Source: Moorella glycerini | GTDB taxonomy: Bacteria > Bacillota > DSM-521 > Neomoorellales > Neomoorellaceae | Direction of reading: 5' to 3' | Assembly: GCF_009735625.1 (NCBI RefSeq) | Contig: NZ_CP046244.1 | Span: forward strand, 620,001 to 684,000 | DNA: 64,000 nt | Shown: positions 1-64,000 of the stretch, piece by piece | How the letters are laid out: each line of letters begins with the position of its first letter | Position numbering within the stretch: position 1 is the stretch's first letter | The notes under the pieces: generated by a model | What the model was told of the DNA's origin: nothing | Seen by the model: the letters and a program-made list of their open reading frames with translations, nothing else | Database searches by the model: none | Made by a program: the position numbers and the translations under genes

Positions 1-403
1 CGGTTGGAATACCTTTTTCCTTAGCTTTCTTTATAGGCCTGTCAAAGGCTTTGGGGTCCGGAGCCGTAAAAGCAATACCATCATAACCAGCATCCACAGC
101 CGACTCCAACATATTTACTTCCTGAGCAACGTCAAAAGTTTTGGGACCCATAAACTTAACTTCTACGCCCAACTGTTTAGCAGCATCCTGAGCCGCCCGG
201 TCCATTACCGAAAAGAATGAGTTACCAGTATCGTGAATAATCATAGCAAATTTTAATTTCTTGGTAGATGTAGAAGAGGCATTTTCTTGGCTTTTCTGAC
301 CTTCTAGCTGCGATTTGCCAGCAGACTGGTTACTCTGCCCACAGCCCGAAAGAAACAGGAAAGAAAGAACGAGCACCCCCAACAAAATCAATAACTTTTT
401 CAT
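1..403 (-). CDS. Sugar ABC transporter substrate-binding lipoprotein (partial)
   Basis: The reading frame starts at the ATG at 403-401 and runs off the left edge, so only about 134 N-terminal residues are visible. An AAGGAGG ribosome binding site precedes the start. The N-terminus is a lipoprotein signal (MKKLLILLGVLVLSF) with lipobox LSGC, lipidated Cys21, then a Ser/Gln-rich linker. The following segment (KFAMIIHDTGNSFFSVMD, then AAKQLGVEV and DGIAFTAPDPKA) fits periplasmic binding protein type 1 domains of the ribose/xylose/galactose class. It should capture a sugar outside the membrane for an ABC importer whose other genes lie beyond the window. The neighbours (xylulokinase, isomerase-like gene) suggest a pentose or related ligand, but the ligand cannot be read from sequence. 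Confidence 0.85.
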   Translation of the reverse strand, partial: MKKLLILLGVLVLSFLFLSGCGQSNQSAGKSQLEGQKSQENASSTSTKKLKFAMIIHDTGNSFFSVMDRAAQDAAKQLGVEVKFMGPKTFDVAQEVNMLESAVDAGYDGIAFTAPDPKAFDRPIKKAKEKGIPT

Positions 404-525
404 TCTTATCCTCCTTTCTCAATTTCAAGCACTAGCCCGTCATGTAGATTTTAAAACCCTCTACTTTATAACCATCTGTGTCCTCGTTGCTCGCCCTATC
501 ACCTCCTTAATAGATAAATTGTATT

Positions 526-555
526 CCAATTAAAGGCCAATTCGCCTTTTATTGG
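526..555 (-). promoter_or_regulatory. Leader hairpin before sugar-binding protein gene
   Basis: CCAATTAAAGGC and GCCTTTTATTGG form a 12-bp stem with one mismatch around a 6-nt loop. It lies in the presumed leader of the transporter transcript, about 120 bp before the start codon. It could attenuate read-through from lacI or stabilise the mRNA; there is no strong U-run. Function is inferred only. Confidence 0.35.
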
Positions 556-578
556 CTACCTTTTGACTAAGGTACATA

Positions 579-670
579 AAACGGTTTCTTCTATTGTTTT
601 GTTACCTTTTTATGCTATTTATATAAAGCTATGATATCATATTAAGTGAACGTTTTACTAAACCGTTTTC
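579..670 (-). promoter_or_regulatory. LacI-family operator-like sites upstream of transporter gene
   Basis: AAACGGTTT (579-587) is a 9-bp palindrome centred on CG, the core of LacI/CcpA-type operators. A second cluster at 650-670 holds AACGTTTT and AAACCGTTTT. ATGATATCAT (631-640) is another perfect palindrome between them. The lacI gene next door is the natural candidate regulator. The rest of the 404-977 gap shows nothing else I can name. Confidence 0.5.
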
Positions 671-977
671 GTAATAATGTATTCGACGCTTTCAATAAAA
701 TTCCTCCTTCCATCTATAATTTTTTTAATTTATAAAAAGCCTTACCTATACCCGGCCAGTATCCTTCAGAAACCTGGTGTTAGTTACCGCCTGAAAGTAG
801 TATGTTGTTAAAGGTCACAAAGACCTGACGTGCATCGCCACCATTTGACCGCGTTGCTGCCATGAAAACCCCACTCACGAAATCGAAATACTGCAGCAAA
901 CAAACAGTTTTTATTTGCCTCTAAGACTACCTTTATTTAATGCCAATCCTCCAGTGCCATACGAATGGCATGGCTCT

Positions 978-1979
978 CTACTTTGCCCCACAAGATTCCC
1001 TGATAACCAGGCTCGTCTTAAACTCGGTTACCGTCGGCTGCATCTCTTTATTCTCGATCTGCTGGATCAGGGACCAGGCAGCCATGGAGCCGATTTCGTA
1101 CCGCGGCTGGTGGATGGTGGTCAGGGGCGGCGTTACCAGGGAAGCCAGTTCAATATCGTCGTAGCCCACCACTGCCAGTTCCCGGGGCACCTTTAAGCCC
1201 AGTTCGCGCGCCGCATGGATGACGCCGTAAGCCATCAGGTCGTTAGCAGCAAAGATGGCTGTCGGCCGCTCAGGCAGGGATAATAGTTTCTTCGCAACCG
1301 GTATGGCCCCTTCGGTGGTAAAATCGCTGTAAACGACCAGGCTTTCATCGTAGGACACACCGGCCTCGGCCAGGGCCTGGCGGTAGCCGGCCAGGCGTTC
1401 TTGCGATACCCGGGCATTTTTATGCCCCGCTACATGGGCAATGCGGCGGTGCCCCAGGCCCAGCAGGTGCCTGGTGGCCAGGTAACCGCCACCCCGGTTG
1501 TCGATGGCAATAAAGTTCGCCTTCAGATTATTGATCCAGTACTCTACCAGAACTAAGGGAAATCTTTCTTCCACCATCTCCCGCACGTAGTCTTCATTGC
1601 CTACGGTATGGCCCATCATGAGCAGGCCGTCTACCCGGCCGCTGCGTAAGAAATTAACATAGTTGTGCTTGATTTGCGGGTCCCAGCGCATGCTGGCATA
1701 CACGATACCATAGCCGAACTTATGGGCTACATCCTCCACTCCCTGGATGATGCGGGAGAAGAAGGGGTCGGTGATGTCCGACAGGATGACGCCGATGGTA
1801 TCGGTTTTTTGCTTCACCAGGCTGCGGGCCAGGGCGCTGGGGCGGTAATTAAGCTCCCGGATGGCCTCCAGCACCCGGCGCCGGGTCTCTTCGTTGACGT
1901 CGTCTTTCCCGTTGAGGACCCTGGATACTGTAGTTCGTGATACTTTGGCTCTTCTGGCTACATCAGAAATATTTGGCAA
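978..1979 (-). CDS. LacI-family transcriptional regulator
   Basis: A 333-residue repressor of normal LacI length. Residues 1-50 are the helix-turn-helix and hinge (ISDVARRAKVSRTTVSRVLN, then YRPSALARSL). The rest is a periplasmic-binding-protein-like effector domain (TIGVILSDITDPFF, AIFAANDLMAYGV, VVGYDDIELA). The start is TTG with GGAGTG upstream. It lies 7 bp downstream of xylB on the same strand, and operator-like palindromes occur before the isomerase-like gene and before the transporter gene, so it probably represses this sugar locus and is relieved by a sugar or sugar phosphate. The effector is unknown. Confidence 0.9.
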   Translation of the reverse strand: MPNISDVARRAKVSRTTVSRVLNGKDDVNEETRRRVLEAIRELNYRPSALARSLVKQKTDTIGVILSDITDPFFSRIIQGVEDVAHKFGYGIVYASMRWDPQIKHNYVNFLRSGRVDGLLMMGHTVGNEDYVREMVEERFPLVLVEYWINNLKANFIAIDNRGGGYLATRHLLGLGHRRIAHVAGHKNARVSQERLAGYRQALAEAGVSYDESLVVYSDFTTEGAIPVAKKLLSLPERPTAIFAANDLMAYGVIHAARELGLKVPRELAVVGYDDIELASLVTPPLTTIHQPRYEIGSMAAWSLIQQIENKEMQPTVTEFKTSLVIRESCGAK

Positions 1980-1986
1980 GTCTTTT

Positions 1987-3516
1987 TCACTCCGTCAATT
2001 TGGTCAAATCGTGCATGGTGTCCCGCAGGAGGGGATATAAGGACTTATATAAGGCATAAAGGTGGTCGTAGGCGCTTACTTCTGACAGTACCGGTTCGGC
2101 CCGGCTGGTCACCTTGATGGTAGATCGGCAGGCGGCTTCTACGGAAGGGTAAATACCCGCCCCCACCCCGGCCAGCAAGGCTGCGCCAAAGGCCGGCCCA
2201 TCGGTACTATTCACCGTGGTCACCGGGTGCTTAAAAACGCCAGCGAGAATCTGCCGCCATAAAGGGCTACGGGCGCCGCCGCCGGAAACGCGGATTTCTT
2301 CCACCTTCACCCCGGCCTGCTGTAATAATTCCAGGGAATCGCGCAGGCCGAAGGCCACGCCTTCCAGGACGGCCCGCACCAGGTGACCCTTCCTGTGGCG
2401 CATGGTGAGACCGATAAATCCGCCCCGTGCTGCCGGGTCGGGATGGGGCGTCCTTTCCCCCAGCAGATAGGGCAAGAACAGCAACCCTTCGGCTCCCGGG
2501 CCCGCCTCAGCCGCCCGGGCCGTCAACAAGTCATAGGGATCAGTACCCGTTGCCGCAGCTTCCTTGATCTCTTCGCCACCCAGCTGGTTGCGGAACCACT
2601 GTAATGAAGCCCCGGCGGCCAGCATCACTCCCATAAGGTGCCACTTACCGGGGACGGCATGGCAGAAGGCGTGCAGGGTACTGCCAGGCTGGATACTCGG
2701 CTTAGCAGTCATGGCGAAAACCACACCGGAGGTTCCCAGGGCCGCCGATAGAATCCCTTCTTCTACAATGCCTGTGCCTACAGCACCGGCAGCCTGGTCA
2801 CCACCGCCACCCACTACCGGCGTCCCGGCCGGGAGGCCGGTGGCAGCCGCGGCTTCCGGGGTGATCTGGCCGGTTATTTCCGGCGACTCGTGTACCCGGG
2901 GCAACCATTCCCGGGGAAGGTCCAGGGCCGCCAGCATTTCTCCCGACCAGCGGCGGGCAGCCACATCCAGGAGCAACGTCCCGGAAGCGTCGGATACTTC
3001 GGTGGCCAGTTCTCCCGTCAGGCGGAAACGGATATAGTCTTTAGGAAGTAACACATGGCGGATTTGATTATAAATTTCCGGTTCGTGGCGTCGAAGCCAG
3101 ACCAGCTTGGGTGCCGTAAAACCCGGCAGGGCGGGGTTCCCCGTCCACTGGTAGAGCTTTTCTTCCCCTATTTCCTGGTACATCCAGGTACATTCCCCAC
3201 CGGTGCGCTGGTCGCACCAGAGAATGGCCGGCCGTAAAACCTGGTAGTTGGCGTCTAAAACTACGGCCCCGTGCATCTGGCCCGACAGGCCAACGCCGGC
3301 GACATCCCGGCCGTCGAGGCCGCTTTTGGCCCAGATTGCCTGCACCGCCGCCACCACGGCCTGCCACCACTGTTCCGGGTCCTGCTCGGCCCAGCCCTGC
3401 CTGGGCTGGCTTAAGGGATATTCCACATAGGAGGAGGCCACTACCCTGCCGTCTTCCTCCACCAGGACGGCTTTGGTGCCAGAAGTACCGATGTCGATCC
3501 CGAGTAAGTATAGCAT
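1987..3516 (-). CDS. xylB: Xylulokinase (FGGY family)
   Basis: A 509-residue FGGY carbohydrate kinase that should phosphorylate D-xylulose to xylulose 5-phosphate for the pentose phosphate pathway. The N-terminal phosphate-binding segment reads GIDIGTSGTKAVLVEEDG, followed by the substrate-contact segment SGQMHGAVVLD; the C-terminal half has the FGGY signature region (VSGGGARSPLWRQILA) and GPAFGAALLAG. Length matches xylulokinases (about 500). It is the second gene of a minus-strand set with the isomerase-like gene upstream and lacI downstream. A related ketose kinase activity cannot be excluded. Confidence 0.88.
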   Translation of the reverse strand: MLYLLGIDIGTSGTKAVLVEEDGRVVASSYVEYPLSQPRQGWAEQDPEQWWQAVVAAVQAIWAKSGLDGRDVAGVGLSGQMHGAVVLDANYQVLRPAILWCDQRTGGECTWMYQEIGEEKLYQWTGNPALPGFTAPKLVWLRRHEPEIYNQIRHVLLPKDYIRFRLTGELATEVSDASGTLLLDVAARRWSGEMLAALDLPREWLPRVHESPEITGQITPEAAAATGLPAGTPVVGGGGDQAAGAVGTGIVEEGILSAALGTSGVVFAMTAKPSIQPGSTLHAFCHAVPGKWHLMGVMLAAGASLQWFRNQLGGEEIKEAAATGTDPYDLLTARAAEAGPGAEGLLFLPYLLGERTPHPDPAARGGFIGLTMRHRKGHLVRAVLEGVAFGLRDSLELLQQAGVKVEEIRVSGGGARSPLWRQILAGVFKHPVTTVNSTDGPAFGAALLAGVGAGIYPSVEAACRSTIKVTSRAEPVLSEVSAYDHLYALYKSLYPLLRDTMHDLTKLTE

Positions 3517-3681
3517 GATCTTTTTTCCCTTCCTGCCAGGACTAATAGCTGGTTGCTTATTAGGACCCCTGCGCCCACTGCTTGATTCGATTGCCCTTAA
3601 GAGGGCTTTTATGGCTCACTGTAACGACCCTTATCCGGGAGTTGGGGATTTTGGCGACGTGCCGGGCCCCGGGATATAGAA

Positions 3682-4824
3682 CTATGGCGTCGAGAAGGAT
3701 AAAGGGCTCAAAATATCCGCCTTCCTGGCCCGGGCGCGGATGAGGATGGCCTCCAGGTAACCGGCATAGCGTTCCGGGTCCTGCAGGCAGGTGACTACCA
3801 GTTCATGATCCAGGCTGTTGATGCGGTCATTCATGGCCCGTAAGGCATCGATACAGTTCAGCAGCGCCCTTTCCACCGGCATCCGCTCAGGGTTGATGTC
3901 CAGGCCAAACCAGCCCTGGTAGCCATGCATCTTGAGGACGTAGAGGGCGGCCTCGGCCTGTTCCGGCGCTACGACGCCGACATTCAAATCCTGGTCGTAG
4001 TTACCCGGGGGCTGGCTGTTCCAGTGGGTATGCACCAGCCGGCCGTACTCCAGAGGCAGGCTCAACGCATAAGGCAAATCTTCATAACCCATGAGGACAT
4101 GGCCGATCTCAGGGTTGAGGCCGACCAGGGTATAGCCCTGCTCCAGGAGTTGTTTATTCTCCTGGTTCTGCAGCAGCCTCTCAACCTTCCCGGCCAGCAA
4201 AACCCCCTCCGCGGTGGTGCCGTAGATTATTCTCCCCCGGGGCTCATACGGTTTTGGCTCAATGGCTACCCGTACCCCGGGCACAGCATCCATGGCTTCT
4301 GCCAGGCCGGCAGCGAAACGACGGCGCATTTCTATGAAATCGATACCAAAGGGGTTTTCATAGCCATCTATTCCGGGCCAGACAACCATGAACTCCGTCC
4401 CCAGTTCTTTATTTATTTCTAGTGTTTCTTTAACGCGCTGGATGGCCGCCTGCCGGGCCGCCGGCAGGGGTGAAGATAAAGACCCATGGCGGAACTGTTC
4501 TTCATAGAAAAGATTGGGTACTACCGTTACTACCTGCATCCCGGTATCCCGGCAAAAACCCTGGTAAAGGGGCAGGTTATGTTCATTGATCTCGTTGGGA
4601 TAATGGGCCTCAATGCCTTCCAGGCCATATTGTTGCAGACCCGCGTACTTCTCCAGGCGTTCCTCAATGGTCAGTTCCCTGCCATAGCGGGTATGAAAAC
4701 GGCTGTTGCTACCGGAAAAGAACCATATGCCGGCCGAAAAGCGAAGTTTTAGCTCAAAATTTTGCAAGTGCCGGATTAACTCTGCTGGCGAACGGCGGTT
4801 AGTTTGATAGCGTAAATCCTGCAA
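3682..4824 (-). CDS. xylA: Xylose isomerase-like protein (class I-type TIM barrel)
   Basis: A 380-residue TIM-barrel sugar isomerase, close in length to actinobacterial class I xylose isomerases (about 388). Visible metal/substrate motifs resemble that family: VAIEPKPYEPRG, GLNPEIGHVLMG and HTHWNSQPPGNYDQDLNVG, corresponding to the EPKPNEPRGD, GLNPETGHE and IDLNGQ...DQDL segments of XylA. Several positions differ, so it may act on another aldose. The start is TTG (MQDLRYQ) with GAGGGAG upstream. The product would feed the xylulokinase encoded 165 bp downstream. A promoter with flanking operators precedes it. Confidence 0.68.
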   Translation of the reverse strand: MQDLRYQTNRRSPAELIRHLQNFELKLRFSAGIWFFSGSNSRFHTRYGRELTIEERLEKYAGLQQYGLEGIEAHYPNEINEHNLPLYQGFCRDTGMQVVTVVPNLFYEEQFRHGSLSSPLPAARQAAIQRVKETLEINKELGTEFMVVWPGIDGYENPFGIDFIEMRRRFAAGLAEAMDAVPGVRVAIEPKPYEPRGRIIYGTTAEGVLLAGKVERLLQNQENKQLLEQGYTLVGLNPEIGHVLMGYEDLPYALSLPLEYGRLVHTHWNSQPPGNYDQDLNVGVVAPEQAEAALYVLKMHGYQGWFGLDINPERMPVERALLNCIDALRAMNDRINSLDHELVVTCLQDPERYAGYLEAILIRARARKADILSPLSFSTP

Positions 4825-4863
4825 TTTTTCTCCCTCTTTTCTGCCCCGGTTGCCCCAGTTTAC

Positions 4864-4876
4864 CGAAAACGGTTCC
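4864..4876 (-). promoter_or_regulatory. LacI-type operator downstream of -10
   Basis: CGAAAACGGTTCC is a degenerate GAA-N5-TTC palindrome just downstream of the predicted -10 at 4890-4895, a position where a repressor would block initiation of the isomerase/kinase transcript. Confidence 0.5.
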
Positions 4877-4889
4877 TGGGACTAATTAT

Positions 4890-4919
4890 ATTGTAATATA
4901 AGGTTATGTTTAGCATCAA
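4890..4919 (-). promoter_or_regulatory. Sigma-A-type promoter for isomerase-xylB-lacI
   Basis: Read on the minus strand: -35 TTGATG (4919-4914), 18-bp spacer, -10 TACAAT (4895-4890). It is bracketed by two operator-like palindromes. Confidence 0.55.
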
Positions 4920-4930
4920 ATGGTGCATAT

Positions 4931-4948
4931 ACCGGAATCGGTTCCGGT
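4931..4948 (-). promoter_or_regulatory. Perfect operator palindrome upstream of -35
   Basis: ACCGGAATCGGTTCCGGT has perfect 7-bp arms around TCGG. Together with the site at 4864 it places one operator on each side of the promoter, about 70 bp apart centre to centre, as expected for a looping or blocking LacI-family repressor. Confidence 0.6.
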
Positions 4949-5025
4949 TAGCTAATATATTTCGCCATTTAAATTAAGATTCCTGCTTTTCCTTAACACT
5001 TTTATAAAAAATTTTTCAGACAGGT

Positions 5026-5124
5026 GTTAAATTATACTTAACCGAATATACTACCCTTTTGCGCCGCTTTTCCTCCACATCAACTCCGCTTTTGTGTCCG
5101 TTTTCGCAATTAAATATTATTTAA
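5026..5124. repeat. ~100-bp inverted-repeat element, copy 1
   Basis: Begins GTTAAATTATACTTAAC and ends TTAAATATTATTTAA, imperfect terminal inverted repeats. The interior has GCCGCTTTTCCTCC and CAACTCCGCTTTTGTG, shared with copy 2 at 6420-6519. Its right end reaches into the stop codon of the amidohydrolase gene. It looks like a miniature inverted-repeat element; no coding capacity. Confidence 0.65.
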
Positions 5125-6242
5125 TTTCCTGGATAAAATTCCCGGTTGGCGTGGGCAAAAAGGTCTAAAACCTCCTCAAAATCCAGATGATGCCCGCCTT
5201 TTAGAAGGGCAACCGTAGCGGCCGCTTCCCGGGGATCGGGGTGATCCACAGGGGCGTCGGAGCCGGCTAACAAGCGGATGCCTTTGTCCCTCATGAGCCC
5301 CCAAGCATAGGCTGTTTTCATCCGCTCCGGACCCAGCCTGCGCACGGCCCAGGACATTTCCCGGGAAAAGATGGGCTGTATACAGACGGGGATCTCGAGC
5401 GCCGCCAGGGCCTCCAGCTGCTCCTCCCGGGCGTACTGGACGTGCTCCAGGCGGTCCAGGGGGTGGCGGCTCTGCCGCACAACGCGCAGGAATTGGTCCA
5501 CGGCCCTGTCCCCGATGGCGTGGGCGGCTATGGGCTTACCTTTGCGGTGGACCTTTTCAACCAGGGAAAGGAGGGCTGCATCACTGTGATTAAGCAGGCC
5601 GTAGTTACCGGGATCGTCGGCGTATTCCTCTGTCAGGGCGGCGGTACGGGCGCCCAGGCCCCCGTCCAGGAATACCTTGAACCCCAGGGCCTCATCCAGT
5701 AGCCCGAACTCCACCGTGTAGAAATCCACTTTCACCTCCTGCTCAAGACCCTCAAAGAAGGGACGCTTGTGCCGATCCATTCCCATATCGATGACTTTAA
5801 CTATCCCCAGTTTCTTAAGCTCCCTTAAGCCCCGGGAGAGGATGTCTCCCGGTTCCAGGTTTAGCCTGGCCACCAGGGTCTTAAGAAGGTTAAATACTTT
5901 GGCTTCATGGAAGAGCCCGTTTTCCGCGAAAAATCCCAGCCCCTGCATGGCGGCCGTATTGGCTGCAGCCAGGTGCAGGCAGGTCCGTATTATTACTACC
6001 GGCGTCGAACCAAAGGCACGGTCCAGGAAGGCCCTTGCGGGGATAATCTTTTCGGCCAGGCTTTCCTGGTTAAAACGTACCCCTACAGCCCACCCTGCAA
6101 TCAGACGTGACTTCAGCGTTTCCACCAGATCGTCAAGGTTTGAGCATTTTTCCAGGCTGGCGAAGTGATTGAAGAGGGCAAATTCCCATACATGACAATG
6201 GGCGTCCACATATCCCTGGCGGCGGATCGTTTCCTGATTCAT
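5121..6242 (-). CDS. Amidohydrolase family protein (YtcJ-like)
   Basis: A 373-residue metal-dependent hydrolase of the amidohydrolase superfamily. Visible metal-site motifs are VDAHCHVWEF near residue 13, FLDGGLGARTAAL in the middle, IAAHAIGDRAVD (His ligands), LEHVQYA and the C-terminal GSDAPVDHPDP. These match the amidohydrolase_3/YtcJ group, here shorter than the usual ~530 residues, mostly at the N-terminal beta-sandwich. The substrate is unknown; family members hydrolyse C-N bonds. It is transcribed alone on the minus strand and is framed on both sides by copies of the same ~100-bp inverted-repeat element. Confidence 0.8.
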   Translation of the reverse strand: MNQETIRRQGYVDAHCHVWEFALFNHFASLEKCSNLDDLVETLKSRLIAGWAVGVRFNQESLAEKIIPARAFLDRAFGSTPVVIIRTCLHLAAANTAAMQGLGFFAENGLFHEAKVFNLLKTLVARLNLEPGDILSRGLRELKKLGIVKVIDMGMDRHKRPFFEGLEQEVKVDFYTVEFGLLDEALGFKVFLDGGLGARTAALTEEYADDPGNYGLLNHSDAALLSLVEKVHRKGKPIAAHAIGDRAVDQFLRVVRQSRHPLDRLEHVQYAREEQLEALAALEIPVCIQPIFSREMSWAVRRLGPERMKTAYAWGLMRDKGIRLLAGSDAPVDHPDPREAAATVALLKGGHHLDFEEVLDLFAHANREFYPGN

Positions 6243-6419
6243 GTTTATCCCTCCACCCTAAGCTTAAACTCAATGCCCCGCTTGTTCAAGGGGCAAACTT
6301 TCCATTATTACCTAAGTCATTTCTCCTCTTACCCGTCTTTCGCGCGTAGACAGATGCATCAACTTATAATCCACAGCAGGCTGTTTCATAGTCATAAACC
6401 GCCTCTCCGGCAAGCAAAT

Positions 6420-6519
6420 GTTAAATTATGCTTAACCCCTTATCCCCCTCTATTCCTCCGCTTTTTCTCCCCATCAACTCCGCTTTTGTACCCGTCTTCA
6501 CAATTAAATATAATTTAAC
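6420..6519. repeat. ~100-bp inverted-repeat element, copy 2
   Basis: Starts GTTAAATTATGCTTAACC and ends TTAAATATAATTTAAC, giving terminal inverted repeats of about 16 bp. The interior shares CTCCGCTTTTTCTCC and ATCAACTCCGCTTTTGT with copy 1. It lies upstream of both the amidohydrolase (minus) and the selenoprotein candidate (plus). The adjoining 6243-6419 shows no gene or clear site. Confidence 0.65.
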
Positions 6520-6544
6520 CCGGATGTCAATGCTTCCAAAAATA

Positions 6545-6553
6545 TGTTATAAT
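6545..6553 (+). promoter_or_regulatory. Extended -10 promoter for selenoprotein candidate
   Basis: TGTTATAAT is an extended -10 (TG-N-TATAAT). The -35 region 17 bp upstream is poor (TGTCAA at 6525-6530), usual when an extended -10 is present. It lies about 80 bp before the ATG at 6632. Confidence 0.55.
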
Positions 6554-6631
6554 GATTAAGAGATTAAGAAAAAAAGGTGGTCCTGTGCCAGCAAATGCAG
6601 GCAATCCCGGCCACCCAGGCAGGTGGAACGG

Positions 6632-7498
6632 ATGATATACAAGCCAGAATTAACCCTGGAAGAGATGCAGCGGCAGGCTTTATTAAAGGTTGGAGGTGAT
6701 TACAAACAAGTGGACCATGGAAGTAGCTGTTGAAACCCACCTGTAGAAGGTGTTGGTCAACACCAGGAAGCAAATACTGAAAATTGTCTGGTTTGCAGCG
6801 GGAAACTGGAATACCTTGAATTTGGCAAGGAATTTACGTGCATGCAATGCGGCGCAAAAGAGACGGGTTATGTTTATTGTCCGGGTGGTCATTATATCTG
6901 TGATAATTGCCACGGCGAAAATTTGTTTAGCGCTATTTTAAATTTAATGCTTTCTGCAAAAGGTACTAATCCTTTGTCCATAGCTGAAGAAATAATTAAA
7001 CAAGTTCCTCTTCCCATGTTAGGATGCGAACATGCCTGGATTGCTGCCGGAGCCCTTTTGTCTGCCATCAGAAATCATGGAAAAATCGAAGTCACAAATG
7101 GCCAAATTACCGAAGCACTCAACCGGACCCGTAGGCAAGCCATTGGTGCCTTTTGTGGCCTGACGGGCGTTTGCGGTGTAGCTCCGGCGATTGGGGCTTC
7201 CTTTAGTGTTATTCTCGGCGCCGCCTGCCCAAAGGACCAGGAAACCGCCACCACCATGCGTGTTGTCTCACGGGTCATAGAAGCTATCGCCGACCAGACC
7301 GGCCCCTGTTGTTGTAAAAACTTCGTACGGACAACATTAACATTGAGTTGCCAGTTAGCTAAAGAGTATCTCGGGATTGCATTGCCGCATACCGAAAAAA
7401 TAGTATGCCAGGATAGTCACCGTCATCCCCACGGTTGTAGAAAAAACAAATGCAACTACTACCTTATAGAGGGGGAAAGTCGCCATCAAATCAAATAG
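6632..7498 (+). CDS. Candidate selenoprotein, DUF5714-like Cys-rich protein (Sec at 6731-6733)
   Basis: From ATG 6632 (AGGTGG at 6621-6626) the frame reads 33 codons ending HGSSC, meets TGA at 6731-6733, and continues in the same frame without another stop to 7498, giving 288 residues if TGA is selenocysteine 34. A GGTGTT-GGTC-AACACC hairpin starts 15 nt after the TGA, as in bacterial SECIS elements. The rest is cysteine-rich: CLVC (52-55), CMQC, CPGGHYICDNC, CGLTGVCG, CPKD, a CCC triplet and a His/Cys-rich tail, suggesting zinc or redox metal sites. The C-terminal region resembles DUF5714 proteins, whose function is unknown to me. No in-frame ATG, GTG or TTG lies between the TGA and ATG 6842, so a shorter protein would lose half of the first Cys pair. 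A 16-residue leader ORF (GTG 6585) overlaps the ATG. A nonsense-mutated gene is the alternative. Confidence 0.72.
6740..6767 (+). promoter_or_regulatory. SECIS-like hairpin
   Basis: GGTGTT (6749-6754) and AACACC (6759-6764) form a perfect 6-bp stem capped by GGTC (6755-6758). CCT (6740-6742) can pair with AGG (6765-6767) below a bulge. The GGUC apical loop is the SelB recognition feature of the E. coli fdhF SECIS, and the 21-nt distance from TGA to loop is within the known bacterial range. It is translated as part of the coding region. Confidence 0.7.
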
Positions 7499-7560
7499 CC
7501 CGATTGGAGTTTAAGACGAAAAACAACCGGAGCAATGATTATGGCGTCTAAGGTTAAAAA

Positions 7561-7584
7561 CCCGCCTTCCTTTATGAAGGCGGG
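7561..7584. terminator. Hairpin after selenoprotein candidate
   Basis: CCCGCCTTC and GAAGGCGGG form a perfect 9-bp stem with loop CTTTAT. The plus-strand tail is only AT-rich (CAAAATATTATT), while the minus-strand side has TTTTT, so it may work in both directions or mainly as an mRNA 3' end. Confidence 0.55.
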
Positions 7585-7653
7585 CAAAATATTATTAAAC
7601 CGCACCCCGGACAGGGGTTGAGTAAGTAGATTAAAGATACAGTCCTTGCTTGA

Positions 7654-7707
7654 TTAAGTCACATATTTAAGTCGGATATTGACTTAACATCCCGGGTCTG
7701 TTAATGT
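7654..7707 (+). promoter_or_regulatory. Promoter with TTAAGTC repeats before queuosine genes
   Basis: -35 TTGACT (7679-7684), 17-bp spacer, -10 TAATGT (7702-7707). TTAAGTC occurs at 7654-7660 and 7667-7673, and its reverse complement GACTTAA at 7681-7687, so an inverted repeat covers the -35 box. A transcription factor may act here in addition to the riboswitch. Confidence 0.5.
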
Positions 7708-7725
7708 AAGAATAGCCTTGGGGCT

Positions 7726-7761
7726 GGCGGTCGCAGTCACCCGCCTGAACAAAACAAGGAG
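7726..7761 (+). ncRNA. preQ1-I riboswitch
   Basis: GGCGG (7726-7730) and CCGCC (7741-7745) form P1, with loop TCGCAGT followed by the A-rich tail TGAACAAAACAAGGAG. The loop and tail closely match the Thermoanaerobacter-type preQ1-I aptamer. The 3' tail contains the AGGAG ribosome binding site (7757-7761), so preQ1 binding should hide it and shut off translation of the transporter and, through overlap, queF. Confidence 0.92.
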
Positions 7762-7769
7762 TGATTCTC

Positions 7770-8450
7770 TTGCGTTACAAACTCTTTCCTTTCATAATGG
7801 TTGCCTTCGTGGTGGTTTTGCTCCTCTCTAACACGGTAGCCGTCAAGGTAGCAAAATTGGGACCCTTCTTTTTCGACGGCGCCGTAATTTTATTTCCCAT
7901 CTCTTATATCTTCGGTGATATTTTAACTGAGGTTTACGGCTACAAGCGCAGCCGGGTAGTAGTATGGACGGGTTTTATAGCCTGCCTGTTTATGTCCTTT
8001 GTCTACTGGCTGGTAGGGATACTTCCTGCCGCCCCTCCCTGGGGAGGCCAGGAAGCTTATCAACGGATCCTGGGGCAAACACCCAGGATAGTTATGGCCA
8101 GCCTGGTAGCCTTTTTCTGCGGTGAATTTACCAACTCCTATATCCTGGCCAAACTAAAAATCTTCACCCGCGGCCGGTGGCTGTGGACCAGGACCATCGG
8201 CTCTACCATAGCCGGCCAGCTGGTGGATACTGCCCTGTTTATCACCATCGCTTTTGCCGGTATTATGCCGGGAACGGTACTGCTACGCATGATAATGACC
8301 AATTATTTCTTCAAGACCACCTATGAGGTCCTGGCAACACCCCTGACCTACGCCGTAACTGCCTGGCTTAAAAGAGTGGAAAACGAGGATTACTACGATT
8401 TTAAAACCAACTTTAATCCCTTTATGGTAACTATGGAGGATTTGAGATGA
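7770..8450 (+). CDS. yhhQ: Queuosine precursor transporter (YhhQ/VUT family)
   Basis: About 226 residues with six hydrophobic segments; residues such as PISYIFGDILTEVYGY and FTNSYILAKLKI are typical of the COG1738/YhhQ family, which imports preQ0 or preQ1. The start is best placed at TTG 7770: AGGAG at 7757-7761 is 8 nt away, whereas the GTG at 7761 overlaps that site and belongs to the riboswitch. The stop overlaps the queF start by 4 bp, and the preQ1 riboswitch just upstream fits a salvage or uptake role in the inner membrane. Confidence 0.9.
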   Translation: MRYKLFPFIMVAFVVVLLLSNTVAVKVAKLGPFFFDGAVILFPISYIFGDILTEVYGYKRSRVVVWTGFIACLFMSFVYWLVGILPAAPPWGGQEAYQRILGQTPRIVMASLVAFFCGEFTNSYILAKLKIFTRGRWLWTRTIGSTIAGQLVDTALFITIAFAGIMPGTVLLRMIMTNYFFKTTYEVLATPLTYAVTAWLKRVENEDYYDFKTNFNPFMVTMEDLR

Positions 8451-8827
8451 TGGAGTTTGAAGCATTAGGAAAGGTCGTCCGCGAACCGCGTAAAAAGCTG
8501 GAAGTATTTCCTAAGCCGGCTAACGTAAAAACCGTCATACTCGAATCTGACGAAGTAACTAGTCTTTGCCCGGTAACGGGGCAGCCGGACTGGGAAACGG
8601 TAGTCGTGGAATACGCCCCCGCCAAATACTGTATTGAATCTAAAAGTTTCAAGCTTTACCTGTGGAGCTTCCGGGAGGAAAGCGTCTTTTGTGAAGCCCT
8701 GGCCGATACCATTGCCAGGGACATTTACCAGGCCTGCTCGCCCCATTGGTGCAAAGTAACTGTAATCCAGAAACCGCGCGGGGGAATAAAAATAACTGCG
8801 TCAGCATTTTATGGCGAGGGCAATTAA
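8447..8827 (+). CDS. queF: NADPH-dependent 7-cyano-7-deazaguanine reductase
   Basis: A 126-residue type I (YkvM-like) QueF that reduces preQ0 to preQ1 in queuosine synthesis. The nucleophile is Cys41 in SLCPVTGQPDW, with Asp48 as partner; the family signature CIESKSFKLYLWSFR follows, and the C-terminus carries the QKPRGGI segment. It overlaps the transporter gene by 4 bp (ATGA), so the preQ1 riboswitch should control both. queC, queD and queE are not in the window. Confidence 0.95.
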   Translation: MMEFEALGKVVREPRKKLEVFPKPANVKTVILESDEVTSLCPVTGQPDWETVVVEYAPAKYCIESKSFKLYLWSFREESVFCEALADTIARDIYQACSPHWCKVTVIQKPRGGIKITASAFYGEGN

Positions 8828-8851
8828 AGGCCGGTGCGACCCATACATTTA

Positions 8852-8877
8852 AAAGCGACCTGGAACCAGGTCGCTTT
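8852..8877. terminator. Bidirectional terminator between queF and subtilase
   Basis: AAAGCGACCTGG and CCAGGTCGCTTT form a perfect 12-bp stem with AA between, between convergent genes. It is followed by GTATTTAATTT on the plus strand; the stem itself ends in TTT. Confidence 0.8.
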
Positions 8878-8881
8878 GTAT

Positions 8882-10105
8882 TTAATTTGTCGTGGAAGGT
8901 ATTACACTTAAAGGAAGATCTGCCGGGCCTTCCCTGACCTCATCATTAAAGCGGGTCCCGGCCGCCAGGAAGGAGGCATTCACCAGTCCGGACCCCTGTT
9001 CCTCGGGTGTTAAACCCGGCAGCCTGGTGGCCGTACTAGTGATGGTCTTCACTACCTGCCTACCGGATATGCGCCCCTCCCGGGATAAAACCAGAGCGGC
9101 GACACCGGCCACATGGGGACAGGCCATGGAAGTACCGCTCATGGCCCGGTATTTACCGCCCGGGTAGGTGGAAGAGATATCGACGCCCGGAGCGGCTACT
9201 GTTACTTCCGGACCCCGGCTGCTAAAGCTGGCCAGGTTATCCTTCCGGTCAATAGCCGAAACGGCGATGACACCGGGATAACGCGCCGGGTACATGACGC
9301 TGTTTTCTTTCCCCTCATTGCCGGCGGCCGCCACCAGGACCATGCCGGCCTGGACGCACTGGCGGACGGCCTCTTCCAGGGCCTGACTCGGCCGGGTGGT
9401 GCCGAAACTCATGTTGACGACCTGCATCTTGTTCTGCAACGCCCAGTCCAGGCCGGCAATGATCTCGGATATATAACCGTTGCCCCGGCGGTTGAAAATC
9501 TTGACGGCATAAATCTCCGCCCGGGGGGCTACCCCCACCACGCCGAAATCATTATTTACGGCCGCAATAATGCCGGCCACATGGGTGCCATGGCCGTTGC
9601 CGTCCCCGGCCTGCCAGCCGGGGAATTTGATATTCTTGGTACCACGGATATTAGCCTTAAGGTCGGGGTGGCCGGCATCAATCCCTGTATCCAGGACTGC
9701 CACCTTCACCTTCTCCCCGGCGGCCTCCTGCCAGGCCTTTGGTGCGCCAATACGTTCCACTCCCCAGGGGATGGTCTGCTTCCTTTGCCACATCCTGACT
9801 GCCGGCAGGGCTACTGTCTGGACCTGGAAATCGTCTTCAATTAAAAGGACATCCGGGTGTAAGCCCAGCTCTGCGAGGGACTGGCCCCGGTCCGGTAGCC
9901 GGACTACCAGGGCATGCACCAGGGGTAATTCCCGTACCACCCGCCCGCCCTTTTTCAGGACTGTATCATGACAACTGCTCAAGGGCCGGTGCTTGTGGAA
10001 CATTACAATCTTCCGGCTGCCGTAATTATCGCTACCCACCCGGGACAGGGAAACACCGGCCATCGCTACTACGCCGGCGTAATAAGCCAGCAAAACAGGC
10101 CACAT
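8882..10105 (-). CDS. Subtilisin-like serine protease (S8)
   Basis: A 407-residue subtilase. The catalytic triad is Asp139 (VAVLDTGID), His172 (GHGTHVAG) and Ser326 (SGTSMACPHVAG), with oxyanion Asn263 (AAAGNEG). The N-terminal 25 residues are a hydrophobic export signal and residues 30-100 look like an inhibitor_I9-type propeptide. The start is the ATG at 10105 because GGAGGGG lies 6 nt upstream; the frame is open further upstream but has no such site. Probably secreted or wall-associated. Confidence 0.9.
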   Translation of the reverse strand: MWPVLLAYYAGVVAMAGVSLSRVGSDNYGSRKIVMFHKHRPLSSCHDTVLKKGGRVVRELPLVHALVVRLPDRGQSLAELGLHPDVLLIEDDFQVQTVALPAVRMWQRKQTIPWGVERIGAPKAWQEAAGEKVKVAVLDTGIDAGHPDLKANIRGTKNIKFPGWQAGDGNGHGTHVAGIIAAVNNDFGVVGVAPRAEIYAVKIFNRRGNGYISEIIAGLDWALQNKMQVVNMSFGTTRPSQALEEAVRQCVQAGMVLVAAAGNEGKENSVMYPARYPGVIAVSAIDRKDNLASFSSRGPEVTVAAPGVDISSTYPGGKYRAMSGTSMACPHVAGVAALVLSREGRISGRQVVKTITSTATRLPGLTPEEQGSGLVNASFLAAGTRFNDEVREGPADLPLSVIPSTTN

Positions 10106-10216
10106 GTCTAACCCCTCCGTAAATGGAAGTGATCTGCTGCATTTTATGCATTGCTGCCGCAAGAGGTTCAAAAATGCCACCCGGCCTGGAGGAAATTTTT
10201 TTCTCTTTTACTTTTA

Positions 10217-10244
10217 ACCTACAGCCCTGCAGCTGCATATGCTA
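10217..10244 (+). promoter_or_regulatory. Sigma-K-like promoter
   Basis: AC (10217-10218), 17-bp spacer, then CATATGCTA (10236-10244), matching the sigma-K pattern AC-N16/17-CATAnnnTA used in the mother cell late in sporulation. It lies 45 bp before the first of two small membrane peptide genes. Confidence 0.4.
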
Positions 10245-10288
10245 AGTCTAGAAAAGGTCCCGACAAAGGGAAAAGGAGGGTATTTTTA

Positions 10289-10390
10289 ATGACACAAGAG
10301 TTATTGTGGTGGTTTATTATTATCATCCCAGTTATCATTATCATCCCCATCATCTTCCTGTTTTTCTTGTTCCCGTTAAATGCCAAATAG
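10289..10390 (+). CDS. 33-residue hydrophobic membrane peptide
   Basis: MTQELLWWF followed by an unbroken run of Ile, Val, Leu and Phe, ending FPLNAK. It would form a single membrane helix with a short polar end on each side. AAAGGAGGG lies 8 nt before the ATG. The next gene encodes a clear paralogue 12 bp downstream. I do not recognise the family; the tandem pair and the sigma-K-like promoter recall small sporulation membrane peptides. Confidence 0.7.
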   Translation: MTQELLWWFIIIIPVIIIIPIIFLFFLFPLNAK

Positions 10391-10402
10391 GAGGAATTCT
10401 TA

Positions 10403-10516
10403 ATGGGCGGCCACGGTTTTAACTTCTGGTGGTTTTTTATTCCCATTATCGTGATTATCATCATCTCCATCTTCTTCCTCTTCTTCATCATTCCCCTCAA
10501 TGCTGCCAATGCATGA
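10403..10516 (+). CDS. 37-residue hydrophobic membrane peptide, paralogue
   Basis: MGGHGFNFWWFFIPIIV then Ile/Phe-rich sequence ending IPLNAANA. It shares with its neighbour the aromatic WWF entry, the Ile-rich helix with a helix-breaking Pro and the PLNA end, so the two arose by tandem duplication. AGGAGG at 10389-10394 overlaps the stop codon of the first gene. A strong terminator follows. Function unknown. Confidence 0.7.
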   Translation: MGGHGFNFWWFFIPIIVIIIISIFFLFFIIPLNAANA

Positions 10517-10522
10517 GCGGGA

Positions 10523-10550
10523 AAAACCCCGGCCCCGCCGGGGTTTTAAT
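10523..10550 (+). terminator. Rho-independent terminator of peptide pair
   Basis: AAAACCCCGGC and GCCGGGGTTTT, 11-bp stem with CCC loop, ending in TTTTAAT. Confidence 0.85.
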
Positions 10551-10555
10551 ATAAA

Positions 10556-10581
10556 GGCCCCGGGTTGCTAAACCCGGGGCC
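10556..10581. terminator. GC-rich hairpin
   Basis: GGCCCCGGGTT and AACCCGGGGCC form a perfect 11-bp stem with loop GCTA. On the minus strand it is followed by TTTAT, so it may end transcription from the small minus-strand gene at 10674. Confidence 0.5.
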
Positions 10582-10673
10582 GCTGTAATTTTGTAGCGGT
10601 TGAAGGGGTAAGCCGTTTGTTGACCACCCAAAAGGGGAGATTGGGTTGTCATGGATAACTACCACTTAGTTAG

Positions 10674-11003
10674 TTATTGCCAGCTTTTGAGAAACTCCTG
10701 GATATCCGGCGGCAAGGGTTGGCCGTTATTAATCTCCACCGCCATCCCTTCAATTAGCTGGGCAAGCTGCTTCTTCATCTCCAAGCTCAGATCTTTGGTC
10801 ATGTTGTTAACAAATTCGGCCATATCCGCCTGGCCATCCGGGAACATGGCAGCAGGGTCAATACCCGCTTGCGCCATTATTTCCTGCACGACAGCAGGAT
10901 TATCGGGTGTTATGCCCATTTCTTTAAAAACCTGTCCCAGAGATTTCCCGTTAGTAGCCGCTTCAATTAGACGCCGGCGCAGGGCATCAAGATCAGCACT
11001 CAT
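10674..11003 (-). CDS. Hypothetical protein, 109 residues
   Basis: MSADLDALRRRLIEAATNG then a largely helical, acidic, soluble sequence ending IQEFLKSWQ; no signal, membrane segment or motif I recognise. The ATG at 11003 is chosen over an upstream in-frame GTG because GAGGTG lies 6 nt before it. It sits alone 64 bp downstream of the chemoreceptor gene on the same strand, so the two may be co-transcribed. Confidence 0.6.
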   Translation of the reverse strand: MSADLDALRRRLIEAATNGKSLGQVFKEMGITPDNPAVVQEIMAQAGIDPAAMFPDGQADMAEFVNNMTKDLSLEMKKQLAQLIEGMAVEINNGQPLPPDIQEFLKSWQ

Positions 11004-11075
11004 TGGCTTCACCTCACATAAAATTTACCCTTGATCATTATATGCCCTGCCGTAGCCTTTAGTGCCGGCCATGTA

Positions 11076-12743
11076 TTATTTTCCCGCCGGGGCTATATTG
11101 GCTGCCAGGACGCCGGCGAACCGGCCGTCATCAGCGCGGACAGGAACAGAGACGGTAATGGCCACCCGGTTGGTGCTCTGGGTCACATAGGGCTCGCTGG
11201 CATAACGTTCACCCCGTACGGCCGCCTGGAACCAGGGCCGGAAGGACCAGTTGGTAACTGCCGCAGCCGGCCGGTTATAAATAGTTGCCCCGTCCGCGAG
11301 GGTAGCAATTAAGGTCTGGATAATAGCCGACTCACTGAAAGCGGCGTCAAGAAGCGGCGCCAGGGTGGCGGCTTCCATTTTCTTAACAGCAGGATCGGCG
11401 GCCAGCTTTTCCAGCACGGCATAACCCTGGTTAACAAGTTCCCGGCGCAGCTCCTGGTCCCAACCGTCCCGGGTAAAATCGGCGGCCATGGTAAAGAAAT
11501 TCTGGGCCATGGCCGTAAACTGGCGCGTATTTTCTTCCACTACCGCCATGGTGGCCTTTTGTTCCTCCGTCGCTGCCGATACTTCTTCAATGCTGGCCGC
11601 CGTTTCCTGGGCCACGGCCGCCATACGGCCAGCCGCCTCGCTTACCTCCCTCACCCTGGCCAGCTGGTTCTGGGCCTGATGGCTGATGTTGATCATGACT
11701 TCAGCGGCCTTATTAATGGCCTGGCTTACGGCCATAAAATTCTCTTTTACCTGGTTTCCGCGCTGGAGGTTGCTCCGGACCAACTCGACGTTTTTGTCCA
11801 CCTGGGCCGCCGTCTGGCGCGCCTCTTCACTAATGGCTGCCGCCAAGGAGGTTATATTCTGGGCGGCCGCCGCCGATTGTTCGGCCAGTTTCCGCACCTC
11901 TTCGGCCACCACGGCAAAACCGCGGCCCTGCTCGCCGGCCCGGGCGGCTTCAATGGCGGCATTCAAAGCGAGCAGGTTGGTCTGATCGGCAATGGCCGTG
12001 ACAGCCTGGACCAGGGTATTGATCTGCTCCATTTTCGTTTCCAGCTGCCGCATGCGGCCGGCCGCCTCCTGGATGGAAGCGGCCCCGGCCTTGATTTCCT
12101 GGAGTAACTGCTCCAGCAGCCGGCGACCTTCCTCTTCCTTGCTCCTCACTTCCATCCCTAGCTCCGTCCCCAGCCCGGCCCGGTCGCTGATATCTTCCGC
12201 CAGGTTGTGTAACGTTTTGATATTTTCCGCCACCTTCTGGGCGGCACCCGCCTGCTCGTCGGCACCGCCGGCAATCTCCTGGATGGCTGCCGTCACCTCT
12301 TCCAGGTTGCGATAACTGGTACCGGTGCTTTCCTGGAGATTGCGGGAAAAATAGGACAGCTCATCGGCGGTACGCTGCATGCGACCCACCAGGCGGTAAA
12401 AACTGTCCAGGACGGCAGTTACCGGTCCCTGGAAACTCTCCCCTAATTGCGCCCCGGTCAAAGATTGCTGGGCCCGAACCGGGTCGCCTTCGCCAAGTAA
12501 ATTAAGAAACTGCATGACCCGCTGCAGGGGGCGCATCCATTTTATGTAAAGATTAAGGAGGATAACCAGGCTTAAAATTAGACCCAGAGCCCCGGCGACA
12601 ATAGCGGGTAAAAGGAGCATTTGCCAGTTAACACCCTGAACGGCAACTAAAGCAGTACCAACCGTCCCCGGGCCTAGAGCCAGAAATAGTAAAAGGATGA
12701 AATAAAGAAGTTTGGTGCGGAAATTAATTACCAACTCCTCCAC
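11076..12743 (-). CDS. Methyl-accepting chemotaxis protein with C-terminal sensory domain
   Basis: 555 residues. Two membrane helices near the N-terminus (about 10-32 and 40-66) are joined by only a few residues, so there is almost no extracellular sensor. A HAMP-like stretch ([12 protein letters not shown]) and a long coiled coil lead to the conserved signalling tip ([20 protein letters not shown], then VRKLAEQSA) around residues 265-300. After the adaptation helices, residues about 430-555 form a PDC/Cache-like domain ([40 protein letters not shown]). A sensor placed after the signalling domain on the cytoplasmic side is unusual. It presumably feeds CheA, which is not in the window. Confidence 0.85.
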
Positions 12744-12848
12744 CTCCCGGCATTATTCTTTATATTACCACATTTTTCTGCCTTTGCCTAGATAAAACTT
12801 GGTCAGGGCATATGGTGGTCAGGCATTGGCAGATGCCAGCAGGAGCAG

Positions 12849-13673
12849 TTACGGCCATTTCTTGGCCAAAGGATCTGCTGCCGGCAGGCGAGCGGCCAGT
12901 TCGGCAGCCAGTCGTCCCGGTTCCAGGTCATGGTAGGCCAGCAAGACCAGGGTGTGGTAATAGAGGTCGGCCAGTTCGTATAAAAGCTCCCGCCAGCTGT
13001 CGTTTTTAGAGGCAATGATGGTTTCACTGGCCTCTTCGCCGATCTTTTTCAGGATTTTATCCTGGCCGTTATTAAAGAGATAGGACGTGTAGGAGCCTTC
13101 CGGCCGGGTAGCCTGGCGCTCTTTAATCACCCGGAAAACTTCAGCCAGGACGGTCCCCAGATCCGCAGTTACGGGTCCAGCTCCAGCGGGGTGATCGGCA
13201 GCTGCGCTTCCCGCAGACGGCCGGGCTCCAGCTTGATGCTGACCTAATTTGCCGCTACCTTCCTGGCCGGGGACATTTTGGGCAGCCTGGCCGGCATCCC
13301 GGGTCGCCGGCATTTTCCCTCCAGTTACCCTGGGGGCGCTTACTTGTAATGCTAAGGGATGGTGAAAACAAGAAAATTCCCCTTCATGGCAGGCCACCCC
13401 TACCTGGCGGACCTGGAAGAGCAAGGCATCGGCGTCACAATCGTAGCTGGCATTGACAATATACTGGCGGTGGCCCGAGGTGGCTCCTTTATGCCAGAGT
13501 TCCCGGCGGCTGCGGCTATAAAACCACGTCTCGCCGGTGGCCAGGGTGCGGGCCAGGGCTTCCCGGTTCATATAGGCCAGCATCAGCACCTGGCCGCTTC
13601 CTACATCCTGGATAATGGCCGGTATTAAGCCGTCGGCATTAAAGCGAATTTCTTCAGGTATGGTGACACTCAT
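12849..13673 (-). CDS. hisI: Bifunctional phosphoribosyl-AMP cyclohydrolase / phosphoribosyl-ATP pyrophosphatase
   Basis: Last gene of the his operon, catalysing steps 2 and 3 of histidine synthesis. Residues 1-115 are the cyclohydrolase ([43 protein letters not shown], with zinc/magnesium ligands). The C-terminal ~95 residues are the pyrophosphatase ([20 protein letters not shown] and [10 protein letters not shown]). Between them is an unusually long low-complexity Ala/Gly/Gln-rich linker of about 55 residues. ATG at 13673 has GGAGG 10 nt upstream; a TTG two codons earlier is possible. Confidence 0.93.
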
Positions 13674-13752
13674 AAGCAAATATCCTCCGAATATAGCATA
13701 CTTCGTATAAGGGCATGTGTCACACGCTCAAGGACCACGCATCTTCCTGCTC

Positions 13753-14511
13753 TTATAAACGTATGGGCACGCCGCGCCCGGCCAGGTAACGTTTGGCTTC
13801 CTCTATAGTGTAAGTGCCAAAGTGAAAGATAGAGGCCGCCAGGACGGCGTCGGCCCGGCCTAGCGTTAAACCCGCATACAGGTGCTCTAGCTTCCCCACG
13901 CCGCCGGAGGCAATTACCGGGATGCTGACAGCTGTGCTTATGGCTGCCGTCAGTTCCAGGTCATAGCCTTCTAAAGTACCGTCGCAGTCCATACTGGTGA
14001 GCAGGATCTCCCCCGCCCCCAGCTTCTCCACCTGCCGGGCCCACTCCAGGGCGTCTTTTCCCGCCGGCCGGCGGCCGCCGTGGGTATAAACCTCCCAGCA
14101 ACCGGTTCCGGTACGGCGGGCATCGATGGCCACCACCACGCACTGGCTACCGAAACGCCGGGCGGCCATGGCCACGAGACTAGGATCCTGTACGGCGGCC
14201 GTATTCAGGGAAACCTTGTCGGCCCCGGCGGCCAGCATGCGGCGAATATCTTCCAGCGTGCGCAGGCCACCCCCTACGGTAAAGGGGATAAAGACCTCCT
14301 CCGCCGTCCGCCGGGCCACGTCGACCATAATCTCCCGGCCTTCGGCCGAAGCCGAGATATCCAGGAAGACTAATTCATCGGCACCGGCGCGGTCATAGGT
14401 AGCTGCCAGCTCTACCGGGTCCCCGGCATCCCTTAAGTTTAAAAAATTGGTTCCCTTAACTACCCGCCCGTGATCCACATCCAGGCAGGGAATAATCCGC
14501 CTGGTAAGCAT
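13753..14511 (-). CDS. hisF: Imidazole glycerol phosphate synthase subunit HisF
   Basis: A 252-residue (beta/alpha)8 barrel that, with HisH, converts PRFAR and ammonia to imidazole glycerol phosphate and AICAR. Catalytic aspartates lie in [15 protein letters not shown] near the N-terminus and [15 protein letters not shown] in the second half. ATG 14511 is preceded by GGAGG inside the end of hisA, with one base between the genes. The AICAR released feeds purine synthesis, encoded 10 kb away. Confidence 0.96.
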
Positions 14512-14512
14512 T

Positions 14513-15244
14513 TTAAACCTCCTCCCCGGCCACGGCCAGGGCTTCCTCCAGGGTAAAGTTGCCGTTATAAAGGGCCCGTCCCAGGATAGCCCCTTCCACG
14601 CCTTCCCTTGCCAGGCCCCGCAGGGCACGGAGGTCGTCCAGGCTGGCAATACCACCGGAGGCAATAACTTTCAGGCCGCTCCTCCTGGCTACCTCCCTGG
14701 TGGCGGCAAGATTGGGGCCCTGGAGAGTGCCGTCGCGGCTAATATCAGTAAAGATGGCCCGCTTTACCCCCAGGGCGGCCATGCGGCCGGCAAAGTCAAG
14801 GGCCCTTTCCTCCACCGTTGCCGCCCATCCTTCCACGGCTACCATCCCTTCGCGGCTGTCAATACCGACGGCCACCTGGTCGCCGAAGCGCACAACAGCC
14901 TCAGCAACTATCTCCGGGTTGGTGATGGCTACCGTCCCCAGGACGGCCCGGGCCGCCCCGGCAGCGAGCAGGTCCTTAAGGCTTTCCAGGTTGCGGATGC
15001 CACCTCCCACCTGGACCGGGATATGGACCTCTTTGATTATGGCCGCAATAACCTCCATATTCCGCGGCCGGCCGGCGAAGGCCCCGTCCAGGTCCACCAC
15101 ATGAAGCCAGCGGGCACCCCTGGCCACCCAGCCCCGGGCCACGGCCACCGGGTCGGTGGAGTAGATAGTCTCGGCTTCCGGCCGCCCCTGGTAAAGGCGC
15201 ACGCAGCGCCCTTCCCGCAGGTCAATGGCAGGCAGAATCAGCAC
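14513..15244 (-). CDS. hisA: ProFAR isomerase HisA
   Basis: 243 residues, the usual length. Catalytic Asp8 in [15 protein letters not shown] and the second Asp in [14 protein letters not shown]; phosphate loops VQVGGGIR and IASGGI. It opens the ProFAR aminoaldose to the ketose PRFAR. Its start overlaps the end of hisH by 23 bp, indicating translational coupling. Confidence 0.96.
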
Positions 15245-15854
15245 GGTTTACCAGCTCCCCAAAGTTTTTTAAAACCTCCAGGCCCCAGCGGCTGCTTTTT
15301 TCCGGGTGGAACTGGACCCCGAAGAGGTTGCCCCGCTGGATGCTTACGGCAAAGGTTAAACCATAATCCGTAGTACCGGTAACTATGGTTTTATCGGCGG
15401 GGTCAATATAATACGAATGGACAAAGTAAAAGTTCGTGCCCGTGGGTACCCCCTGGAAAAGCTCCCCGGCCTTAAGCAATTGCACCTGGTTCCATCCCAT
15501 GTGGGGAACCTTAAGCCCTGGCGGCAGGCGTTTAACTTCGCCCGGTAAAAGGTTTAGACCTTCCACCGGGCCTCCTTCTTCGCTGGTGCTGAAAAGGAGC
15601 TGCAACCCCAGGCAAATGCCCAGGAAGGGTACACCCCGCTGCACAACTTCCCGGATGGCTGCTACCAGGCCCCTTTGCTGCAAACTGGCCATGGCGTCGG
15701 CAAAGGCTCCCACTCCGGGCAGGATAACGCCGGGAGCCGCTGCCACTACCCGGGGGTCTGAGGTTATCTCCGCCGGGTAACCCAGTTTGGCCAGGGCCTT
15801 CTGGACGCTCAAGAGATTGCCCATACCGTAATCGATAATAGCTAGCGGCCGCAT
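15222..15854 (-). CDS. hisH: Imidazole glycerol phosphate synthase glutaminase subunit HisH
   Basis: A 210-residue class I glutamine amidotransferase. Nucleophile Cys in FLGICLGLQLLF, His/Glu of the triad in GVQFHPEKSS; N-terminal IIDYGMGNL. It supplies ammonia to HisF. Its leader carries the motif GTTATTTGCGGAGGAA, shared with purN, purM and purQ leaders, next to a short remnant of the ~205-bp repeat family. Confidence 0.96.
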   Translation of the reverse strand: MRPLAIIDYGMGNLLSVQKALAKLGYPAEITSDPRVVAAAPGVILPGVGAFADAMASLQQRGLVAAIREVVQRGVPFLGICLGLQLLFSTSEEGGPVEGLNLLPGEVKRLPPGLKVPHMGWNQVQLLKAGELFQGVPTGTNFYFVHSYYIDPADKTIVTGTTDYGLTFAVSIQRGNLFGVQFHPEKSSRWGLEVLKNFGELVNRADSACH

Positions 15855-15906
15855 TTCGCTTCCTCCGCAAATAACTTTGTCGCAGGCTGGTATTGTCTGA
15901 CCCTTA

Positions 15907-16497
15907 TCAGTCCAGGCTACCCTTGGTAGAAGGGGGGCCTTCTACCCGGGGATCGCGGCTGGCGGCCTCCCTCATGGCCCGGCCCAGGGCTTTAAAGAGG
16001 GCCTCGGCGACATGATGGCCGTTGCGCCCGGCGAGCTTTTGCACGTGGAGGGTCAGGCCGCTGTGGTTAACAAAAGCCCGCAGGAATTCCTCCAGCAGTT
16101 CTGTCTCCAGGCTGCCGATCCGGCCCGGGGGCAGGTCCAGGTTACAAGCAAGGTAGGGCCGGCCGCTGAAGTCCAGGGCCACCTGGACCAGGGCCTCATC
16201 CATGGGTACCAGGGCGCTGCCGTAGCGATTAATCCCGGCTTTATCGCCCAGGGCCTTTTTGATGGCCTCTCCCAGGCAGATACCGATATCTTCCACAGTA
16301 TGGTGATTGTCAACTTCCAGGTCGCCCTCGGCCCATATTTTCAGGTCCAGGAGGCCATGGCGGGCCAGCTGGGCCAGCAGGTGATCAAAAAAGGGGATAC
16401 CGCTGCTCCCCTGCCATTTGCCGCTGCCGTCCAGGTCGAGCTTAACGCGAATGCTGGTTTCTGTGGTCTGGCGCTCAATCAAGGCCTCGCGAGTCAT
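15907..16497 (-). CDS. hisB: Imidazoleglycerol-phosphate dehydratase
   Basis: 196 residues, monofunctional dehydratase without the phosphatase domain of enteric HisB. Metal-binding repeats HHTVEDIGICLG and GRNGHHVAEALFKA are present, as are FFDHLL and an acidic catalytic tail. ATG 16497 has GGAAGGGG upstream and lies inside the end of hisD (23-bp overlap). Confidence 0.95.
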   Translation of the reverse strand: MTREALIERQTTETSIRVKLDLDGSGKWQGSSGIPFFDHLLAQLARHGLLDLKIWAEGDLEVDNHHTVEDIGICLGEAIKKALGDKAGINRYGSALVPMDEALVQVALDFSGRPYLACNLDLPPGRIGSLETELLEEFLRAFVNHSGLTLHVQKLAGRNGHHVAEALFKALGRAMREAASRDPRVEGPPSTKGSLD

Positions 16498-17791
16498 TTC
16501 TATCCCCTTCCTGCAGCCGCAGCTCAATGGCCCGGGCATGACCCTCCAGGCCTTCGGCCCGGGCCAGGGCCTGGATCGAGCTCCCGGCCGCCTTCAGGTA
16601 GGCGGGACCGGCGGCAATGAGGCTGCTTTTCTTCATAAAAGTAGCGACACTTAAAGGTGAATAAAACCTGGCCGTGCCGCCGGTAGGTAAAACATGGCTG
16701 GGCCCGGCCCAGTAGTCCCCCAGGGGCTCGGAACTGTAAGGCCCCAGGAAAATCGCCCCGGCATTTTCCACCCGGCCCAGCCAGGACCAGGGTTCGGCCA
16801 CGTACAGTTCCAGGTGCTCTGGAGCCAGGGCATTGGCCAGGTCCAGGGCGGCCTCGAGATGGGGCACTACCACGCACGCACCATAATTTGCCAGGGAGCG
16901 GGCAGCTATCTCCCGCCGGGGCAGGGTCTCCACCTGGCGGGCGACTTCCTCTACCACCGCCCGGGCCAGGCTGGCTTCCGGCGTGATCAGGACCGCCCCG
17001 GCCAGGGCGTCGTGCTCCGCCTGGGAGAGGAGGTCGGCCGCCACCCAGTCCGGCCGGGCGCCAGCATCGGCAATGACCACGATTTCACTGGGCCCCGCCA
17101 GCATGTCAATATCAACTGCCCCATAGACTTCCTTCTTGGCCAGGGTAACATAAATATTCCCCGGGCCGGCAATCTTAGCCACCGGGGCCACTGCTTCCGT
17201 CCCGTAGGCCAGGGCGGCTACGGCCTGGGCCCCGCCCATTTTATAGATCTCCCTTACCCCGGCCTCCGCGGCCGCCACCAGGAGCAGGGGCGGCAGGGTA
17301 CCGTCCCGCCGCGGCGGCGTCGCCAGGGCTATTTCCTCAACCCCGGCCACCCGGGCCGGTACGGCGGTCATTAATACCGACGAAGGATAAGCAGCCGTAC
17401 CGCCGGGTACGTAAAGGCCCACCCGCTTTAAAGGACGGCAGATCTGGCCCAGGATGGTGCCGCCGGCATCCGCCTCCATCCAGGAACCCCGCAGCTCACG
17501 GCGGTGGTAGGCAGCAATATTATCCCGGGCCTTTTGAATGGCCTCCCGCAGTTCAGGGGTAACGGCTTCATAAGCAGCCTTAATCTCCCCGGCCGTCACG
17601 CGGAAACCGGCCTTTTTGAGATCAACTCCATCCAGCTCACGGGTGTAACGTTCTACGGCTGCCTGGCCTTCCGCCCTGACAGCGGTAATAATATCCCGTA
17701 CCCTCGCGGCTACATCGAGCTGGGCCAGCAGCCGGCCGGCCCAGCGGCGCCGCACTTCTTCACCCGCAAGAACAGGTAGCAATCCCGGCAC
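16475..17791 (-). CDS. hisD: Histidinol dehydrogenase
   Basis: 438 residues, normal for HisD. It oxidises histidinol to histidine with two NAD+. Seen: AGPGNIYVTLAKK, DMLAGPSEIVVIAD, DLLSQAEHDALAG (zinc-site region) and APEHLELY (catalytic Glu/His). It overlaps hisG by 32 bp and hisB by 23 bp within the tight operon. Confidence 0.95.
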   Translation of the reverse strand: MPGLLPVLAGEEVRRRWAGRLLAQLDVAARVRDIITAVRAEGQAAVERYTRELDGVDLKKAGFRVTAGEIKAAYEAVTPELREAIQKARDNIAAYHRRELRGSWMEADAGGTILGQICRPLKRVGLYVPGGTAAYPSSVLMTAVPARVAGVEEIALATPPRRDGTLPPLLLVAAAEAGVREIYKMGGAQAVAALAYGTEAVAPVAKIAGPGNIYVTLAKKEVYGAVDIDMLAGPSEIVVIADAGARPDWVAADLLSQAEHDALAGAVLITPEASLARAVVEEVARQVETLPRREIAARSLANYGACVVVPHLEAALDLANALAPEHLELYVAEPWSWLGRVENAGAIFLGPYSSEPLGDYWAGPSHVLPTGGTARFYSPLSVATFMKKSSLIAAGPAYLKAAGSSIQALARAEGLEGHARAIELRLQEGDRNDSRGLD

Positions 17792-18452
17792 CCCCTTGAG
17801 CAGCCGCCCGCCTTAAGGCTTCTATTACGGGCCGCAGGCGCTGGTAATTGATCCGGTAACTGACCCGGTTGGCAATCAAACGAGCGGTGGAGGGAAAAAT
17901 GGGGACCACTTCCACTAGGTCATTTTCCTTTAAGGTCCGCCCGGTAGATACAATATCCACAATCAGGTCGGCCAGTCCCACCAGGGGGGCGAGCTCGATA
18001 TTGCCGTGGAGCTTGATTATTTCCACCGGCAGGCCTCGCTCCTGGAAAAAGGCTGCTGCTACCCTGGGAAACTTGGTGGCCACCCGGCGGCTGCCGGCCA
18101 GCAGGGTTTCCAGGGACCGGCCGGCTTCTTCCCAGCGCTGCCGGGGCGCGGCTACGACAAAACGGCAATAGCCAAACCCCAGGTCCACCAGCTCAAAGAC
18201 ATCGGCCCCGGTCTCCGCCAGGGTATCCTTGCCGACAATCCCCAGGTCGGCGGCCCCGTGTTCCACATAGGTCGGTACGTCCGTGGGACGGCAGATCAGG
18301 TAACGTACCCGGTCTACCGGGAAAGTAAAGACCAGTTGCCGTGCTTCGGTGGCCACGCCATCTACCGGGAGCCCGGCCTGCTGCAATAACTGTAAGGCAT
18401 CTTCGCCCAGCTTGCCCTTGGGCAAGGCCAGCGTCAGCACGTCGGTGACCAT
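17760..18452 (-). CDS. hisG: ATP phosphoribosyltransferase, short form
   Basis: 230 residues and without the C-terminal regulatory domain, so it is the short HisG that needs HisZ, encoded immediately upstream. Seen: ALPKGKLGEDAL, ADLGIVGKDTL and the PRPP loop DIVSTGRTLKEN. It catalyses the committed step of histidine synthesis from ATP and PRPP. The C-terminal tail after LRPVIEAL is longer than usual and overlaps hisD. Confidence 0.95.
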   Translation of the reverse strand: MVTDVLTLALPKGKLGEDALQLLQQAGLPVDGVATEARQLVFTFPVDRVRYLICRPTDVPTYVEHGAADLGIVGKDTLAETGADVFELVDLGFGYCRFVVAAPRQRWEEAGRSLETLLAGSRRVATKFPRVAAAFFQERGLPVEIIKLHGNIELAPLVGLADLIVDIVSTGRTLKENDLVEVVPIFPSTARLIANRVSYRINYQRLRPVIEALRRAAAQGGAGIATCSCG

Positions 18453-18477
18453 TTAAATGTTCCTCCGAAAATCGTAT

Positions 18478-19647
18478 CTAATCCACCCAAACCAGGGCTA
18501 ACCCCCGGGCGGCGGCCCGGGCCGCTGCTTCCTGGCGGTTTTGACTTTGCCCATCCATAATTACCGTTACCCCCGGCCGGCGCAATTCCCGCGCCCGGCC
18601 CAAAACTGCCGCCAGGTCCCGGCCCGCCACCAGGTAACCCTCACCCTGTCCGGCTCCCTGCCTCACGCACCGGGCCATGAGCACCCGCTCCAGTCCCAGG
18701 GCAAAGCCGGTGGCCGGGCAGGGGTAACCAAACTGGCCCAGCAGGCCATCGTAACGTCCGCCGCCGCAGACGGGTACTCCCAGGCCCGGTACATAACCTT
18801 CAAAAACGATGCCGGTGTAATAATCAAAATCCCGTAAAATACCCAGGTCAATGAAGAGCCACTTTTCCAGCCCGTAAGCTGCCAGCGCCTGCCATACCCT
18901 TTCCAGGCCGACCAGGGCGGCGGCCGCCCCGGTCTGGATAAAATTGGCCCGGGCTTCCTCCAGGGCCTCTTTACCGCCATGTAAAGTGGCGAGGAGTTCC
19001 AACTGCCGCCTTTTCGACCCCGTCAGGTTATACTCGTCGACCAGCCGCTCCAGCCCCACCAGGTCCTTGCCGGCCAGGGCTACTTTAATTCTCGCCACCG
19101 CCTCCTGGGGCAGGCCCAGGTCCTGGAGTACCCCCTTGGTGACGGCCACCTGGCCGATGCCCAAACGGAAGTCCTGCAAGCCGGCCTGCAGCAAGGTTTC
19201 TACCGCCAGGGCAATAATCTCCCCATCGGCCGCCACACCCCCGGCGCCAATAAGCTCCACCCCGGCCTGGTGAAATTCCCGCAGGCGCCCGGCCTGTGGT
19301 TCTTCATAGCGAAAGACCCTGGCGCTGTAACACAGGCGTAAAGGTAAAGCCTCACGCCGTAACGACGTAGCCACCAGGCGGGCAATGGGCGCCGTCATCT
19401 CCGGCCGTAAAGTGAGGACCCGCCCCTGGCGGTCGATAAATTTGTACAGCCTGCCTTCATCCCCGGCCGGAGACCCGGCCTGGAAGGTTTCCACAAATTC
19501 AAAAGTCGGGGTCAGCACTTCCTGGTAACCCCAACTTTGAAAGAAAGCCACCAGTTCCTGCTCCAGTTCCCTGAGGGCAGCCGCCTCTGCCGGCAGCAGG
19601 TCCCGCACCCCCGCCGGTACCTGGAGATTGTTCCAGTTGCCGGCCAC
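18478..19647 (-). CDS. hisZ: ATP phosphoribosyltransferase regulatory subunit
   Basis: 389-residue paralogue of histidyl-tRNA synthetase: motif 2-like LTLRPEMTAPIARL and SARVFRYEEPQAGR, and CGGGRYDGLLGQFG near the end, but without an anticodon-binding domain. It forms the hetero-octamer with short HisG and mediates histidine feedback. GTG 19647 is chosen because GGAG is 8 nt away; the upstream in-frame GTG abuts that site. First gene of the his operon. Confidence 0.92.
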   Translation of the reverse strand: MAGNWNNLQVPAGVRDLLPAEAAALRELEQELVAFFQSWGYQEVLTPTFEFVETFQAGSPAGDEGRLYKFIDRQGRVLTLRPEMTAPIARLVATSLRREALPLRLCYSARVFRYEEPQAGRLREFHQAGVELIGAGGVAADGEIIALAVETLLQAGLQDFRLGIGQVAVTKGVLQDLGLPQEAVARIKVALAGKDLVGLERLVDEYNLTGSKRRQLELLATLHGGKEALEEARANFIQTGAAAALVGLERVWQALAAYGLEKWLFIDLGILRDFDYYTGIVFEGYVPGLGVPVCGGGRYDGLLGQFGYPCPATGFALGLERVLMARCVRQGAGQGEGYLVAGRDLAAVLGRARELRRPGVTVIMDGQSQNRQEAAARAAARGLALVWVD

Positions 19648-19672
19648 TACCTTCACTCCATTGCTTTATCAT

Positions 19673-19690
19673 GTTAACGTATTAACGTAA
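19673..19690 (-). promoter_or_regulatory. Tandem ACGTTAA operator-like site at his promoter
   Basis: On the minus strand TTACGTTAATACGTTAAC contains two ACGTTAA repeats 8 bp apart, the second forming GTTAAC. It starts right after the -10 box and covers the expected transcription start, so a bound protein would block hisZ transcription. YerC, a TrpR-like protein encoded upstream, is a candidate ligand (inference). Confidence 0.45.
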
Positions 19691-19719
19691 TAATAACACA
19701 AGGAGTGACCTCTTGACAA
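19690..19719 (-). promoter_or_regulatory. his operon promoter
   Basis: -35 TTGTCA (19719-19714), 18-bp spacer, -10 TATTAT (19695-19690), 43 bp before the hisZ start. The -35 overlaps the U-run of the yerC terminator. Confidence 0.6.
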
Positions 19720-19747
19720 AAACCGCCGGCCACGTCCAGAGGCCGGC
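19719..19747 (-). terminator. Terminator of yerC
   Basis: On the minus strand GCCGGCC-N9-GGCCGGC is followed by GGTTTTTG. It separates yerC from the his promoter. Confidence 0.7.
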
Positions 19748-19796
19748 AAGTCTGATTAAACCCCTTTATCTCCAGCCGGTTATCCCTGGCGTCAAA

Positions 19797-20093
19797 TTAC
19801 TCCCTTTTATCCAGGCGATCCAGGATGAGGTTGTAGCCGTCGGCGCCATAGTTTAAAAAACGCTTGACCCGGCTGATGGTGGCTGTACTGGCCCCTGTAG
19901 CGGCGGCAATGGCCGAATAGGTAACCCCCTGGCGTAAGTAGCGGGCTACGGCCAGGCGCTGGGCCATGGCCTTGATTTCAGCGGTAGTACACAGGTCTTC
20001 AAAGAAGCGGTAACATTCATCCAGGTTCTCCAGGGCTAATATGGCGCGAAAAAGTTCATCAACCTGGGGGTCCTGCAACTTATCCCGGCCCAT
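19797..20093 (-). CDS. yerC: YerC/YecD family TrpR-related protein
   Basis: A 98-residue all-helical protein of the TrpR superfamily. The helix-turn-helix is at residues ~55-80 (YLRQGVTYSAIAAATGAST, then ATISRVKRFL). The N-terminal part (DELFRAILALENLDECYRFFEDLCT) is typical of YerC. It lies 150 bp upstream of hisZ on the same strand, separated by a terminator and the his promoter. The position suggests control of histidine genes, a role not visible in the sequence itself. Confidence 0.85.
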   Translation of the reverse strand: MGRDKLQDPQVDELFRAILALENLDECYRFFEDLCTTAEIKAMAQRLAVARYLRQGVTYSAIAAATGASTATISRVKRFLNYGADGYNLILDRLDKRE

Positions 20094-20230
20094 AGCATAC
20101 CCTCCCCCTAGATCAGATGTGAGAGGTGGGAAGTGAGAGGTGAGAAATCAACAAGTTCAGCTCTCTATGCGATAATTAACAACTTCGCCATGCACCTGGT
20201 TTTTCCTCCACTGTAATATGTTCTTTCTTT

Positions 20231-20458
20231 TCAACCAATCAGCCTGGTCAGCCACTCTGTTACCGGGCCAAAAACCCGGGCTAAAAGTTTTGCCGGGCTG
20301 GGGACGGGTAAATTTAAAGCCAGGGCCAGGCTTAAGGCCAGGCCCAGGGACCAGACAATGCCCATGACGGCCAGTTCCCGCCAGTACTTTTTCTGCCAGA
20401 GCTCCGGAGCATCCAGGTAGGCGATGCCCAGGAAAGCCAGGATAATTAAAATGAGCAT
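20231..20458 (-). CDS. Small membrane protein of germinant receptor operon
   Basis: 75 residues: an N-terminal hydrophobic helix (MLILIILAFLGIAYL), a polar loop (DAPELWQKKYWRE), then a second hydrophobic segment. ATG 20458 has GGAGTG close upstream and lies inside the region just after the gerC-type gene. Two-helix small proteins (D subunits) are known in some GerA-type operons; the assignment here rests on size, topology and position. The 20094-20230 gap that follows shows nothing specific. Confidence 0.65.
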   Translation of the reverse strand: MLILIILAFLGIAYLDAPELWQKKYWRELAVMGIVWSLGLALSLALALNLPVPSPAKLLARVFGPVTEWLTRLIG

Positions 20459-20468
20459 GCCATCACTC

Positions 20469-21770
20469 CTACCTGGTCCTGCCCTGGGTGGCGCCCTTGC
20501 CGCCAATATCCAGGGTTTTACCTGGTGTCCTGTTGGTCATTCCCAGCCGGTTCAGATACAAATCCACCTTAACCTGGATTTTAGCCCGGGTAAACTCTTC
20601 GTTCCAGCGGTCCTGGACCTGGCGCCAGTAGCGAACATTGCTGCGGTGCAGGGTTTCGCCAAGACCAAAGATGTCCGCCCGGATTTCCTGCTGGGCCCTG
20701 CCCACGGCAGCCAGAACCCGCTCTTCCACGGCCCTGTTGACAGCCTCCTGGATGGCCGCCAGGTGTTCCGGCCGGTCGGGGTTCAGGCTAACTGTAGCTT
20801 CCGTTAAGTCACAGTCGCCCCGGATTGCCACGTTAAAAGTTACCTGGCTACCTTCAACCCGGGATTTAACCTCCGTAGAGGCGCGGTGAAAAATAACCGA
20901 AGCTTGCCCCGGGCCCCTACCCCCGGCCTGTGCTGGCAGCGTTACGGTAATAACCCCCTCCCTTACTTCCCCCCGCAGCCACATGAGGCCGCTGGTTTCC
21001 CGTTCATCCAGCCAGCCGATCAGGCGGTCGTCGCGGAAAGCCCCGGCACCTTTAATGGCCACGGCCTCGGGTGGTTTCTTTTTACCCTCTTCCTTGTTAC
21101 CGCCCTTCTGGCCCCTATCATCACCGTCGCTTCTCACCTCGCGGCTTTCCTGCTCCGGCGTCGGCGTCATGACCACCTGGGGCAGGACGGGGTTATCCCC
21201 CGGCGCCTCCCACATGGCCAGGAGGTCTTTTAATTCTACCTTAAAGGTAGTCCGGTTGCGCAGGATACCGGTTAAAATCGTCCCGGGCATTAACTCAATG
21301 CCCGGTGGCAATTCCAGCACCTTGCGCGCTTCGCCCCGGGTAACCAATACCGGGGTCGTCAGGCGCATCTGCCGCTCCCGGGTAAAGTGGTCCAGGTAAT
21401 GGAAACCCTGCCGGGCCAGTTCCTCGCCAAGAATCAACACCCGGTTCTGGGCCCATAGCAGGCGCCGCGGGACCATGTCCTCCAGGCGGCGGGCCGCCTG
21501 GGCAAAGTCGCTGCCGGTGGCGCTGATGACTTCTCCCGCTTTGGGCGGTTCCCCGCCGGCGCCCCCGCCCATGGACGGCCCGCCGGCTATGGTCCGGGGA
21601 ATAGCAACATAAACACTCAGGCGCACCTGATCCCCGGGGACGGCATCCAGGGCTACAGCCATGACAATGGCCAGCTCTTCAATCTCGTGGCGGCTCCAGC
21701 AGCCCGCAAGCCCGGGCAACATAAGGGCCAGTAAAAAAAGGGCCAGGGTTAAGCGCAGCCGGGCCCTCAT
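20469..21770 (-). CDS. Ger(x)C family spore germination lipoprotein
   Basis: 433 residues with a lipoprotein signal ending LAGC (Cys24), then WSRHEIEELAIVMAVALD, the typical GerAC N-terminus. The C-terminal domain (QEIRADIFGLGETLHRS, then WNEEFTRAKIQVKVDLYLNR) matches the family. An insert rich in Gln, Glu and Lys lies near residue 210. It is the outer-leaflet C subunit of a nutrient germinant receptor in the spore inner membrane. The start overlaps the B gene by 4 bp. Confidence 0.9.
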   Translation of the reverse strand: MRARLRLTLALFLLALMLPGLAGCWSRHEIEELAIVMAVALDAVPGDQVRLSVYVAIPRTIAGGPSMGGGAGGEPPKAGEVISATGSDFAQAARRLEDMVPRRLLWAQNRVLILGEELARQGFHYLDHFTRERQMRLTTPVLVTRGEARKVLELPPGIELMPGTILTGILRNRTTFKVELKDLLAMWEAPGDNPVLPQVVMTPTPEQESREVRSDGDDRGQKGGNKEEGKKKPPEAVAIKGAGAFRDDRLIGWLDERETSGLMWLRGEVREGVITVTLPAQAGGRGPGQASVIFHRASTEVKSRVEGSQVTFNVAIRGDCDLTEATVSLNPDRPEHLAAIQEAVNRAVEERVLAAVGRAQQEIRADIFGLGETLHRSNVRYWRQVQDRWNEEFTRAKIQVKVDLYLNRLGMTNRTPGKTLDIGGKGATQGRTR

Positions 21771-22864
21771 ATACCCGTCCTCCTTTTACCCCGCAGCCAG
21801 GCCATCACCAGCAAAAATAAGGGTAAAATAAGCTGCCAGGTCAGGGTCCATCCCGGTTCTACCAGGAGCAGGTCGTGGCGGATCTCGCTGATGTTCCGGT
21901 AAAGGAGGGCCGCTACGGCAACATTTAATGCCCCCAGGGGGGCAACCAGGGGGCGGTACTCCTTGAGCCCGGTTACGGTGGCCAGGCCCAGGGACACTAC
22001 ATAGAGGTTAAGGGTTATTTTAATAAATACCCCCCCTACCCAGATGGCCAGGAACAGGGCTTCGATGCGCTCAAAAAACTGCCCCAGGGAAACCACCCGC
22101 GCCAGGGCATAAGCGGCAAAGGTCAGGCGGGCGGCTTCGCAGCAGCCGAATACAAGAATGGTGCCCATGGTCACCAGGCTGAGGAAAAAGGCTATCCCCA
22201 GCAGCCCGCTGATCAGGCTGGCTCTCAGGGCCCGGGGCGGGTTAACGAAGGCACCGTAGGCGGCTAGGATAACTACCTGGCCCAGGAAGCTCCAGGTCAC
22301 CAGGGCGCCCCCCAGGACCGGCCGGAAGCCGTTTTCCAGGACAGGAAAGATATTCCGGGGCATCATTTCCGGCGTGGCAAAGAGGAGAACAATGGCAATA
22401 AAGGTCACCATCAGGGGCAGGATAAAATCCGTGCACCGGGCAATGACCTCCAGCCCGTTACGGACGGCATAGACGGCCACGGCGACGATACTGAGGCCGA
22501 AGAATAAAGCCGGCGTTTCCGGCATAACCGCCGTGACCAGGAACTCGCTGAACTCCCGGATAACTACCGCATCCAGCAGGAAAAAGGCCAGGACAAAGAT
22601 CAGGGCCACCATTTTACCCGTCACAGGGCCTAAAATCAACTCGCAGTACTGGAAAAGGGTGTGGTGGGGGAAACGCTGGGCCAGCAGGTAGACAACCAGC
22701 GCCACCGCGCCGGCTGCCAGGGTGGCCATTATGACCGACAGCCAGGCGTCCTGGTGGGCCCGCAGGGCCAGCAGGGACGGTAGAAAAAGAATGGCCGTGG
22801 GCAGGACGGCAAACCACAACAGGACCGCCGCCTGGCGGGGACTGATGTAGCCTTCTTCCCGCAT
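21767..22864 (-). CDS. Germinant receptor B subunit (endospore germination permease)
   Basis: 365 residues with about ten membrane helices, beginning GYISPRQAAVLLWF and including VIREFSEFLVTAVMPETP, typical of the GerAB/YndE amino acid-permease-like family. It probably binds the germinant. It lies between the A and C genes with 2-bp and 4-bp junctions. Confidence 0.92.
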   Translation of the reverse strand: MREEGYISPRQAAVLLWFAVLPTAILFLPSLLALRAHQDAWLSVIMATLAAGAVALVVYLLAQRFPHHTLFQYCELILGPVTGKMVALIFVLAFFLLDAVVIREFSEFLVTAVMPETPALFFGLSIVAVAVYAVRNGLEVIARCTDFILPLMVTFIAIVLLFATPEMMPRNIFPVLENGFRPVLGGALVTWSFLGQVVILAAYGAFVNPPRALRASLISGLLGIAFFLSLVTMGTILVFGCCEAARLTFAAYALARVVSLGQFFERIEALFLAIWVGGVFIKITLNLYVVSLGLATVTGLKEYRPLVAPLGALNVAVAALLYRNISEIRHDLLLVEPGWTLTWQLILPLFLLVMAWLRGKRRTGI

Positions 22865-22866
22865 CT

Positions 22867-24528
22867 TCAGGACCGTCCCTCCCCCGGCGGGGGATTGGAG
22901 CTGGCCGGTGGGGTTGGCTTTAGCCCGGCTCCCTGGCGTACCGGGTCGCGGTAGCCGATCTGGCTGGGCCGGGAGTTCATGGCCCAGCGGGGTACCCGGA
23001 CCAGGACGTCTTTAAAATCGCTGAAATTCCAGGGAGTGACAGGAGCCAGGTAGGGCACCCCGAAGGAGCGCAGGGTGTTCAGGTGCACCAGGATGGCCAG
23101 CAGGCCCAGCATGATGCCGTAGAAACCCAGGGTGCCGGCCAGGATGAGCATGATGAAGCGCAGCAGGCGCAGGGTAATGGCCATGGCAAAGGAAGGGATG
23201 GCAAAGGAGCTGATGCCCGTCAGGGCCACGACGATGACCATTGACGGCGAAACCAGCCCGGCGCTGACGGCCGCTTCTCCAATCACCAGGGCGCCGACGA
23301 TGCTCAATGCCTGGCCTACCGGCCGGGGCAGGCGCACCCCGGCTTCCCGCAGGAGTTCAAAGGTTAATTCCAGCATGATGGCTTCCACCACTGCCGGAAA
23401 GGGAATCCCTTCCCGCTGGGAAGCCAGCTTGACCAGGAGGTTGGTGGGCAGCATTTCCTGGTGAAAGGTGCTAACCGCAACATAGGCCGCCGGCAGGAGG
23501 AGGGCTATATTCAGGGCTACAAACCGGGCCAGCCTTAAGAAACTGGAGAGGTAATAGCGCTCATAGTAGTCTTCACTGGACTGGATAAACTGGACGAAAA
23601 GCGTCGGGACAATGAGGGCAAAGGGGGTGTTATCCACCAGAATGCCCACCCGGCCTTCCAGCAGGGCGGCCACCACCTTGTCCGGCCGCTCCGTATGGTC
23701 GATCTGGGGGAAGGGGGAGGAGGGGTTATCTTCTATAAGTTCCTCAATGTAGGCGCTTTCCAGGATACCATCAATTTGAATCCGCTCCAGCCGCTGGCGC
23801 ACTTCCCGGACTACGGCCGGGTCGGCCAGGTCTTCAATATAGGTGATGACGATATTAGTCATGGTATAGCGGCCCAGGCAAACAAGTTCCATTTTGAGGG
23901 ACGGAGTTTTCAACCTGCGCCGGAGGAGGGCGGTATTAGTGCGTAAGCTCTCAATGAAGCTTTCCCGCGGGCCCCGGACCACGCTCTCGGTAATAGGCTC
24001 ATCAATAGCACGGTGTTCCCAGGAACGGGTGCTTAAGGCCACGCCTTTATTATACCCATCCAGGAGCAGGACCGTATCCCCGTCCAGGACGTGTTTAACC
24101 ACGGCCCCCATGTTATCGACCACGGCCACATCCGTCATGGGCATGACGGTTTCCATCACCGCGGCCAGTTCCCGGGTTTTGTCTGCCAGGTCCCGGGCCA
24201 GCTGCGGGGGGGCCTGCTGCAGGGTGCGCATCAGGGTATCTTCAATGAGCTTTTTGTCGGCCAGGCCGTCGATATAAAAAATGGCTGCTTTAATAGCCTG
24301 GCCGAGGTAAAAATCGCGGTGGACGACATCGCTGCATTTGGCAAAGATTCTCTGCAGCTGTTCCAGGTTGAGCTTCAGTTCGGCAGTGAGCTGGTATGCC
24401 TCCAGGGGCGGGTAAGGTGCCTTTTGAGCCTTACTGCCCCGGGACTGGCCCTGTTTATCCTGCTGTCCCGGAGGCTGCCGGCGGCGGAAGAGGGCCGCCC
24501 GCAGGGGTTTGCGGTAAGGACCGGGCAA
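22867..24528 (-). CDS. Germinant receptor A subunit
   Basis: About 553 residues. A hydrophilic N-terminal domain (NLEQLQRIFAKCSDVVHRDF, DTVLLLDGYNKG, STRSWEHRAIDEP, VVRGPRESFIESLRTN) is followed by four to five membrane helices, with the conserved FPAVVEAIMLELTFELLREAGVR segment (LPRPVGQALSIVGALVIGEA after it). The start is taken as TTG 24528 (LPGPYRKPL) because GGAGGGAGG precedes it; the frame is open 14 codons further. First gene of the ger operon; expression in the forespore is expected, but I see only a weak sigma-G-like match upstream. Confidence 0.9.
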   Translation of the reverse strand: MPGPYRKPLRAALFRRRQPPGQQDKQGQSRGSKAQKAPYPPLEAYQLTAELKLNLEQLQRIFAKCSDVVHRDFYLGQAIKAAIFYIDGLADKKLIEDTLMRTLQQAPPQLARDLADKTRELAAVMETVMPMTDVAVVDNMGAVVKHVLDGDTVLLLDGYNKGVALSTRSWEHRAIDEPITESVVRGPRESFIESLRTNTALLRRRLKTPSLKMELVCLGRYTMTNIVITYIEDLADPAVVREVRQRLERIQIDGILESAYIEELIEDNPSSPFPQIDHTERPDKVVAALLEGRVGILVDNTPFALIVPTLFVQFIQSSEDYYERYYLSSFLRLARFVALNIALLLPAAYVAVSTFHQEMLPTNLLVKLASQREGIPFPAVVEAIMLELTFELLREAGVRLPRPVGQALSIVGALVIGEAAVSAGLVSPSMVIVVALTGISSFAIPSFAMAITLRLLRFIMLILAGTLGFYGIMLGLLAILVHLNTLRSFGVPYLAPVTPWNFSDFKDVLVRVPRWAMNSRPSQIGYRDPVRQGAGLKPTPPASSNPPPGEGRS

Positions 24529-24690
24529 AGTTCCTCCCTCCTCTGATTTGAAGCTGGCTAATAACAACACTGGTTAGCTTTCACCGGGGGAGGAAACTTT
24601 ATGCACTTTCAGGTGCCCCGGCCGGGTTGCCCCGGTTTTAACTTGGGCCGCGTGGGTTAGTTAAACCTGGCGTACCGGAACTTTAAGAAC

Positions 24691-25947
24691 TTACAGGGCC
24701 CGGTAACCAATATCGCGGCGGTAGTGCATGCCCGCAAAATTGATGGCCTTTATACCGGTATAAACGCGGTCCAGGGCGGCCTGTAAATCTTCACCCCGGG
24801 CTGTAACACATAATACCCGGCCCCCGGAAGTTACTACCTGCCCGTCCACCAGAGCCGTACCGGCGTGGAAAACCTCCACTCCAGGCGGCACTGCCTCCAG
24901 CCCCGCAATGGGGGTACCTTTAGCGTACGGGCCTGGATAACCTCCTGCCGCCAGGACCACCCCGGCTGCCGCCCCCGGGTACCAGTCAATCTTTGTTCCG
25001 GCCAGCTCACCGTTTATGGTAGCCAGCATCAGTTCTACCAGGTCGCTTTGTAAAAGGAGCATCAAGGGCTGGGTTTCCGGGTCGCCGAAGCGACAGTTAA
25101 ATTCCAGGACCCTGGGCCCCTCGCGGGTGAGCATTAGCCCGGCGTAAAGGACGCCGCGGTAGGGGCAGCCGGCTGCGGCCATAGCCCGGGCTGTAGGCCG
25201 GAGTATCTTTTCTTCTACCTCCCTGGCTATTGCCGGGGTGTAAAAGGGTACAGGGGCATAGGCGCCCATGCCACCGGTATTGGGGCCGGTATCTCCTTCC
25301 CCCACCCGCTTGTGGTCCTGGGCAGGCAATAAAGATACCACCGTTTCCCCGTCGCAGAGGGCCAGGATGCTGACCTCTTCACCTTCCAGGCGCTCTTCAA
25401 TAATTACCCGCCGGCCGGCAGGGCCAAACCGGCCGCCGAACATGGCCGTTACGGCTTCCCGGGCCGTGGCCGTGTCGGGGGCCACCACTACCCCCTTGCC
25501 GGCGGCCAGGCCGTCGGCCTTGACGACCACCGGGCCGGGATGTTCCTCCAGGTAGGCCAGGGCCGCCCCGGCCTCCGTAAAGGCGGCATGGCGGGCCGTG
25601 GAGATGCCCGCCGCCTGCATCAGCTCCTTGGCAAAAATCTTGCTCCCCTCCAGCCGGGCCGCCGCCCGGCAGGGCCCAAATATGGGCAGGCCGGCGGTTT
25701 GGAAGGCATCGACAATACCGGCTACCAGCGGCGCTTCAGGGCCCACGAGGGTAAGATCGATACCGGCCCGGCGGGCAAAGGCCAGCAGGCCGTCAATATC
25801 CCCGGCGGCAATGGGCACACAGGTGGCCAGCCCGGCTATGCCGGCATTACCCGGCGCGCAGTAGATTTCTGTAACGTGGGGATTCCGGGCAATCTTCCAC
25901 ACCAGGGCGTGTTCCCGGCCGCCGCCGCCAACTACCAGGATGCGCAT
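24691..25947 (-). CDS. purD: Phosphoribosylamine-glycine ligase
   Basis: 418-residue ATP-grasp enzyme joining phosphoribosylamine and glycine. Seen: [15 protein letters not shown] at the start, [17 protein letters not shown] (ATP-grasp), [20 protein letters not shown] and [16 protein letters not shown]. Last gene of the purine operon, 15 bp after purH, with AAAGGAGGG before the ATG. The 24529-24690 gap after it holds only a weak GC-rich hairpin candidate. Confidence 0.97.
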
Positions 25948-25962
25948 TTGCGATTCCCTCCT

Positions 25963-27504
25963 TTAATGGCGGAAATGGCGGATGCCGGTAAAGACCATGG
26001 CTATGCCGCCGGCATCGGCAGCTTTGATGGACTCCTCGTCGCGGACGGAGCCGCCGGGCTGGATGATGGCTGTAATGCCGGCCTCTGCTGCCAGGGCAAC
26101 GGTATCGCTAAAGGGGAAGAAGGCATCAGAAGCCAGGACGGCACCTTTAGCCCGGGCCCCGGCCTGCTCCAGGGCGATGCGCGCCGCGCCGACCCGGTTC
26201 ATCTGGCCGGCACCAATGCCTAAAGTAACGCCGTCCTTAGCCACCACAATGGCGTTGGACTTGACGTGCTTCACCACCTGCCAGGCAAAGAGTAAATCCT
26301 CCCTTTCCCTCCCTTCAGGTTTACGGGCAGTTACCACCTTGAGGTGTGTGGGGTCGAGGACATGGTAATCCGGCTCCTGGACCAGGAAGCCGCCGCTGAC
26401 AGGCCTTACCTGGTATTCCTGGACGCGGTAGGCAGCCCTCTCGCCTGCGGCCAGGAGGCGCAGGTTGGGTTTGCTTTTAAGAATCTCCTGGGCTTCAGGG
26501 GTAAAGTCCGGGGCGATGACGGCTTCCAGGAATATCTCCGTCATTTCCCTGGCTGTATCCGCATCCACCGTCCGGTTCAGGGCGACAATACCCCCAAAGG
26601 CGGAAACAGGGTCGGCCGCGTAAGCCAGGCGGTAGGCCTGGGAGGGAGTTGTAGCCCGGGCCACGCCGCAGGGATTGGTATGCTTGATTATGGCCACCAC
26701 CGGCTCTTTAAAGTCAGAGGCCAGGTTCCAGGCAGCGTCCAGGTCCATGAGGTTGTTATAGGAAAGCTCCTTGCCCTGGAGCTGCCGCGCCCCGGCCAGG
26801 CTGCCGGGGGGTACGGAGGACAGCCGGTAGAAAGCCGCCTGCTGGTGGGGGTTTTCTCCATAACGGAGATCCTGGACCTTCTCGCCGCTGAGGATAAAGT
26901 GAACAGGAAAAGGCTCTTCATTGCGGATAAGGCGCTGGAAATAGGCGGCGATGGCCGCGTCGTAGGCAGCCGTGTGGGCGAAGGCCGCTGCCGCCAGGCG
27001 CCACCGGGTGGCCGGGCTCAAGTCCCCCTTCTCCTGCAGTTCGGCCAGCACCTCGCTGTAGCTGGCCGGATCAACGATCACCGCCACCCGCTCGTGGTTT
27101 TTGGCCGCCGCCCGCACCATGGCCGGCCCGCCGATGTCGATGTTTTCGATGGCCTCTTCCGGCGTTACCCCGGGCCGGGCAATGGTTTCCCGGAAGGGGT
27201 AGAGGTTGACTACCACCAGGTCTATGGGTTGGATACCCTGTTCCCGGAGTTGCGCCAGGTGTTCCGGCGCCGGCCGGGCCAGGATCCCGCCATGGATTTT
27301 AGGGTGGAGGGTCTTTACCCGGCCGTCAAGGATCTCGGGAAAGCCGGTAACGGCCGCCACTGCGGTAACGGGCAAACCGGCTTCTGCCAAGGTGCGGGCG
27401 GTACCGCCGGTGGAAATGAGTTCCCACCCCAGCTCTACCAGGCCCCGGGCCAGATCCACCAGGCCGGTCTTGTCGGAAACACTAAGAAGCGCCCTTTTAT
27501 GCAT
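25963..27504 (-). CDS. purH: AICAR transformylase / IMP cyclohydrolase
   Basis: 513 residues, bifunctional, last two steps to IMP. N-terminal methylglyoxal-synthase-like cyclohydrolase ([48 protein letters not shown]). C-terminal transformylase with KHTNPCGVA and [14 protein letters not shown] 27504 has a poor ribosome binding site, so coupling with purN translation is likely. Confidence 0.97.
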
Positions 27505-27559
27505 ATGTACAGCTCGCTTCCTATGAAAATAACTCGACTTGCCGCCATGAGCGGCTCCT

Positions 27560-28180
27560 TCAAATTTTCACTGAGACCCGCCGGCCGTGGAGGGTGACCC
27601 GGCCTTCGGCTAGCCATTTAATGACCTCGGGGTAAAGGCGGTGTTCTTCGACCAGGATGCGGGCCGCCAGGGTTTCCGGGGTGTCGTCGTCCCGGACCGG
27701 TACCACCGCCTGGGCGATGATGGGGCCCGTATCGGTGCCGGCGTCAACAAAGTGGACGGTGCAGCCGGAAAATTTGACGCCGTATTCCCAGGCCTGGCGC
27801 TGGGCGTTGAGGCCGGGAAAGGCCGGCAGCAGGGCCGGGTGGATGTTGATTACCGCCCCCGGAAACTGGTCGAGAAAATCCTGGCTGAGGAGCCGCATAA
27901 AGCCGGCCAGGACTACCAGCTCTACACCTTCTTTTTTCAAGGCAGCCGCCAGGGCCCGGTCATAGGCCTGGCGGGATGGGTACTCCCGCGGTACGAGGCA
28001 CGAGGCCTTGAGGCCCCGCTGCCGGGCCAGCTCCAGGGCGCGGGCCTCCTGGCGGTCGCTGATGACCACCTGGATACGGGCGGGAACGCGGCCGGCAGCT
28101 ATGGCTTCGGCAATGGCCTCCATGTTACTGCCCCGGCCGGAAACCAGGATGCCGATTGGTAAAGGTAATGCAGCAGCCAT
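27560..28180 (-). CDS. purN: Phosphoribosylglycinamide formyltransferase (10-formyl-THF dependent)
   Basis: 206 residues. Catalytic Asn-His-Asp in [14 protein letters not shown] and [15 protein letters not shown]-terminal [13 protein letters not shown]. It uses N10-formyl-tetrahydrofolate, an abundant intermediate if the host is an acetogen. CGGAGG and the shared GTTATTTCCGGAGG leader motif precede the ATG. Confidence 0.96.
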
Positions 28181-28263
28181 ACTTTTTCCTCCGGAAATAA
28201 CTTTGTCACCGGGCCTCCCCTAATCACGGCTTCCGGGACATACCCCGGTCCTCAATAGACTAA

Positions 28264-29316
28264 CTAAATAAGATCCGGCACAAATTCCACTTCTCCCCGG
28301 CCGGGTATTATCTCGCCGGCTACAAAAACCTCTTCCCCGGCGGCCTCTAATCGCGCCTTTACCCTGTCAACGTCACCGGCCGCGATCACCGCCAGCATAC
28401 CAAGGCCCATATTGAAGGTGCGGTACATCTCCGGTTCCGGCACCTTGCCGTTCTCCTGGATGAGGCGGAAAACGGGCGGTACCGGCCAGCTGCGCCGGTC
28501 CAGGCGCATGCTTAAACCTCGCGGCAGGATGCGCGGCGGGTTTTCTACCAGCCCGCCGCCGGTGATGTGGGCCAGGCCCTTGATTAATCCTTCTTTTAGT
28601 AATGGCAACAGAGAGGCTGCATATATACGGGTCGGCTCCAGCAATTCTTCCCCCAGGGCCCGGCCCAGTTCCGGCAGCTGCCGGTCCAGGGTGTAACCGG
28701 CTTCCGCCAGCAAAACCCGGCGGGCCAGGGAAAAGCCGTTGGAGTGCAGGCCGCTGGAGGCCAGTCCCAGGACCACCTGGCCGGGCCGGATGCGGCTGCC
28801 GTCCAGGAGCTCCTCCCGCTCCACGACGCCGACGGCAAAACCGGCCAGGTCGTACTCATCCTCAGGGTAAAAGCCGGGCATCTCGGCCGTCTCGCCCCCG
28901 ATCAGGGCGCAGCCGGCCCGGCGGCAGCCTTCGGCCACCCCGGCGACGATTTGGGCCACTTTTTCCGGCACCATTTTCCCTACCGCCAGGTAGTCCAGGA
29001 AGAAGAGGGGCTCGGCCCCCTGGACCAGGATATCGTTGACGCACATGGCCACGGCGTCGATGCCGACGGTATCGTGGCGGTCCATGAGGAAGGCTATCTT
29101 CAGCTTCGTCCCTACCCCGTCCGTGCCCGCCACCAACACCGGCTGCCGGTAACGGCCCGGTTCCAGGGCAAAGAGGCCGCCGAAACCGCCCAGGTCCCCC
29201 AGGACCCCCGGTCGGAAGGTCCGGCGGACATGCTCCTGCATCAACTCTACGGCCCGGTTGCCGGCGGCAATGTCTACCCCGGCGGCAGCATAGGTCAGGC
29301 CTTCGCCAGCTACCAT
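28264..29316 (-). CDS. purM: Phosphoribosylformylglycinamidine cyclo-ligase
   Basis: 350 residues, PurM/PurL superfamily. Seen: [40 protein letters not shown]-type segment [17 protein letters not shown] and [13 protein letters not shown]. It makes AIR from FGAM with ATP. GGAGGG lies 7 nt before the ATG; a ~205-bp repeat occupies the gap to purF. Confidence 0.97.
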
Positions 29317-29348
29317 AATGTCCCCCTCCGAAAATAACTCTATCGCAG

Positions 29349-29555
29349 GTTGGCATTGTCTCGCTCGCTCCCTGGCCCTTGTGGAGCGGCCTACGGCTCA
29401 GCTTCGGGCTCGGGCGGGGTTCCCGGCCTATTCGGCGTCCTTGCCTTTAGAATCCGGCCTCGGACATCCTGTCCTCGGCCCCGCCCTCGCTCCTCAGCTT
29501 CGCCTGGGCCGCTTCACCACTCGGGCCAAGTCGCTCGCTTCCGACAAATGCCAAC
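29349..29555. repeat. ~205-bp intergenic repeat, copy 1 (purF-purM gap)
   Basis: Bounded by GTTGGCATTGTC and its approximate inverse GACAAATGCCAAC. The interior is GC-rich and nearly identical to 34012-34214 over most of its length, sharing for example GGTTCCCGGCCTATTCGGCG and CTCGGACATCCTGTCCTCGG. Non-coding; fills most of the 341-bp gap. Confidence 0.8.
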
Positions 29556-29657
29556 CAGGCATTTTCATACCCTCGCTGGTGGCGGCGTGCCGCCATGAGC
29601 GGCTCCTCAGTAAAGTTAGTCCTGCAAAACAAAAGCCAGCCTGTTAAACCTTCACCC

Positions 29658-31115
29658 CTACCCCTCCAGGCTGTACTTGGTCGCCTCCTCCGGGGAGGGG
29701 ATGGGGATGGGATAGCGACCGGAAAAGCAGGCGGCGCAGAAATTTTCGGCCCCGCGGGTTACGGAACGGAACAGCCCCTCCAGGCTCAGGTAATAGAGGC
29801 TGTCGGCCCCGACATGGCGGCGGATGTCCTCCAGGGAATACCGGGCGGCAATGAGCTCGCCCCGGGCGCTGGTATCAATGCCATAGTAACAGGGGTGCAA
29901 AACCGGCGGCGAGGCCGCCAGCAGGTGGACCTCCCGTACCCCGGCCTGGCGCAGCATCTCGACAATCCGCCGGCTGGTAGTTCCCCGGACGATAGAATCA
30001 TCGATGATAACTACCCGCTTATCCCTTAAGATTGGCTTGATGGGATTGAGTTTCAAGCGCACGCCCAGGTCGCGCATCTCCTGGGTGGGCTGGATGAAGG
30101 TCCGGCCCACATAGCGGTTTTTCATCAACCCTTCGATAAAGGGTAAACCCGCCGCCTCGGCGTAACCGGCAGCGGCGGCGATGCCGGAATCCGGCACCGG
30201 GATCACCACATCGGCCGCCACCTGGTATTCCCGGGCCAGATTGCGGCCCAGCTCCCGCCGCACCAGGTTGACGGTCTCGCCGTCCAGGATGCTGTCGGGG
30301 CGGGCAAAGTAGACGTATTCAAAGATGCAGTGGGCGCTGTGGGGCGCCCGCCGTCCCTGGATGGAGTGCACCCCCTGGCTGTCGATGACGACAATTTCCC
30401 CAGGCTCAATGTCACGGCAAAAAGCGGCGCCCACGGTATCCAGGGCGCAGGACTCGGAGGCCAGCACCCAGGCCTCCCCCATTTTCCCCAGGCACAGGGG
30501 CCGGACGCCAAAGGGATCGCGGACGCCGATGAGCTTTTCCTCGGTCATTACCACCAGGGAATAGGCGCCCTCCAGCTCGTCCTGGCAGCGGCGCAGGGCC
30601 GCCTCAATGGGCTCCTGGCTGTAGCGGGCGATCAGATTGACAATGACTTCGCTGTCGGTGGAAGACTGGAAAATGGAGCCCCTGGCCCCCAGCTGCCGCC
30701 TCAGCCGGTTGGCATTGGTCAGGTTCCCGTTATGGGCAATGGCCACCATACCCTTGAGGTAGCGGAAAACCAGGGGCTGAGCATTGACCAGGGAACTCGC
30801 CCCGGTAGTAGAATAGCGCACATGGCCGATGGCCAGGTTGCCCTTTAAAGCCCGGAGGTTGTCCTGGTTAAAAACCTCCGCCACCAGCCCCATGCCCTTG
30901 TGGACGGCAATATGGCGGCCGTCGGCCACGGCAATCCCGGCGCTCTCCTGGCCCCGGTGCTGCAGGGCGAAGAGGCCGTAATAGGCCAGGCGAGCCACAT
31001 CCTTGCCCGGGGCATAGATGCCGAAAATGCCGCACTCTTCATGCCAGGGCGACCGGTCCCGGGATGGCTCCCTCTCCCTCACCGGGCCATCAAAGCCGGT
31101 ATGCTCTCCCGCCAT
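29658..31115 (-). CDS. purF: Amidophosphoribosyltransferase
   Basis: 485 residues. A 27-residue propeptide precedes the nucleophile Cys28 ([13 protein letters not shown]). The PRPP loop is [16 protein letters not shown]. Cysteines in [24 protein letters not shown] and [12 protein letters not shown] correspond to the four 4Fe-4S ligands of the B. subtilis-type enzyme, which makes it oxygen-sensitive. First committed purine step. It overlaps purL by 37 bp. Confidence 0.97.
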
Positions 31116-33280
31116 TGCTTCTCCATCTCCCCCAGGCTGAGATTAAATATGGTCCTGCCGTTTACCCTTACCTTCAGGGCCCGGCCGGCAGTCAGGCCGA
31201 TGACCGCCGCCGGCACGCCCTTCTCCCGCGCCATGGCCAGCACCCTGTCCCGGGCTGCCGGCGGGACCGCCAGGAGCACCCGCGACTGGCTTTCGCTGAA
31301 GAGGAGGTAGTCCGGCCGGAGACTGCCTGCCAGCTCCACCACGGCGCCCACCCCGCCGGCCAGGGCACTTTCAGCCAGAGCTACGGCCAGGCCCCCTTCG
31401 GCGCAATCGTGGGCCGCCGTCACCAGCCCGGCAGCGATGGCCTGCCGCACCACTTCCTGGACGGCTGCTTCCCGTTCCAGGTTGAGCCGCGGCGGCCGCC
31501 CCGCCACCAGGCCGTGGACAACGGCCAGGTATTCGCTGCCGCCTATCTCCGGGCAGGTTTCACCCAGGAGAAGGAGGACATCATTCTCCCGGCGCCAGGC
31601 CAAAGCGCAGCGTTTTTCAATATCAGCGATGAGGCCCACCATCCCCACCACCGGCGTGGGATAGATGGCCTCGCCCTCTGTTTCATTGTAGAAACTGACG
31701 TTGCCTCCCGTTACCGGCGTCTGCAAAACCTCGCAGGCCCGGCTCATGCCGGCTACGGCCTGGTAGAACTGCCAGGCGACCTCCGGCTTTTCGGGATTAC
31801 CGAAGTTCAGGCAATCGGTAAGGCCCAGGGGACGGGCGCCCACACAGGAGAGATTGCGGGCTGCTTCAGCCACGGCAATGGCCCCGCCCGTTTCCGGGTC
31901 CAGGTAGCAGTAGCGGCCGTTGCCGTCCACCGTCAGGGCCAGGCCCTTGCCGGTTCCCTTAATCCTTAAAACCGCGGCATCACCGCCGGGGCCGGCCACC
32001 GTGTCCGTGCGCACCATGTAGTCGTACTGGCGGTAAACCCATTCTTTACTGGCTATATTTGGTGCCGCCAGGAGTTTTAAGAGCGCTTCCCCGTAATCTC
32101 CCGGCTCCGGCAGGCGGCTCAGATCGATATGTTGCAATTTATCCAGATAAGCCGGCCGGCGCCGTTCCACCTCGTAGACCGGGCACTGGTCCGTTAAGGC
32201 CCGGGCCGGTACCTCGGCCACCACCCGGCCGCCCTCTTTAATGCGCATGATACCGTCGTCCGTCACCCGACCGATAACCACCGCCTCCAGGCCCCAACGC
32301 CGGCAGATGGCCTGGACCCTTGCTTCCGCGCCTCTTTTGGGCACCAGGAGCATGCGTTCCTGGGACTCCGAAAGCATCACCTCATAGGGGGTCATGCCCT
32401 CTTCCCGCCGGGGCACCAGGGCGACGTCGATTTCCATGCCCGTCCCGGCCCGGGCCGCCATTTCACAGGAAGAGCTGGTGATCCCCGCCGCGCCCATATC
32501 CTGCATGCCGATAATTAAATCTTCTTTAATAATATCCAGGCAGGCTTCGATGAGAAGTTTCTCCCGGAAGGGGTCACCTACCTGGACGGAAGGCCGGCGT
32601 TCCTCGGAAGCCTGGCCCAGTTCCTCGGAGGCAAAGGTGGCTCCATGGATGCCGTCGCGGCCGGTGCGGGCGCCCACCAGCATAACGGCATTGCCTACCC
32701 CGGCGGCGCGGCCGCGGCGGATGTTTTTTTGCTCGATAAGGCCCACGGCCATGGCGTTGACCAGGGGGTTGCCGGTATAAGAAGGATCGAAGTAGACTTC
32801 CCCGGCCACCGTGGGCAGGCCCAGGCAGTTGCCGTAAAAGGCGATACCGGCCACCACGCCGCCCATGAGGTAACGGGTACGCGGGTCATCGAGGAGGCCG
32901 AAGCGGAGGGAGTCCAAGACGGCAATGGGCCGGGCCCCCATGGCAAAGATATCGCGCACGATACCCCCCACGCCGGTGGCCGCTCCCTGGAAGGGCTCAA
33001 TGGCCGAGGGGTGGTTGTGGCTTTCGATTTTAAAGACTACCGCCTGGCCGTCGCCGATGTCGATGATGCCGGCGTTTTCCCCCGGCCCCTGGAGGACCCA
33101 GGGGGCCTTAGTAGGAAACAGCTTTAACACCGGCCGGGAGTGTTTGTAGCCGCAGTGCTCCGACCACATGACGGCAAACATGCCCACTTCCACATCATTG
33201 GGCTCCCGGCCCAGGATTTCTTTAATACGTCTAAATTCCTCGTCCGTGAGGCCCATCTGCCGGTAAACTTCAGGCTCCAA
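31079..33280 (-). CDS. purL: Phosphoribosylformylglycinamidine synthase subunit PurL
   Basis: About 733 residues, the small PurL that works with PurS and PurQ, both encoded upstream. Seen: [38 protein letters not shown] and [16 protein letters not shown] 33280 ([10 protein letters not shown]) is chosen because GGGGGGAG is just upstream; another in-frame TTG lies nine codons earlier. It overlaps purQ by 11 bp with this start. Confidence 0.96.
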
Positions 33281-33980
33281 GGCGCTCCCCCCTCTGCCAC
33301 CAGTCAACTATGGAAGCAAAAAGCTCCCGGCCGTCGGTACCGCCCAGGAGGCTTTCAGCGCAGCGTTCCGGGTGGGGCATCATGCCCAGGATATTGCCCT
33401 TCCGGTTAATAATGCCGGCGATATTGCCCACCGAACCGTTGGGATTGGCCGCCGGCGTCACTTCTCCGTCCTGAGTGCAGTAGCGAAAAATAATCTGCCG
33501 GTTGGCCTCAAGTTCAGCCAGGGTGGCGGCGTCAACATAATAGTTGCCTTCACCGTGGGCAATGGGAATGCGGACGACCTGGCCCTTCCGGAAGCGGTTG
33601 GTAAAGGGGGTGGCGTTATTTTCCACCCTTAAACAGGTCCACTGGCAGCGGAACTGGAGGCAGTCATTGCGCCGCATGGCCCCCGGCAGGAGGCCGGCCT
33701 CCAGGAGGATCTGGAAGCCGTTGCAGATGCCCAGCACCAGGCCGCCGGACCGGGCAAAGTCAATGACGGCCGGCATAATGGGGGCAAAGCGGGCGATGGC
33801 CCCGGCCCGGAGGTAGTCGCCGTAGGAAAAGCCGCCGGGCAGCACCAGGCAGTCGTAACCGGTAACATCAGTATCGCCGTGCCAGAGGTAGTCCACCGGC
33901 TGGCCCAGGACGGCCCCCAGGGCGTGGTAAACATCCTGGTCGCAGTTGGAGCCGGGAAAGACGATAACGCCGAACTTCAT
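33270..33980 (-). CDS. purQ: Phosphoribosylformylglycinamidine synthase subunit PurQ
   Basis: 236-residue glutaminase. N-terminal [15 protein letters not shown], nucleophile Cys in [14 protein letters not shown], and His/Glu in [10 protein letters not shown]. Supplies ammonia to PurL. The leader has the shared motif GTTATTTCCGGAGGAA at the edge of the second ~205-bp repeat. Confidence 0.97.
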
Positions 33981-34011
33981 GGTTGTTCCTCCGGAAATAA
34001 CTTAGTCACAG

Positions 34012-34214
34012 GCTGGCATTTGGCTCGCTCCGTGGTCCTCGCGGAGCGGCCTATGGCTCAGCCTCGGGCTCGGGCGGGGTTCCCGGCCTATTCGGCGTCC
34101 TTGCCTCAGAGGCCGGCCTCGGACATCCTGTCCTCGGCCCCGCCCTCGCTCCTCTGCTTCGCCAGGGCCGCTTCGCCGCTCGGACCAAGTCGCTCGCTTC
34201 AGACAAATGCCAGC
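34012..34214. repeat. ~205-bp intergenic repeat, copy 2 (purS-purQ gap)
   Basis: Starts GCTGGCATTTG and ends CAAATGCCAGC, an exact 11-bp inverted repeat, better preserved than in copy 1. Interior closely matches 29349-29555. It separates purS from purQ, two subunits of one enzyme, yet leaves both genes intact. Confidence 0.8.
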
Positions 34215-34237
34215 CCGCAATTTTCATTGCGCAGGGC

Positions 34238-34507
34238 TCAAGCCTTGCCGCCGGCGCCGGCAGGTTCTTCCAGCGTATAGCGATACTGTTCGATCACCGG
34301 ATTGGCCAGGAGCCGCCGGCACATCTCCTCCACCTGTTGCCCGGCCTTTTCCGGGTCGTCCAGGTCCAGCTGTACTTCCAGGTATTTACCGACGCGCACC
34401 GCAGTTACTCCCTCATACCCCATGGCTTTGAGGCCGCCCATGACAGCCTCACCCTGGGGGTCGAGGACACCGGGCTTTAAGGTGACGTAAATTTTAGCCA
34501 GGAGCAT
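34238..34507 (-). CDS. purS: Phosphoribosylformylglycinamidine synthase subunit PurS
   Basis: 89 residues: AKIYVTLKPGVLDPQGEAV, LKAMGYEGVTAVRVGKYLEV and the C-terminal MCRRLLANPVIEQYRYTLEE, all typical. It bridges PurL and PurQ. GGAGGG lies 9 nt before the ATG; 19 bp after purC. Confidence 0.95.
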   Translation of the reverse strand: MLLAKIYVTLKPGVLDPQGEAVMGGLKAMGYEGVTAVRVGKYLEVQLDLDDPEKAGQQVEEMCRRLLANPVIEQYRYTLEEPAGAGGKA

Positions 34508-34526
34508 AACTATCGTCCCTCCAAAT

Positions 34527-35243
34527 TTATTGCAACAGCCTTTCCACCCGGCTTAATACTTCCTCATAGGCGTCTTCGACGCCGCCCAGGTCGCGGCGGA
34601 AACGGTCCTTGTCCAGTTTTGCCCCGCTGGTGCTGTCCCAGAAGCGGCAGGTGTCCGGGGAAATTTCATCGGCCAGGAGGACCTGGCCGTGGTGCAGGCC
34701 AAACTCCAGCTTGAAGTCCACCAGGACCAGGTCGGCCGGTTGCAGGAATTCCGCCAGCAGCTCATTAACCTTCCAGGCGTAGCTTTCCATTTCTTTAATT
34801 TGAGTGTCGGTGGCCAGCTCCAGGGCGGCAATGTGGTAGTTATTAATCATGGGGTCATGCAGTTCATCGGATTTATAATAAAACTCCAGCACCGGGCGCT
34901 TGAGGGTTGTCCCTTCCTCCAGGCCCAGGCGTTTGGCCAGGCTCCCGGCGGCAATATTGCGGACCACCACTTCCACCGGGATGATTTCTACCGCCCGCAC
35001 CAGGAGCTCCCGGGGGCCGGTCTGCTCGATAAAGTGGGTGGGGATACCCCGGCCGGCCAGCATCTGAAAGAACAGGGCCGACAGCCGGGCATTGATCTCG
35101 CCTTTGCGGGCAATGGTGCCTTTTTTCAGGCCGTCAAAGGCCGTGGCGTCGTCTTTGAATTCTACAAGGTACTGGTCGGGGTCACCCGTGCGGTAGACCC
35201 GTTTGGCTTTGCCTTCATATAATAGTTCACCTTTAATAGGCAT
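34527..35243 (-). CDS. purC: SAICAR synthetase
   Basis: 238 residues. Seen: [15 protein letters not shown] (ATP loop), [44 protein letters not shown] and [12 protein letters not shown]. It couples CAIR with aspartate. The 149-bp gap to purB holds a nested inverted repeat. Confidence 0.97.
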
Positions 35244-35277
35244 GTCATCCCTCTCCTCTCAAACTTTTCGGATACCC

Positions 35278-35365
35278 GGCACTCAACTAATTACCCGAAG
35301 TTTCTCCCCTAACCCTGGCAAGATAAACTATGGGGTAATAATAATGCGATAACCACTTGAGTGCC
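35278..35365. repeat. Nested inverted repeat in purB-purC gap
   Basis: GGCACTCAA (35278-35286) pairs with TTGAGTGCC (35357-35365); inside, ATTACCC (35290-35296) pairs with GGGTAAT (35333-35339). The RNA could fold into an ~88-nt two-stem arm before purC. It may be a mobile miniature element or a processing/regulatory structure. Confidence 0.55.
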
Positions 35366-35392
35366 AGGATCGGTCCGGGCCGTTGCCCGCCG

Positions 35393-36688
35393 CTACTCTA
35401 ATCCGGCGCGGCGGAAGATGTAGTCCACATGGCGCAGGTGGTAGTCATAATCAAATAAAGCCTCAATTTCTTTCGCGTCCAGGAGGCTCGTAATATCCCG
35501 GTCCTTTAAGACCAGCTCTTTAAAGGGCTGGCGGGTCTGCCAGGCCTGCATGGCATTGCGCTGCACCCAGGCGTAGGCTGTCTCCCGCAAGACGCCTTTA
35601 TTTACCAGGGCCAGGAGGAGCCGCTGGGAAAAGACCAGGCCGTGGGTCGCCTCCAGGTTGCGGCGCATATTCTCCGGGTAGACATTGAGACCGGCAATAA
35701 TCTCGGTAAACTTGACCAGCATGTAGTCCAGCAGGATGGTGCTGTCAGGTATAATCACTCGCTCAACGGAGGAATGGGTCAGATCCCGCTCGTGCCAGAG
35801 GGCGACATTTTCCATGGCTGCCAGGGCATTACCACGCAATACCCTGGCCAGGCCCGTCACCCGCTCAGACATGATGGGGTTACGTTTGTGGGGCATGGCC
35901 GAGGAACCCTTCTGCCCTTGAGCAAAGGGCTCTTCAACTTCTAAAATATCTGTCCGCTGGAGGTTGCGGATTTCTGTGGCCATTTTTTCCAGGGAACTAC
36001 CGATAATGGCCAGGGTGGCCAGGAACTGGGCGTGACGGTCGCGCTGGATGATCTGGGTGGAAACGCTGGCCGGCCGGAGGCCCAGGCGCCGGCAGACATG
36101 CTCTTCCACCCGGGGATTGATATTGGCAAAGGTGCCGACGGCGCCAGAGATTTTTCCGACGCTGATCATCTCTTTAGCCTGTTCCAGCCGGGTGAAGTGC
36201 CGGTCAACCTCCATAACCCACAGGGCCATCTTAAGGCCAAAGGTGGTGGGCTCGGCGTGGACACCGTGGGTGCGGCCGATCATGAGGGTGTATTTATGCT
36301 CCCGGGCCTTTTGCACCAGTTCGGCCCGCAGTTCCCGCAAACGCCTGAGGAGCAGGTCAGCGGCGTCTCGCATCTGTACCGCCAGGGCCGTATCCAGGAC
36401 GTCGGAGGAGGTCATGCCCAGGTGAATATACTTGGAGGCATCGCCCACCTTTTCCGCCACTGCGGTGAGAAAAGCCAGAACGTCGTGGCGGGTGGTGGCT
36501 TCTATTTCATTAATCCGGTCGATATCGAAATCGGCCCTGGCCTTGATTTCTTCCAGGGCGGCCGGCGGGATTTGCCCCAGCTCGGCCCAGGCCTCGCAGG
36601 CGTAGATCTCGATGGCCAGCCAGGTGCGAAATTTATGCTCTGGCTCCCAAATTTTCCCCATTTCCGGCAGGGTATAGCGTTCAATCAT
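35393..36688 (-). CDS. purB: Adenylosuccinate lyase
   Basis: 431 residues of the fumarase/aspartase superfamily, acting on both SAICAR and adenylosuccinate. Signature GSSAMPHKRNPIMSERV, with catalytic His region MIGRTHGVHAEPTTFG and GMTSSDVLDTALAVQ. Starts MIERYTLPEMGKIW; overlaps purE by 4 bp. Confidence 0.97.
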   Translation of the reverse strand: MIERYTLPEMGKIWEPEHKFRTWLAIEIYACEAWAELGQIPPAALEEIKARADFDIDRINEIEATTRHDVLAFLTAVAEKVGDASKYIHLGMTSSDVLDTALAVQMRDAADLLLRRLRELRAELVQKAREHKYTLMIGRTHGVHAEPTTFGLKMALWVMEVDRHFTRLEQAKEMISVGKISGAVGTFANINPRVEEHVCRRLGLRPASVSTQIIQRDRHAQFLATLAIIGSSLEKMATEIRNLQRTDILEVEEPFAQGQKGSSAMPHKRNPIMSERVTGLARVLRGNALAAMENVALWHERDLTHSSVERVIIPDSTILLDYMLVKFTEIIAGLNVYPENMRRNLEATHGLVFSQRLLLALVNKGVLRETAYAWVQRNAMQAWQTRQPFKELVLKDRDITSLLDAKEIEALFDYDYHLRHVDYIFRRAGLE

Positions 36689-37209
36689 TTTTTCCCCTCC
36701 CGTAGATAAGCTTCGATGCCCAGTTGCGCCAGTTTGGCATCCCGGGCCGCCACTTCCCGGGCCAGCTCTTCTTTATAGGCCGCCAGGCGCGCCTTTAGCT
36801 GCGGGTCGTGGACGGCGAGGATCTGGGCCGCGAGTATTGCGGCATTGGCCGCCCCGTCAATGGCTACAGTGGCCACCGGGATGCCTTTAGGCATCTGTAC
36901 CATGGCGTAGAGGGAATCCACCCCACCCAGGGCCGCCGTCTTGATAGGAACGCCAATGACTGGCAGGGTGGTCACGGCTGCCAGGACGCCGGCCAGGTGG
37001 GCCGCCCCGCCGGCGCCGGCAATGAGGACCTTGAGCCCCCGGCCGGCTGCTTTACGGGCGTAATCCAGGGCGGCATCGGGCGAACGGTGGGCAGACAGGA
37101 TTTTTACTTCATAAGGAATCTGGAAGCGCTCCAGCATGGCGGCAGCCTGGGCCATAACCGGCAAGTCGGAGTCGCTGCCCATAACCATACCAACATGGGC
37201 CAGGTTCAT
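36685..37209 (-). CDS. purE: N5-carboxyaminoimidazole ribonucleotide mutase (class I PurE)
   Basis: 174 residues. Seen: GMVMGSDSDLPVMAQA, ILSAHRSPDAAL and IAGAGGAAHLAGVLA, as in class I PurE that interconverts N5-CAIR and CAIR. No purK is present in this operon, so it is elsewhere or bicarbonate/CO2 chemistry bypasses it. ATG 37209 is preferred over the preceding TTG. First gene of the operon, 190 bp after the riboswitch terminator. Confidence 0.95.
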   Translation of the reverse strand: MNLAHVGMVMGSDSDLPVMAQAAAMLERFQIPYEVKILSAHRSPDAALDYARKAAGRGLKVLIAGAGGAAHLAGVLAAVTTLPVIGVPIKTAALGGVDSLYAMVQMPKGIPVATVAIDGAANAAILAAQILAVHDPQLKARLAAYKEELAREVAARDAKLAQLGIEAYLREGKK

Positions 37210-37283
37210 CAAATTTCTTCTCCTTCCTTATATTTTAGCATCTATTTTATCAGCCCCCTTTATCCTTTTTGCTAGCGCCCTGT

Positions 37284-37380
37284 ATTTAATATAATTTAAC
37301 TCACCCCGCCGGCTTCTCTCCGCTTTCTCTCCGCTTCCACTCCGATTTCTGAACACAAGGATCATAAAGCACAATTTAAA
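37284..37380. repeat. ~100-bp inverted-repeat element, diverged copy 3
   Basis: Ends are TATTTAATATAATTTAAC and CACAATTTAAA. The interior CTCCGCTTTCTCTCCG and CACTCCGATTTCTG resemble copies 1 and 2. It lies in the purE leader between the terminator and the gene, so it is transcribed with the operon. Confidence 0.5.
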
Positions 37381-37399
37381 TTCCCTCTTGCCGGCCGGC

Positions 37400-37458
37400 A
37401 AACTAAAGAACCCAGGCCGGGGTAGGTCACGCAACACTGAAACCTACCCGCCTGGGTT
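37400..37458 (-). terminator. Riboswitch-controlled terminator of the purine operon
   Basis: On the minus strand AACCCAGGCGGGTAGGT pairs with ACCTACCCCGGCCTGGGTT, followed by CTTTAGTTT. The 5' arm is also the 3' edge of the PRPP aptamer, so the two structures exclude each other. Confidence 0.85.
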
Positions 37459-37546
37459 TTTATCCCTCCGGTGTAGCACAAAAGTGCCTGTACCACTCGG
37501 ACCTGGCCGCGAAATACCTTCGCGCGGAACCCTGAGGTACACTTTC
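37441..37546 (-). ncRNA. PRPP riboswitch (ykkC subtype)
   Basis: Diagnostic segments in order on the minus strand: GTGTACCTCAGGG, CCAGGTCCGAGTGGTACAGG, CTACACCGGAGGGATAAAA and CCCAGG. These follow the PRPP-binding ykkC class. PRPP binding should hold the 3' edge and prevent terminator formation, allowing purine gene transcription when PRPP is abundant. It begins about 2 nt after the guanine aptamer. Confidence 0.88.
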
Positions 37547-37547
37547 A

Positions 37548-37617
37548 GGCTGTAGCCAGGGCAATTTACGGTTGCCCGGTAGAAACTTGGGAGCCCTATT
37601 CCCCCAATTATACAGGC
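37548..37617 (-). ncRNA. Guanine riboswitch aptamer
   Basis: Minus strand: GGCCTGTATAA (P1), CCCAAGTTTCTACCGGG, CAACCGTAAATTGCCC and GGCTACAGCC (P1'). It fits the purine aptamer with kissing loops. The ligand-pairing base in GGCTACA is C, which specifies guanine rather than adenine. It sits directly upstream of the PRPP aptamer, a known tandem arrangement that acts as a two-input gate. Confidence 0.95.
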
Positions 37618-37643
37618 CATTGCCATATTCTCTTTTCGCTCCT

Positions 37644-37672
37644 ATCGTAGCAAAAAAGGAGAATGCTGTCAA
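37644..37672 (-). promoter_or_regulatory. Purine operon promoter
   Basis: -35 TTGACA (37672-37667), 17-bp spacer, -10 TACGAT (37649-37644). The transcript starts about 20 bp before the guanine aptamer. Confidence 0.85.
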
Positions 37673-37696
37673 CAGGGAGTTAAATCTTTCCTTAAC

Positions 37697-37798
37697 CGGT
37701 AGAAATTACGCTGTTCAAACTTATACTTTCTTAATATTTCTCCACCACTTTTATGTTTTAATATAAGGGTGGGACAAACCCTGCTACATTTCCCAGGA
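37697..37798 (+). repeat. Duplicated leader region, copy 1
   Basis: Nearly identical to 47621-47722, with shared TTATACTTTCTTAATATTTC and CTCCACCACTTTTATGTTTT. It precedes the shortened LysM gene and probably holds its promoter. Confidence 0.75.
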
Positions 37799-37807
37799 GG
37801 TGCTTTG

Positions 37808-38089
37808 ATGTTTCGTCGTCATAAGTTAAGGCTGGTACTCTTTATCTTCGTCCTGGCCGCGATGGTGGTTTTTCCCCTGGTGACCTGGGCCATGAGCTAC
37901 CAGGTGCAGCCCGGCGATACCCTGTGGCTGATTGCCCGGCGTTTTGGTACCAGCGTAGATGGTCTAAAAAGCAGTAATAATTTAAGCAGCGATATTATGG
38001 GAGTCGAAGACCCCGACCAGGGCTTTGCCAATATAGCCACCATCACGAAAATGATGTACGACTACCAGGAAAACCTGGCCCGCAGGTAA
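37808..38089 (+). pseudogene. Internally deleted copy of LysM/beta-lactamase-like gene
   Basis: 93 residues. Residues 1-63 (signal peptide plus most of a LysM: YQVQPGDTLWLIARRFGTS) match the N-terminus of the intact gene at 49440, and the last ~29 (GVEDPDQGFANIATITK, ending MMYDYQENLARR) match its extreme C-terminus. About 240 residues with the whole catalytic core are missing in frame, and the LysM lost its last strand. AGGAGG and a terminator are intact, so a small secreted peptide could still be made. Confidence 0.8.
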
Positions 38090-38168
38090 ACCGGCCCCGG
38101 TGGCAGCGTTACGCTAAAGTCGTCCCGGCCGCAAGTAACGCTACCGGCAACCGGCAGCCATAAATAAG

Positions 38169-38203
38169 CCCCGGCCGCGCTTAGGCGCCGCCGGGGTTAT
38201 AAT
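38169..38203 (+). terminator. Terminator after shortened LysM gene
   Basis: CCCCGGC and GCCGGGG with an inner GCGC/GCGC pairing, followed by TTATAATTT. The rest of the gap to 38417 shows no gene or clear site. Confidence 0.65.
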
Positions 38204-38417
38204 TTATAGCTCGCCCCTGAAAACATCCATGACAAAAAACTCCAGTTAAGGAACTATCATCCTGGCGAGGCCCGCTCAAGTCACAGTTAAATTATCGGCG
38301 GTATGGGTAATTCTTACCTGTGAGAAAAAAACGGCTACCATTAATTATGCCTGCGGGAACTTTTGCCCCTTCCCTTCGTCTATCTATTACGGAAAATATG
38401 TGAAAGGAGACTTTCCT

Positions 38418-40712
38418 ATGGCATTGCAAAAGGCCCGGTCCCGTCCCTTGATCCTGTTTGTTCTCTTTTTCCTCCTGGCTGCCATGTATCCCGCCGCTAC
38501 GGTCCTGGCCGGGCCAGCAACCATAACCATTACCGTCGACGGCCGACCGTTAAACCTGGAGACGCCGCCCCTGCTCCAGGACGGCCACCTCCTGGTACCG
38601 GTGCGGCCAGTAAGTGAAGCCCTTCAGGCCCGGGTTACCTGGAATGAGGAAAACAGGGCCGTGGTAATCATTACCCCGCAGGTCACCATAAATATGAAGG
38701 TTGACAGTAAAGAAGTTTTCAAGAACGGCGAGCATCTGTCCCTTGATGTAGCCGTACGGGTAAGCCACGATCGCGCCATGGTTCCCCTGCGTTTCCTGGC
38801 CGAAGCCCTGGGGGCCCGGGTGGTCTGGGATGCCCAGAACCAGACCGTCACCATCACCACCCCGCAGGTGCCGGTACCGGAGCGGGTATACAGCGGGGCT
38901 TTCCCGGCCCGGGTGGCCTTTAGCGCCAACAATAACCTCTGGCTCCTGGACGGCAGCCGGGCCGGGGCCGGACCGGTACAGGTAACTAAGAAAGGTTCAG
39001 TGGAAATCCTGGGATGGTCCCCCGACGGCCAGTGGCTGGCCTACCTGCAGCGGGAGACGCCGGATCTCTGGGCCGGCAAACCCTATCTCTGGGTAGTTAA
39101 GGCCGGCGGCAGCGGCGCCTTCCAGGTGGACCCGCGACCGGTGCTGGGACAACCGGCATGGTCGCCTCAGGAAAATACCCTGGTCTACAGCACCCAGGGT
39201 CCCGGCGGCGGCTACGCCCCGGACATGAACCTGAAGCTGGCCGCTATTGAAGACGGCCAGGCGAAAGTAACGGCGCTGCTGCCGGACAAAAGCGAGCTGG
39301 TGCAAGACTTTGCCTGGGCGCCGGACGGCCAGAGCCTGGCCGTCGCCTTAAGGCGTACGGCAGAACAACCCCTGCGCATCGACCGCATCACCCTAACCGG
39401 CGAGCGCAGCAACCTGCTTACCCTGGGCGAAGCCGGCACCCCGGAAGGCCAGATTTACCCCAGCTTCGCCACCGGCTTAACGTGGTCCCCCAATGGCCGC
39501 TACCTGGCCTACTACCTGCACCCCAACTCGGGTTCCCTTGCCGCCGACGGCGTGCCGCTTCAGGTGCTGGACCTAGAAAAGTCGAGCCAACCCCTGGCCC
39601 TGGGCACATCCCTCCAGTATAAACAGTGGCTGGCCTGGTCCCCGGACGGCAACAAACTGGCCTTCATCCAGGGCGGCAACCGGGAAGCGACCTACAACAA
39701 GCGCCTGTGTATTGCCACCCTGCCAGCGGGCCAGATCACTTTTTACGACCAGCCCGGCAGGGTGGATACCCAACCCCTGTGGCTACCCGCCCCCCATGAC
39801 GGCGTCCTCTTCTGCCGCGGCCTGGAACGCATGGACTGGGGGGGCCAAAAGCAATCCGGGGTGCTTTTAAGCGACCACGGCATCTGGCTGGCGGCGAGCA
39901 ACGGCCAGGCTCGGCCCCTGACCAGCGGCACGCCGGATAAAGCCGACTACTACCCCTCCGTCTCCCCGGACGGCCAGGACCTCTACTTCCTGCGCCTGAA
40001 CAGCGCCGCCAGCGGTTCCCTTTGCCACCAACCCCTGGCTGGCGGGCCGGCGGTGGAGCTGGTGCGGAACATGAGCGGCTGGGCCGGTTACTACGGCAAC
40101 TACTACCCGGCCTGGATGAGTATCTATTACCTGGACAAAACCAGCCGGGCCACCGGAAAGCTGGTGGTTAGCAACGTTGAAGGCAGACACTTTGAACTGG
40201 AAACCACCGGAGGCCGCCTGGTGCTCCTGCCCGATAAGGGCGCGCCTGACATGGTGAAGGAACTGGAGAAATATGCCGGCCAGACGGTGACGGTGACAGG
40301 GGTAATAACGAACGAGCTCAATATCTACATGCGGGCCCCCATCATGCGGGTGCAGTCCGTCAGCCCCGTGGGTAATGGCGGGGAAACCCCTGCCGGGATT
40401 ACCTCTTTTACCATCGCCCAACCCGACCTGGTGGTCAAGGGGCAGAACCTGGCCCGGGTGGAGATCTGGGCTATACCCACCGGCACGGGGATAACTGAGA
40501 AGGATTATGAACTCCTGGGGTATGCCGGTAAAAAATCGGAAGATAACGGCCAGCAGGTCTGGACCTTCCCTATTCCCCGGAAAACCATCCTGGCCACGGA
40601 AATCTTTGCCAAAGGTTACGATGACCGGGGTAAAGAGGTCGGTAAGGTATCCCTGCCTTTTATCGGGGTCACCAGGCTGAATGAAGCTCTAGGGACGCTT
40701 GATAAGCCTTAA
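38418..40712 (+). CDS. Secreted protein with stalk domains and TolB-like beta-propeller
   Basis: About 764 residues. A signal peptide (LILFVLFFLLAAMYP) is followed by a copper amine oxidase N-terminal (stalk) domain at ~40-140, with paired segments LLVPVRPVSEAL and MVPLRFLAEALGARVVW. Residues ~150-560 carry repeated WSPDGQWLAYL, WAPDGQSLAV, WSPNGRYLAYY and VSPDGQDLYFLR motifs of a TolB/WD40-like propeller. The C-terminal ~150 residues look like immunoglobulin-type folds. ATG 38418 has AAAGGAG 8 nt upstream. Probably on the cell surface; partner unknown. Confidence 0.8.
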   Translation: MALQKARSRPLILFVLFFLLAAMYPAATVLAGPATITITVDGRPLNLETPPLLQDGHLLVPVRPVSEALQARVTWNEENRAVVIITPQVTINMKVDSKEVFKNGEHLSLDVAVRVSHDRAMVPLRFLAEALGARVVWDAQNQTVTITTPQVPVPERVYSGAFPARVAFSANNNLWLLDGSRAGAGPVQVTKKGSVEILGWSPDGQWLAYLQRETPDLWAGKPYLWVVKAGGSGAFQVDPRPVLGQPAWSPQENTLVYSTQGPGGGYAPDMNLKLAAIEDGQAKVTALLPDKSELVQDFAWAPDGQSLAVALRRTAEQPLRIDRITLTGERSNLLTLGEAGTPEGQIYPSFATGLTWSPNGRYLAYYLHPNSGSLAADGVPLQVLDLEKSSQPLALGTSLQYKQWLAWSPDGNKLAFIQGGNREATYNKRLCIATLPAGQITFYDQPGRVDTQPLWLPAPHDGVLFCRGLERMDWGGQKQSGVLLSDHGIWLAASNGQARPLTSGTPDKADYYPSVSPDGQDLYFLRLNSAASGSLCHQPLAGGPAVELVRNMSGWAGYYGNYYPAWMSIYYLDKTSRATGKLVVSNVEGRHFELETTGGRLVLLPDKGAPDMVKELEKYAGQTVTVTGVITNELNIYMRAPIMRVQSVSPVGNGGETPAGITSFTIAQPDLVVKGQNLARVEIWAIPTGTGITEKDYELLGYAGKKSEDNGQQVWTFPIPRKTILATEIFAKGYDDRGKEVGKVSLPFIGVTRLNEALGTLDKP

Positions 40713-40881
40713 ATTAAACAGCAAGAGGGACGGTGCCCTTCTTCCCGAAGGTTGCCTCCCCTTTTTTTAAGGGAGCAAAAATGCGTGCAAAGCTGGCATT
40801 GAAGGATGTGAAAAGGGCCGGTTGCTTTCTGCCGGGTAAAAGTGATAAACTTACTGCAGTTCAAGCTTGGGAGGCTTAAAT

Positions 40882-41685
40882 GTGATTGAACTCAACCACC
40901 TGACCAAGGTCTACCACCAGGGACAGGTTAAGGCCGTCGACGACCTGAACCTCCGGGTTCAGGCGGGGGAACTCTTCGGTTTCCTCGGCCCCAACGGCGC
41001 CGGCAAAACGACGACCATCAAAATGATGGCCGGGTTGTTAACCCCTACCTCAGGAGAGGTCATAATCAATGGCCACAATATGGCCAGGGACCCCCTGGCA
41101 GCCAAAGGCTCCCTGGGGTTTGTCCCCGATAACCCCGATATCTGGGAAAAATTGACGGGCCTGGAGTACCTGCAGTTCCTGGCCGATGTCTACCGGGTGC
41201 CGGCTGCCGCCAGGCAGGCCCGGGTGGAGGAACTGGCGGCCACCTTCGAACTCCAGGACGCCCTGGGGGATAATATCCAGAGCTATTCCCACGGTATGCG
41301 CCAGAAACTGGTCCTGATAGGCGCCCTGATCCACCGGCCGCCGGTGCTTATCCTGGATGAGCCCATGGTCGGGCTGGATCCCAGTTCCGCCTACCTGCTG
41401 ATGGATATCCTCCGCCGCCACTGCGATGCCGGCAATACCGTCTTTTTCTCTACTCATATCCTGGAGGTGGCCGAGCGCCTCTGCGACCGGGTGGGGATCA
41501 TTAATAAAGGCCGGCTGGTGACCCTGGGAACTATGGAAGAGATCAAGGCCCGTCATTCTCAGGGCGAGGAAACCCTGGAGCAGATTTTCCTGGAGATCAC
41601 TGGCGCCAACCTACCGCCTGAAAGGATGGACCTTAATACTTCCAAAGCCTTGAACAACCTGGGGCAACATGCTATACCCAGGTAA
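40882..41685 (+). CDS. ABC transporter ATP-binding protein
   Basis: 267 residues. Walker A GPNGAGKTTT, Q-loop region, signature SYSHGMRQKL (variant of LSGGQ), Walker B LILDEPMVGLD and switch His in FFSTHILEVAE. It belongs to the ABC-2 exporter class. GTG 40882 has GGGAGG 7 nt upstream. Its permease partner directly downstream is broken, so this ATPase may be an orphan. Confidence 0.9.
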   Translation: MIELNHLTKVYHQGQVKAVDDLNLRVQAGELFGFLGPNGAGKTTTIKMMAGLLTPTSGEVIINGHNMARDPLAAKGSLGFVPDNPDIWEKLTGLEYLQFLADVYRVPAAARQARVEELAATFELQDALGDNIQSYSHGMRQKLVLIGALIHRPPVLILDEPMVGLDPSSAYLLMDILRRHCDAGNTVFFSTHILEVAERLCDRVGIINKGRLVTLGTMEEIKARHSQGEETLEQIFLEITGANLPPERMDLNTSKALNNLGQHAIPR

Positions 41686-41756
41686 TACAGGCAAATACTG
41701 CCGCCCGAATATTTCCGTTTTAATGTAAATAGAAATCTGCTTTGGAGGCAAAACTT

Positions 41757-42670
41757 ATGACCACCTGGCGCCAGCACAGTCCCTGGCAGGCCCTGCTGAT
41801 CACCATCTTGAAAATAAACCTGCGCAACACGACCGGAAAAGGCAGGTTGCCCGGTAGAGGTTTGGTCCGGCTCCTGCTGGCTTTTCTGGTGTTGCTGAGC
41901 TTTATCCCCCTGGAGATAATCTTTTTCTCCTTTTTCCTGTCCCTCTCCCGGGCCAGCCTGGCCGTTGGCCAGCCGGCCCTGGTGCCGGTCCTTATAGCCG
42001 TGGCCGGGCAGACGGTGGTGCTGGTCTTCGGCATGTTCTACCTGATGTCAGCCTTTTATTTCTCCCGGGATATCGACCGTATGCTCCACCTGCCCCTGCG
42101 GCCCCGCCAGCTCCTGCTGGGTGGCCCTGGGCGGCGCCGGTCTGGTTATGCTTTTGGGCCTTGTCAGCCATATGGCCCCTACGGCCATCTCCCGGGAAGG
42201 GAAATTTATCTGGCTGCTCCGCTCCCTGCCAGTGGAGGCCCGGCTCCTGGTCCGGGTTAAGCTCCTCTTCAGCCTGGCCTTCGCAGTCCTGGGGGCCGTC
42301 CTGGTGAGCGGTATTCTCTACCTGTTCCTGCGCCTGCCCCCGCCATATCTAACCATTACATTTATCCTGGGCCTTTTGAGCAACTGGCCCGTGGCCGCTC
42401 TGGGGTTGATAGTCGATCTTTCCTACCCCCGCCTGGACTGGGTCGATCCCCAGCAGGCCATGAAGAGCAATTTCAACGGCCTGATAGCCATGCAGCCTGG
42501 CCCTCCCCCTGGTTCTCATCCTGGTCTTATCGGCCTATCTCCTGTCCCGCCTGGGCCAGGGGTATAACGCCATCGTGGCCCTGCTGGCCCTGGAGCTGGT
42601 GCTTGCCGGCCTGGTTACGACCCACCTCCTGGAGGGCATGGCCGAAAAACGCTTACGCGGGATGGAATAA
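41757..42670 (+). pseudogene. Degraded ABC-2 type permease
   Basis: The ATG at 41757 (GGAG upstream) opens MTTWRQHSPWQALL and runs through two membrane helices to RPRQLLLG near 42120. There the coding frame jumps: homologous-looking permease sequence (VALGGAGLVMLLGLVSH, REGKFIWLLRSLPVEARLL) continues in another frame to about 42500, then shifts again (LALPLVLILVLSAYLLSRLG) to a stop at 42670. With about 305 codons in all it is far below the ~550 expected, so a large internal deletion is likely besides the two frameshifts. Confidence 0.8.
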
Positions 42671-42714
42671 TGGAGCAGGACGTCTATGTCCTGCACTAGA
42701 TAGCGAAATTAATA

Positions 42715-42756
42715 AGCCCCCGGACTACGTTAATAACGGAGCCGGGGGTTTCTTAT
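42715..42756 (+). terminator. Terminator after ABC genes
   Basis: CCCCCGG (42717-42723) and CCGGGGG (42742-42748), followed by TTTCTTAT. It also lies downstream of the convergent GH26 gene. Confidence 0.7.
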
Positions 42757-42811
42757 ATACCTCAGCCTGCAGGTCCACACCTTTACGGTGGGAGATGTAA
42801 ACCAGCGTTTA

Positions 42812-44770
42812 TTATTCCCGGGTTACCAGCACCTGCTGCCGGGCCGGGGACCAGGTGACTCGGTACCCCAGGGCTTCTGCAACATAGCGGGCCGGAAGGA
42901 AAACCCGGCCGGCGCGGTTCAAGGGAGCTACATCCAGGTCTTCCCGGCGGCCGTCGCGTTCCATTTCCGCCCGGCCGGGATAAAACCGCAGGACATGGCC
43001 GGCTCCCTGAAGGGTTACCGTCTCAGTGGCGGGATCCCAGCCAATCCCCGCATCGGGAACACCCAGGGCCAGGGCCAGGTAGCGCAGGGGGACGTAGGTG
43101 CGGTCGTTTTCGATAAAGGGAGCGACATCCATCGCCTGCGCCTGGCCATTGCTGGTGTAGCCCTGCTGCCCCGGGGTAAAGGTCGCCACCGGTACGGCGC
43201 TGCCGAAGACAGTAAAGGTGCGGCTGCTGGCTTCCCGGCCCTGGCTGTCATAGGCCTTAACTACGAGGCTCCCTTCCCCGGCCAGGCGGTTGAAATCAAT
43301 GTTTAGCTGGTAGGGCGGGCTGGCAGGGCTACCCAGTAGCTCGCCATTTAAGTAATACTCCACCCTGCTGATGAAGGGGTCGTAGAGCTTGACGGCGGCC
43401 CCCAGGGTGACTTTCCCCTGGAGGGCCATGCCGTCCTCGAGTTCCCGGTAAATCCCGGCGGCCTCCTGGCCGACCTGTTCCAGGTAGTGGGGGCTGGCGA
43501 TGGCCTCCCGGTAAGCGGTCAAAACCTCCCGGTTGTCATCCAGGCGATAATCGCTCACCTTCGCCTGGGTGTAGAGGGGGTCGCTTTCGTTGAGATCAAA
43601 GTAGACCACCGCCTTGACCCGCGGGTAGAGGAGGGGCAGGGTGCGGTAGAATTTAAGAATATTGAAGGCGGCCCAGCGGCTGACATCGGCCCGGCCGGGG
43701 CTCAACACCGTGTGGGCGATGCCGAACTCGCCCACCATCAGGGGCTTGCGGCCGGCGAAAATGCGGTACCAGTAGTCCAGGCGCTGCAGGGGATCCAGGC
43801 CTGCTCCCGGCTGGTCGGCGCGGCCGCTCAGGTAGTAGTCGCTGTAAAAGTTGACGCCCACCCAGTCGACATAGTCATCGCCGGGGTAATACTCCAGGGC
43901 CGCGGCTTTGACCCCCTCCGGCTGGACAATATCAAAGGGGTTCCAGACCATGGCCACGTTGGGTGCTTCCCGGCGCATGATGGTCGCCGCCCGGCGAAAC
44001 CAGGCGACGTAGGCAGCGGGGTCGCCATGCCAGGCGTTAGTGCCCTCCATGTTCATTTCCGAGGCGAAACGGAGAAAAACCGGGATTTTTAAGGCGGCGA
44101 GCTCCCGGGCGATGGCCACCAGATCCTCCTCCTGCAGTCCTCCCAGGCCACCGTTGGGCTCCAGGGCCAGGACCAGGCCCGCGCCGGGCACCTGCCGGGC
44201 CTTCTCCATGGCATCCTGGGGTAAAACAAAGTTGCCCGGCCCGTAGATGTGGCCGTAGCCTAAAAAGAGGGCGTGCTGGCGGCCATAAAGGTCTTTGACC
44301 CGGTTGTAGTCGTTCCCGCCAGGCCCCCGCTCTTCGTAAAGGCCCAGGTAGGTACCGGCGGCCGGCTCAAATTTAGCCAGGGTTATCCGCCCGGGATCCG
44401 GCACCGGGAAAAAGAGGCGCAGGACCGATTTCAGGCTCTCACCCCGGGCTGTATCCCCCCAGGCCCAGTCAGGTACCCCTGCCTGCTGGAAGAGGGCGGC
44501 CTCCTTCACGTAGGCGGCCCTGGCTTCGGCCAGTTTCCCCTGGCGGTCGCAGAGGTGGAAGATCTTCTGCCAGGCCAGGCCGGCGTTCTTCAGGTCGCCG
44601 CTGGCCTCAAAGTAAGCCGCAGCGCTGCGGTAGAGACCCTCGGCTGTAGCCGGGTCGCCGGCCTCCAACTCCCCGGCGCGCTGGTAGTCCTGCCAGGGGT
44701 CAGCCCAGGCGGCTGCAGGCGGGATCAGCAACAAGAATAAAAGAATGACAGCTATACGCGATACCTTCAT
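42812..44770 (-). CDS. Secreted GH26-like glycoside hydrolase with stalk domain
   Basis: 652 residues. Signal peptide 1-23; TPR-like helices ~25-100; GH26-type barrel ~125-430 with acid/base Glu238 (FLRFASEMN) and nucleophile Glu348 (PLMVGEFGIAH); an Ig-like segment; and a C-terminal copper amine oxidase N-terminal stalk domain (YVPLRYLALALGV, VFLPARYVAEALGYRV). GH26 enzymes cleave beta-mannan or related beta-glucans. The substrate here is unknown; the stalk suggests surface retention. A fragment resembling its TPR part lies near 59.8 kb. Confidence 0.78.
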   Translation of the reverse strand: MKVSRIAVILLFLLLIPPAAAWADPWQDYQRAGELEAGDPATAEGLYRSAAAYFEASGDLKNAGLAWQKIFHLCDRQGKLAEARAAYVKEAALFQQAGVPDWAWGDTARGESLKSVLRLFFPVPDPGRITLAKFEPAAGTYLGLYEERGPGGNDYNRVKDLYGRQHALFLGYGHIYGPGNFVLPQDAMEKARQVPGAGLVLALEPNGGLGGLQEEDLVAIARELAALKIPVFLRFASEMNMEGTNAWHGDPAAYVAWFRRAATIMRREAPNVAMVWNPFDIVQPEGVKAAALEYYPGDDYVDWVGVNFYSDYYLSGRADQPGAGLDPLQRLDYWYRIFAGRKPLMVGEFGIAHTVLSPGRADVSRWAAFNILKFYRTLPLLYPRVKAVVYFDLNESDPLYTQAKVSDYRLDDNREVLTAYREAIASPHYLEQVGQEAAGIYRELEDGMALQGKVTLGAAVKLYDPFISRVEYYLNGELLGSPASPPYQLNIDFNRLAGEGSLVVKAYDSQGREASSRTFTVFGSAVPVATFTPGQQGYTSNGQAQAMDVAPFIENDRTYVPLRYLALALGVPDAGIGWDPATETVTLQGAGHVLRFYPGRAEMERDGRREDLDVAPLNRAGRVFLPARYVAEALGYRVTWSPARQQVLVTRE

Positions 44771-44899
44771 GCCTGACCATCACCTGCTCCTTTTTTGTGG
44801 TAATTCGTTCCTAATTTTAACACAGGAGCAGGGAGCAGGAAAGGTAATTTGTGGGGCGTCTACCGTAATCCGGCGACGTGCCCCCGGCTCCCCGGTTGG

Positions 44900-45178
44900 C
44901 TAAAACCATTTCTTCAGCAAAGGGGTAAATTCGGCCAGGGCTTTTTTTACCTTTTCTTCCTCTATTTCTGCTTCCAGGCAGGAGGCCAGATAGGCGCTTA
45001 AAACACTGGCGCCTACCTGACTGATGGCTGCCTTAATAGCTGCCAGTTGCATGATAATATCACTGCAGCTCCGGTTCTCCTCGATCATTCTGGTAATCCC
45101 TCGTACCTGACCTTCAATCCTTTTCAAGCGGGAGAGAATTTCCCCCTGGCAATTTTCTGGTGCTAAATCGTTGGCCAT
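44900..45178 (-). CDS. cstR: CstR-type persulfide-sensing repressor (CsoR family)
   Basis: 92 residues, all-helical DUF156/CsoR fold (LSRLKRIEGQVRGITRMIEE). Cys38 and Cys67 are kept, but the position of the copper-ligand His of CsoR is Tyr63, as in CstR, which senses persulfides through a Cys-Cys bridge. It is divergent from a sulfur transporter/rhodanese operon, with ATACC-N6-GGTAT palindromes in the shared promoter region. Confidence 0.82.
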   Translation of the reverse strand: MANDLAPENCQGEILSRLKRIEGQVRGITRMIEENRSCSDIIMQLAAIKAAISQVGASVLSAYLASCLEAEIEEEKVKKALAEFTPLLKKWF

Positions 45179-45275
45179 TGCGAATACCTCCTGGTATATA
45201 AGATGTGAGCTGCTGCCACCATGGGTAGCCCCCTGGTAACTAAGATGTGTGTGGGGGCAGATTATACTTATACTT

Positions 45276-45330
45276 ATACCAATAGGGGTATCTTGTACAC
45301 ATTCTAAAATATAAAACGGCTCCTTGTCAA
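45276..45330 (-). promoter_or_regulatory. cstR promoter with operator
   Basis: -35 TTGACA (45330-45325), 18-bp spacer, -10 TAGAAT (45306-45301), followed by operator ATACCAATAGGGGTAT (45276-45291) over the start region. Autoregulation is expected. Confidence 0.7.
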
Positions 45331-45338
45331 ACCAGGCC

Positions 45339-45401
45339 TTGACAAAGACGTCATGTCGTGATAATTTTAGTTTTAAGATATACCTATACCGGTATGGGTA
45401 C
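45339..45401 (+). promoter_or_regulatory. Sulfur operon promoter with operator
   Basis: -35 TTGACA (45339-45344), 17-bp spacer, -10 TAATTT (45362-45367), then operator ATACCGGTATGGGTAC (45386-45401). Mirrors the layout on the cstR side. Confidence 0.7.
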
Positions 45402-45461
45402 TATGCAGGGAGTACATCTTAAAACCACATCACAAACTCTAATCCCGGGGAGATGGTAACT

Positions 45462-45983
45462 TTGTCTACCAAGTGGTCCTGGGTTCAAGGTGGTATTATC
45501 CTGGGGTTGTGGAACCTGCTCATTTTCCTGAGCGGTAACCACCTGGGGACCACCACCGCCTATGCCCAGACGGCCGGTTATATTACCCAGTTCTTCTCAC
45601 CCCAACTGATACCTGTTAGTACCTGGACGGCGGGGACCTGCGGCACCAGCAGCGGCCTTATGGTCAGCTGGCAGTGGATGCTGGTCCTGGGAACCTTCAT
45701 TGGCGGCCTGGCCGGGAGCTTGCTACACCGCGAGGGACCGGCACCGGAGGTCCCGGAGCTCTGGCAGCGGAGGTTTGGCGACCGGCCCCGCTTGCGCTTC
45801 GGCCACGCTTTCCTGGGCGGTTTCCTGCTGCTCTTTGGCGCCCGGATTGCCGGTGGCTGCACCAGTTCCCATATCATCAGCGGTATGAGCCAGATGGCCA
45901 TTAGCGGTGTTCTTTTCGCCCTGGCCGTCTTCGCCGCGGGCATACCGATGGCCACGTTCCTTTATAGGAGGGCTGACCTGTGA
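45462..45983 (+). CDS. YeeE/YedE family sulfur transporter half, first
   Basis: About 173 residues with four or five membrane helices. Conserved Cys motifs TAGTCGTSSGLM and IAGGCTSSHIISGM match the YeeE/YedE (TsuA-like) family, which passes thiosulfate or related sulfane sulfur through cysteines. TTG 45462 is preferred: GGGGAG lies 9 nt upstream, while the ATG at 45453 abuts it. Overlaps the next half by 4 bp; together they equal one full-length transporter. Confidence 0.85.
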   Translation: MSTKWSWVQGGIILGLWNLLIFLSGNHLGTTTAYAQTAGYITQFFSPQLIPVSTWTAGTCGTSSGLMVSWQWMLVLGTFIGGLAGSLLHREGPAPEVPELWQRRFGDRPRLRFGHAFLGGFLLLFGARIAGGCTSSHIISGMSQMAISGVLFALAVFAAGIPMATFLYRRADL

Positions 45984-46579
45984 ATCTCTTATGGGCTTTA
46001 ATCTTTGGTATTGGCTTTGGCTATATTCTACAACGCGTGGGCGCCTTTGAATACCAGAACATCGTCAACGCCCTGCGCTTGAAGGACCTGACCATACCCA
46101 AGTTTATGCTCCTCAGTGTCGCCATTACTTCCGTGGGGCTTTTCAGCCTCTATTCCGGGGGGCTGGTGGTCCTGGATATGATCGTCACCAACCCGGTGGC
46201 CAATATCGTCGGGGGTCTCATCTTCGGCGCGGGTTTTGCCCTGGCTGGTTACTGCCCGGGTACCAGCATCGGCGCCATGGCCGAGGGTAAGAGGGATGCC
46301 CGTTACACCGTCGTCGGCGGGTTGTTCGGTGTCCTGACCTATACCCTGCTGCAACAGTATGCGGGCCTTTCCTTTGCTGCTTATGATGCCGGTAAGATCA
46401 ACCTGGCAGACCTCATCCCCCTGAATCCCTTCTCCCTGGCGGTAATCTACAGCGCGGCCATCATTAGCATTATATACCTGGTAGACGCCTGGGAACAAAA
46501 AAAGGATGCCCGAACCCCTAAAAATATCACAACTAAAAATATCTCCGCAGGGACGGTGTTGAACCATGCCCAGGAATAA
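45980..46579 (+). CDS. YeeE/YedE family sulfur transporter half, second
   Basis: 199 residues, five or so membrane helices, beginning LLWALIFGIGFGYILQRVGAF with the family Cys in ALAGYCPGTSIGAMAEG. The charged C-terminal tail overlaps the rhodanese gene by 14 bp. Expected to pair with the first half in the membrane. Confidence 0.85.
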   Translation: MNLLWALIFGIGFGYILQRVGAFEYQNIVNALRLKDLTIPKFMLLSVAITSVGLFSLYSGGLVVLDMIVTNPVANIVGGLIFGAGFALAGYCPGTSIGAMAEGKRDARYTVVGGLFGVLTYTLLQQYAGLSFAAYDAGKINLADLIPLNPFSLAVIYSAAIISIIYLVDAWEQKKDARTPKNITTKNISAGTVLNHAQE

Positions 46580-47051
46580 CCGCGACAGGGCTCTGCTGGC
46601 GGTAACCGTTACCATCCTGGTTTTCATGGTCCTGGCTGCCGCCATGGGCGGCTGGCCCCGGTCAGGGGCGGCCGCCGGTAACAACCAGATCCTCCAGCAG
46701 GCGGTCTTTGCCTATTACGAGCGCATGCCGGACCATATCTATAAGATTCCGGAAGCAGATTTGAAGAAGCTCGTCGACGCCGGTGACCAGAGCATTTATA
46801 TCCTGGACATCCGGGAGGCCAAAGACTTTGCTGCCGGCCATATAGCCGGCGCCCATAACATCCCCTTCAAAGAAGTTGGCCGCAACCTGGATAAGCTGCC
46901 CCGTGACAAGACCATTATCGTTTACTGCTACACCGGCCAGACCGGCGGCCAGACTACTGCCGCCTTAAATATCGCCGGTTTCAAGGCCCGCTCCCTGAAC
47001 GGCGGCATGAATAACGGCTGGATGAAGGCCGGTTACCCGGTGGTCAAGTAA
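46566..47051 (+). CDS. Membrane-anchored rhodanese-like sulfurtransferase
   Basis: 161 residues. A single N-terminal helix (LLAVTVTILVFMVLAAAM) anchors or exports the protein; one rhodanese domain follows with YILDIREAKDFAAGHIAGA and active-site Cys121 in IIVYCYTGQTGGQT. It would move sulfane sulfur outside the membrane for or from the transporter halves, under CstR control. Confidence 0.88.
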   Translation: MPRNNRDRALLAVTVTILVFMVLAAAMGGWPRSGAAAGNNQILQQAVFAYYERMPDHIYKIPEADLKKLVDAGDQSIYILDIREAKDFAAGHIAGAHNIPFKEVGRNLDKLPRDKTIIVYCYTGQTGGQTTAALNIAGFKARSLNGGMNNGWMKAGYPVVK

Positions 47052-47230
47052 GTCGGGTTAACCGGAAGCACTACCAGGTTCCTATGTCCGGGCATAAAAG
47101 TGTTTTCAAGCAGTTTTTTCCGGCCCGAAAAGCAACTAGCCGGGCAAGATCTCTACCCATAAAAAATCCGGCTTAAAGCCGTTCATTTACTTAAGCGCGA
47201 AAAATATTGTTACCACAATTGCCGCCCATC

Positions 47231-47264
47231 AAAACGCCCCGCCTGCACGGCCGGGCGTTTTTCC
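47231..47264 (+). terminator. Terminator of sulfur operon
   Basis: AAAACGCCC and GGGCGTTTT with a short GC loop, ending TTTTTCC. Confidence 0.75.
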
Positions 47265-47278
47265 TTACCCTAACTGCC

Positions 47279-47421
47279 GTATATTCGTCCGTGCACCAGG
47301 CTTCACCCCTGGTGGTAGCCACGCGGGAGTAGCCCTGGTACTCGTCCATGGAGAACTGGTTCAACACATCTCCCGGTACTTCGCCCCGGGCCAGGTATTT
47401 TGCCTGTCCCTCATCCAGGGC
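47279..47421 (-). pseudogene. Fragment of secreted beta-propeller gene
   Basis: An uninterrupted 48-codon stretch (ALDEGQAKYLARGEVPGD to EAWCTDEYT) matches residues in the middle of the beta-propeller protein at 57134-59356 with 41 of 48 identical. No start and no remaining domains. A duplicated scrap on the same strand as its source. Confidence 0.8.
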
Positions 47422-47620
47422 GGCTTCGGTGCCGGTCCCCGGGCGTCTTTACGGACCTCAACCTTCCAGCGCCTGGACGTGGGAGTAATCTCCGCTTGCC
47501 TGCTCCTAACAGCCGTACTGGCAATCATATCCATGATCATGCTCCCGCAGGCATGCATAAATCCAGGGCTCGCCGCCGGTTATGGCCAGGAGCTGCACCA
47601 CCTGCAAAACCTTCCTCTCC

Positions 47621-47722
47621 CGGCAAAAATTACGCTGCCAAAACTTATACTTTCTTAATATTTCTCCACCACTTTTATGTTTTAATGTTAGGGAGGGACA
47701 GATTTCTTTATTTCTCAGGAGC
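47621..47722 (+). repeat. Duplicated leader region, copy 2
   Basis: Near-identical to 37697-37798 up to the CAGGAG ribosome binding site. Here the coding sequence does not follow: the IS110-family element intervenes and the matching gene resumes at about 49430. Confidence 0.75.
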
Positions 47723-47784
47723 CCCCCATGGGGGCTGGCGCCCCCTCCACGACACATGAAATAGGTGATAGTATAAGTTAAAAC

Positions 47785-47964
47785 ACTGCCATGAAAAGGA
47801 TCGATTTCGCTCTGGTGCCGGACAAGGAGCCCGAGGAGGAGTCTGATCCAGACACCTTTAGGAACCACGAACTGTAAAGCAGGCCTCAACAAGGTAAAGT
47901 ACCCGCCTTGGAAGGCTGAGCACGTGGAGGAGATTCTTAGACCATGGAGGTGTCTCTTGGCAGT
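47785..47964 (+). ncRNA. Candidate bridge RNA of IS110 element
   Basis: ACTGCCA (47785-47791) pairs exactly with TGGCAGT (47958-47964), closing a 180-nt domain just upstream of the transposase. Inside, GGATC (47798-47802) pairs with GATCC (47845-47849), GCCTT with AAGGC (47905-47916), and GACACC (47851-47856) with GGTGTC (47949-47954). Size and place fit the ~177-nt bridge RNA of IS621. Not confirmed by covariation. Confidence 0.5.
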
Positions 47965-48013
47965 AGTTAAATAAAAAATAAAAAAGAAAGAGGGGAAAGC
48001 AAGAAACCACGAA

Positions 48014-49252
48014 ATGGAAGTAGTGTATGAACGCTGCTGTGGGCTAGATGTCCACAAGAAAAAGGTAGTGGCGTGTCTGATCACGCCAGGAGAAAAACAA
48101 CTAAAACAAGAAATAAGAACCTTTGGCACCATGACCGAAGACTTAGAAGGGTTACGGGGATGGCTTTTAGAAAACGGAGTTACTGCCGTAGCCATGGAAA
48201 GCACCGGAGTATATTGGAAACCGATATACAACATTTTAGAAGGCCAAATACCAGAATTAATATTGATCAACCCCGAACACTTTAAAGCCTTAAAGGGGAA
48301 GAAAACCGACTGCAAAGACGCGGTGTGGCTAGCCGAACTTTTAAGGCATGGCCTGCTAGCAGGAAGCTTTATCCCGCCGAAAGAAATAAGGGAATTAAGG
48401 GAGTTAACCAGGTATAGGGCGGCTTTGGTAGCAGAACACAGCCGCGAGGTGCAAAGGGTCCAAAAGCAGCTAGAAAACAGCAATATCAAATTAAGTTCAG
48501 TAGCCACAGATATCATGGGCGTATCAGGGCGAGAGATACTAAAAGCGATGCTTAACGGGAACGAAGATCCAAAAGAACTAGCGCAAATGGCCAGGGGGAA
48601 ATTACGCAAGAAGATACCAGAACTAGAAAAAGCCCTGGAGGGGAAAATAGAAGAACATACCCGGCTATTGTTGAAACAACAACTAGAGCACCTGGAGTTT
48701 TTAGAGCAACAAATCGAAGAACTAAATGCCGAAATCGAAAAAAGGATGGAGCCTTTTTTCGAAGAAGCGGGGAGACTAGCTGAAGTAAACGGCATAAAAA
48801 AAGAAGCAGCCCAGGATATAATTGCCGAAATAGGCGTCGACATGACCCCCTTTCCTGATGCTGACCATTTAGCCTCATGGGCAGGGGTCTGTCCCGGTAA
48901 CAACGAAAGTGCCGGTAAACGAAAGAGTGGGAAAACCCGTAAAGGAAATCAACACTTAAGAGCAATATTAGTCCAATGTTCCTGGGCCGCAATACGAACA
49001 AAAGACAGCTATCTCTCCGCGAAATATCGTCGATTAGCGCCACGACTAGGCAAGAAAAAAGCCCTGCTAGCCATCGCCCATAGTCTGATAAAAATTATCT
49101 ACCATCTCCTAAAAGATAAAGCCCATTACCAGGATCCAGGACCAAACTACTATACCAAAGAAGAACGAGAACGCCGAATAAGGCGGTTAGTAAAGCAAAT
49201 AGAAGCCCAAGGTTACACAGTAACTCTAGAAGAAAAGCCTTCTGTTGCCTAG
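48014..49252 (+). CDS. IS110-family transposase (DEDD recombinase)
   Basis: 412 residues. The RuvC-like DEDD set is visible: Asp12 (GLDVHKK), Glu62 (AMESTGVYW), Asp99 and Asp102 (TDCKDA). A coiled-coil middle (residues ~200-250) leads to the C-terminal Tnp domain (SWAGVCPGNNESAGKRKSGK) with candidate catalytic Ser323 (VQCSWAA). The AT-rich codon use differs from the GC-rich neighbours, a sign of transfer. Appears intact. Confidence 0.95.
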   Translation: MEVVYERCCGLDVHKKKVVACLITPGEKQLKQEIRTFGTMTEDLEGLRGWLLENGVTAVAMESTGVYWKPIYNILEGQIPELILINPEHFKALKGKKTDCKDAVWLAELLRHGLLAGSFIPPKEIRELRELTRYRAALVAEHSREVQRVQKQLENSNIKLSSVATDIMGVSGREILKAMLNGNEDPKELAQMARGKLRKKIPELEKALEGKIEEHTRLLLKQQLEHLEFLEQQIEELNAEIEKRMEPFFEEAGRLAEVNGIKKEAAQDIIAEIGVDMTPFPDADHLASWAGVCPGNNESAGKRKSGKTRKGNQHLRAILVQCSWAAIRTKDSYLSAKYRRLAPRLGKKKALLAIAHSLIKIIYHLLKDKAHYQDPGPNYYTKEERERRIRRLVKQIEAQGYTVTLEEKPSVA

Positions 49253-49439
49253 TTTTAAAAAAAGCCAAAGGAAAGATAAATGCTAGGTGCAAGCATGCAA
49301 TGGTAAAAAGACACATTTTAGTATAGCTATACCGCCAGAGTAAAGTTTATACAGCAATAACGCACACTAATTATTTCCACTAAAGTGAAATATGGGCTGA
49401 ACTGTAAGCCTTAGTGATTTCGGAGGAGGAGGTGCTTTG

Positions 49440-50438
49440 ATGTTCCGTCGTTATAAAAGATTTGTGTCTCTAATCTTCATCCTGGCCGCGCTGGTGGTCT
49501 TTCCCCTGGTGGCCCGGGCCATGAACTACCAGGTGCAGCACGGCGATAGCCTGTGGCTGATTGCCCGGCGTTTTGGTACCAGCGTAGATGCGCTAAAAAG
49601 CAACAATAATTTAAGCAGCGATGTTATTTATCCCGGCCAGAAACTCTATATTCCTGACGGTACTGCAGCCGATGCCCCCGACTATACTTCCCTGCAGCGG
49701 CAGATCCAGGAGTTCCTGGCGGACAAGCCGGGGACTTACGGCGTTTATTTTAAAGACCTCATTTCCGGCCAGTCCTTCGGCATCAATGCCGACACCCCCC
49801 TGCCTGCGGCCAGCACGGTAAAGCTGCCGGCCGTCCTGTATATCAACCATCTGGTCGCCGCGGGCAACCTGGACTGGCAGCAAAAGCTGACCTATAACAG
49901 CGCCACCGATTACCAGGGCGGCAGCGGCATCCTGCAGTTCAGCGTCAAAGATGGGGACAAGCTAACGTTAAGAACCCTGGCCACCATGGCCATTACCACC
50001 AGCGACAACATTGCCTACAACATGCTGCGTAACTTTGTCGGTAAGGGCAGTATTGCCGACTATATGCGGAGCCTGGGAGGGCAAACCGTCTTTCCTGACG
50101 GCCAGAACTTGAGCACAGCCCGGGATATGGCCATCTATGTCCAGGCAGCCCTGGATTTCGCCAGGGTCAACGCCGACGGCCGCCGGCTGCTGGACGATAT
50201 GGCCAATGGTATTTACAATGAAGGCATACCCTTAAAGATACCCGACGGCGTTACCGTGACCCACAAGGAAGGGTTCATCTGGGGCAGCCCGGCTGATGCC
50301 GGCGTCGTCTTTGGCTCCCGGCCCTTTATCGTCACCGTTCTTTCCCAGGGAATCGAAGACCCCGACCAGGGCTTTGCCAATATAGCCATCATCGCGAGAA
50401 TGATGTATGACTACCAGGAAAACCTGGCCCGGAATTAG
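49440..50438 (+). CDS. Secreted LysM / class A beta-lactamase-like serine hydrolase
   Basis: 332 residues. Signal peptide ~1-28, one LysM at 29-73 (NYQVQHGDSLWLIARRFGTS), then a beta-lactamase/penicillin-binding fold. Ser125 and Lys128 form SxxK (STVK), SDN is at 188-190, and HKEG takes the place of KTG. It may act on peptidoglycan or beta-lactams; specificity is unclear. ATG 49440 has GGAGG 7 nt upstream. A deleted copy lies at 37808. Confidence 0.85.
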   Translation: MFRRYKRFVSLIFILAALVVFPLVARAMNYQVQHGDSLWLIARRFGTSVDALKSNNNLSSDVIYPGQKLYIPDGTAADAPDYTSLQRQIQEFLADKPGTYGVYFKDLISGQSFGINADTPLPAASTVKLPAVLYINHLVAAGNLDWQQKLTYNSATDYQGGSGILQFSVKDGDKLTLRTLATMAITTSDNIAYNMLRNFVGKGSIADYMRSLGGQTVFPDGQNLSTARDMAIYVQAALDFARVNADGRRLLDDMANGIYNEGIPLKIPDGVTVTHKEGFIWGSPADAGVVFGSRPFIVTVLSQGIEDPDQGFANIAIIARMMYDYQENLARN

Positions 50439-50454
50439 TAAAGGGTAAGGATCA

Positions 50455-50495
50455 AAAGCCCCCGGCTACGCCTCCAGGCGCAACCGGGGGCTTTT
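50455..50495 (+). terminator. Terminator after LysM hydrolase
   Basis: AAAGCCCCCGG and CCGGGGGCTTTT with an 18-nt loop, U-rich on both strands; serves the convergent gene too. Confidence 0.8.
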
Positions 50496-50509
50496 ACTGC
50501 AGCGCGGTT

Positions 50510-52516
50510 CTAGATGTTCCGGGCCACTTCGTAGGCGTCCCAGATGGCTCCCATAATGTTCCGGGGTTCCCGGGAGTCGCCGATGAGATAAAGGCCAGGC
50601 ATCTTGCCCATCAGGGCGCGGTAAAGTCCTTGCTCGGGCGTAAATCCTGCCGCCACGACTACCGTATCGGCTGGGAGAGTTGTTCTATGGAAGGACCTGT
50701 CAATCAGGATAACACCTGCTTCCGTTACCTCCAGCAGGCTGGTACCGGTTCGCCATTCTACCCCTTGATAGCGGAGCATCTCTATGAGCATGATCCGGTT
50801 CATATAGGGCACGGGGATGCCGGCCCGCATCAGGTCGTCCAGGATCTCAATTATCGTCACCTGCTTGCCCTGCCGGGCCAGCCAGAGCGCGGTTTCACAC
50901 CCGGCCAGCCCGCCGCCGATGATGACCACCTTATCACCGGCCTGCTTTTTACCTAGCAGAATATCAGTTGCCGTGCTTACCTTGCCTTTGTCGATGCCGG
51001 GGACGTCGGGAATGGCCGGTTTGGAGCCGGTGGCCACAACCACGGCGTCGGGGTTTTTCTCCAGGACCAGTTCCGGGCTTACTTCCCGGTTCAGGTTGAT
51101 CTCGACCTGCAGTTCCTGCAGTTCGGTTTTATACCACTCCAACAGGCGCGCATCGTCTTTTTTGAATTCCGGCACGGCGGCAGCGATGACATGGCCGCCC
51201 AGTTGCTCACTCTTTTCGTAAAGGGCCACCTGGTGCCCCCTCAGGGCGGCCACCCGGGCCGCCTCCATGCCGGCCACGCCGCCGCCGATAATCATTACCT
51301 TTCTGGCCGAACTTGCCCGCTCAATGCCATACTCTTTTTCCCGGCCGCAGGCAGGGTTCACGGCGCAGGACAGGGGCCGGCCCAGGAAGCCCCGCCCCAG
51401 GCAGCCGTCATGGCAGCCAATGCAGGGCCGGATCCTGTCAACTCGTCCCGCCATCACTTTGCTGGCCCATTCAGCATCGGTTAACAGCCCCCGGCCGATG
51501 GCTATCATGTCCGCCTGGCCTTCAAACAGGGCCCGCTCGGCCAGTTCCGGTACTTCCATCCGGCCGGCGACGATCACCGGGACCTTAACCGCTTCTTTTA
51601 GCTTTTGGGTTAAAGGCAGGTAACAGCCGTGCTCTTGATAAAGGGGCGGGTGGGCCCAGTACCAGGCATCATAGGAACCGGCATCGGCGTCAAAGCCGTC
51701 GTAACCGGCTTCCTCCAGGATCCTGGCAGCCGCCAGCGCTTCTTCCACGTCGCGGCCTTTTTCGGCGAATTCTTCCCCGGGCAGTCCTCCCTGGCGCCAG
51801 TCCTTGATAAAATTCTTGATGCTGAACCTGAGGAGGACGGGGAAATCTTTCCCCACCCTCTTTTTAATCTCCTGCACTATTTCGATGGGGAAAGTGAGCC
51901 TGCCCCGCAAGTCGCCGCCGTATTTATCCGTGCGGCGGTTGAACAGGGCGATGGTGAACTGGTCGAGGAGATAGCCCTCATGCATGGCATGAATCTCTAT
52001 ACCGTCAAACCCGGCCTCTACGGCTATCTCGGCCGCCTCGCCGGCCCTTTTCACCAGGGTTTCGACTTCCTTAGTCGTCAGTTCCCGGCAGGTTATGGCC
52101 GGTTCCCAGAAGTTGGGTATAGCGGACGGCGCTACGGGTTCTTCCGCCAGCATGACCGGCGCGGCCACCCGGCCGAAGCCCATGGTCAACTGCAGGAATA
52201 TCCTGGTGTTGTAGGCATGGACTCTCTCTGTAAGCTCCCCTGCCGTGGCGATAAAGTGAAAGGGGTTCACGGATATGTTGGGGACCAGGCCGGGTTTAAA
52301 GGGCTCGATTTCGTTTTCGACCTTGGTCACACTGGTAATGATTAACCCGGTGCCCCCTCTGGCCCGTTCAATATAATATTCTATGGCTCGCTTGGAGAAG
52401 CAGCCGTCCTGGGTCACCAGGCCCAGGACACCCATGGGAGCCATGGCAATTTTATTCTTTACCTCTACCTTACCTATCTTGATGGGTTCAAAAAGTCTGG
52501 TATAGGCTGCCACCAT
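50510..52516 (-). CDS. NADH:flavin oxidoreductase / 2,4-dienoyl-CoA reductase-like
   Basis: 668 residues: N-terminal old-yellow-enzyme FMN barrel (LFEPIKIGKVEVKNKIAMAP; HAMHEGYLLDQF), 4Fe-4S site CIGCHDGCLGR...SCAVNPACG, then FAD- and NAD(P)-binding domains (VMIIGGGVAGMEAARVAA; KVVIIGGGLAGCETALWLA). This is the layout of FadH and related enoate reductases. ATG 52516 with GGAGG 6 nt upstream is chosen over an upstream in-frame start. Substrate unknown. Confidence 0.9.
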   Translation of the reverse strand: MVAAYTRLFEPIKIGKVEVKNKIAMAPMGVLGLVTQDGCFSKRAIEYYIERARGGTGLIITSVTKVENEIEPFKPGLVPNISVNPFHFIATAGELTERVHAYNTRIFLQLTMGFGRVAAPVMLAEEPVAPSAIPNFWEPAITCRELTTKEVETLVKRAGEAAEIAVEAGFDGIEIHAMHEGYLLDQFTIALFNRRTDKYGGDLRGRLTFPIEIVQEIKKRVGKDFPVLLRFSIKNFIKDWRQGGLPGEEFAEKGRDVEEALAAARILEEAGYDGFDADAGSYDAWYWAHPPLYQEHGCYLPLTQKLKEAVKVPVIVAGRMEVPELAERALFEGQADMIAIGRGLLTDAEWASKVMAGRVDRIRPCIGCHDGCLGRGFLGRPLSCAVNPACGREKEYGIERASSARKVMIIGGGVAGMEAARVAALRGHQVALYEKSEQLGGHVIAAAVPEFKKDDARLLEWYKTELQELQVEINLNREVSPELVLEKNPDAVVVATGSKPAIPDVPGIDKGKVSTATDILLGKKQAGDKVVIIGGGLAGCETALWLARQGKQVTIIEILDDLMRAGIPVPYMNRIMLIEMLRYQGVEWRTGTSLLEVTEAGVILIDRSFHRTTLPADTVVVAAGFTPEQGLYRALMGKMPGLYLIGDSREPRNIMGAIWDAYEVARNI

Positions 52517-52601
52517 AATTAACCTCCTGCTTTTAGCCAATTAGTTTTGTAGTCACGATAATTATTGTGCACCAATACCAGCCATTTATTAGCGCCCTTT
52601 T

Positions 52602-53555
52602 TTATTCTCCCGGCTCCTTGTCCCACCGCAAGCCGCGGTAACTGGGGTGACGCAGGCGGCCGTCCGGGGTCTGTTCCAGGTACTCCACGGTACAGGCCAG
52701 GCGCGGTTCCACCCAGCGGGGCCGGGTCAGGCCCGGCACAGGTTCTCCGAAGGGCGGCGGCACCGGCTTAAGTTTTTTTAACTCCGCCAGCAATCGCCTC
52801 TCTTCTTCCCGGTCAAAGCCGGTTCCCACCTTGCCCCGGTAGGCCAGCCGCCCCTGCCGGTACTCGCCCAGGATGAGGGCGCTTAAGATACGTTCACCTC
52901 TCCCGGGCTCGTACCCCACGATGATGAATTCCTCCGCGTGGGTATGCCGGAATTTGCGCCAGTGGGAGGAACGCCGTCCGGGAAGGTAGGGGCTGTCTTT
53001 GGCCTTGGCCATAACTCCCTCCAGACCCTGCCTGGTGCAGGTCGCAAAAAAGGTGGTGCCATGGGTTTCAATGAAGCTGGAGATAACCAGGTTGTCCCCC
53101 GGCTGCACGGCTTCCTGGAGCAGTTCCTTGCGCCAATACAGCGGCCGGGGCATGATGTTTTCGCCCCGGCAGTAAAGGAGATCGAAGGCGACAAAAACGG
53201 CCGGGGTTTGAAGAGCGGCCTGCCGGATTTTCACGGGTTCGGTAATTCTCCCCCGGGCCTGGAGGCGGCTGAAGGAGGGCCGGCCTTCCTCTCCCGGGAT
53301 GATTATCTCTCCGTCCAGGACCGCCGGCTGCATCCCGACCCAGCGGTGCAGGCCGGCCAGCTCGGGAAAGGCCGGGGTGATGTCCAGGAGATTCCTGGAC
53401 TGGAGGATGGTTTTCCGGTCCAGGTAAGCCAGGCAGCGGTAGCCGTCCCACTTCACCTCATAAATAAAGGCGGGGGAATCAAAGGGGCGGGCGGTCACGG
53501 CCAGCATGGGCCTGATCTGCAAAAGCGGGAGCCGGCCACCGTCACCTTCAGGCAT
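52602..53555 (-). CDS. ligD: ATP-dependent DNA ligase (LigD ligase-type)
   Basis: 317 residues: adenylation domain with catalytic Lys35 in YEVKWDGYR (KxDG), then VLDGEIIIP, FVAFDLLYCRG, EGVMAKAKDSPY and WRKFRHTHAEEFIIVGY, and an OB fold ending in TRPRWVEPRLACTVEYLE. No nuclease or polymerase domain is attached. It lies 58 bp downstream of ku and would seal breaks in nonhomologous end joining. Confidence 0.93.
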   Translation of the reverse strand: MPEGDGGRLPLLQIRPMLAVTARPFDSPAFIYEVKWDGYRCLAYLDRKTILQSRNLLDITPAFPELAGLHRWVGMQPAVLDGEIIIPGEEGRPSFSRLQARGRITEPVKIRQAALQTPAVFVAFDLLYCRGENIMPRPLYWRKELLQEAVQPGDNLVISSFIETHGTTFFATCTRQGLEGVMAKAKDSPYLPGRRSSHWRKFRHTHAEEFIIVGYEPGRGERILSALILGEYRQGRLAYRGKVGTGFDREEERRLLAELKKLKPVPPPFGEPVPGLTRPRWVEPRLACTVEYLEQTPDGRLRHPSYRGLRWDKEPGE

Positions 53556-53613
53556 AAGCCCAGCCCCCTAAAGGCAGTAAGGGAACTCTGTAGGGCACCG
53601 GCCATTCCTCCAA

Positions 53614-54444
53614 CTATGATGTCTTGCGCCGCCGGCGGGGTTTTCTGCCTTCTTCCCCGGCACCGGCAGCTTTTTCCTTTTTGGCCAGCTCAATGCTGGC
53701 CTTCAGGGCCTCCATCAGGTCCACTACCTTACCCGCCGCGGGCTGCACCGGTACCACCACCTCTTCACCGGCGACTTTAGCCTCAATAATCTCCAGGAGG
53801 GCCTGCCGGTACGCGTCGGTATATTTCTCCGGATCAAACCTGGCCGCCAGGTTGTTGATAAGAGTAACGGCCATTTTGGCCTCATTTTCGTGGATTTTGA
53901 CCTCGTAGTTTAATTCCGGCAGCTGCTCTACCGTCCTGACCTCCCGGGGATAAAACATGGTGTGCATTACCAGGGCCCTGCCGGAAACCCTTACCGCCGC
54001 CAGGGATTCCCTGGTTCTTAAACTTACTCTCGCTATGGCAATTTTCCCCGTAGTCTCCATGGCCTGCCGCAGCAGGGCATAGGCTTTCTGCCCCATCTCG
54101 CCTGGCACCAGGTAATAAGCCCTGTCAAAATAAATGGGGTCAATCTCTTCCAGGTCAACAAAATCGAGGATGTTAATGTTCCGGGTCGCATCTTGAGGAA
54201 TTCCTTCCAGGTCTTCTTCCCGCAAAATTACATACTTGCCCTTTTCGTATTCGTAACCCCGGACGATCTCCTCCGGGGGAACCTCTACCTGGCAGAAGGG
54301 GCAGTATTTCCGGTACTGGATAGGTGTCCTGCACTTAGCATGCAGGTAGTTGAATTTGAGATCACTACTTTCTGTAGCTTTGTAGAGTTTGACCGGCACA
54401 TTGACCAGGCCAAAGCTGATGGCGCCTTTCCAGAGGGGGCGCAC
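53614..54444 (-). CDS. ku: Ku protein
   Basis: About 276 residues with the bacterial Ku core (LWKGAISFGLVNVPVKLYKAT; YLVPGEMGQKAYALLRQAM; IARVSLRTRESLAAVRV) and a basic C-terminal tail (GRKPRRRRKTS). It has CRTPIQYRKYCPFC, a Cys pair typical of this family. GTG 54444 is chosen because GAGGTG lies 6 nt upstream; the frame is open 18 codons further. Binds DNA ends as a homodimer ring and recruits the ligase. Confidence 0.94.
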   Translation of the reverse strand: MRPLWKGAISFGLVNVPVKLYKATESSDLKFNYLHAKCRTPIQYRKYCPFCQVEVPPEEIVRGYEYEKGKYVILREEDLEGIPQDATRNINILDFVDLEEIDPIYFDRAYYLVPGEMGQKAYALLRQAMETTGKIAIARVSLRTRESLAAVRVSGRALVMHTMFYPREVRTVEQLPELNYEVKIHENEAKMAVTLINNLAARFDPEKYTDAYRQALLEIIEAKVAGEEVVVPVQPAAGKVVDLMEALKASIELAKKEKAAGAGEEGRKPRRRRKTS

Positions 54445-54629
54445 GGTTCTCACCTCGAGGTCTTCCAGCAGTATCCCGGGCCACTCTGGCACCAGCAACC
54501 TTTGCGCCCCGGGCTTTGCCTGTAGTATCTCCCCCCGGCAGGGGGGGCAATACGCCGGGACGGACAGGCGCCATAACCGACGGCGCCGGTACTGGGAAAA
54601 ATGGCCGACGGGCTGGCTATAAAAAAGAG

Positions 54630-55550
54630 CTAGACTCCGGCCAGCTCTAACAGCGGTTCTAAATTGTTGGGGTGCTCCAGGAGGTCCCGGTAAAGGTCGC
54701 CGTATTTTTCCAGGCGCGCACGGACGGTGTGGATGTTAAAATCCCCAGGGCGGATCTTTTTCCCCGCCACCTCTTCCCAGGTCAACGGCGTGGAAACAGG
54801 TGCCCCCGGTAAAGGCCGCAAGCTGTACGGAAAGGCCATAGACCGCCCCCGTACATTTTGCAGGTAATCCAGGTAGACTTTGTCCTGACGCTTCTGGATA
54901 GGGTGTGCGGTGGTGGCCTTTTGGGGGTAAACTTCAACAATCAATTGGGCGATGTACCCCATGGCGGCCGTGACCTCCTGGAAGGTCCAGCGGGGAAAAA
55001 GGGGGATGAAAATATGCAGGCCGCTGGCGCCTGAAGTTTTGGGGTAGCCAGTGAGGTGGAATTCCTTTAAAGCCTGGTTGACCAGGAGGGCGATTTCTAA
55101 CACATCCGCAAAGGTGGCCCTTGCTGCAGGATCGAGGTCCATGACAGCAATATCGGGACATTCCAGGTGGCCGGCCCGGGAAAGCCAGGCATGGACCTCG
55201 ATGCACCCCTGGTTGGCCAGCCAGGCCAGGGTCTCTTCGTTATTACAGAGGACGTAATTGATGGTCTTATCGCTATCGGCATGATAGACAGGCAAGGTCG
55301 CCACCCACTCTGGGGCATAGGCAGGACACTCTTTCTGGTAAAAGGCCTCTCCTGTAATGCCGTCCGGGTAGCGCTTCAGGACCAGGGGGCGGTCCCGCAG
55401 GTAAGGCAGGATGACGGGGGCCATGTCGACATAATATTCGACGAGATCAAACTTGGTCAGCCCCTCCGGCCAGAAGACCTTGTGCGGGTTGGTCAACTGG
55501 AGCTGTTGCTTCGGCAATTGGGGCCGTATGTATTGCTGGCCCTGACCCAT
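54630..55550 (-). CDS. LigD-type polymerase/primase domain protein
   Basis: 306 residues of the archaeo-eukaryotic primase superfamily as found in LigD: NPHKVFWPEGLTKFDLVEYY, RPLVLKRYPDGITGEAFYQK, AVMDLDPA (metal-binding Asp pair), TSGASGLHIFIPL, and RGRSMAFPYSLRPLPGAPVS. It fills gaps with preference for ribonucleotides during end joining. Encoded just upstream of ku as a separate gene. Confidence 0.92.
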   Translation of the reverse strand: MGQGQQYIRPQLPKQQLQLTNPHKVFWPEGLTKFDLVEYYVDMAPVILPYLRDRPLVLKRYPDGITGEAFYQKECPAYAPEWVATLPVYHADSDKTINYVLCNNEETLAWLANQGCIEVHAWLSRAGHLECPDIAVMDLDPAARATFADVLEIALLVNQALKEFHLTGYPKTSGASGLHIFIPLFPRWTFQEVTAAMGYIAQLIVEVYPQKATTAHPIQKRQDKVYLDYLQNVRGRSMAFPYSLRPLPGAPVSTPLTWEEVAGKKIRPGDFNIHTVRARLEKYGDLYRDLLEHPNNLEPLLELAGV

Positions 55551-55944
55551 TTCTATGCCGCAACCCCCTGTTATTCTTGCCTTGCCATTAGTATCCCACC
55601 CCGGTTAAGGCCCATACGCCGGGCCACAAGGAAGTAGCCCTGCGGCGTTCCACCGGCCCGGCCCCCAGGGCGACCAGGATCTTCCTGCCGGCGGCATAAC
55701 TCAGGGCGGTGAGGCCCGGCCGATGAGTTTTCGCAGGGAACCATTTCCTGGGGTTTTCAGGGTGGGTTAAGGTAACTTTTTTCGCTGGTTTGTACCGTTC
55801 TTTTTTCTCCAGGCCATATTCTCCTGCCTGCCAGGATGATATTAGCTATATTTCAAACTATATCTGCCGCTTGACAACTTTATTTCCAGTTGTTATCCTG
55901 ATGTTACTTAAATATTTATCTAAATATTGCTGGGGTGAAAAGCG
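55551..55944. other. Gap with possible gene remnant
   Basis: On the minus strand, about 55608-55850 is open in one frame and reads EYGLEKKERYKPAKK, then WFPAKTHRPGLTALSYAAGR, but it has no plausible start codon. It could be the tail of a lost gene next to the NHEJ cluster. I do not recognise it. The rest is AT-rich promoter DNA before sdpR. Confidence 0.3.
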
Positions 55945-56256
55945 ATGGGTTTAAATACCCTCTTCAAGGCCCTGGGCGATGACACCCGCCGGGAGATCCT
56001 GCGCCGGCTGGCCCGGGGGGATATGGCCGCCGGGGAGATTGCCGCAGCCTTCGACCTCTCCTGGCCGACCATCTCCCACCACCTCAACGTACTCAAGGAA
56101 GCGGGCCTGGTGCAGGATGAGAAAAAGGGCCAGTACGTCATCTATTCCCTGAACACCACTGTTTTTCAGGACATTACGGGATGGCTGTTCGACATGCTGG
56201 GGATAATAACGGAACGACAGCCAGCCAGAAAAGGGGGAGTTAAAGATGGAAAATAA
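55945..56256 (+). CDS. sdpR: ArsR-family repressor, SdpR-like
   Basis: 103 residues with a winged helix (FKALGDDTRREILRRLARGD, ISHHLNVLKEAGLV, GQYVIYSLNTTVFQDI). No metal-binding Cys. It overlaps the sdpI-like gene by 11 bp, as in the B. subtilis sdpRI pair where SdpI sequesters SdpR when toxin is bound. A second, almost identical copy is at 62225. Confidence 0.88.
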   Translation: MGLNTLFKALGDDTRREILRRLARGDMAAGEIAAAFDLSWPTISHHLNVLKEAGLVQDEKKGQYVIYSLNTTVFQDITGWLFDMLGIITERQPARKGGVKDGK

Positions 56257-56917
56257 GTACCGCGTTAGCAAGGAAATGATAACCCGCGACTGGCCCGCCC
56301 TGGTGGTCCTGGGGGCCATGCTTGTCGCCGGCATCCTGGTTTACCCCCATCTGCCGGACCTGGTCCCGGCCCACTGGAACTTCCGGGGCGAAGTTGATAA
56401 TTACTTCAGCCGCTTCTGGGGCGCCTTCGCCCTGCCCCTGATGACCGGCGGTATCTACCTGCTCATGCTTTTTATCCCTTACCTGGATCCCAAGCGGGAG
56501 AACTACCCCCGCTTTGAGCTCGCCTACCGGGTGGTGCGCCTGGGGCTGGTTTTCTTTTTAGCGGTGCTCCACACAACCGTCCTGGTAGTGGCCCTGGGCG
56601 GGCCGGCCAGCCTGGTCAACCGGGTCGTACCCCTCGCCGTGGGAATACTGTTCATCCTTATAGGTAATTACCTCCCCCAGGCCCGCTTTAACTACTTCTT
56701 CGGCGTCCGCACGCCCTGGACCCTGGCCAGTGAGGAAGTCTGGCGGCGTACCCACCGTTTTTCCGGTTATGCCTTTATCCTGGCCGGGTTCATGTTTGTA
56801 GTCGCGGCCTTCCTGCCGCCGCCGGCCAACTTCATCCTGGGCATAGCCGGCCCGGCCATAGCCGTGGGAGGTACAATAGTCTATTCCTACCTGGCCCTCC
56901 GCCAAGTGGCCCGGTGA
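56246..56917 (+). CDS. sdpI: SdpI-like immunity/signal membrane protein
   Basis: 223 residues with six or seven membrane helices. Signature HWNFRGEVDNYFSRF near the N-terminus (compare HWNxxGEVD) and NYFFGVRTPWTLASEEVWRR, then THRFSGYAFILAG, are typical of SdpI. No sdpC-like toxin gene is nearby, so it may respond to foreign toxins or have an envelope role. The 56918-57133 gap shows nothing specific. Confidence 0.88.
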   Translation: MENKYRVSKEMITRDWPALVVLGAMLVAGILVYPHLPDLVPAHWNFRGEVDNYFSRFWGAFALPLMTGGIYLLMLFIPYLDPKRENYPRFELAYRVVRLGLVFFLAVLHTTVLVVALGGPASLVNRVVPLAVGILFILIGNYLPQARFNYFFGVRTPWTLASEEVWRRTHRFSGYAFILAGFMFVVAAFLPPPANFILGIAGPAIAVGGTIVYSYLALRQVAR

Positions 56918-57133
56918 AGTCCCAGGAAGCAAGAAGACCTTTATGAGGTTATAAAGGCAAGAAACAGGCCTACTCCATTACCCCTCTTCGCCCGGAACGG
57001 CGTCGGATTCTGGGGAGGCAGGTTCCGGATCTGCTCCCTGCCCTCCCCTTACCTGACCCGTTACCGGGCTTCACCTGGTAGTCAGTGCCGGATTTGACCG
57101 CGCAAGAATGTTCCGGCGGGACTAGAGCGGGTT

Positions 57134-59356
57134 TTATTCTCCGGGAATGAGCAGGGTGTTTTGCTCGTGCAGGGTCGCCAGGTCATGGGCCTTGAAGAAC
57201 GCTCCGGACAGGGTGTAGAGGCTGGTACCGATGTAGAGAACCCGGGTCACGTTTTTATTACCCGCGTACCAGTGCTGCCCGGCCTTCATATAGTCCTGGT
57301 CATCCAGGTGGGTGATGCGGCCCCTGAGGGTAAAGCCCTGCTCCAGGTTAAGGTCATAGACGTAGGCCCCCTGGAAGCTAAACTCGCCGTACGGGGGCGG
57401 GCCGCCGGGCCTGATGGCCGCCGCCTTGTTTTTCACTTCCATGACGGTAACGGGGAAAGCCAGCAGGTTTTTCTCCCGGTCAAAGAGCAGGGCCTTGTGG
57501 TTGTGCAGCAGTTCGGAGTCGGTACCGCGGTCGCCGATGATTTCCTTGAATTTCTCCACCGGGTGCTGGACGTCACTGACATCGAAAAGGGCCATCTTTA
57601 AACCCTGGTAGAAGGCCATGCTGCCCCGGTCGTTCCCCTGGTAATCCTTCGGGGGGATTTCCACCGTGTCCTTGCCAAAGCCGATAATGTGGTTCTCGTC
57701 ATAGGGGTGCAGGTAATCGCTGTAGCCGGGGATCTTCAGGGCGCCCAGGATTTTCGGCTGCTGCGGGTCCTGGAGGTCGATGACAAAGAGGGGGTCTACC
57801 TGCTTAAAGGTAACCATGTAGCCCCGGCCGCCCATGAACCTTACTGAATAAATGCGCTCGCCGGGGGCGATGTCTTCCAGTTTGCCCGCCAGTTTGAGCT
57901 CCCCGTCCAGGATGTAGACGTTATTTTTCGAGGTATACTCGTCGGTGCGCCAGGCTTCCCCCCTGGTGGTGGCCACGCGGAAATAACCCCGGTACTCATC
58001 CATGGAGAACTGGTTCAGCACCGTTCCAGGCACCTCGCCCCGGGCCAGGTACTTTGTCCGTCCCTTATCCAGGGCGAATTTATACAGGGTGGTCTGGCCT
58101 TCGCTGACTGGTCCCGACCAGATAAAGGGCCGGCGCGGCGGCGCCACCCCTGGCGACGTCGGCGTATCCGGCTGCGGGCCGGGAGCCGGCTGCGGCAGGG
58201 GCCTTACTTCCGGCGGCCGGAAGTGGGTAACGGCCACATATAAGTGTTCCGGGGAGGCATAGATGTTTTGCCCGGCGCCCAGGTAGGCGGCCACCTGCAT
58301 TTCCACCTGCGGGCGCTCCAGGTCCAGGCCGGCCACCAGGAGATAGTTCGGTTCCACAAAATCGGGGAAATAGCGGATGTCCTGGTAATCGCTGCGTACC
58401 CAGCCGGATTTCGCGGCGGAATCGCGGTAGGAGGGCGTGGCCTCCCCTGTTTCCTGTTGCATGATACGGTAGTAGTCGATGTACCTGCTGGCTACCAGGT
58501 ACAGGGCGGACCCGATTTTCCGGGAGGAAATGTAATCCCCTTCCAGTTCCACTTCCCGGATTTGTTTAAGGTTACTCCTGGCGCCCAGGTCGTAAACTAT
58601 GGCTTTAACGACAGGGTATCTAATGGGAGGCGGGGGATAAATATCCAGCTTTACCGGTCCACCCTGGAGTAGCGGGGGAGCTACTTTTGTAGGATTGCTG
58701 TCCGAGCCGGGAGAGAGGCCGGGAGCTGGCCGGCCGCTTTCCGGCTTATAAGGGGGGCCGGGTGGCTGCCAGGGGATATCCCGAGAGGTGGAGCCGATGA
58801 CCACCAGGTATTTATCATCCACATATAGCTCCCGCGGCGTGAACTGCTGCTCCTGGAATTCCAGGATACGGGCGATTTGCATCTCCGCCGCCGGGTAGGC
58901 CCGGGCCACCACCACCCGCCGGCCATTGACCTGGTAGATGTACTGGCCGTCGGTTTTGACGATATCGGCCTCGTCCACACCCTCTACCTGGACATTGGTA
59001 CGGGAATAATCTGCTGCCGCCAGGGCCGCAGCCGCTGCCCGCATGGCCTGGACGCTGTCAGCAGCCGCCGCGCCGGTGGCCATTTCGGCGGCTTTCATTA
59101 CGGTGCCTCCGGCGCCGTAACCGGGATTTTCCCGCTGTGCCTTCTCCAGTAGGGCCTTCAGGTTGGTATAGGAACCCACCACTGGAAGATCCCGGGTGCC
59201 ATCTTTGTCGTCGTCCCCGGACGTGCCGGTTGTGCCGGCGGCCCCGAAGGCCGCCCCGGTTAAGAGCTGCGTAAGCGCTGGCGCCGCGCCGGTGGTTGCC
59301 AGGATAACAAGGGCCAGGACCAGCGCCGGGAGGGAAAGCAGCAGCAACCTTTTCAT
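57134..59356 (-). CDS. Secreted beta-propeller domain protein
   Basis: About 740 residues. An N-terminal signal/anchor (RLLLLSLPALVLALVILATT) precedes an Ala-rich stretch and then the beta-propeller family with NVQVEGVDEADIVKTDGQYI at its start, and later DPLFVIDLQDPQQPKILGAL, KIPGYSDYLHPYDENHIIGF and LLHNHKALLFDREKNLLAFP. This arrangement is typical of large secreted propellers in bacteria and archaea of unknown function. ATG 59356 has AGGTG 9 nt upstream. A 48-codon duplicate scrap is at 47279-47421. Confidence 0.85.
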   Translation of the reverse strand: MKRLLLLSLPALVLALVILATTGAAPALTQLLTGAAFGAAGTTGTSGDDDKDGTRDLPVVGSYTNLKALLEKAQRENPGYGAGGTVMKAAEMATGAAAADSVQAMRAAAAALAAADYSRTNVQVEGVDEADIVKTDGQYIYQVNGRRVVVARAYPAAEMQIARILEFQEQQFTPRELYVDDKYLVVIGSTSRDIPWQPPGPPYKPESGRPAPGLSPGSDSNPTKVAPPLLQGGPVKLDIYPPPPIRYPVVKAIVYDLGARSNLKQIREVELEGDYISSRKIGSALYLVASRYIDYYRIMQQETGEATPSYRDSAAKSGWVRSDYQDIRYFPDFVEPNYLLVAGLDLERPQVEMQVAAYLGAGQNIYASPEHLYVAVTHFRPPEVRPLPQPAPGPQPDTPTSPGVAPPRRPFIWSGPVSEGQTTLYKFALDKGRTKYLARGEVPGTVLNQFSMDEYRGYFRVATTRGEAWRTDEYTSKNNVYILDGELKLAGKLEDIAPGERIYSVRFMGGRGYMVTFKQVDPLFVIDLQDPQQPKILGALKIPGYSDYLHPYDENHIIGFGKDTVEIPPKDYQGNDRGSMAFYQGLKMALFDVSDVQHPVEKFKEIIGDRGTDSELLHNHKALLFDREKNLLAFPVTVMEVKNKAAAIRPGGPPPYGEFSFQGAYVYDLNLEQGFTLRGRITHLDDQDYMKAGQHWYAGNKNVTRVLYIGTSLYTLSGAFFKAHDLATLHEQNTLLIPGE

Positions 59357-59649
59357 TACCATATTCACCTACCCTTGATATTTTCTGGTAGATACTCATG
59401 CCGCTAACGCCGCACCAGCAAAAGATGAAAATAATCTTCCTGTTGCCATTTATATCTATATAGACGCTGGCTGCCGCCTCCAGGTTCCCGCTTTCTGGTA
59501 CTACCAGCCACCGTAGCCTTCGCCTCCCGGGAACCCCTGCCCCTCCTCAATCTCGGGGGAACCGTCCTGACCATCGCCCTGGCCGATTCGAGGGTAAAAT
59601 TACGGCCACTTTGCTTGAATGATAATCACCTTACAAACTTTCCCCATAA

Positions 59650-59690
59650 AAAGGAAAACCCCGTCTTGCTTTCAAAGACGAGGCTTTATT
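59650..59690 (-). terminator. Terminator, minus strand
   Basis: CCTCGTCTT and AAGACGGGG (one wobble) followed on the minus strand by TTTTCCTTTTT. It lies downstream of the flavoprotein gene and the fragment near 59.8 kb. The 59357-59640 stretch shows no gene. Confidence 0.6.
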
Positions 59691-59699
59691 TCGGAACCG

Positions 59700-59846
59700 C
59701 GTTATAAATCGCGTAGACGATGCCGGCCGCGTCGAGCAATACCAGGCCAGGCCGACGTTGATCAGGCCGCCGCTGGCTTCAAAATTATTGGCGGCATGAT
59801 CCGCATCCAAATACCCACCCGCTCCGTATGTATTAGTAGCAGCCAC
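59700..59846 (-). pseudogene. Possible TPR-region gene fragment
   Basis: One frame reads HAANNFEASGGLINVGLAW, close to AAAYFEASGDLKNAGLAW in the TPR-like N-terminus of the GH26 protein at 42812-44770. No other domains or clear start. Probably a remnant of a related secreted protein gene; the match is short. Confidence 0.4.
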
Positions 59847-60012
59847 GGGTGCTATTTTACCAGTTACCCGCGCACCTGCTCAGGGTTGACACGGGGGCTC
59901 CTTTTTCTCGCCCATCGCCGGCCGCTGTCAGCACACCAGCAAGACGGCCAAATGGTCCGATTATTATGGGCCGGTAAAGATTAGAGGTGCGGGAGGTCTT
60001 CCCTTTTCCCAA

Positions 60013-60648
60013 TCAGTCCTTAGCTACCGCCGACAGGATTTGCAGCTGCCGGACGATATTCCGGCCCAGGGTGCGGCACTCGTGCAGGGCCAGGGCATCT
60101 TCCTCCACGCTACGCTTCCATACCGGGTTATCGCCATCCAGGTCTCCAAACAGGGTACCCATGACACCGTGGTTATAGACCCGGCCCTCCTGGTCGCGGC
60201 TGTCGACGACGATCATCCCGTGACTGGCCAGGTAGTGTTCCATGATCATCTGGGTGAACTCCTGGCCGCCGTTGCGGAGACCGGCGTGGGTCACCGCAGC
60301 GCCTACCTTGCCGTGTAAAACGTTCTTCACCATATGCAACCAGCGAGTGCGGTCCATGAAGTTCTTCATCAGGCCGGTGACATTGGCAATATAGACCGGC
60401 GAGCCCAGGACAATGGCGTCGGCGGCCAGCATCTTCTCTGCCAGGGCCTGCATGTCATCGTCCCTAATGGAACAGGCGATCGCCCGCAGGCAACGGTTAC
60501 ACGCAATACAAGGTTTGATATGGTAGTCGGTCAATTCCAGGAGTTCCGTCTCCGCCCCCAGGGAGCGAGCTTCTTCCAGTACCGCGGCCAGCAGCCTGGC
60601 GGTGTTTTTTCCTTTGCGGTGACTACCGTTAATGGCCAGTATCTTCAC
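60013..60648 (-). CDS. Iron-sulfur flavoprotein-like NAD(P)H/FMN reductase
   Basis: 211 residues, flavodoxin-like fold: ILAINGSHRKGKNTARLL (FMN phosphate loop), GSPVYIANVTGLMKNFMDRT. Cys47, 50, 53 and 59 in CIACNRCLRAIAC form the compact CX2CX2CX5C motif of archaeal/clostridial iron-sulfur flavoproteins, so it probably carries a 4Fe-4S cluster next to FMN and moves electrons in the cytoplasm. Partner unknown. Confidence 0.85.
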   Translation of the reverse strand: MKILAINGSHRKGKNTARLLAAVLEEARSLGAETELLELTDYHIKPCIACNRCLRAIACSIRDDDMQALAEKMLAADAIVLGSPVYIANVTGLMKNFMDRTRWLHMVKNVLHGKVGAAVTHAGLRNGGQEFTQMIMEHYLASHGMIVVDSRDQEGRVYNHGVMGTLFGDLDGDNPVWKRSVEEDALALHECRTLGRNIVRQLQILSAVAKD

Positions 60649-60734
60649 GGCAAACCCCTTTCTAAAAAGCTTTTGGCTTTATGCCTTTCCTGTCATGCCC
60701 GCGAAGTACAGGACATTTTCTTTAATTTTATCTA

Positions 60735-60833
60735 ACGGTAAGGGGTGATGCAAGGAGGATCAGTTCCGGGCCGGGATAAAAAGCCGGCGGTCTTTAGCGG
60801 CGTCGTAGGCCGGTCACCCCTTGTAACTACCGT
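60735..60833. repeat. ~99-bp inverted-repeat structure upstream of DUF401 gene
   Basis: ACGGTA (60735-60740) with TACCGT (60828-60833), and AAGGGGTGA (60740-60748) with TCACCCCTT (60814-60822). Inside are GC hairpins including GGCCGG-GATAAAAA-GCCGGC. It could be a structured leader RNA or a miniature element; it matches no riboswitch class I can name. Confidence 0.5.
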
Positions 60834-60940
60834 TCCAGTATAGTAAAATAACGCCAGGAAGCAAGCTGCAATAACTTTGCCAATTTAATAATACTTATGC
60901 GGTCCCTTTTCACGTAAAAAACTCCCGGGAAGGTGAACTC

Positions 60941-62140
60941 TTGCCGGCCTTTAAATTGCTAGCCGTATTCGGATTGATGATGGTGCTTCTCTGGCTGCGG
61001 GCGCCGCTGGCACCGGTAATCTTCGGGAGTTCATGCCTCCTCGCCATCCTTTACCGCCTCAGCCCGGCCGCCTTTCTGTCCACCATCGGGCAAACCCTTA
61101 CGGACCCGGCCACCATTGAACTGGAGATAGTCCTTTTACTGATTATGTTTCTGGAATACCTCCTTGGAAAGCACGGTTACCTGGATAGGATGCTGGCCAG
61201 TTTACGCAACCTCCTGCATAACCGCCGCCTGCTGTTAGCGGTGTTACCAGCCTTGATAGGCTTGATGCCGTCCCAGGGCGGTGCCTTATTTTCCGCCCCC
61301 CTGGTCGCCCAGGCAGCGGCAGGCACTCCCCTGACCGCGGAAGAGAAAAGCTTCGTCAATTATTTTTACCGCCACATATGGGAGTATTGCCTGCCCCTCT
61401 ACCCGAGTCTTTTAATTACCGCCCGTGTTTGCGCAATACCCCTGGCAAAGTTAATCCAGGCCCTGGTTCCCTACGCCCTGCTGGTGGCCCTGTTGGGGAT
61501 ACCGGTGCTGCGGCGTATCCCGGTGGTCAGGGAGCGCGGCAGCACAGACTATTTCCAACTTACCAGGGAGGTCCTCCTTAACCTCTCCCCGGTGCTGGCC
61601 GTCGTTTTAATGGTCCTGGCGTTGCAGGTCAAGATGTGGGCGGCCGTTGGCCTCATCGTGGCGGTGCTCCTGATCCGCCACCGTTATACGCCGTCTAAAG
61701 CCCTCCAGCTATGTCGGGAAGCAGTACAGGTAAAAACCCTGATCCTCGTGCTGGGTATCATGTTCTTTAAGCAGATAATTTTAGCTACCCGGGCCGTTGA
61801 CGGCCTTGCCTACCTTCTGGAAATGCTGGCCATACCAGAGTTCGTCATCTTCGGGATGTTCGGCTTCCTGGTCGGTTTAATCACCGGTACGGTTTCTTAT
61901 TCCATGGGAATCATTTTCCCCGTCGTGGTGGCTGCTGCCGGGGGTCAGATAGATATGCCCCTGGTGGTATTTGTCTTTGTGGCCGGATTTACAGGAGCCA
62001 TGTTTACTCCTATGCACCTGTGTCTAACATTGACTGTCGATTTCTTCAAGGCTGACCTGCGTAAAGTCCTTAAAATGCTCATCCTCCCGGAAGCCGCCCT
62101 CCTCACCGTAGCTGCCGCTCTGTATGCTGTGTTTAACTAG
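60941..62140 (+). CDS. DUF401 family membrane protein
   Basis: 399 residues with about ten membrane helices. Features of the family include PSQGGALFSAPLVAQAA, SFVNYFYRHIWEYCLPLYP, GFLVGLITGTVSYSMGIIFP and AGFTGAMFTPMHLCLTLTV, the last resembling ion-transporter-type reentrant segments. Probably a transporter; substrate unknown. Start TTG 60941 with GGGAAGGTG upstream. The gene stands alone, 84 bp before the second sdpR. Confidence 0.82.
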   Translation: MPAFKLLAVFGLMMVLLWLRAPLAPVIFGSSCLLAILYRLSPAAFLSTIGQTLTDPATIELEIVLLLIMFLEYLLGKHGYLDRMLASLRNLLHNRRLLLAVLPALIGLMPSQGGALFSAPLVAQAAAGTPLTAEEKSFVNYFYRHIWEYCLPLYPSLLITARVCAIPLAKLIQALVPYALLVALLGIPVLRRIPVVRERGSTDYFQLTREVLLNLSPVLAVVLMVLALQVKMWAAVGLIVAVLLIRHRYTPSKALQLCREAVQVKTLILVLGIMFFKQIILATRAVDGLAYLLEMLAIPEFVIFGMFGFLVGLITGTVSYSMGIIFPVVVAAAGGQIDMPLVVFVFVAGFTGAMFTPMHLCLTLTVDFFKADLRKVLKMLILPEAALLTVAAALYAVFN

Positions 62141-62224
62141 ATTGAGGCCCGTCTTCGAGGCACATCTTGAGCCGGACGTCGGGACCTGCGCAGGCGGCTG
62201 CCAGCTATTATGGGGTGAAAGGTG

Positions 62225-62542
62225 ATGGGGTTAAATACCCTCTTTAAGGCCCTGGGCGATGACACCCGCCGGGAAATCCTGCGCCGGCTGGCCCGGGGAG
62301 ATATGTCTGCCGGGGAAATTGCCGCGGCCTTCGACCTCTCCTGGCCGACCATCTCCCACCACCTCAGCGTCCTCAAGGAGGCCGGGCTGGGGCAGGATGA
62401 GAAAAAGGGCCAGTACGTCATCTATTCCCTGAACACCACTGTTTTTCAGGATATTACGGGATGGATGTTCGACATGCTGGGGATAATAACGGAACGGCAG
62501 CCAGCTAAAAAAGGGAAGGCGCGTAAAGAAAATGGAAAATAG
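62225..62542 (+). CDS. sdpR: ArsR-family repressor, SdpR-like, second copy
   Basis: 105 residues, differing from the copy at 55945 at only about four positions over the first 95 (for example Ala28 to Ser, Asn48 to Ser, Val56 to Gly). The winged helix is intact. Its partner sdpI is broken, so without SdpI sequestration this copy may repress constitutively, including at the first locus, since the recognition helix is the same. Confidence 0.85.
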   Translation: MGLNTLFKALGDDTRREILRRLARGDMSAGEIAAAFDLSWPTISHHLSVLKEAGLGQDEKKGQYVIYSLNTTVFQDITGWMFDMLGIITERQPAKKGKARKENGK

Positions 62543-62702
62543 GTAGCGGGTTAATGGAGGGATGCTAGCCCGCGACTGGCCCGCCCTGGTGGTCCTGACG
62601 GCCATGCTGGTCGCCGGCATCCTGGTTTATCCCCACCTGCCGGACCTGGTCCCGGCCCACTGGAACTTCCGGGGGGAAGTGGATAATTACTTCAGCCGCT
62701 TT
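62532..62702 (+). pseudogene. sdpI: Truncated sdpI copy
   Basis: Aligns with the first ~57 codons of the intact sdpI. The fifth codon TAC is TAG here, and homology stops at 62702 after FSRF, 18 bp before the group II intron end. Only the first helix and the HWNFRGEVDNYF segment remain. Confidence 0.85.
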
Positions 62703-62758
62703 AATACCCCTCCCGGAGACATCGAGTAGGAGGGGACGGCTAGCCCCCGTCCTCTCAC

Positions 62759-62790
62759 ACCACCGGACACGCGGGTCCGCATCCGGCGGT
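62759..62790 (-). ncRNA. Group II intron domain V
   Basis: Minus strand ACCGCCGGA and TCCGGTGGT pair (one wobble) around TGCGGACCCGCG, a 32-nt hairpin immediately after the reverse transcriptase stop codon and 28 nt before the domain VI/3' end region. Confidence 0.65.
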
Positions 62791-64000
62791 TCACCAAGCT
62801 TGACGAAGATAAGAATAGCGCTCGGTTAAGCTCATCAGGCCCTGGGATTGCCAGTAGGCATTGCCCAGGGCTCTATTCATTGGCCCATGGGCCATCCGCC
62901 ACAGCCCTTTGCGGGCATTGGCGAATTCATGCACTACCCATTCCGGCAATCCCAATGCGCGTAGTTCGCGGTACCTGGTCCGTACTCGCTTCCACTGCTT
63001 CCAGAGACACATGCGCAGCCTCCGCCGCGTCCAGCTTTCTAAGTTCTTAAAGATGCTGGGCGTGTCGGCCAGGGCGAAGTACCCTATCCAGCCGCCCAGG
63101 TAGGCGTTCAGGCGCTCTATGCGCTCGGCCATCTTTAAGGGTTTATTCCGGGCGGTTATCTCCCGGATTTTCGTTTTCACCCGGTCGATGGTCTGCGGCG
63201 CCAGGCGGATAAGGATTACTCCTGCCTTGTGTTTGTACATGCTGAACCCCAGAAATTTCAGCTTCCACGGCCGGTCTACCGCGCTCTTCTGCTCGTTGAT
63301 CTTGAGCTTCAACCGCTCCTGCAGGAAGTTGCGGATACTGGCCATGACCCTTTCTCCTGCCCGTTTGCTTTTGACGTAGATGTTGCAGTCATCGGCGTAA
63401 CGGACGAACTTGTGGCCCCTCTTTTCCAGTTCTTTGTCCAGGTCGTCCAGGAGTATGTTGGCCAATAACGGGCTTAAGGGTCCGCCCTGGGGCGTTCCTT
63501 CTGCCGTCTCCATGACCACTCCGTTTACCATGACGCCTGCCTGGAGATAGCGGCGGATAAGGGTAAGTACCCTCTTATCTGCCACTTTCCGGGCCACCCG
63601 GGCCATGAGGATGTCGTGGTTTACCCGGTCGAAGTATTTCTCGATGTCCAGGTCCACGGCCCATTCGTATCCTTCTTCTACGTATTGCCGCGCCTTCTTT
63701 ACCGCATCATGGGCTTTCCTTCCGGGACGGAACCCGTAGCTGGCCTCTGAGAACTGCGGTTCGAAGATGGGCGTCAATACTTGCAGGAGGGCCTGCTGGA
63801 TTAGGCGGTCCATTACGGTGGGTATCCCTAACATCCGTTTGCCTCCCCCGGGTTTCGGGATTTCGACCCGGCGCACGGGCTTCGGTCTGTAGGTTCCCGC
63901 GAGCAGTTCTTCCCGGATGCGCGGCCACTCGGCGCGTATTTGGTCCCGCAACCGTTCGGTCGGGATGCCGTCCACACCGGGCGCGCCTCCGTTCCGCTCT
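62791..64000 (-). CDS. ltrA: Group II intron reverse transcriptase/maturase (partial)
   Basis: At least 402 residues; the frame continues past 64000 (ERNGGAPGVDGIP at the edge, part of the conserved N-terminal RT block). Palm motifs: IPKPGGGKRMLGIPTVMDRL, YGFRPGRKAHDAVKKA, GTPQGGPLSPLLANILLDDL and catalytic FVRYADDCNIYV. The C-terminal thumb/X domain follows, with no HNH endonuclease. Splices and mobilises the intron. Confidence 0.95.
   Translation of the reverse strand, partial: ERNGGAPGVDGIPTERLRDQIRAEWPRIREELLAGTYRPKPVRRVEIPKPGGGKRMLGIPTVMDRLIQQALLQVLTPIFEPQFSEASYGFRPGRKAHDAVKKARQYVEEGYEWAVDLDIEKYFDRVNHDILMARVARKVADKRVLTLIRRYLQAGVMVNGVVMETAEGTPQGGPLSPLLANILLDDLDKELEKRGHKFVRYADDCNIYVKSKRAGERVMASIRNFLQERLKLKINEQKSAVDRPWKLKFLGFSMYKHKAGVILIRLAPQTIDRVKTKIREITARNKPLKMAERIERLNAYLGGWIGYFALADTPSIFKNLESWTRRRLRMCLWKQWKRVRTRYRELRALGLPEWVVHEFANARKGLWRMAHGPMNRALGNAYWQSQGLMSLTERYSYLRQAW

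Follow-up and report, generated by a model that had tools for sequence, protein, structure and literature searches.

The window, a 64,000-nucleotide stretch of the genome of the acetogen Moorella glycerini (NZ_CP046244.1, positions 620,001 to 684,000), contains a reading frame that opens at ATG 6632, closes at TAG 7496-7498 and is interrupted at codon 34 by an in-frame TGA with the residues SSC-U-NPP around it. The earlier note had read this as a candidate selenoprotein gene of a DUF5714-like family, and the frame, the TGA, the Cys in front of it and the stop all lie where it had placed them. An in-frame scan also bore out its statement that no ATG, GTG or TTG occurs between the TGA and position 6842, leaving ATG 6842 as the sole codon of these kinds able to restart the frame past the TGA. 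The features of the locus are collected in Table 1; the count of promoter-like matches in the region is not above chance.

Table 1. Features at the candidate selenoprotein locus, in window coordinates.
Feature	Position	Strand	Basis or remark
Promoter-like ATGTCA-18-TATAAT, TG preceding second hexamer	6524..6553	+	Consensus match only
C-terminal remnant of an Rpn-like gene, MIYKPELTLEEMQRQALLKV	6632..6691	+	Probable; in the frame of the selenoprotein
Shine-Dalgarno GGAGGTGAT	6692-6700	+	9 nt before GTG 6710; from sequence
Selenoprotein CDS, most likely extent	6710..7498	+	GTG start, 262 aa
Sec codon TGA (predicted)	6731-6733	+	Directly after Cys; about 46 homologues with Cys-TGA
SECIS hairpin, 6-bp stem, GGTC loop (predicted)	6749-6764	+	Covariation, homologue comparison
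Zinc-ribbon/RING-like Cys-His region	6785..6913	+	Invariant in 52-sequence alignment
DUF5714 domain (PF18978)	6935..7462	+	E = 1.2e-52, residues 76-251

The hairpin GGTGTT-GGTC-AACACC starts 15 nt past the TGA, just as the earlier note described it. Among the 1,339 TGA triplets in the window (594 and 745 on the two strands), this is the only one that has a perfect hairpin (6-bp stem, 4-nt loop beginning with GG) starting 9-18 nt behind it, and the chance expectation for such a hairpin is 0.12 per strand by mononucleotide shuffles. When the window RNA was folded alone an alternative pairing was favoured and its stability was not unusual (z = -1.25), and an Rfam scan of the region returned no match. 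Since the hairpin is not the minimum-energy structure of the lone fold, the case for a selenoprotein rests on comparison. Covariation, which the earlier note had proposed as a check on the hairpin, was measured on an alignment of 46 rows (29 distinct). All six stem pairs carry double changes, with 35 double-change cells (matched in none of 500 shuffles), and 90.8% of stem cells are paired as opposed to 73.8% in the shuffles; for most rows the register chosen was the best-pairing one in codon phase at 9-30 nt from the TGA, a procedure that biases toward pairing. The covariation score is 0.605, falling to 0.18 or below in slid versions, and 251 of 276 cells are paired as opposed to 168.7 ± 6.3 under synonymous codons with pooled usage, so that the pairing lies far above what synonymous choice predicts. 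Most rows have the 4-nt loop GGTC, a G is present in the apical loop, and by inspection the same register tracks a conserved G-Q-H column. L049 was aligned as in the protein alignment and not by its best pairing, and L060 was excluded because its register is ambiguous.

A homologue search with conserved inner peptides gave 80 loci from named genomes, and among these and the loci found earlier, approximately 46 have Cys-TGA at the homologous place. They are mostly from Bacillota, with two deltaproteobacterial MAGs, and include Desulfosporosinus, Desulfotruncus, Desulfoscipio, Anaerosolibacter and Clostridium carboxidivorans. Nine other loci, from Nitrospirae, Bacteroidetes, Desantisbacteria, Omnitrophota and one further MAG, have Cys-Cys at the site, and one (L095) has Cys-Ser; in a quick tree the Cys forms fall in two groups. 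None of the ten genomes with Cys-Cys or Cys-Ser forms gave a SelB match at E 1e-65, with MAG incompleteness as a caveat, while the same search found SelB in six of six Sec-type genomes (L039, L045, L048, L071, L092 and L093). A cut-off was needed here because other elongation factors also match, making E-values alone uninformative. Every Sec-type genome checked, Sec-type relatives included, has SelB. Two further genomes with SelB (L086 and L097) have a protein whose N-terminus lies beyond the end of the available DNA, and a close relative from a Pelotomaculum MAG (L040) has TCA (Ser) for TGA in a genome with SelB, with the hairpin kept. The earlier note had expected TGA in relatives with the Sec machinery and Cys in those lacking it; this is the distribution observed, with approximately 46 Cys-TGA loci on one side and Cys-Cys in nine of the ten SelB-less genomes on the other. 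The Moorella genome itself encodes SelB (G000:C1:1254794-1256674), adjoined by selA and with a tRNA-Sec (anticodon TCA) nearby in one cluster, and its formate dehydrogenase gene (G000:C1:1022446-1024449) contains one in-frame TGA.

Taken from the conserved Cys-TGA, the stem covariation, the SelB pattern and the machinery in the same genome, the selenoprotein interpretation of the earlier note stands, and we are highly confident that Sec is inserted at UGA 6731-6733. SelB carrying Sec-tRNA would bind the GGUC hairpin 15 nt downstream, and the UGA would be decoded as Sec for that reason. A standard ORF caller instead yields exactly the frame from ATG 6842, as would be expected if the TGA were a true stop and the gene encoded a shorter DUF5714 protein of 218 aa. 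Such a protein would lose Cys 26, 29 and 44, residues that never vary among the 52 aligned homologues, archaeal ones included, and because they lie between the TGA and position 6842 that stretch must be translated. Together with the Cys-TGA and covarying hairpin retained in approximately 46 homologues, this led us to reject the start at 6842, and we consider a true stop very improbable. The remnant of another gene immediately upstream could also suggest a recently broken gene with a chance TGA, but the TGA is common to many genera and the gene is 94% identical to that of the closest relative (G010), with changes mostly at third positions in its main part; the flanks are 81-93% identical. Conservation contradicts a pseudogene, which we rejected as having next to no probability.

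Where translation of the selenoprotein begins is a separate matter. Judged from the sequence, the start is probably GTG 6710, which is in frame, has a near-perfect Shine-Dalgarno upstream and corresponds to an ATG at the equivalent codon in G010 (L007). The product is thus likelier to be 262 aa, with Sec at residue 8, than the 288 aa given in the earlier note, whose ATG 6632 is nevertheless in frame. Translated, 6632-6691 resembles the C-terminal portion of several other genes of this genome: four further sites share 75-89% identity with it over 19-20 aa, one of which lies within a 335-aa ORF (L002). These codons are probably a leftover of the C-terminal end of such a gene, presumably of the Rpn type. 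It is conceivable, if rather unlikely, that the selenoprotein is translated from ATG 6632 with this stretch as a real N-terminal extension. The stretch is in frame in G010 too (where an additional six bases, divisible by three, leave the frame intact), its 20 codons have a dN/dS of about 0.24 relative to G010 (dN 0.11, dS 0.47), and AGGTGG precedes ATG 6632; on the other hand, it is less conserved than the remainder of the gene, it is missing from relatives other than G010, and the stronger Shine-Dalgarno belongs to GTG 6710.

Two observations concern the flanking DNA. Positions 6302-6620 are unconserved relative to G010, with similarity starting again at 6621. On the 3′ side of the gene there is an inverted repeat at 7561-7584, CCCGCCTTC-CTTTAT-GAAGGCGGG, in which the minus strand side alone has a run of T; it is absent from the list returned by a terminator scan.

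With the start at GTG 6710, the product would be a small, Cys-rich protein made up of a disordered N-terminal Cys-Sec arm, a zinc-ribbon-like region of Cys and His residues, and a DUF5714 core of alpha helices bearing further conserved Cys. The likeness to DUF5714 proposed in the earlier note extends over the full length of PF18978 (178 bits, gathering cut-off 26.2). The zinc-ribbon-like residues are C26, C29, C44, C47, C57, H61, C64, C67 and H68 in 262-aa numbering, and zinc-finger matches in this region are weak and below cut-off. AlphaFold2, run with the 52-row alignment, gave a model with a mean pLDDT of 86.8 and a pTM of 0.84, in which pLDDT falls below 50 at residues 1-6 and 9-18, so the Cys-Sec arm is predicted to be disordered. 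Comparison of the model with solved structures showed no fold resemblance, and neither a sequence search of the PDB nor a viral fold library gave a credible match.

The best NCBIfam match of the protein is MbdU (NF045648), a metal-binding double selenoprotein, at 361.6 bits over model positions 30-268 and under the cut-off of 600; no NCBIfam model reached its cut-off. The table of a 2026 review (PMC13188914) gives MbdU as a selenoprotein with the motif CU and two Sec, and credits it to Haft & Tolstoy 2025. MbdU is not mentioned in the deep-Sep paper, and a literature search for DUF5714 found no paper. The window protein shares the N-terminal CU site and the DUF5714 region with MbdU but has no C-terminal DUF2284 half with its second Sec, ending after DUF5714 as many relatives do. 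By sequence comparison it is a stand-alone, single-Sec relative of the published MbdU family, and its novelty is modest: the selenoprotein reading of the earlier note is well supported, but the family is already a published one, as NF045648 covers the Cys-Sec site. Most of the distant DUF5714 members, from archaea and other bacteria, begin after the Cys-Sec arm. Fused forms also occur. The Desulfosporosinus acididurans protein (L050) is a full MbdU with DUF2284 (789 bits), and in four others (L055, L072, L075 and L087) the second half is AhpD/CMD-like and contains two more in-frame TGAs (GCEPU and ECKTU), making three with CU; a CMD domain match was obtained for L055, and the two tested, L055 and L072, are under the MbdU cut-off. 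The second halves of L050, L055 and L072 match those of ArsM-DUF2284 (NF041536) and ArsM-AhpD (NF041537), which have an arsenite methyltransferase where the fused DUF5714 forms have CU-DUF5714; both kinds of second half are missing from the window protein. Since the ORF caller starts at 6842 and every NCBIfam match stays below its cut-off, the single-Sec form seems easily missed, though many Bacillota have it. In this form the Cys-Sec site occurs without the DUF2284 and AhpD additions, which makes it the simplest protein of the family for functional questions.

Gene neighbourhoods bear on what that function may be. There is no obvious partner in the Moorella window, where we found no corrinoid or metal gene beside the selenoprotein gene, and Pfam and NCBIfam tallies of 106 neighbour genes showed no dominant family; most Sec loci have no common neighbour. 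In six loci (L037, L050, L070, L072, L087 and L096) the gene immediately downstream is MetE/URO-D-like; judging from the window's own genome, which has two such genes in 3.56 Mb, this is unlikely to be chance. In L072 the run continues with an MtrA-like protein and a CopZ-like cluster gene (cluster 17). In L039 and L047 (approximately 1-10 kb) a single run comprises MtaA-like, DUF1638 and Sec-DUF5714 genes followed by CbiM and apparent genes for cobalt transport. L045 carries a pair of MtaA-like genes, a RACo-like gene and ArsP_2 upstream, and L051 has a RACo-like gene nearby. The Nitrospirae Cys forms have ArsR-like regulators directly upstream. Several of these gene names were assigned by sequence clustering and visual inspection.

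The Cys-Sec arm could act as a soft, strongly nucleophilic ligand or as a redox pair. Because of the neighbour genes and fused domains of relatives, we tentatively suggest that it serves methyl-transfer or metal-response pathways by handling a metal, metalloid or corrinoid cofactor, a reading we hold at somewhat less than even confidence. This step is weak because the Moorella gene has no metal or corrinoid neighbour, most loci have no common neighbour and the model has no fold match. A selenoprotein for general thiol or peroxide redox is a comparably possible alternative, also short of an even chance. Cys next to Sec is a classic redox arrangement, the AhpD/CMD domain in some fused forms belongs to a peroxidase-related family, and 13 of 52 members weakly match the C_GCAxxG_C_C 'putative redox-active protein' family (PF09719; best E = 1.7e-5), though the window protein has no such match at E 0.05. 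Neighbours and fusions lean more towards metal response and methyl transfer, with ArsR-like, ArsP_2, MtaA-like, RACo, CbiM and MtrA genes among them. Within the metal, metalloid or corrinoid reading, a more speculative and rather doubtful proposal is that corrinoid-dependent methyltransferase systems use the short single-Sec DUF5714 protein as a dedicated accessory; its flexible Cys-Sec arm would reduce, load or unload the corrinoid, or accept a methylated metal(loid). If so, operons of the MtaA-like - DUF1638 - [Sec-DUF5714] - CbiM and [Sec-DUF5714] - MetE-like - MtrA-like kinds would mark a branch of C1 or organometal metabolism that depends on selenium. The operon contexts in any case provide a testable lead, toward methyl transfer on corrinoids or the handling of metal(loid)s.
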